From positions 1 through 21,787 of IMG/VR virus record IMGVR_UViG_3300017753_000132: DNA of 21,787 bases. One strand, 5' to 3'. The number at the start of each line of letters is the position of its first letter. The first letter of the stretch is position 1. Below are positions 1 to 21,787 of this stretch, piece after piece. The notes beneath the pieces were generated by a model, which saw nothing but the letters and a program-made list of their open reading frames with translations, had not been told where the DNA came from and did no database searches. The DNA is from a virus. The position numbers were made by a program, and so were the translations under genes.

Positions 1-314
1 GCATCTAAGCGATAGTTATTATTTAGGTTACAATCATGGTTACCAGTAATTACTATAGTAGGTGCTAAATCTGCTAATTGTTTAAAGAAATCTGATACAA
101 CAGATACTAATTCTGGTGACATATCGGTTTTAGCATGGACAATATCCCCAGCTACATATATCAAAGAATTTACAGTTTTTGTTTTCTTAATATAAGTATA
201 TAATCGTTTAAATACTAACTTATATTCTTTATGTCGTTTAACATTTCTAACATGTACATCAGCAATGTGATAAATCTTATCAATCTTCTCTATTCCAATA
301 TCTATATCGTGCAT
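1..314 (-). CDS. 47: gp47-like SbcD/Mre11 recombination nuclease subunit (N-terminal part; continues beyond window)
   Basis: Translating down from the ATG at 314-312 gives an open frame to the window edge (about 104 residues). It begins MHDIDIGIEKIDKIYHIADV. Three metallophosphoesterase motifs appear in the expected order: ADVH (D-x-H, about residues 19-22), GDIVHA (about 61-66) and GNHD (about 91-94). This is the phosphodiesterase core of the SbcD/Mre11 family. T4 gp47 is the phage member and pairs with the gp46 ATPase in end resection for recombination-dependent replication. The start overlaps the last 13 bases of the upstream primase, so the two are probably translationally coupled. A gp46 partner is not visible and would be expected outside the window. 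The family is clear from the motifs; the gp47 assignment rests on the T4-like context. The gene is cut by the window, not broken. Confidence 0.85.
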   Translation of the reverse strand, partial: MHDIDIGIEKIDKIYHIADVHVRNVKRHKEYKLVFKRLYTYIKKTKTVNSLIYVAGDIVHAKTDMSPELVSVVSDFFKQLADLAPTIVITGNHDCNLNNNYRLD

Positions 315-1225
315 AATATTTTCTGTTCCATTAATTTTTCTGATGTTAACATATTAGTATGTTCAATTTCATATTTTATTTGTTTAAATCCTAATTCACT
401 TGGATCTGATTCAGTTAAATCTACAAAGTAAACTCGCAATCCATTTGCCATAAAATATTCAGCTGCTTCTAAAGCTTGTTTACGTGCATCTTGATCTAAA
501 CAAATATATATTTCTTTTACACCTTTTTCTACAATACGTTTTTTAAGAGTATTTGATATAGTTTTACCAAATAATGGAATTGCATTACGTTTAATGGCAA
601 TTGCATCAAATGCTCCTTCTACTAAAATAATTGGCATATTCCAATTTATATGTAATTCAAATCCTACAATATCTTTTGATACATTTGGATTCTTATGTTT
701 ATATTCAGTATCATAATATGCGCGTCCTACAAAATAATTTAAACTACCATTTGCATCATAACTTGGAATAATAATTTTTCCAGAATATAAACCAGATGTG
801 CAATAACCAATACGATATTTAAGAATATCATATATAGTGATTCCTCTATTCTTTAAATAATATACAGCATTACGATATTCAGGTGATTTTGTATTAATTT
901 TCCATAATGGGGTAAATTCTTCAGGTAATTGTATAACCGGTGTATCTGTAGTTGTGCGTTTAGGCCGATATTCAACATCATCTAATAATTGAATTAATCG
1001 CGATATCTTTTCTCTTTGTACATTTAGTTTTCTAAATAATACAGTTAGTTTACGCCCAGCTGCATTACATACCCAACAATGCCAATGTTGAGAAACGACA
1101 TTAACTTCCATTTTCTTTTTAGTGGTTGGACAGAAAGGACAATGAAATGCGATATTATCATTTGAGTTTATTTTACCTTTACCTAATACAGATTCTAAAA
1201 GTGTAATTACAGAAAATTTGCTCAT
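302..1225 (-). CDS. 61: DNA primase, CHC2 zinc finger plus Toprim (T4 gp61-like)
   Basis: Makes RNA primers for lagging-strand synthesis at the phage fork. From the Met at 1225 the product is 307 residues. Near the N-terminus is a zinc ribbon C29-x2-C32, then H49-C50-x2-C53. The Toprim core has E203 in LVEGAFDA and D244/D246 in ICLDQDA. This is the DnaG/gp61 layout without a helicase domain. An in-frame Met at 1276 would add 17 residues (MKHCYCDDNANILILIL). I prefer 1225 because MSKFSVITLLESVLGKGK looks like a natural primase N-terminus, and the extension is low-complexity sequence encoded by AT repeats. Neither start has a clear Shine-Dalgarno, so the choice is not settled. The stop lies inside the start of the gp47-like gene. 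No gp41-type helicase is visible in the window. Confidence 0.88.
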   Translation of the reverse strand: MSKFSVITLLESVLGKGKINSNDNIAFHCPFCPTTKKKMEVNVVSQHWHCWVCNAAGRKLTVLFRKLNVQREKISRLIQLLDDVEYRPKRTTTDTPVIQLPEEFTPLWKINTKSPEYRNAVYYLKNRGITIYDILKYRIGYCTSGLYSGKIIIPSYDANGSLNYFVGRAYYDTEYKHKNPNVSKDIVGFELHINWNMPIILVEGAFDAIAIKRNAIPLFGKTISNTLKKRIVEKGVKEIYICLDQDARKQALEAAEYFMANGLRVYFVDLTESDPSELGFKQIKYEIEHTNMLTSEKLMEQKILCTI

Positions 1226-1249
1226 TAATATTAATATTAATATATTAGC
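1223..1249 (-). repeat. Tandem AT hexamer repeat before the primase start
   Basis: Read on the minus strand, three consecutive copies of a TATTAA-type hexamer run directly into the preferred primase ATG at 1225. There is no purine-rich Shine-Dalgarno here. The stretch either forms an unstructured, A/T-rich leader or, if the start at 1276 is real, encodes the odd ILILIL segment. The gap back to the endonuclease stop (1226-1337) holds no other recognisable gene. Confidence 0.5.
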
Positions 1250-1337
1250 ATTGTCATCACAATAACAATGTTTCATTCAAGATTAACTTTCATGAAAATT
1301 TAATTATAATTGAATATATCAAAAATATTTCGTAAGG

Positions 1338-1745
1338 TCAAGTTTTTAACCAACTTTCTGGTATACTTTTTTCTGCCCACGGAATTCCATGTTTATCGCA
1401 AAAATCACCATATGTAGTTTTTGAGCCTTTACGTATTTTTGTACGAGCCGATTGAAATACAATTCTGATATCTAATTCTGGATATTGTTTTTTAATTAAC
1501 AAATGTTTTTTACGATCTTCTAAAACCCAACGTCCTTTTGTTTCTACTAGTATACCATTTGGTAAAGTGAAATCAATTGTATATGTATGTTTTGTTTCTG
1601 GTTTGATATAATTTATAACTGTATCTTCATACCCAAATTTTATCTTCGCTTCATTTAATTGATCTGATACTCGATGTTCAAATCCGCTTCTATAACCATG
1701 TTTAATTGCGTTCGCACGTATTTTAGATTTACGTTTCCATGCCAT
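1338..1745 (-). CDS. T7-type endonuclease I (Holliday-junction resolvase)
   Basis: A 135-residue protein that resembles T7 gp3 endonuclease I over most of its length. Shared blocks include RSGFEHRV, HTYTIDFTLPNGI, VETKGRW, DRKKHLLI, PELDIRIVF and DFCDKHGI. The four catalytic residues of T7 endonuclease I (E20, D55, E65, K67) correspond here to E23, D58, E68 and K70 with identical spacing. Known role of the family: a dimer that cuts four-way and branched DNA, resolving recombination intermediates before packaging. T4-like phages normally use the unrelated endonuclease VII (gp49), so this may be its functional substitute. It lies after the fibre-type genes and before the primase and gp47-like genes, with its own 27-base leader holding an AT motif and an AGGA Shine-Dalgarno. 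It appears intact and probably active. Confidence 0.95.
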   Translation of the reverse strand: MAWKRKSKIRANAIKHGYRSGFEHRVSDQLNEAKIKFGYEDTVINYIKPETKHTYTIDFTLPNGILVETKGRWVLEDRKKHLLIKKQYPELDIRIVFQSARTKIRKGSKTTYGDFCDKHGIPWAEKSIPESWLKT

Positions 1746-1763
1746 AACTTGTTCCTATTTAAT

Positions 1764-1771
1764 ATAAATAT
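1764..1771 (-). promoter_or_regulatory. Candidate late-promoter octamer upstream of endonuclease I
   Basis: The minus strand reads CATATTTATATTAAATAGGA in the 27-base gap; the octamer ATATTTAT starts 26 bases before the ATG at 1745 and is followed by the AGGA Shine-Dalgarno. The same octamer sits at similar distances before three other genes (5773, 14173, 15707). No TTTG or -35-like box is seen at bacterial spacing. Its promoter role is inferred. Confidence 0.35.
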
Positions 1772-1772
1772 G

Positions 1773-3623
1773 TTAGTAGTCCCAACGAACAATAAAGTTC
1801 ATATCTACATCATCTCGTTTTTGAATTGCTTGAGACGGTTTACCAATTGCCAATAACTGAGCATCATCGTTATATAAACCAATGGTAGTAATATACGGTA
1901 ACGCAGTACCAGATAAAAACATATGTTTACGATATTCACCTGGCAATAGATTACGTTGAAATGGTTTACATCCAACCGTACCTTGATTAGTAGGTTTAAA
2001 TGTCGCTGTTGGATTCATTGATACATTCATTTGATCTTTAGGTACACGTACTAGTACCTCATTCTCATAAATTGTATGAGTACCTTTATATGATAATTGA
2101 AAATTATTACCAAATGCACCAGATGCAGTATTATACTTCATCATTGGTGATGAAACAACCATTTCTCCATTACGATAAAATACGTTACCGGCCACATTTG
2201 TTTGAAACAATGAACCAGATAGATAATGATTATTAGCTAATGATTCAACTGTTGAATCAGATACCGCATAATCATACATACGTATTTCTGCTATATGATT
2301 TCCAGAAACAGTGACTCCATTTTCAAAACTTCCGGATATAAACGATCCAATGATAATATCATCTATATTCGCAGTACTTTCAGGTGGTATTGAACCCGAT
2401 GTTCCAGATTTATCACCGTTAATAAATATTTGACATAATGAAGCTGAATTTCGTACAGCAACATGTACCCAACGAGCATCTGTGCTAGCAATTCTTTTAT
2501 TATCATCAAAACTACTTGATATATGCAATGCATGTGTTCCATCACAGGCACGAAAATGATATGAACCAGATGCTTCAGTTGTACTAGTACCTTTACCTAT
2601 TTGACCGATAACAAATGGAGTACGTACATTTCGAAATGCCGAAGCAGTTATATTTGGCATGGTTCGAACATTGTCACGTACTTTTGTAACACTATTTCTG
2701 CGATCGAAAACCGTTTCTTTACGTATTCCACATTTTGATATAAGCTCATGATTTTTACCCCAACTATTTTTATGCCAAAATGATATTGTCCAATCATCAC
2801 ATTTTCCAAAATTATTAAATTTTTCATTATGAGGTATTCGTATACGAGATTTTGATTGATTACTACCCATATTAAATGCGTAACCACTATGCTGATGTGT
2901 TCCAGCTTGTATCGGATCGTCAATACCGGACATGACAATACCGTCTTTCAAAACATATTGAGATGAAAACGGAACAACTCTACTATTAAATTGAGTAATT
3001 ATTTCATATTCTTGTTCAACTGGTCCATGATTTTTAAAATCTTTATTAAATGATAAATGAAAAAAGCACCGGCTAGAAGTTGCCATACTTGAAGTTAAAA
3101 TTAAAGGATCTCGTAAATTGCCATGTCCATCATCTTGTAATGTATATTGCCAATTATCGTTAATAAATGTACCAGTCATGGAACCAGCTTTAATTCGTTC
3201 ACCAACATCAAAATATGGAAGTGTTAATGTAGAAGCTGATATATATAAATCTTTATATGTAACAGATCGATTAGTTAATTCAGCAGATCTACCTGGATTA
3301 TAAGGATGTGCATAATATCGGTGATCTAAACTACACCAGATTAAATGTGGATATGATTGATCGCTTGAATTCAATAACGGATTATATGCGGAAAAATCTC
3401 CTATATGAAAATTACTCCAACCAATACCAGGTCGTAACGGCCCCGGTCCTGTATCACCCGGGGTTCCTCTAGTTGTACGATAAAAAGCTTCACGCGCAAT
3501 ATAACCTGATGCAGTAGTTTCAGTATTAGACGAGCTTATATAATAATTCTTAAATGCTTTAAATGAGCGTCGCTGAAAATCATTGGATCGAATAGGTCGA
3601 AAAACTGTTGGAATAATTGGCAT
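1773..3623 (-). CDS. Virion structural protein with LamG-like domain, probable fibre or outer-baseplate component
   Basis: A 616-residue protein rich in Ser, Gly, Thr and Asn, typical of phage fibre-type proteins. About residues 262-470 look like a LamG/concanavalin-type jelly roll: it opens near KFNNFGKCDDWTISFWHKN and closes around HIAEIRMYDYAVSDSTVESL. Such domains often bind glycans. A short Gly/Pro patch (GTPGDTGPGPLRPG, about 53-66) lies in the N-terminal region. The last 39 residues (578-616, starting ITTIGLYND and ending VRWDY) match the C-terminus of the neighbouring 485-residue protein. It starts 17 bases after that gene's stop without a recognisable Shine-Dalgarno. I infer a role in host binding or fibre/baseplate assembly from position and domain; no receptor or enzyme activity can be assigned. 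Confidence 0.75.
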   Translation of the reverse strand: MPIIPTVFRPIRSNDFQRRSFKAFKNYYISSSNTETTASGYIAREAFYRTTRGTPGDTGPGPLRPGIGWSNFHIGDFSAYNPLLNSSDQSYPHLIWCSLDHRYYAHPYNPGRSAELTNRSVTYKDLYISASTLTLPYFDVGERIKAGSMTGTFINDNWQYTLQDDGHGNLRDPLILTSSMATSSRCFFHLSFNKDFKNHGPVEQEYEIITQFNSRVVPFSSQYVLKDGIVMSGIDDPIQAGTHQHSGYAFNMGSNQSKSRIRIPHNEKFNNFGKCDDWTISFWHKNSWGKNHELISKCGIRKETVFDRRNSVTKVRDNVRTMPNITASAFRNVRTPFVIGQIGKGTSTTEASGSYHFRACDGTHALHISSSFDDNKRIASTDARWVHVAVRNSASLCQIFINGDKSGTSGSIPPESTANIDDIIIGSFISGSFENGVTVSGNHIAEIRMYDYAVSDSTVESLANNHYLSGSLFQTNVAGNVFYRNGEMVVSSPMMKYNTASGAFGNNFQLSYKGTHTIYENEVLVRVPKDQMNVSMNPTATFKPTNQGTVGCKPFQRNLLPGEYRKHMFLSGTALPYITTIGLYNDDAQLLAIGKPSQAIQKRDDVDMNFIVRWDY

Positions 3624-3640
3624 ATCATATCAATTTAATT

Positions 3641-5098
3641 TTAAAAATCTAATTTCACTTTAATCAATGCTTCTCGAGTAAAGTTTTTCAATAACGGTTG
3701 ACTTAGTTTTGCAGTTGCTAACAACTCTCTACGATTATTATACATTCCTACTGTTGTTATAAATGTTTGAGGATCATTTTTAAATGAATTAAATGTTAAT
3801 TGTCCTAATGACCCTGTCACATATGATGGATTATTTGAATAATTATAATCTGCATTTTTAGCTCTAACAAAATAATATGTAGATTTAACTTGCTCTGAAG
3901 AACGAGCTTGCAGACCACCATTTCTACCGGTTGGTGTTCTAGCATCAGAAGCTGATATAGATGTAAACAACTTCAAAGCATTATCGCCTTGAACTTGAGA
4001 TCCTGTCACACTTTCTAAGTTAACTCCGCCAGCAGCAATATTTGCATCTAATTTTGCTGCATCTAAAACTACAACACCATGTTGCGGATATATTAATCCA
4101 TAAACTAATGGATCAGATGGATTATGAATATGAGTTCCTCCATCTAACGTTCCAGATACTATATTATAAACTTGTCCAGATTCACCTAACGTTGCAGCAT
4201 TAACTGATGAATCATCAATATATTGTCGATAATGGGTCGTATTATTCCATTTTACAGCAGAACCTGTATGATCATTTACACCTGACAAACCACCCGCTAA
4301 TTCTACCAATGTTATTTCCAAATTACCTGGATCTACTTTTTCTCGGAATCTAGCTCGATTAAAAGTTATAAAATAACACGATTCTTTATCATCACCATCC
4401 ATGGTAAATTTCTTATCATTTGGTTCTAACAATGTTTGTGCAAATTGTTTATAAATTGCTCGAGATGGCGTATCATCATTTAAATTACCACCAGTTGGAT
4501 CAACAGACCCAGATCCAGCAAAATGTCCATATGCTATAGAAAATTCTGGGTTCGCGTTTGCTTCAGTAGCTGGATCACCAGTACTAAAAATTTCTCGATA
4601 ATATGCATTTTGTATTGCAGTTTGATTACTAGATGTATACATTAACGTTAAACTACCAGTATTACCAAAAAATAATCCACGCGTCACTGTTTCAACATTA
4701 TTTGCTAATATATCATCTACCTGATCAAATCTAGTAAATACTCTACCTCGACGAGTACGTTGAGTTTGCACAGATTGTTCACGAACAATTTCTTCTGCTA
4801 TTATTTCCGCTTGCTGTTGAATTACAACTTTATCTATCTGAGTAGTTTCTCTAACCGGTACAACAACTTCTTGTTCAAAAACCTGTTTTGTAATAGGATC
4901 TACAACATCTACTTTAACCGTTTCTGTGGGTCTGATCGGCGATGTTGCTGGAGTTGTCAATTTTACATCTGGAATTACTGGAGCGACTGATCTGACCGGT
5001 TCTGAGGCTGGCGCTAATGATCTAGTATCTCTTACCGGTAAGAATTTATCAAATCCGTTTGACTTTGGTCTACCACCTCCATAATTAAAACTTGCCAT
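3641..5098 (-). CDS. Virion structural protein sharing a C-terminal module with the downstream LamG protein
   Basis: A 485-residue protein. Residues about 20-115 are low-complexity and probably disordered or coiled (repeated Pro-Val-Thr, then a Gln/Glu-rich stretch around IQQQAEIIAEEIV). From about residue 120 it becomes compact, with many Gly-Ser turns and short beta segments, as in phage fibre or baseplate proteins. The last 39 residues (447-485, from ITTVGMYNN to VKLDF) align without gaps to the last 39 of the 616-residue protein. About 15 positions are identical, including G-x-YN, LLA, K-x-SQ and the final D-aromatic pair. The gene has a good AAAAGGAT Shine-Dalgarno, 15 bases after the stop of the 219-residue protein. 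I do not recognise a named T4 counterpart; virion location is inferred from sequence style and neighbours. Confidence 0.7.
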   Translation of the reverse strand: MASFNYGGGRPKSNGFDKFLPVRDTRSLAPASEPVRSVAPVIPDVKLTTPATSPIRPTETVKVDVVDPITKQVFEQEVVVPVRETTQIDKVVIQQQAEIIAEEIVREQSVQTQRTRRGRVFTRFDQVDDILANNVETVTRGLFFGNTGSLTLMYTSSNQTAIQNAYYREIFSTGDPATEANANPEFSIAYGHFAGSGSVDPTGGNLNDDTPSRAIYKQFAQTLLEPNDKKFTMDGDDKESCYFITFNRARFREKVDPGNLEITLVELAGGLSGVNDHTGSAVKWNNTTHYRQYIDDSSVNAATLGESGQVYNIVSGTLDGGTHIHNPSDPLVYGLIYPQHGVVVLDAAKLDANIAAGGVNLESVTGSQVQGDNALKLFTSISASDARTPTGRNGGLQARSSEQVKSTYYFVRAKNADYNYSNNPSYVTGSLGQLTFNSFKNDPQTFITTVGMYNNRRELLATAKLSQPLLKNFTREALIKVKLDF

Positions 5099-5113
5099 AT
5101 TATTTTATCCTTT

Positions 5114-5773
5114 TTAAGAGCTTCTAGTTGTTGCTACTTGAACTTTTTTAACAGTAAGATCAACTAATGCTCTACCACCAGTTTCATTACCAATTATTAA
5201 TATTGTCGCGGTAGCATTTGCATTAAACTGTTCTTTTGCAATTATTTCAAATTCAGTACCTGACACAGTAATACTTTGAGCCGATTCCGTATCTCCAATA
5301 AATTGTGGTATTGATGCTAATTGTCCAGTTCTACCTAACGTTTTAGTTGCACGAATTTCTGCCACATCTGAATCAGATAAAATTGCTGTATAACCAAATT
5401 GTCTATTACCACCTGTAAAGTTAACTGTATCTGGTGAAATAACATATGTCTGATTTGCTTCTAATGATATACTCGCAACACCAACTGATACTTGAGGTAT
5501 TCGTGCTGTACCTTTTGGTAAAGTTACTAACTTATATTTTAACATTTGAGTTTCATCTGGCAATGCTTCTAAAATTGGCATATTTTCAATAGCAGCTCCA
5601 TAAAATGCTGTACCTAATGTATGTTCTGGATTATATAGATCATAATCTATTTCATCATCTGCTAAAGCAAATTGCGTAATTCTAAATTCATCACGTCCAC
5701 GTGCTAACAATTCTCGACCTTTTTTTGTAAGAATTGCATCTACTGTTATTGAACTATTATTTAAATATCCCAT
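5114..5773 (-). CDS. Conserved T4-like virion structural protein (LTKKGRELLA / FALADDEIDY type)
   Basis: A 219-residue protein. The N-terminus holds VDAILTKKGRELLARG (11-26), followed by ITQFALADDEIDYDLYNP (32-49) and IENMPILEA. I recognise this N-terminal pattern as recurrent in structural proteins of T4-like marine myoviruses, where its exact role is undefined. The remainder is beta-rich (SITVSGTEFEI, TATILIIGN) and may be an Ig-like fold. It is preceded by a 40-base gap with the octamer ATATTTAT and an AGGA Shine-Dalgarno, suggesting that a transcript covering this gene and the two fibre-type genes after it starts here. Family recognition is from memory of the pattern, not a search. Confidence 0.7.
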   Translation of the reverse strand: MGYLNNSSITVDAILTKKGRELLARGRDEFRITQFALADDEIDYDLYNPEHTLGTAFYGAAIENMPILEALPDETQMLKYKLVTLPKGTARIPQVSVGVASISLEANQTYVISPDTVNFTGGNRQFGYTAILSDSDVAEIRATKTLGRTGQLASIPQFIGDTESAQSITVSGTEFEIIAKEQFNANATATILIIGNETGGRALVDLTVKKVQVATTRSS

Positions 5774-5791
5774 ATCTTATCCTACTTTTTA

Positions 5792-5799
5792 ATAAATAT
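5792..5799 (-). promoter_or_regulatory. Candidate late-promoter octamer upstream of the 219-residue virion protein
   Basis: The minus strand reads CATATTTATTAAAAAGTAGG in the 40-base gap; the octamer ATATTTAT starts 26 bases before the ATG at 5773. The sequence closely matches the one before the gene at 14173 (CATATTTATTAAAAAGGAT). No TTTG lies at 19-21 bases upstream. Promoter function is inferred. Confidence 0.4.
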
Positions 5800-5813
5800 G
5801 CTTATACATAAAT

Positions 5814-8800
5814 TTATTGAACACGAATAGTTCCTGCTTCATTCTCCGGAGGATCTTCGTTATAAAACAATTGATTTGGATTAACTTGAAACACTTCTAC
5901 TACTGCTTTAAATTCTAATGCTGGTATATTTGATGCCTGATTAGCTTGTCCTTGGTATGTAAGTAAATTACCAGGCGATGTATTTTTACAACCATCATAT
6001 CTTAAATTATGAGTCATTATAAATTCGTCATCCATATAACAACCAATAGAAAGACTACTAGTAGCATAATATCCAAGATGTTTAGGCGATGTCACTCCTA
6101 TTGATCTACTCGCCGGAGTAGTAAATATAAAGTCTCTTGTTTTATAAAAACTACTAGATCGGCAGTTCATTGCAAATCCTTCATTTACCGAACCAGTCAT
6201 ACTACCAGTCTGTACAACTTGAATTTGACCACATGGGTTACCAACATCAGTAGGACCATTTGATCCAATATGATATACTGTTTCTGCAGAAATTAATTCT
6301 TGCATTTCTATACTTGCAGTATAACATTGATATACACCACTACCTGATGGCTCTTTATTAATAACTCCTTCATATTGTGGATTAGTAAATGTTGGACGTT
6401 TTGTTAATGGTACTTTTGCTCTTTCTAATACATGAGGCTCAACTAACAATCCCATAGCTTCATCGACACGTTCTGGTAAAACCTGTTTTATCTGATTAAA
6501 TAATGCAAAATCAAATTGACTAAATATTCTCATATAAGCATTTATGTCATTTCGATCTGTATATTTTTTCCAATATTCTTTTGCAAAGAAATCTAAATCT
6601 GGATATCTAGGCTCAAATTCATCATCTGGATCTCCTACAAAATCATCTAATTCAACGTCACCAATATGATTAAAAATTTCTTTATTAACCTGATCAGCCA
6701 TTGAATAAAATAATCCTAATCGATTTGTATCAATTGGAGCACGATCAAATCTAGACTTTTCCGCAGTATTTGTAGGAGATAAATTTCTGACTAATTCATT
6801 ATCTTCTATTCGTATTTTTTGAGATCTAGGAAGATTACCTCCTAAAGAAACTCCTTGCACATAATATGTTTCAACCAATGTTTCATAATTACCGCGTTCC
6901 AAATTATCTGGTACTGGAAAATTAGACATTGATGCGTATGTACTGGCAGATGCTATTAATCCTACATCTCCATCCGGATGAATAGTATTTTGAAAATCAA
7001 AAAGACGGAATGGATGAGATGATGTTATAATACGATAAGCTGCATCATGATGATTTACTGCATTTAAATCCGTACCCAATGGATAATGTCTTACCAATGT
7101 ATCATATGAACCAGTTGGAGATAGTCCAGATACGTATGATGTAGGATTTTTAGTATGCAAGTCAAACGTTGTTTGTCCGATATCTTCGAGATATTCACGA
7201 TACTCTTGCATCGATCCTGAAAATGTCATTATATCACTATTTGCGGTTGTACTGGTTCCAGTAGTATTATCAAAGAAATGATTTAAATAATTAGTAACTC
7301 TATATTGATCATTATTAGTAATAGCTGCATCGCCTGGATAACCTCCTAGAGATGACTTACCTCTCTTATATGTTCCGGGGGTCAGCTCATCAGTACTAGG
7401 AAATTGCCAAGCTTTATAATGTTCAGTATATGATGCGGTATATGAAGCTGATGCTCGGTGTATAATTTTATCGTTAATATAATCTGATGATTTTTGTACC
7501 TGTAAATGGTATGTCGTGCTTAAATTGTCTTGATTATTATATGTTAATATACCAGATCCAGTAGATTGCCAAAACCATCTCACGTTCCAAAAATCGCCAT
7601 CATATAACGGTAACCAATCTGTAGATGCTGTTACTGGCTTTTGGGTGTCGAGTCCATATCCATGAGAAACTACTAATCTACCATATTTACCAGATCCAGA
7701 ATATGATCCAGTATGTTGTATAGCAATATGAGCCAGTATTCGAGGATCGCCGTTGTTAAGAAGAAATTTATTTGTAAACATCAACATGCTTTCTGTAACC
7801 GCGGGTTTAAATCTCCATTCTCTGGTTTGGCATGGTACACTTCCGGAGATACCATCTTTAGGAATACCCCAGTTATTAAAAGATGCTGTATAAAATTCAT
7901 TACCAAATGTAACAGTAGGTGATTTAGTACCGGTCGATCCACTTTCAAATTGTAAAGCATATGTGAATCGATCTTCAATTAATAACGGAGACTCACCAGA
8001 TACTTTTGGACCTCCATATTCGCGTATAGAAAGCAAAGTCTGCGGAATACCATATGTATTCATTAATGCTTTGATAGACCTTGCAGTCCCTTTAGTTTTA
8101 AGTAAATACGGTAAATTATTAACAATACGTTGCCATACTTCAGAAGTTATTGCTTCATCTGATTTAGAAAATAACGAACCAGTCTGCATATATGCTCCAG
8201 ATCCAGAATTTACTCCTAATTTGTATTGAGATAATGCAGTTGCTTGTTTTCCGTTAGTTAAAGTCCAACCTAATGACTTTGCAATTTGATATAATGTTTC
8301 TTTACTTTGTCCTAATTCCGGATGTTCTTGCACATGATATACTTTTGATAAATTATCCACATACGAATAAATTATATCATAATGATGTGCAATCATATTA
8401 ACAAATAATTCATATTGAGAATTATTTTCATCACGTCGTATATGTTCCGGAATTGTTTTTACTAAAGCTGATTCATTTTCTACATCATATAATGATGCTG
8501 TAGCTAATGTATTTGTAAACCATGTTTGTGCAAGACTTGATGTAGTATGATGTAATCTATAACTTCCATTTTCTAGATATTTTGGCCAAGCTTGTACCCG
8601 ATATAGCTGAGCACCTAAACGATCTCCTTCGACTTCATATATTTCATCTTCATAAAGCTCATGATGAGTAAATAAACTTGAAGTTGAATGATTATATAAC
8701 CACCGCTCAAATCCATCAAATTGACCTATAACTTCATTTTTTCTATTAGTATTAATAGTAACATTATTTTGCAACGCAGTACCGTCAGTTCCATCCGCAT

Positions 8801-9716
8801 CATTTAATATACCAATACGTTGATCATAATATTCAATTAATTGTAGTTTATATTTAAAATTTGCTACACGCTCAGCCGCGGACGAAAAATGTATAAAATT
8901 ATCAAATCCTGAATAATCGATTCCAACACCTACGCCATCCAAGGATCCAGAAAATATACGATCCACAATATCTTGAGACGTTGCGGTATTTGCATCTAAT
9001 AAAGAGTTCCATGATTTAAATTCAGTTTCAGTTATAGTACCAAATTGAGTTTCAACATCAAAATTAGGACCTCGTAATTCAATTATATTATCTACAACTC
9101 TAATATTATTTTTTATTGATATAATATCCGCAACTGAATCAGCAACTTCATCTATAATCCATCCACGTGTGCGCTCTGTAATTCTTGGTGGTAAAGGGTC
9201 ATATAATTTTACTGCCAAACGAATTGTAATATCACTAAATGAAGATGCGCCAGTAAGATCGGGTAATAAATTAGCATTGACAATTCTATATATTTCATTG
9301 TTTCCAAAATTTACTGCTGGTTCAGCTATATTAGGTAAAAGTTTTGCAAATGTTAAAAATCTATCACGAGCCTTTTCCGGAGAAATGTTTTCTATATTAT
9401 ATTCAAGTAATAATTCACGCCTATCCGGAGAAATTTCTTTTAAGAAAATAGAAGGATTTGTTTGAGTCCCAAAAATTGGATCGTATAAGTTAACGACAGT
9501 ATTAAATGTTCCACTAGTAATATCAGCTTCCTTTAAAACACTTGCCCAATCTACATAAATACAATCAGTGTCTATTACATAAAACTTATCCGATAATTCA
9601 CCACCAGTAATATATGTACTATCGGGACCTGGACTATATAAATGAGCTTCTACCCATCCATTTTTAAGTAATACCGGGCCAATACTTTTTACTATATTTC
9701 TTTCTTTTCTTGCCAT
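5814..9716 (-). CDS. Giant baseplate/tail protein at the gp7 position, with LamG-like segment
   Basis: At 1300 residues this is the largest protein in the window. It follows gp25, gp6 and two smaller proteins, where T4 has the gp7-gp10 wedge genes, so a wedge or wedge-to-fibre connector role is likely. About residues 530-560 hold NNLPYLLKTKGTARSIKALM followed by NTYGIPQTLL, a KTKG-x-YGIP motif that I recognise from large tail proteins of T4-like and other phages. Just before it is a helical stretch (VNMIAHHYDIIYSYVDNLSK). Residues about 600-770 look LamG-like (TREWRFKPAV ... GRLVVSHGYG ... DGDFWNVRWFW). The C-terminal third carries several Cys residues and Gly-Ser-rich beta segments. It has a strong AAAGGAT Shine-Dalgarno 10 bases after the proline-rich gene. 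Assignment to gp7 itself is by position only. Confidence 0.7.
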   Translation of the reverse strand: MARKERNIVKSIGPVLLKNGWVEAHLYSPGPDSTYITGGELSDKFYVIDTDCIYVDWASVLKEADITSGTFNTVVNLYDPIFGTQTNPSIFLKEISPDRRELLLEYNIENISPEKARDRFLTFAKLLPNIAEPAVNFGNNEIYRIVNANLLPDLTGASSFSDITIRLAVKLYDPLPPRITERTRGWIIDEVADSVADIISIKNNIRVVDNIIELRGPNFDVETQFGTITETEFKSWNSLLDANTATSQDIVDRIFSGSLDGVGVGIDYSGFDNFIHFSSAAERVANFKYKLQLIEYYDQRIGILNDADGTDGTALQNNVTINTNRKNEVIGQFDGFERWLYNHSTSSLFTHHELYEDEIYEVEGDRLGAQLYRVQAWPKYLENGSYRLHHTTSSLAQTWFTNTLATASLYDVENESALVKTIPEHIRRDENNSQYELFVNMIAHHYDIIYSYVDNLSKVYHVQEHPELGQSKETLYQIAKSLGWTLTNGKQATALSQYKLGVNSGSGAYMQTGSLFSKSDEAITSEVWQRIVNNLPYLLKTKGTARSIKALMNTYGIPQTLLSIREYGGPKVSGESPLLIEDRFTYALQFESGSTGTKSPTVTFGNEFYTASFNNWGIPKDGISGSVPCQTREWRFKPAVTESMLMFTNKFLLNNGDPRILAHIAIQHTGSYSGSGKYGRLVVSHGYGLDTQKPVTASTDWLPLYDGDFWNVRWFWQSTGSGILTYNNQDNLSTTYHLQVQKSSDYINDKIIHRASASYTASYTEHYKAWQFPSTDELTPGTYKRGKSSLGGYPGDAAITNNDQYRVTNYLNHFFDNTTGTSTTANSDIMTFSGSMQEYREYLEDIGQTTFDLHTKNPTSYVSGLSPTGSYDTLVRHYPLGTDLNAVNHHDAAYRIITSSHPFRLFDFQNTIHPDGDVGLIASASTYASMSNFPVPDNLERGNYETLVETYYVQGVSLGGNLPRSQKIRIEDNELVRNLSPTNTAEKSRFDRAPIDTNRLGLFYSMADQVNKEIFNHIGDVELDDFVGDPDDEFEPRYPDLDFFAKEYWKKYTDRNDINAYMRIFSQFDFALFNQIKQVLPERVDEAMGLLVEPHVLERAKVPLTKRPTFTNPQYEGVINKEPSGSGVYQCYTASIEMQELISAETVYHIGSNGPTDVGNPCGQIQVVQTGSMTGSVNEGFAMNCRSSSFYKTRDFIFTTPASRSIGVTSPKHLGYYATSSLSIGCYMDDEFIMTHNLRYDGCKNTSPGNLLTYQGQANQASNIPALEFKAVVEVFQVNPNQLFYNEDPPENEAGTIRVQ

Positions 9717-9726
9717 TCGTTATCCT

Positions 9727-10188
9727 TTACCGCGGTGGTTTATATCCACCGGTAGGCCAATCATCTGGCGGATCGACTTCTATTTCCGGAGCCTCTACTG
9801 GTATATCACGCATTGGTTTTACTCCACCGGTTGGCCAATCCTCTGGTGGCTCTACTTCTATTTCTGGTATTTCTGGTTCAGGCCGCGGAGGCTTTATCCC
9901 GCCAGTTGTAACAGGAGGCGGCGGCGGTGGCGGCGGCGGCGGTGGTGGTGGCGGTACTACCGCTACTGGTACTTCAACTGGTACTGGTACCGGTACTTGT
10001 TGTATTACTACCGGTTTAGAAGGACGCGTTTCAGGCCGCGGTGGTACGAAAAACTCTAATCTTGGATGTATATCACCACCAATATATGTTTGTTCAAATG
10101 GATACTTCGCATATTCCTGCTTATCAATTGTAAATTGGGCAATATTTCTATTATTGCGAGGTACTAATTTAAATTCTCGTTTATTCAT
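9727..10188 (-). CDS. Proline-rich virion-associated protein with polyproline-14 and C-terminal repeats
   Basis: A 153-residue protein. Residues 1-50 look folded (KLVPRNNRNIAQFTIDKQEY). Then come a Pro-Val stretch (PVPVPVEVPVAVV), an unbroken run of 14 prolines (79-92), and a tail with two near-identical 20-residue repeats at 108-127 and 134-153. The repeats share PEIEV, PP, DWPTGG and KP-x-R, with a degenerate third copy at 96-102 (TGGIKPP). It starts in a TAATG overlap with the DNRLRE-like gene and is followed 10 bases later by the 1300-residue gene, so it is co-expressed with baseplate proteins. The layout suggests a rigid spacer with repeated short peptide ligands, but no partner is known. 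The opposite strand is also open here because of the GGN/CCN periodicity; that is a shadow. Confidence 0.75.
   Translation of the reverse strand: MNKREFKLVPRNNRNIAQFTIDKQEYAKYPFEQTYIGGDIHPRLEFFVPPRPETRPSKPVVIQQVPVPVPVEVPVAVVPPPPPPPPPPPPPPVTTGGIKPPRPEPEIPEIEVEPPEDWPTGGVKPMRDIPVEAPEIEVDPPDDWPTGGYKPPR
9913..9954 (-). repeat. CCN codon tract encoding 14 consecutive prolines
   Basis: Fourteen successive proline codons, eight of them CCG, in an otherwise AT-rich genome. The mixed CCG/CCA/CCT codons show that the protein run is kept rather than a simple trinucleotide expansion, although slippage could vary its length. Such runs stall ribosomes and generally need elongation factor P. Confidence 0.9.
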
Positions 10189-11327
10189 TAACTAACCACC
10201 TTAAAATAAAATTCATCAAACATTCGAATATCAGTTGACCGTTCACATTTTAATATTATTTTGTAATAACGTTCCGGCAAAAATGCGTCCATCCTTAAAT
10301 CAAAATAATTACCGGTATCATCACTATTAATTTTTGTACGAGATTTGCCCCAAGATGTATCAAATGGTATTATTGGTTCATTTGTTTCATAATCAAATAT
10401 TCCATATGAACTTGACACCGGTAAAATATCATTTCCTATATAAAATGATGCTGTAGAATATGTACGTGTTGGAAATTCAGATCTTACACCAATTCTAAAT
10501 CTTGCAATTTCAGATGTACGATATTCAGATTTAATGTTTTTAAAATACGGAATAATTAATTCATCAGATATTTCAGATAAACTACCCGTTGTATGATCAT
10601 CCCATGCTACCTCTAATTTTGGAACAAATATTGTATGAGACTCTCTACCAAAGAATTTAATAGAACCAGCTAAATCACCAGAAATTTCATCCGTTTCCGA
10701 ACGTTTAATAATGAAACCATTATTATCAATATCTTCATCTACCCAATGTTTAACAATATCTGTAACATTCATTCGAATATCCGGAATTTGATTTTGAAAT
10801 GATTGAGATGATTCATAAGTAGAACCAGTTATCCATGCACCGCCACCAAGCTGTCGAGTTACTCCTGATGAATTTCCTTTACTATGAGCAGATCCACTAT
10901 TCCAATATGTTGCTAAATCTTTTGAATCTCTAAAATACCATGACGCGCCTATAGAACTTTGTGGTATATCATGTGCATATCCTTGACCATTATTCCATGA
11001 TTCTGATACTGGAAATGCTTTTAATGTATATTGTTGTAACAGATCAGTTGCATCTGATGATCTTAATGTTAAAAATACCGATGCCGATGGGTATAAGTTT
11101 CCAATTGGAGGTATAGTACCATCAGTAATCGCATTTTTTAATACAGTTAATTCAGAACCAAAGTCTAATAGTATTCTAGTATTAAATGTTTCTCCACGTA
11201 TTATACCTTCTACACGTGAACCAGATACATTTTTTGTTAATTCTAATATCTGATCAATACCAGAATTTAATTCTGGAAATCTTTCATATAATGTTGTATC
11301 TCTTTCTGCATAAAATATTCTATACAT
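10188..11327 (-). CDS. DNRLRE-like virion protein next to baseplate wedge genes
   Basis: A 379-residue protein. Residues about 80-240 look like a DNRLRE-type beta-sandwich: VFLTLRS (84-90), the ESWNNG turn (109-114), MNVTDIVKHWVD (186-197), NNGFIIKRS (202-210), FFGRES (225-230) and VPKLEVAWDD (235-244). In that family these form a conserved jelly roll often found in surface-exposed or adhesive proteins. The rest is beta-rich and ends YFKVVS. It starts 8 bases after gp6 with an AAGGA Shine-Dalgarno, and its stop overlaps the proline-rich gene by one base. By position it replaces gp7 or gp8 of T4, but I see no direct resemblance to either. A peripheral baseplate role is inferred. Confidence 0.65.
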   Translation of the reverse strand: MYRIFYAERDTTLYERFPELNSGIDQILELTKNVSGSRVEGIIRGETFNTRILLDFGSELTVLKNAITDGTIPPIGNLYPSASVFLTLRSSDATDLLQQYTLKAFPVSESWNNGQGYAHDIPQSSIGASWYFRDSKDLATYWNSGSAHSKGNSSGVTRQLGGGAWITGSTYESSQSFQNQIPDIRMNVTDIVKHWVDEDIDNNGFIIKRSETDEISGDLAGSIKFFGRESHTIFVPKLEVAWDDHTTGSLSEISDELIIPYFKNIKSEYRTSEIARFRIGVRSEFPTRTYSTASFYIGNDILPVSSSYGIFDYETNEPIIPFDTSWGKSRTKINSDDTGNYFDLRMDAFLPERYYKIILKCERSTDIRMFDEFYFKVVS

Positions 11328-11335
11328 TTATTTCC

Positions 11336-13189
11336 TTATGGTTTTACAATTCGTGCTTTAATATCATTATCCGGATATTTAATTTCAAATATACTAGGAT
11401 CTAATGACGGATATAAAATATTATTTTTAATAGCCGCATCTACAGCGTATTTATTATTAGAATAAGTACCACCCGATTTACAATAAAACTTAAAGTTAAT
11501 TATACTTTGTACACCTTCCACTAAATCTAAAGCATTAACTAAAGATGATATATTGATAGGACCATTTATTTGCATTTTATCATTTGACATTATATCTTTT
11601 AACTTTGCAATTGCTCTTATTAAAACTTCATTACTATTAAAATTTGGCCTAGGTATAATATCAAAATCTACTCCTAAATTAATTATAAACGCTGATTTTA
11701 TGTTAATAGCATCTGTTAACATACGATACTGAGATATATAAGTTCTTATATTCTCTTTAAGAGCTTGGTTACATTCTGTAAATTGTTCATTTTCATCATA
11801 TGCTAATAAATACATGTTTAATGCGTACGGATTATCAATGGTATCGCGAGGATATACCATATCAGATGTATTAATTTGAGTATCTCCTATAATATAAGCC
11901 TTTGCAACAGATCCAAATTTTGATGGCATGGCATATACACGAGCAATGTAATCTTCACGAGTAATTGCTCTATTCTGTGCTGCAAACGTGGCCATGGCAT
12001 TTTGTCGTATACTTTCAATGTCTTGCTTAGCTCTACCTCCAAGTGCTGGTTCTGAATTTGTAACAGCTACAGATGCTTTAGAATCTGTTAAATCAACTCC
12101 TGTAACTTCGTTAAGATATGTAACATTTCCAACAGTAGCTATAGTATTTACTCCTACATTTTCTGTTACAGATCCACCTACAGTATATCGTATTGTTAAA
12201 TCTGTATTAGAAGGAGCTAAACCATAAGTACTAGTATATAAAAAGTTTGAAGGATCAATTGTATCTGTAGTTGTACGCCTTAAATATTCTAATCCTAAAC
12301 CTACGTTTTTAGGATTCGGAATAATTTCTTCATCAGCATCAGATGATATACCCGAACCAAATTGTATTTCTAATCGATTATCATCACGTAATCTAGTAAC
12401 AAATCGTCTAGGTGTTTTACGTAATTTTAATATATAAGGTACGGTAGATCGATATATGGAAAGTTCTGGATCATTATATGCTATATTTGCTATATCTTCA
12501 AAGACAGTATCTTGCGCTAAATAATCAACTTCATTCCATGTATTATCTGCACTATCTTTAACACTTATTACGTTAATAATATTTGTTTCTGGTAACACTA
12601 TTTTATCATATGGTTTTGGATCATTAAATGTAAATGTTAATTCTTTTATTTCACCAGATTCTACAGTAACTTCTTTCTTAAGTAAATAACGAGCAACTTC
12701 TCCGCCACCGTCAATTTCATATACAGAGATATCTGGATCATCATTAAATTCCACCGGTTCTAATGTTCTAAACTTGATTCCGGAGTCGCTTAACACTTCC
12801 ATGTTTGATGCAATAGATAATGCATATTCCATATCTGGAGCAGCATTTTCTCCACTACCAGAGGCAATAACTAATTGAAAAACATCTAATTTACATCGCG
12901 CTGGCGAATTTAATTTTGGTTTGAATCCAAATAATTGTGACAATGCTAATATATTAGACGATTCATCAGCCGAATTTAATAAACTTTCACGAAATGATGT
13001 ATCAGCATAATACGATAAAACATCGCCTACATATGATGCCATTTCTACAAACATCATTCCCGGAGATGATTCATTAAAATCTTGATATGTATCTGGAAAG
13101 TAATTTTTTGCAAAGTTTATTAAATTTTGTCTAAACTGGGCAAAATCTTTGTTTAAATATTTAACATCTTTTTTAATTAAATTGCTCAT
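11336..13189 (-). CDS. 6: Baseplate wedge protein gp6-like (baseplate J family)
   Basis: A 617-residue protein, near the length of T4 gp6 (about 660). The N-terminal block is typical: FPDTYQDFNESSPGMMFVEM (31-50), then ASYVGDVLSYYADTSFRESL (51-70), and LALSQLFGFKPK. The later block AITREDYIARVYAMPSKFGS (near residue 410) is the core of the baseplate-J / gp6 fold. In T4, gp6 dimers join the wedges into a ring around the hub and trigger sheath contraction. The gene follows gp25 by 13 bases with an AGAGG Shine-Dalgarno; gp25 and gp6 contact each other in the wedge core, so the pairing supports both calls. Confidence 0.92.
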   Translation of the reverse strand: MSNLIKKDVKYLNKDFAQFRQNLINFAKNYFPDTYQDFNESSPGMMFVEMASYVGDVLSYYADTSFRESLLNSADESSNILALSQLFGFKPKLNSPARCKLDVFQLVIASGSGENAAPDMEYALSIASNMEVLSDSGIKFRTLEPVEFNDDPDISVYEIDGGGEVARYLLKKEVTVESGEIKELTFTFNDPKPYDKIVLPETNIINVISVKDSADNTWNEVDYLAQDTVFEDIANIAYNDPELSIYRSTVPYILKLRKTPRRFVTRLRDDNRLEIQFGSGISSDADEEIIPNPKNVGLGLEYLRRTTTDTIDPSNFLYTSTYGLAPSNTDLTIRYTVGGSVTENVGVNTIATVGNVTYLNEVTGVDLTDSKASVAVTNSEPALGGRAKQDIESIRQNAMATFAAQNRAITREDYIARVYAMPSKFGSVAKAYIIGDTQINTSDMVYPRDTIDNPYALNMYLLAYDENEQFTECNQALKENIRTYISQYRMLTDAINIKSAFIINLGVDFDIIPRPNFNSNEVLIRAIAKLKDIMSNDKMQINGPINISSLVNALDLVEGVQSIINFKFYCKSGGTYSNNKYAVDAAIKNNILYPSLDPSIFEIKYPDNDIKARIVKP

Positions 13190-13202
13190 AGCTGCCTCTT
13201 AC

Positions 13203-13742
13203 TTACAATAATCCATCTGTTGATATAGGTTGTAATTCTAAATCCGGTGTTGCATCACTTACCACTAATGAATTTTCGGATGCCAATACGTTAATTACTA
13301 AATTTGCACCTATACTAGTTATTGTAAAATGTATTAATATTGTAATAGTATGCATATCTTCACTTGACGTGATATCAATACCATTTATGATAATATATGG
13401 TAACCAATATTCAATATCTTCTGTTAATGTTTTCTGCAATGATGTTCTTAAATCTAATGTATTATTTTCAAATAACTTATCAAAAATATCAGTACCAAAT
13501 AAAGGTTCCATTACTCGTTCACCTTTACGAGTCAATAACAAATTTTTTAAGTTTGATATAACCTGTTCTTCAGTAGAAAATGATTGACCAAATAATTGTT
13601 TTCCGGAACTACTTCCAGATGCATAATTTAAATTTGGATCAGCTGATCGCGCATTTGCAGAATTATTAAATGGTAATAATATACCAATTGCTTTATCTGG
13701 AGTTTCATTAATAGGTTGATATCGATAAACTGGTCTTGACAT
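13203..13742 (-). CDS. 25: Baseplate wedge protein gp25-like
   Basis: A 179-residue protein; T4 gp25 is about 130, so this one has extensions at both ends. The diagnostic segment is QVISNLKNLLLTRKGERVME (60-79) followed by PLFGTDIFD, the gp25/lysozyme-like fold signature with the conserved kGER-x-m-P-x-FG stretch. Despite the Pfam name it is structural: it joins gp6 in the wedge core and nucleates sheath assembly. It begins in a one-base overlap (TAATG) with the stop of the 143-residue gene, with GGTAAA just before, and is followed by gp6. Confidence 0.92.
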   Translation of the reverse strand: MSRPVYRYQPINETPDKAIGILLPFNNSANARSADPNLNYASGSSSGKQLFGQSFSTEEQVISNLKNLLLTRKGERVMEPLFGTDIFDKLFENNTLDLRTSLQKTLTEDIEYWLPYIIINGIDITSSEDMHTITILIHFTITSIGANLVINVLASENSLVVSDATPDLELQPISTDGLL

Positions 13743-14173
13743 TATTTACCTTTCTTTTTATCAATCGCTTTCATTAGTGCTGAATAATCTTTTGTCATTG
13801 CATTAACTGTGGTAGCCACTTTTTTATTATTCATATTAACTGATTCTCCATTAATACCTGTCATGGGAACAACTGAAGGAGAAGTTTCCATTCCAAAAGC
13901 TTGTGCCATTTCTGATTTGAAATTCATTGTATTCCAATCTGTCATTTCTGCAGAGACTGGAGCGGCTGCTGTTTCATTTAATAAATCATTTAACATTGAA
14001 TTTTTTGTGAATTGTTTTTTAGGACGAGTATTTGCCATTTCATTCATTTGCAATCCATGTGATATAACTTGTTTATGATTTGTCGCGTTTTCTGTTAATA
14101 CATCTCGTACAGCTGTCTGTACTTCTTCACGAATAATCTTACGTAATAATTTTGTAAATGATTTTGAACTCAT
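13742..14173 (-). CDS. Conserved small baseplate-locus protein, unknown function
   Basis: A 143-residue protein. The N-terminus is strongly helical and charged (SKSFTKLLRKIIREEVQTAV then RDVL), followed by a flexible Asn/Met-rich middle and a basic C-terminus ending KAIDKKKGK. I recognise the KLLRKIIREEVQTAVR pattern as recurrent in T4-like marine phages next to gp25/gp5, without a known role. The gene lies between the gp5-like and gp25 genes, is led by the ATATTTAT octamer and an AAAAGGAT Shine-Dalgarno, and overlaps gp25 by one base. A chaperone, hub or minor baseplate role would fit; nothing decides among these. Confidence 0.65.
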   Translation of the reverse strand: MSSKSFTKLLRKIIREEVQTAVRDVLTENATNHKQVISHGLQMNEMANTRPKKQFTKNSMLNDLLNETAAAPVSAEMTDWNTMNFKSEMAQAFGMETSPSVVPMTGINGESVNMNNKKVATTVNAMTKDYSALMKAIDKKKGK

Positions 14174-14189
14174 AGTATTATCCTTTTTA

Positions 14190-14197
14190 ATAAATAT
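14190..14197 (-). promoter_or_regulatory. Candidate late-promoter octamer upstream of the 143-residue / gp25 / gp6 run
   Basis: In the 36-base gap the minus strand reads CATATTTATTAAAAAGGATA; the octamer ATATTTAT starts 24 bases before the ATG at 14173. The Shine-Dalgarno follows directly. No TTTG is present at -33 spacing. A promoter here would drive the wedge genes as a unit. Function is inferred from recurrence and position. Confidence 0.4.
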
Positions 14198-14209
14198 GGT
14201 TACACTATA

Positions 14210-15346
14210 TTATTGGCGCATATTTGCGAAGTCTTCGCGTATTGATCGAAGTTGAGATTCGATATCTAATGATTCATTTGTATTAGCTACAGTCGATCGA
14301 ACATTTGATGCCACATACTGTCCATTATTTGTCGGAGGACTAGTCTGCAAACCGGTTTCCGGAGAAATATGAGTTTCCAATGCATTTTCCTGTGCCACAG
14401 TTCCTATTTCCGCATGACCTGCTTGTATATTCAGGTTTTGTTTTATCACTTCATCTAAAAATGCTAACATCAATGTAAAAAATTCATCCATATCAGTTTG
14501 CCAAGCCGGTGTCGCAATTTTAACATCTTTTTTAGCAACTAATACAATTTCTTCTGTGCGCGCATTAAAAATTAAACGATTTGAACCTATAATAACTTGA
14601 GATTTATCATACGAACTAACAGGCTTTACTTCTTTTCCTACTTTTGGTTGTGCCAACGTTAGATTACTTATTTTATGTGATTTTGATAAATAAATAAATG
14701 CCGCATCCTTATCCGGATTTTCAATAGTAAAATATCCTTCCTGTTCGGTACCATCAACGCCACATGATAATGCAACTAATGGATCGCCTGCATTTTCACT
14801 ATCCCAGAATGGTTCTTGAGAATATGGATCTAAAGTTTTATGAGTACTAGTAAACCGTAACAAAGAACCAAATCGATCTTGTATTATACTATCTCCTTGA
14901 TAAGGTTGTATTGTTACTATATTTTTTTCTTCGAATGAACGTTGTTCTGGTTCTTTACTTTTGAATGGAGATGATACGGCGTATGTTCCATATCCTTTAT
15001 CTTCTGGTATTGTATCATGAATGTATGGCATTATACCATTATTCATCATGCCATGAGCATTTAACCATGGCATATAATAATATAAATCAGTTTTGGTATC
15101 TTCTGTACGACCATCTATTGCATTAAAAACAATTACTTGTTCGCCATATAATGGTATATTAAGAAAATTAGGATTTGCTGGTATTGCAGCTACTTCTTGT
15201 GCGATAGAATGACCAGTACCACGTAATCTAACAATTATTGTACCTGGTAAATAATCTATATCATTTTGATCTTTAAATTCATCAAACTGAGTTGGGTCGT
15301 CGGTCTGAACTACCTGACCCATCAATAGGTCGATTTTGTCCGGCAT
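14210..15346 (-). CDS. gp5-like baseplate hub/spike OB-fold protein without lysozyme domain
   Basis: A 378-residue protein. An N-terminal OB-fold-like region holds YLPGTIIVRLRG (32-43), LYGEQVIVFNA (66-76) and YYYMPWLNAHG (89-99). The block IQPYQGDSIIQDRFGSLLRF (146-165) is the gp5/VgrG-type OB motif, and QVIIGSNRLIFNARTEEIVL (250-269) resembles the start of a spike beta-helix. T4 gp5 has 575 residues with a lysozyme domain in the middle; none is visible here and the protein is shorter. The C-terminus is flexible and ends in a short helix (DIESQLRSIREDFANMRQ). A clear AAGGA Shine-Dalgarno supports the start at 15346, although the upstream gene runs 65 bases into it. It probably forms the hub or central spike trimer. 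Confidence 0.75.
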   Translation of the reverse strand: MPDKIDLLMGQVVQTDDPTQFDEFKDQNDIDYLPGTIIVRLRGTGHSIAQEVAAIPANPNFLNIPLYGEQVIVFNAIDGRTEDTKTDLYYYMPWLNAHGMMNNGIMPYIHDTIPEDKGYGTYAVSSPFKSKEPEQRSFEEKNIVTIQPYQGDSIIQDRFGSLLRFTSTHKTLDPYSQEPFWDSENAGDPLVALSCGVDGTEQEGYFTIENPDKDAAFIYLSKSHKISNLTLAQPKVGKEVKPVSSYDKSQVIIGSNRLIFNARTEEIVLVAKKDVKIATPAWQTDMDEFFTLMLAFLDEVIKQNLNIQAGHAEIGTVAQENALETHISPETGLQTSPPTNNGQYVASNVRSTVANTNESLDIESQLRSIREDFANMRQ

Positions 15347-15707
15347 CTATTTCCTTACTTTCAGCTTGAAGCTTATTAACTTCAGATTCAGCTTCTTCTA
15401 ATAACCTACGACGTTCTTCGTCAGATAATCCAAATTCGCCATCATCAGATTCTTTATTTGTTGCAGATATTAAACGCTGTACAATTGCTGCTAATTTAAC
15501 TAAAGCATCATCATTTTTCACAGAAACTTCTAGATAATCTTTTATCATAGGAACTAGAACAGATGCATCACCTGAATTTTTTATTAACGGTTGTAACTCT
15601 TTTATAAGACCGTCAATTTGTCTAGATTTCTTTTTTTGATTATGATATATGTCACGCATCAAATCAGAAAAATTTGTTCCTTGAAATAATTCGAAATCTG
15701 TATTCAT
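15282..15707 (-). CDS. Conserved 141-residue late-region protein, unknown function
   Basis: A 141-residue, mainly helical and acidic protein: an N-terminal FELFQGTNFSDLMRDIY motif, then LIKELQPLIKNSGDASVLVP (34-53) and IKDYLEVSVKNDDALVKLAA, then an acidic helix (LSDEERRRLLEEAESEVNKL). I recall close patterns in T4-like marine phages beside the spike gene but know no function. The last 21 codons and the stop are also read in another frame as the start of the gp5-like protein. It follows the late sigma gene after a 26-base gap with the ATATTTAT octamer and AAAAGGAT. Helical content and position would suit a minor structural or assembly factor; that is inference. Confidence 0.7.
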   Translation of the reverse strand: MNTDFELFQGTNFSDLMRDIYHNQKKKSRQIDGLIKELQPLIKNSGDASVLVPMIKDYLEVSVKNDDALVKLAAIVQRLISATNKESDDGEFGLSDEERRRLLEEAESEVNKLQAESKEIDAGQNRPIDGSGSSDRRPNSV

Positions 15708-15720
15708 GAAATCCTTTTAT

Positions 15721-15728
15721 ATAAATAT
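15721..15728 (-). promoter_or_regulatory. Candidate late-promoter octamer between the sigma gene and the structural block
   Basis: The 26-base gap on the minus strand reads TATATTTATATAAAAGGATT; the octamer ATATTTAT starts 21 bases before the ATG at 15707. It lies exactly at the boundary between the late sigma factor gene and the first structural gene, where a late promoter would be expected. Function is inferred. Confidence 0.4.
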
Positions 15729-15733
15729 AAGGA

Positions 15734-16519
15734 CTAATGATTTATGTTAATAATATGCCCGGATTTGCGATATACAGCATACATTTTCATATAATCACGT
15801 CGCATGACATTGAGTACTTTAGTTATATTCTGTGTTTTAAGACCAGTACGTTCTCTTATTAAAATATATAAAGCTTTTTTATTAAAATTTTCTATGTTTT
15901 CACGTATACGAAATAATTCTAATATTGTATCTGCTACTATAATATCTCGTTTATTGAAAAATATAGTATTTATATGATCATCATACCAATCTACCCATAA
16001 ATCAGTAAAATCACGTAACGAATCTTGATGATCAGATAATGCTACTTCTGCACTAACATTTCTATTAGCATCAATTTCAGTAGTATCAGTTCGTAATTTC
16101 ATTTTAGCATAATTTGCATTATTTTGTATGATAAGATAATTTTTAGCAACTATTGAAAAATAAGAAAACGCCTTTCCTTTACCTTCTTGAAATTTTCCTA
16201 TTTTTTCAGTTAAAAATGCAACAACTTCTGCTTTAATATCTTCGTATGGTACGTCAAAATATGAAAATCTAAATGTATGATATATATTTTCTACTAATTT
16301 ATTGAAGGGATAATTAATATGCTCACGAAAAACTTTATTACGTTTAGCATAACTAGACTCTTTATTATACGCAATAATTGCTTTATCAGTTATATATGTA
16401 AAATACATATTTTTAGTAGGTTTACGACCACGACGTTTTTTAGGACCATTAGTTTCAATATCAGCTTGTTCTAACGCCAACCATTCATAAAATTTATCTA
16501 CAGGACTTAATTTTTTCAT
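15734..16519 (-). CDS. 55: gp55-like late-transcription sigma factor
   Basis: A 261-residue divergent sigma factor that would redirect host RNA polymerase to late promoters. Residues about 74-140 (KLVENIYHTFRFSYFDVPYE, then DIKAEVVAFLTEKIGKFQEG, then AFSYFSIVAKNYLI) have the region-2 helical layout and the aromatic, polymerase-binding style of T4 gp55. It is longer than T4 gp55 (185). The N-terminus carries an AT-hook-like basic patch, KKRRGRKP (27-34). Residues about 217-247 (ILIRERTGLKTQNITKVLNV) look like a helix-turn-helix. The T4 C-terminal clamp-binding motif (SLDFL) is not seen; the protein ends SGHIININH. It overlaps the upstream membrane-protein gene by one base (TAATG) and directly precedes the structural genes. 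The family call is good; the extra domains are read by eye. Confidence 0.82.
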   Translation of the reverse strand: MKKLSPVDKFYEWLALEQADIETNGPKKRRGRKPTKNMYFTYITDKAIIAYNKESSYAKRNKVFREHINYPFNKLVENIYHTFRFSYFDVPYEDIKAEVVAFLTEKIGKFQEGKGKAFSYFSIVAKNYLIIQNNANYAKMKLRTDTTEIDANRNVSAEVALSDHQDSLRDFTDLWVDWYDDHINTIFFNKRDIIVADTILELFRIRENIENFNKKALYILIRERTGLKTQNITKVLNVMRRDYMKMYAVYRKSGHIININH

Positions 16520-16800
16520 TAAAATCCTTTATTTAATTCATCAACCATATCACGTAATTCAGTAAAAATAAATCCAGTTTCATCATCAGCTTCAAAAGAA
16601 CCTAACCGATCGATTTGTTTTAATTTGGAATTTGATTCATTCATGCGTGATTTTAAAGTTGTAAAAAATTGATAATATTCTGTATTAGAATTTTCTAACT
16701 CTTCGATATATTCTTCTAATGCTTCTTGTTTTCGCATTTGATTAAAATTAATTAAAATAGAAATAGTTAGTATTACTGATAATATTATAATTGTTGTCAT
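16519..16800 (-). CDS. Small single-pass membrane protein with coiled coil, coupled to the late sigma gene
   Basis: A 93-residue protein. Residues about 3-20 (TIIILSVILTISILINFN) form one transmembrane segment at the N-terminus. Residues 25-65 are a charged coiled coil (EALEEYIEELENSNTEYYQF). The C-terminal block DRLGSFEADDETGFIFTELR is conserved-looking and acidic, and I have a recollection of it in T4-like marine phages. The positive residues just after the membrane segment suggest a cytoplasmic tail. It starts three bases after the HD gene stop with a GGAGA Shine-Dalgarno and ends in a TAATG overlap with the sigma gene, so the two proteins should be made together. No function is known; a membrane tether or anti-sigma role is one possibility. 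Confidence 0.7.
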   Translation of the reverse strand: MTTIIILSVILTISILINFNQMRKQEALEEYIEELENSNTEYYQFFTTLKSRMNESNSKLKQIDRLGSFEADDETGFIFTELRDMVDELNKGF

Positions 16801-16803
16801 GTA

Positions 16804-17547
16804 TTAATCTCCAAATAACTCGTTAAACATTTTATTAGCATTAATTTGAGTTTGCGGACTAGTTATTTTCTTTTTAGGAGCATTACTAGTAATAGGTTTA
16901 TTATTATTCCAACGTTCATACTCTATTCTAGCAGCCATTGAATCGGCTTGATGCATTACATAACCCAAATTTGTTTTTAATTTTGCATCAGCTGACCTAG
17001 ATATAAAATAAGGTTTATTAGAATCGTCATATAACCCATCTGTTAATTTAATGCCTAACATTTCATTCCATGAAATTTCAATTCCATAATGTTGTAGTAA
17101 CCAGATAGATAAATCATTTACTAACGTAAACGGATTATTAGGATTAATTTTATATTCCTTACCTTGATTCTTTCTATGCCATTCAGAATCATTCCACTGA
17201 TAAACTTCATTACCATCGCCAGGAAATCCCATCTTACCAATATCATGATTTAATGCGGTAAAGATAAGCTCTTCATATGTATAACCAGACATATCAGCTT
17301 CCATATCTGTCCATAATGTATATACTTTTTTAGCACATTTTATTACACGCAAAACATGTTCAACATATCCGCCGGCAAATGCGTTATGAAAATGACTATA
17401 AGATGAAGCCGGTGCCATGGCCATACGATCTTCCATATCAGTATACATTGCTAATAATTTATCTTTACGAGTTCCTGTAAATTCTGTTTTAATTACGTTT
17501 AATAATTCGTCCCAATTTTCTGCTATTTGATTTGCTGTTAATTTCAT
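16804..17547 (-). CDS. HD-domain phosphohydrolase
   Basis: A 247-residue protein with a full HD metal set: H64 in GGYVEHVLRV, H101-D102 in ALNHDIGKMG, and D202 in MHQADSMAAR. HD proteins hydrolyse phosphoesters such as nucleotides, cyclic dinucleotides or RNA ends; the layout resembles YhaM-type and phage HD hydrolases, but the substrate cannot be told. The domain spans about residues 50-215; a linker (SNAPKKKITS) leads to a C-terminal peptide NKMFNELFGD. That peptide looks like the hydrophobic clamp-binding tails of T4 replication proteins. It overlaps the clpP stop (ATGA) and precedes the membrane-protein gene by three bases, so it is firmly inside the protease-to-sigma unit. Confidence 0.85.
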   Translation of the reverse strand: MKLTANQIAENWDELLNVIKTEFTGTRKDKLLAMYTDMEDRMAMAPASSYSHFHNAFAGGYVEHVLRVIKCAKKVYTLWTDMEADMSGYTYEELIFTALNHDIGKMGFPGDGNEVYQWNDSEWHRKNQGKEYKINPNNPFTLVNDLSIWLLQHYGIEISWNEMLGIKLTDGLYDDSNKPYFISRSADAKLKTNLGYVMHQADSMAARIEYERWNNNKPITSNAPKKKITSPQTQINANKMFNELFGD

Positions 17548-18158
17548 ATTATTGTATCAATTACGTTATATTCTTTTAATTGCTCAGCGGTTAAATATAA
17601 ATCTGATTTCATATTATCTTTCCACCATGCTTGATCTTTATTAGTTTTTTCTGCTAATATATCATATATAGTTTTCTCTATATTTTTAACATTATCTAAG
17701 TACGCGGATATGTCACTCATCTTACCTCCTAAAAAACTAGATGATTGATGAAACATGACAGTTGATCGTTTACTCATCATTCTGTTACCAGTACCACATG
17801 CTAGTATAATTGCCGCGGCAGAAAATGCTCTACCTCTGCAGATTGTATTAACTTTAACATCTAATGATTCCATATAATCAATAATACCTAACATTTCATG
17901 AACATCACCGCCTGGCGAATTTATCATTAAATTAACTGGTGCTTTTTTGTCTTCACGATTTTGTAGCAAACTTCGCATGCGTATAATAAGATCAGTTAAT
18001 GTATGATCATTTATTTCATCATTAAGAAATATTATTGAATCATTATAATCGACTAAAGTTGCTAGTTGATTATGCAAGGCTTCATATAATGAGCCATTTT
18101 CTTCTTTTTCTTTTATATTCTGATTCGTTTCTGGAACCTTTTCGTCGTATATACTCAT
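17544..18158 (-). CDS. clpP: ClpP-like serine protease (S14 family)
   Basis: A 204-residue ClpP homologue with an intact catalytic triad: S113 in GRAFSAAAIILACG, H137 in VMFHQSSS and D186 in MKSDLYLTAEQLKEYNVID. The spacings (24 and 49) match bacterial ClpP. The oxyanion-region SPGGDV is at 81-86. ClpP forms a barrel that degrades proteins fed by Clp ATPases; no ClpX/A-like unfoldase is in the window, so it would use the host ATPase or work alone. Phage S14-fold proteases also serve in prohead maturation, but the neighbours here are regulatory, not head genes. It has an AAAGG Shine-Dalgarno and a 69-base leader with a promoter-like element, and its stop overlaps the HD gene start (ATGA). Confidence 0.92.
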   Translation of the reverse strand: MSIYDEKVPETNQNIKEKEENGSLYEALHNQLATLVDYNDSIIFLNDEINDHTLTDLIIRMRSLLQNREDKKAPVNLMINSPGGDVHEMLGIIDYMESLDVKVNTICRGRAFSAAAIILACGTGNRMMSKRSTVMFHQSSSFLGGKMSDISAYLDNVKNIEKTIYDILAEKTNKDQAWWKDNMKSDLYLTAEQLKEYNVIDTII

Positions 18159-18181
18159 CTATTACCTTTATTAATTTATTA

Positions 18182-18210
18182 AATATAAAGAATTTTTTAC
18201 AACATTCAAA
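18182..18210 (-). promoter_or_regulatory. Promoter-like element upstream of the clpP-to-sigma unit
   Basis: In the 69-base gap the minus strand holds TTTG (18210-18207), 19 bases, then TATATTTA (18187-18180). This fits the Bacteroidetes consensus TTTG-N19-21-TAnnTTTG except for the last base. It can also be read as a sigma70 site: TTGAAT, 16 bases, TATATT. Either would start transcription shortly before the clpP Shine-Dalgarno. The same octamer TATATTTA, with a TTTG 20 bases upstream, precedes uvsE. The function is inferred. Confidence 0.4.
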
Positions 18211-18227
18211 GAATTATTAAATCTTTT

Positions 18228-18860
18228 TTAAATATTATAACTATTTTGTTTTATAAATGAAACAATGATATATCGTTTACCTGAATAAATAGGTCTAGCG
18301 CCATGCCTATGAGTTATTTGTCCAGGATGTATAGTACCTGTTCCAATCCGTTTAGGATTTGATAATAAATTATATTTAGGAAAGTATGTTCCACCACCTT
18401 CAAATTCATCGTTTAATTTGACAACTAAACTTAAATGACTATGATCATGATGTAAAGATAAATGCGATTGAGCATCTGGTAGATATCTTGCAAGAAAATT
18501 TTCTGAATTTAATTTATCCCAATTCTTACCTTGTAATGTCCAAATATGAATTACCATTGGACGAATTATTTCGTTAATAACCTTATTGTAAATATCATTC
18601 ATACCAATATCTTGCAATAACACATCAGTAGTTGGATAATACTTATGTCTAGCATATGTCCAATTATTTAATTCTTCAGTCATTTCAATTATTTCATTAC
18701 AAAACTTTTTTGTAAAAAGTGGAAATTCATATACTTCATCGCCTAGGTGATCTATTATTAAATCCCATTCGCCATTTTGAATAATAGGATCTAGATATTT
18801 ATTTTTCCATACAGACCAATCGGAAGTATCTAATATTTCATATTTGTTTTGTATATCCAT
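18228..18860 (-). CDS. PLOD-type 2-oxoglutarate/Fe(II) oxygenase (lysyl-hydroxylase-like)
   Basis: A 210-residue, single-domain enzyme that strongly resembles the C-terminal catalytic domain of procollagen-lysine 5-dioxygenase (PLOD/LH). Matching blocks include YPTTDVLLQDIGM (75-87), FLARYLPDAQSHLSLHHD (122-139), FEGGGTYFPKYN (153-164), IHPGQITHRHG (177-187) and GKRYIIVSF (194-202). Iron ligands H137, D139 and H186 and the 2-oxoglutarate-binding R196 are all present, with the same spacings as in PLOD. It should hydroxylate a lysine or other residue of a protein, using oxygen and 2-oxoglutarate; the substrate is unknown. Its start overlaps the stop of the Cys-rich basic gene by one base (TAATG). 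Confidence 0.9.
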   Translation of the reverse strand: MDIQNKYEILDTSDWSVWKNKYLDPIIQNGEWDLIIDHLGDEVYEFPLFTKKFCNEIIEMTEELNNWTYARHKYYPTTDVLLQDIGMNDIYNKVINEIIRPMVIHIWTLQGKNWDKLNSENFLARYLPDAQSHLSLHHDHSHLSLVVKLNDEFEGGGTYFPKYNLLSNPKRIGTGTIHPGQITHRHGARPIYSGKRYIIVSFIKQNSYNI

Positions 18861-19393
18861 TATCGAATCTTTTTCAATTGACGTTCTAAACGTTTTAATT
18901 GTGATTGACCCGACTTGATATCCTTTTTAAATCGAGCCTTCTTTACCTGACCTCTAACCATAGCCATTTGTTGTAATATAGACTGCTCTAAATTAGCTTT
19001 TTCGCCTTTAGATAATTTACGTTTAGATTGCTTAGGTTCTATTTTTGTAACAGGACGAGTACCTTTAAGTTTAGTTTGCTCAACACCTTTATGAAATACA
19101 TTTCCATCCTTATCAACAAACTCTTTCATAAATTGCCAGCCACGCGGTCGTCCTTTAGATACATATCCTTTACGTATTTCAGGAGGTGGTACTGTTTTAC
19201 ATGTACAAAAAGAACATAACACAGATGTTGTATTAGCTGTAACTCTTGTCCAACGATTACATCGTGTAGAGTCTTTTAAATGTTCCCATGCAAAATAAGA
19301 TTCATCTGCAATACTATTTCTGCAGATCATTTCGTGTTGACCATCTCGTATACGAGATTTAAATTGATGTGTAACTTTTTTCTTTCTAGCCAT
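18860..19393 (-). CDS. Basic Cys-rich, AT-hook-like protein, probably nucleic-acid binding
   Basis: A 177-residue, very basic protein. Five cysteines (C24, C45, C60, C63, C65, the last three as C-x2-C-x-C) could bind zinc. A patch SKGRPRGW (79-86) resembles an AT-hook. It is followed by EFVDKDGNVFHKGVEQ (91-106), a block I recognise from uncharacterised T4-like phage proteins. The C-terminal 60 residues are a Lys/Arg-rich helix (LKRLERQLKKIR). The start at 19393 has no Shine-Dalgarno, only an AT-rich leader, and follows the membrane-protein gene by 16 bases. It overlaps the oxygenase start by one base, so the two may act together; its lysine-rich tail would be one conceivable substrate. Function is unknown. 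Confidence 0.65.
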   Translation of the reverse strand: MARKKKVTHQFKSRIRDGQHEMICRNSIADESYFAWEHLKDSTRCNRWTRVTANTTSVLCSFCTCKTVPPPEIRKGYVSKGRPRGWQFMKEFVDKDGNVFHKGVEQTKLKGTRPVTKIEPKQSKRKLSKGEKANLEQSILQQMAMVRGQVKKARFKKDIKSGQSQLKRLERQLKKIR

Positions 19394-19409
19394 AATTATT
19401 ATTTATTAT

Positions 19410-20522
19410 TTAAAACCAATATCCACTACCGCGAGTACGAGTTGGTGGATCTTTCTTTTCTTTTTCGTTATATATATCTTTTTCTATATGTTCGATTGAA
19501 CCGGTATCATAATGTAAACCATCATTTCCATTCTGACCAATTACATCCATTCGTTTTTCATCATCGTCTGTAATTTCTAGATTTTCATCTTTCTCTAATT
19601 CTTCTTGCCAATGTTTCAATTCATCAACATCATTAGGATCAAAATAATTGTTATCTTTAAGAGAATAATATTTACCCCATTCCGCTCCTTCTGGTAAACT
19701 TCCTTCTACTCTACGTTCTAATTCGCGATTACGATTTATAAAATAATCTTCATTTCTATTTTTAGGTTTTATTTGAGTAAATGCAAAATTTGCGGCTACC
19801 ACCATAGATATAGCTAATGGATCAAATACAAAAATAATTAATAGTAAAAACCAATTAATGATTTTATCCATTTCTATGTCTAATAAATTCGATAAATATT
19901 TCAAAGGCCCTAATTCACGAGCAGTATCATTTCCTATCTGTTGTTCTAATATTTCTACATCTAATTTCGCAATAGAATCAGTTACTGCATTTAAATTAGT
20001 TTTAGCTTCTATTAATTGAGATTGCAATAATTTACGCTGGCGTGATGATGTTGTCGTAACCAATTGTCCAGATTCTTTATCTACATATTGTATCTTCGTT
20101 GGATTACTTAAAGCCTCCGTCCACGTTATTACAGATTGTTTTAAATCATTTCGTTGTTCTTCGAATCGTGTACGTTTCTGATCTATAATAGCAACTTGTC
20201 TATCTAAATACTCCGATTCATTTGCAGTCTCTTGATATGCTCCAGATAAGTATCCATAAATACCACCTGATGTTATAACCATTAATATGAATACGGATAT
20301 AGAAAGATATATTCGTAATACTTTATTTATACTATTCCAATATTGATATAATAAAGATGCTACAACTAACTTTGCAAACTCTAAAGAACTAGCCATTATA
20401 ATTACTTGTGTACTAGCTCCTGCAAACAATTTACTTAATCCATAAACTGAATAAAATGCTGCAGAGGCAGATACTGCTAAAGCAGATAATGCTATAACAA
20501 TTGGAAGTAATTTACGTTTCAT
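19410..20522 (-). CDS. Multi-pass membrane protein with central coiled coil
   Basis: A 370-residue protein. Three transmembrane segments at about 7-27, 38-60 and 70-92 (the second with MASSLEFAKLVVASLLYQYW) are followed by a long charged coiled coil (103-195) with YLDRQVAIIDQKRTRFEEQR. A fourth membrane segment at about 222-246 (INWFLLLIIFVFDPLAISMV) leads to an acidic cytoplasmic-type tail ending GSGYWF. The pattern is like uncharacterised membrane proteins in T4-like marine phages. It begins two bases after the stop of the 57-residue gene. The coiled coil between two membrane parts suggests a periplasmic or cytoplasmic stalk. Roles in lysis timing, superinfection exclusion or membrane remodelling are guesses. 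Confidence 0.65.
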   Translation of the reverse strand: MKRKLLPIVIALSALAVSASAAFYSVYGLSKLFAGASTQVIIMASSLEFAKLVVASLLYQYWNSINKVLRIYLSISVFILMVITSGGIYGYLSGAYQETANESEYLDRQVAIIDQKRTRFEEQRNDLKQSVITWTEALSNPTKIQYVDKESGQLVTTTSSRQRKLLQSQLIEAKTNLNAVTDSIAKLDVEILEQQIGNDTARELGPLKYLSNLLDIEMDKIINWFLLLIIFVFDPLAISMVVAANFAFTQIKPKNRNEDYFINRNRELERRVEGSLPEGAEWGKYYSLKDNNYFDPNDVDELKHWQEELEKDENLEITDDDEKRMDVIGQNGNDGLHYDTGSIEHIEKDIYNEKEKKDPPTRTRGSGYWF

Positions 20523-20524
20523 AT

Positions 20525-20698
20525 TTAACTTGCGGTCACGCGGTCTGTCACAAACTGTAATTTTTGACGGATATTTCTAAAACGATTTTGTGCTTCTACT
20601 GGATCTATTTTTAATCCACGCTCAATGCTTTGTTGCATGATCATGATCATGTTATCTGCTTCATCTAATCGTCTTAATACATTTTCTCTGTCTTTCAT
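20525..20698 (-). CDS. Small 57-residue helical protein between uvsE and the membrane-protein gene
   Basis: An ATG at 20698 opens a 57-codon frame to a TAA at 20525-20527. It begins MKDRENVLRRLDEADNMIMI and ends FVTDRVTAS. The start overlaps the uvsE stop as ATGA, and an AAAAGG Shine-Dalgarno lies about 9 bases upstream inside uvsE. The stop is two bases before the next start. This spacing and the heptad-like helix (RLDEADNMIMIMQQSI ... RFRNIRQKLQFVTDRV) support a real gene too short for usual length cut-offs. A threefold ATGATC repeat encodes the NMIMIM patch. The sequence suggests a helical hairpin or dimer. I do not know a function. Confidence 0.7.
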   Translation of the reverse strand: MKDRENVLRRLDEADNMIMIMQQSIERGLKIDPVEAQNRFRNIRQKLQFVTDRVTAS

Positions 20699-21741
20699 AG
20701 TAAAACCTTTTTATTATATTGATAAATATCGCGATATCGTAAAACTGCCAATTCTTTGGCTTTAGCTTCTACTACAATATCTAAATCCATATCATAAGTA
20801 CGTATCTCATCTTTGATATAATTGGAATGAGCTTGCATACGTATCTTATCTATGTCATGTTTCATTTTAGCAAACGTTGGCCATTCATGCACTTCATTCA
20901 ATGGAATATTCTGCTTAGCCATTTTAGCTTCGAACTTACGTTGGAACTCATGTCTACGACATTCGCTATAATGAGTGCATTGTCTAACATCATCTGGCCA
21001 TGTACTGGCAGCCATCTGTAACGCTTCATATTCACTGAGGCCGGCCGGATGGAACATATGATGATGATAATCGAATGTAATAGGTATGCCAGTCTCGCGA
21101 TGGAATAAGTCATACAATTGACGCACACTATACATGGAAGGCTTATCATCATTCTCAACAACTAAACGAGCTCTACATGCTTCAGATAATCGATAATAGT
21201 TTTTGATCCATCTGGTTGCAGTAGTCTCATGGTCGCCATAAGCACCGCCAATATGAATATTAATCTTGTTCTCATGAGATGGCGCATAGCCCATAAGGTC
21301 CCATAGCTCGGAATGTCGTTCGAGACCGATAATAGTCTTATCAACAACATGCTCATGCGGGGAGCCTAACACATGAAATGGTCCTGGATGAGTAGTTAGT
21401 CGATGACCATGCTCACGAGCATAGTTACCACATTCTAATAACTTAGCTGCTAACTCATCATACTGAGGAAGCTCATGTAATTCGAATTGATCATGCCATG
21501 GCACTAATTCAGAACCTACACGAAATAATTTGATGTTATGGTCTTCGTTCCATTTCAGATAATGTAACAAGTCAGTAGCGTTTAGTAATGCACGTTCGCC
21601 TAACAATGACAAGTCGCGCGTCGAATACCAGCTAGCCTTTCTAGCCGTACGAGAAGTTGTAACTCTACCACCTAACTTTTTTGGCCTCTCGGTTAACGTC
21701 ATGTTAACGCAGGCATAACCTAGTCTTACGTTTTCATTCAT
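20695..21741 (-). CDS. uvsE: UV-damage endonuclease UvsE/UVDE
   Basis: A 348-residue enzyme of the UVDE TIM-barrel family, which nicks DNA 5' to UV photoproducts and other lesions and so begins alternative excision repair. Recognisable blocks: RLGYACVN (6-13), LHYLKWNEDHNIKLFRVGSE (59-78), LTTHPGPF (115-122, H118), INIHIGGAYGD (160-170, H163), LVVENDD (193-199, E196), TFDYHHH (222-228, D224 and H227) and DIVVEAKAKE (321-330, E325). These give the expected metal-binding His/Asp/Glu set. It lacks a Shine-Dalgarno; a TTTG-N20-TATATTTA element ends four bases before the ATG. Two 60-base lines inside it count 52% and 47% G+C, against 27-32% in lines counted elsewhere, suggesting recent acquisition. 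Its stop overlaps the 57-residue gene. Confidence 0.93.
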   Translation of the reverse strand: MNENVRLGYACVNMTLTERPKKLGGRVTTSRTARKASWYSTRDLSLLGERALLNATDLLHYLKWNEDHNIKLFRVGSELVPWHDQFELHELPQYDELAAKLLECGNYAREHGHRLTTHPGPFHVLGSPHEHVVDKTIIGLERHSELWDLMGYAPSHENKINIHIGGAYGDHETTATRWIKNYYRLSEACRARLVVENDDKPSMYSVRQLYDLFHRETGIPITFDYHHHMFHPAGLSEYEALQMAASTWPDDVRQCTHYSECRRHEFQRKFEAKMAKQNIPLNEVHEWPTFAKMKHDIDKIRMQAHSNYIKDEIRTYDMDLDIVVEAKAKELAVLRYRDIYQYNKKVLL

Positions 21742-21745
21742 ATTT

Positions 21746-21777
21746 TAAATATAAGAAAAATTTTACAAATAAACAAA
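21746..21777 (-). promoter_or_regulatory. Promoter-like element directly before uvsE
   Basis: The minus strand shows TTTG (21777-21774), 20 bases, then TATATTTA (21753-21746), close to the Bacteroidetes consensus TTTG-N19-21-TAnnTTTG. The octamer is identical to that before clpP. The ATG at 21741 lies only four bases beyond, so a transcript starting here would have almost no leader. The 46 bases upstream of uvsE in the window hold nothing else. Inferred. Confidence 0.4.
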
Positions 21778-21787
21778 TAATTGATTA

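Follow-up and report, generated by a model that had tools for sequence, protein, structure and literature searches.

Two adjacent genes in a viral tail gene cluster encode fibre-type proteins of 485 and 616 residues (P0002 and P0001, respectively) that differ over most of their length and end in a related segment of 39 residues. The question that this locus raises is why two neighbours with such different bodies should share this segment, from here on called the module, and what it may do. The window, i.e., the whole stretch of DNA that was analysed, is the IMG/VR virus record IMGVR_UViG_3300017753_000132, with 21,787 bases, which may be a fragment. Its minus strand carries the tail gene cluster, in which the gp25-like and gp6-like ORFs are transcribed first and those of 379, 153, 1300, 219, 485 and then 616 residues come after them (Table 1). 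The two module genes lie in one cluster with baseplate genes.

Table 1. Features of the tail gene cluster in the window, in the order of transcription
Feature	Position	Strand	Remarks
gp25-like baseplate wedge protein	13203..13742	-	PF04965, E 1.2e-13
gp6-like baseplate wedge protein	11336..13189	-	phrog_219, E 5.9e-24
P0004, 1300 aa	5814..9716	-	usual upstream neighbour of the c0/c1 pair
P0003, 219 aa	5114..5773	-	family directly before c0; N end similar to the P2 gpH collar (N half)
P0002, 485 aa, c0 family	3641..5098	-	family n=89 ORFs; model pLDDT 78.6
c0 C-terminal domain, residues 393-485	3644..3922	-	91 columns aligned with c1
c0 39-residue module, residues 447-485	3644..3760	-	model strands 444-453, 459-472, 477-484
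P0001, 616 aa, c1 family	1773..3623	-	family n=75 ORFs; model pLDDT 80.8
c1 N-terminal part, residues 1-175	3099..3623	-	aligns with c0 208-266; weakly with c0 119-132
LamG / concanavalin-A-like jelly roll in c1, residues ~177-474	2202..3095	-	Pfam and VIA
c1 C-terminal domain, residues 507-616	1776..2105	-	counterpart encoded by its own gene in 27 related loci
c1 39-residue module, residues 578-616	1776..1892	-	model strands 581-584, 590-594, 608-615

The shared segment and its relatives

The final 39 residues of the 485-mer and the 616-mer align without gaps and are identical at 15 of 39 positions, just as the original prediction had stated, with a BLOSUM62 sum of 65. When one of the tails was shuffled 20,000 times the best score obtained was 19, and the real pair of tails is the top scorer among all pairs of 39-residue stretches that can be taken from P0001 and P0002. 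BLASTP, within a set of five window proteins, gave an E value of 3e-4 for the two tails. The three strands of the tail appear in the same order in both structure models, so the unrelated folds that would have spoken against a common module were not seen; this comparison is by strand order, and two of the three tail strands are short in the model of the 616-mer. Neither P0001 nor P0002 matched an entry of PHROGs at E 0.05.

Relatives were gathered by a scan of IMG/VR with the module alignment, from which 80 loci were kept, and from phage records and later additions; among the matches listed in the IMG/VR scan, the module was encoded in 584 of 600 stretches. The first set consisted of 88 loci (the window itself and 87 others) and, with a threshold of E < 1e-3, contained 165 module ORFs, none of them with two modules. 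The match coincided with the exact end of the ORF in 117 and stopped one residue before it in 22, i.e., it lay at most one residue from the end in 139. The C-terminal place that was predicted for the module, within 11 residues of the end, is found in 164 of the 165 ORFs; the sole exception is in locus L073, where 43 residues follow the module. When the bodies were compared without their last 45 residues they fell into two families, named c0 (89 ORFs, including P0002) and c1 (75 ORFs, including P0001); the remaining module ORF was too short to be placed. A short c1, with 340 residues, occurs in locus L053.

Members of these families with the same C-terminal module as the window pair are also present in cultured phages: Rm378p128 of RM378, gp106 (c0) and gp105 (c1) of the Flavobacterium phage immuto 2-6A, and five genes of Mel-JY01, all of them annotated as hypothetical. 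The number of copies is one in RM378 (in the stretch that was read), two in immuto and in the window, and five in Mel-JY01, where the genes are consecutive and four are of the c0 type; two of these paralogs have bodies of approx. 600 and 400 residues ahead of the core. A genome scan with the c0 alignment as the query gave eight contigs, and one with a 79-residue query gave no relative. A match of the module consensus to Escherichia phage Kapi1 (E 0.4) was located among the early genes and was discarded as a chance hit. Titles and the openings of abstracts from the literature on Mel-JY01, immuto, RM378/Far-T4, tail collars, split tail-fibre genes and phage glycosylation (PMC4360716 among the sources) contained no description of the c0/c1 families. 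Viral metagenomes often contain the module, yet the tail genes that carry it are unnamed. The c0/c1 family and its split form, described below, are new; the adaptor principle itself is known.

c0 and c1 are full-length tandem paralogs

Comparison of the family profiles showed that the similarity extends well beyond the module. At the C end, 91 columns of c0 and c1 align with an E value of 6e-19 (P0002 393-484, P0001 507-615). After removal of the last 42 residues, 59 columns in the N half still align with an E value of 5.6e-7 (P0002 208-266, P0001 88-155) and a score of 59.6, versus a maximum of 18.7 for 56 valid column-permuted controls; after removal of the last 110 residues the N-half match persists with an E value of 1.1e-5 and a score of 47.9, versus 15.9 for 51 valid controls. 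The extreme N ends align over 14 columns with a probability of 14 and a score of 17.0, versus maxima of 9.5 (58 valid controls) and 11.6 in another control set. In addition, the secondary-structure elements of both AlphaFold2 models match and follow the same order. The c0 and c1 proteins are full-length tandem paralogs, and P0001 and P0002 have the same end segment because both descend from a single gene that was duplicated long ago. The statement that the rest of the two proteins shows no similarity holds for the two individual sequences; it does not hold for the family profiles, where some 50 residues before the module and the N half align.

The original prediction left a choice between a module that was kept while the bodies diverged, and bodies that were swapped. 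When identical modules were set aside, each of the 164 modules had its nearest neighbour in its own family, an argument against swapping of bodies or modules between adjacent genes; the duplication is old and vertically inherited, and it is the first option that was borne out. That the module is a cassette recombined among neighbouring genes is in this light very improbable, even though the five consecutive module genes of Mel-JY01 and the great differences in body length are what such a cassette could produce. Against it are the unmixed c0 and c1 modules, the identity of a c0 module to the c1 module of its own genome, which is no closer than that of permuted pairs (0.426 versus a permuted mean of 0.431 in 72 loci), and the homology of the bodies themselves; single events of swapping may nevertheless have occurred. 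Nor is the module a free tag of 39 residues, since it forms the most conserved edge of a domain of approx. 100 residues in two full-length paralogs.

The order of the genes around c0 is well conserved; for these counts, 19 of 144 loci, in which a complete c0 was missing, were left out. A gene of the P0003 type ends less than 200 bases before c0 in all 105 cases with at least 900 bases upstream, and a gene of the P0004 type ends within 2.5 kb upstream in 55 of the 61 with at least 5.5 kb (the exceptions are loci L006, L063, L065, L072, L087 and L112). Likewise, in 121 of 122 cases the start of c1 or of its N part lies no more than 150 bases behind c0; in the remaining one the gap is 2,240 bases. 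The c0/c1 family, as defined here, combines a C-terminal domain that ends in the module, a P0003-type gene before c0, and c1 after c0.

The reading that we favour, with a probability of around 0.6, is that the ancient tandem paralogs c0 and c1 are adaptors at the periphery of the baseplate, with a C-terminal dock and a variable cargo. They would belong to a virus lineage whose baseplate genes form a cluster of the T4 type and which is represented in culture by RM378, immuto and Mel-JY01. The docking core of each adaptor would be formed by the N part and the C-terminal domain of about 100 residues, and the 39 residues would correspond to three predicted beta strands that close this domain and are similar to the hairpin seen in tail-collar proteins of the P2 type. 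The cargo, which probably binds receptors (e.g., the LamG-type jelly roll inserted in the 616-mer), could be located before the core, inside the core or after the N part; the last arrangement would be that of a sublineage in which the C-terminal domain is produced from its own gene. A single duplicated adaptor family of this kind could assist the annotation of tail clusters, the location of receptor-binding parts and tests of their exchange.

Resemblance to tail-collar and baseplate proteins

The idea that the module is a baseplate dock, already put forward in the original prediction, is still the best reading by way of a hairpin that resembles the tail collar of phage P2 gpH; the docking itself we infer. 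In the gpH collar (PF12571; PHROGs 1162 and 1780) the hairpin REIGLYDD..G.LIAVAN is similar to ITTVGLYND..ELLAVAK of the module; it is placed in the N-terminal domain of gpH, in contrast with its place at the C terminus of c0 and c1. In gpH, the fibre is connected to the baseplate through the collar domain. The likeness of the module to the collar hairpin supports a docking role. The C-terminal domains of both families combined (259 rows) matched 11 gpH-type collars with a probability of 89.5 and an E value of 2e-6 across 36 columns, the hairpin among them, and the score of 43.3 exceeded the maxima of 17.3 and 20.5 obtained with two sets of 60 permuted controls. Separately, c0 scored 33.7 versus 19.8 and c1 42.6 versus 19.3, with probabilities of only 30 and 69 for the single families, and the similarity spans only 22-36 columns. 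Among 15 single modules, nine matched phrog_1162 (best E 0.0018) and three matched PF12571 below significance (best E 0.015); the full 485- and 616-mers did not match PF12571 at E 0.1. Neither c0 nor c1 was found to contain the other half of the gpH collar domain. In the neighbouring P0003 family, the N end resembles the N half of the collar (probability 66, score 37.4 versus null maxima of 21.9 and 19.1). A comparison of 38 P0003-type proteins with PHROGs and Pfam gave no clear match, one of them reaching phrog_1780 (tail collar) at E 0.0046. A sequence comparison at E 0.01 gave no solved structure related to P2 gpH itself.

In the wedge of phage T4, gp8 follows gp7 and is present as a dimer. 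It is conceivable, although we consider it doubtful, that the c0/c1 pair corresponds to gp8 in these viruses and forms a heterodimer in place of the gp8 dimer. The model of the 485-mer has T4 gp8 (1n7z) at rank 1 of 998 VIA chains, with a Z of 4.6 over 79 residues and an rmsd of 3.1, and the KP1 gp8 homologue 9f4a_A4 at rank 3 with a Z of 3.5, and both alignments end at the C terminus; however, Z values under 8 may reflect no more than a shared arrangement, and the chains at ranks 2-5, some of them unrelated, are tied. The gp6-like gene in the same cluster and the almost invariable adjacency of c0 and c1 agree with this proposal. On the other hand, seven gp8 sequences showed no similarity to the profiles of c0 (E 0.21) or c1 (E 0.72), and a Foldseek search with the model of the 485-mer found no PDB chain at E 0.001. 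T4 gp8 is the best but a weak fold match of the 485-mer, with a baseplate gene cluster in common, and it differs from the c0/c1 pair, which consists of two paralogs with large cargo inserts and a conserved 39-residue tail. It has also been considered that the C-terminal segment is an assembly signal, involved in chaperone binding, oligomerisation or processing, instead of a baseplate dock. This is in our opinion quite unlikely: a near-constant C-terminal place and the occurrence of a standalone form of about 100 residues (see below) would suit such a signal, but the likeness of the hairpin to the gpH collar domain speaks for docking, and it is not obvious why an assembly signal should require an autonomous domain of this size.

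Other baseplate proteins were examined as single sequences. When T4 gp5 to gp12, wac and P2 gpI were compared with c0, c1, P0003, P0004 and P0005, the matches of gpH to c0 and c1 were the only ones of note, and the next best pairs were P0004 with gp10 (E 0.009, probability 4.5) and c1 with gp10 (E 0.045). P2 gpI (four sequences) was rejected as a relative of P0004, which could be a partner of the pair in the wedge, with a score of 18.3 versus null maxima of 24.1 and 22.7. The c0 profile produced only chance-looking matches to PDB sequences (caspase-3 and one kinase), with E values of at least 0.063.

The divided c1 gene and the cargo

In two loci of the first set, a module ORF of approx. 100 residues was found about 8 kb downstream. 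This ORF corresponds to the C-terminal domain of c1 and has its own ATG, and the N part of c1 remains behind c0. A scan seeded with these two loci was used to find further split loci. Of the resulting 144 loci, 90 have a fused c1, and in 27 the two halves are encoded by separate ORFs; another 15 have the C part without the N part (13 standalone ORFs, the two long ORFs of L116, and L142), ten have the N part only, at least nine of which may be cut by contig ends, and two have neither half. Since the second scan was seeded in this way, 27/144 should not be read as a frequency; the value for the first set is 2/88. Near-identical viruses are present among the 27, as indicated by the identical C domains of L155/L156 and of L157/L158. 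The standalone C domains amount to 40 closed ORFs of 101-137 residues from stop to stop, 27 of them with the N part upstream, and the halves of c1 lie 817-7,408 bases apart, with between one and seven ORFs in the gap. These standalone genes indicate that the C-terminal 100 residues, approximately, are an autonomous unit. In a poorly resolved tree of 128 C domains (105 columns), the split and fused states require five changes; the well-supported branches force only one.

In the first four VIA alignments of the 485-mer, which include that of T4 gp8, the 67-79 aligned residues span from position 120 or 121 to 485, which suggests that in the model an early strand and the C-terminal strands form one sandwich. 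If c1 is built like this c0 sandwich, its split would amount to strand complementation. It is tentatively proposed, with more doubt than confidence, that c1 of one sublineage is a natural split protein, in which the N part carrying a long, often mucin-like fibre and the dock, a separate product of about 100 residues, would reassemble noncovalently on the baseplate by strand complementation, and the interposed fibre and glycosyltransferase genes could be freely exchanged. Provided that the halves do join in the virion, a naturally split adaptor would lend itself directly to tests of modular fibre attachment.

Within the 616-mer, only the insert has the fold of the LamG/ConA-like carbohydrate-binding jelly rolls. 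Its match to PF13385 has an E value of 7.9e-6 and 26.5 bits, which is below the gathering cutoff of 27.6, and the jelly-roll fold was recognised by VIA with Z values of 17.3-19.7 among the matches listed. The c1 family profile also matched an S-layer domain protein (E 1.5e-13). In BFVD, the model of the 485-mer matched viral proteins named LamG with E values of 1.2e-8 and 4.4e-5, at TM-scores not higher than 0.30; these may be c1 members. Many of the listed fold matches of the LamG insert are receptor-binding domains of clostridial neurotoxins, which is taken to reflect a common fold that has often been solved in those proteins and not the sign of a toxin.

Split c1 genes

Homologues of glycosyltransferase or FkbM proteins were found between the two halves of c1, the family of the 616-residue protein, in 10 of the 27 loci in which the N part and the C-terminal domain are separate ORFs (L062, L076, L118-L120, L123, L124, L126-L128, L133, L134, L136, L141, L143, L145-L147, L152-L159 and L161); the queries were five proteins drawn from two of these split loci themselves, and none of the 90 fused loci, 48 of them with at least 3 kb of downstream sequence, gave such a homologue. 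Split c1 may thus encode a fibre that the phage glycosylates.

The N part of split c1 frequently ends in a mucin-like tail rich in Thr, Pro, Ala and Ser. A 60-residue window with at least 80% of these residues is present in 12/27 split N parts versus 0/90 fused proteins.

Starts of the standalone C-domain genes and possible hosts

An SD-like core was detected upstream of the first ATG in none of the 40 ORFs (40 loci) that encode the c1 C-terminal domain alone; 8.9% of the sampled ATGs (n = 2,172) have one. The sequence upstream of these starts looks AT-rich. Such upstream sequence is expected in Bacteroidota hosts, and Flavobacteriales account for three of the eight genome-bin matches.

Related loci and proteins of the window

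In phage RM378, the gene of c0, the family of the 485-residue protein, is flanked on both sides by a gene of the 219-residue protein type, two in all. The L116 contig was binned with a Methylococcaceae genome, and the bodies of its two long ORFs had no match to the c0 or c1 N-part profiles at E 1e-3.

Residues 1-85 of the 485-residue protein are predicted with pLDDT below 50 over most of their length. Short relatives, among them the c0 of the split locus L062 with its 332 residues, lack this stretch. The proline-rich ORF contains 14 prolines in one run and PPEDWPTGG-type repeats.

Coordinates of the features discussed
Feature	Location	Remarks
P0003-type (219-residue) gene	RM378, 20571-21290	
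P0003-type (219-residue) gene	RM378, 22535-23170	
Consecutive pair of ORFs (555 aa, 1277 aa)	L116, 8615-14113	c0/c1-type C domain at the end of each
485-residue protein	window, 3641-5098	
Proline-rich ORF, 153 residues	window, 9727-10188	between the 379- and 1300-residue genes
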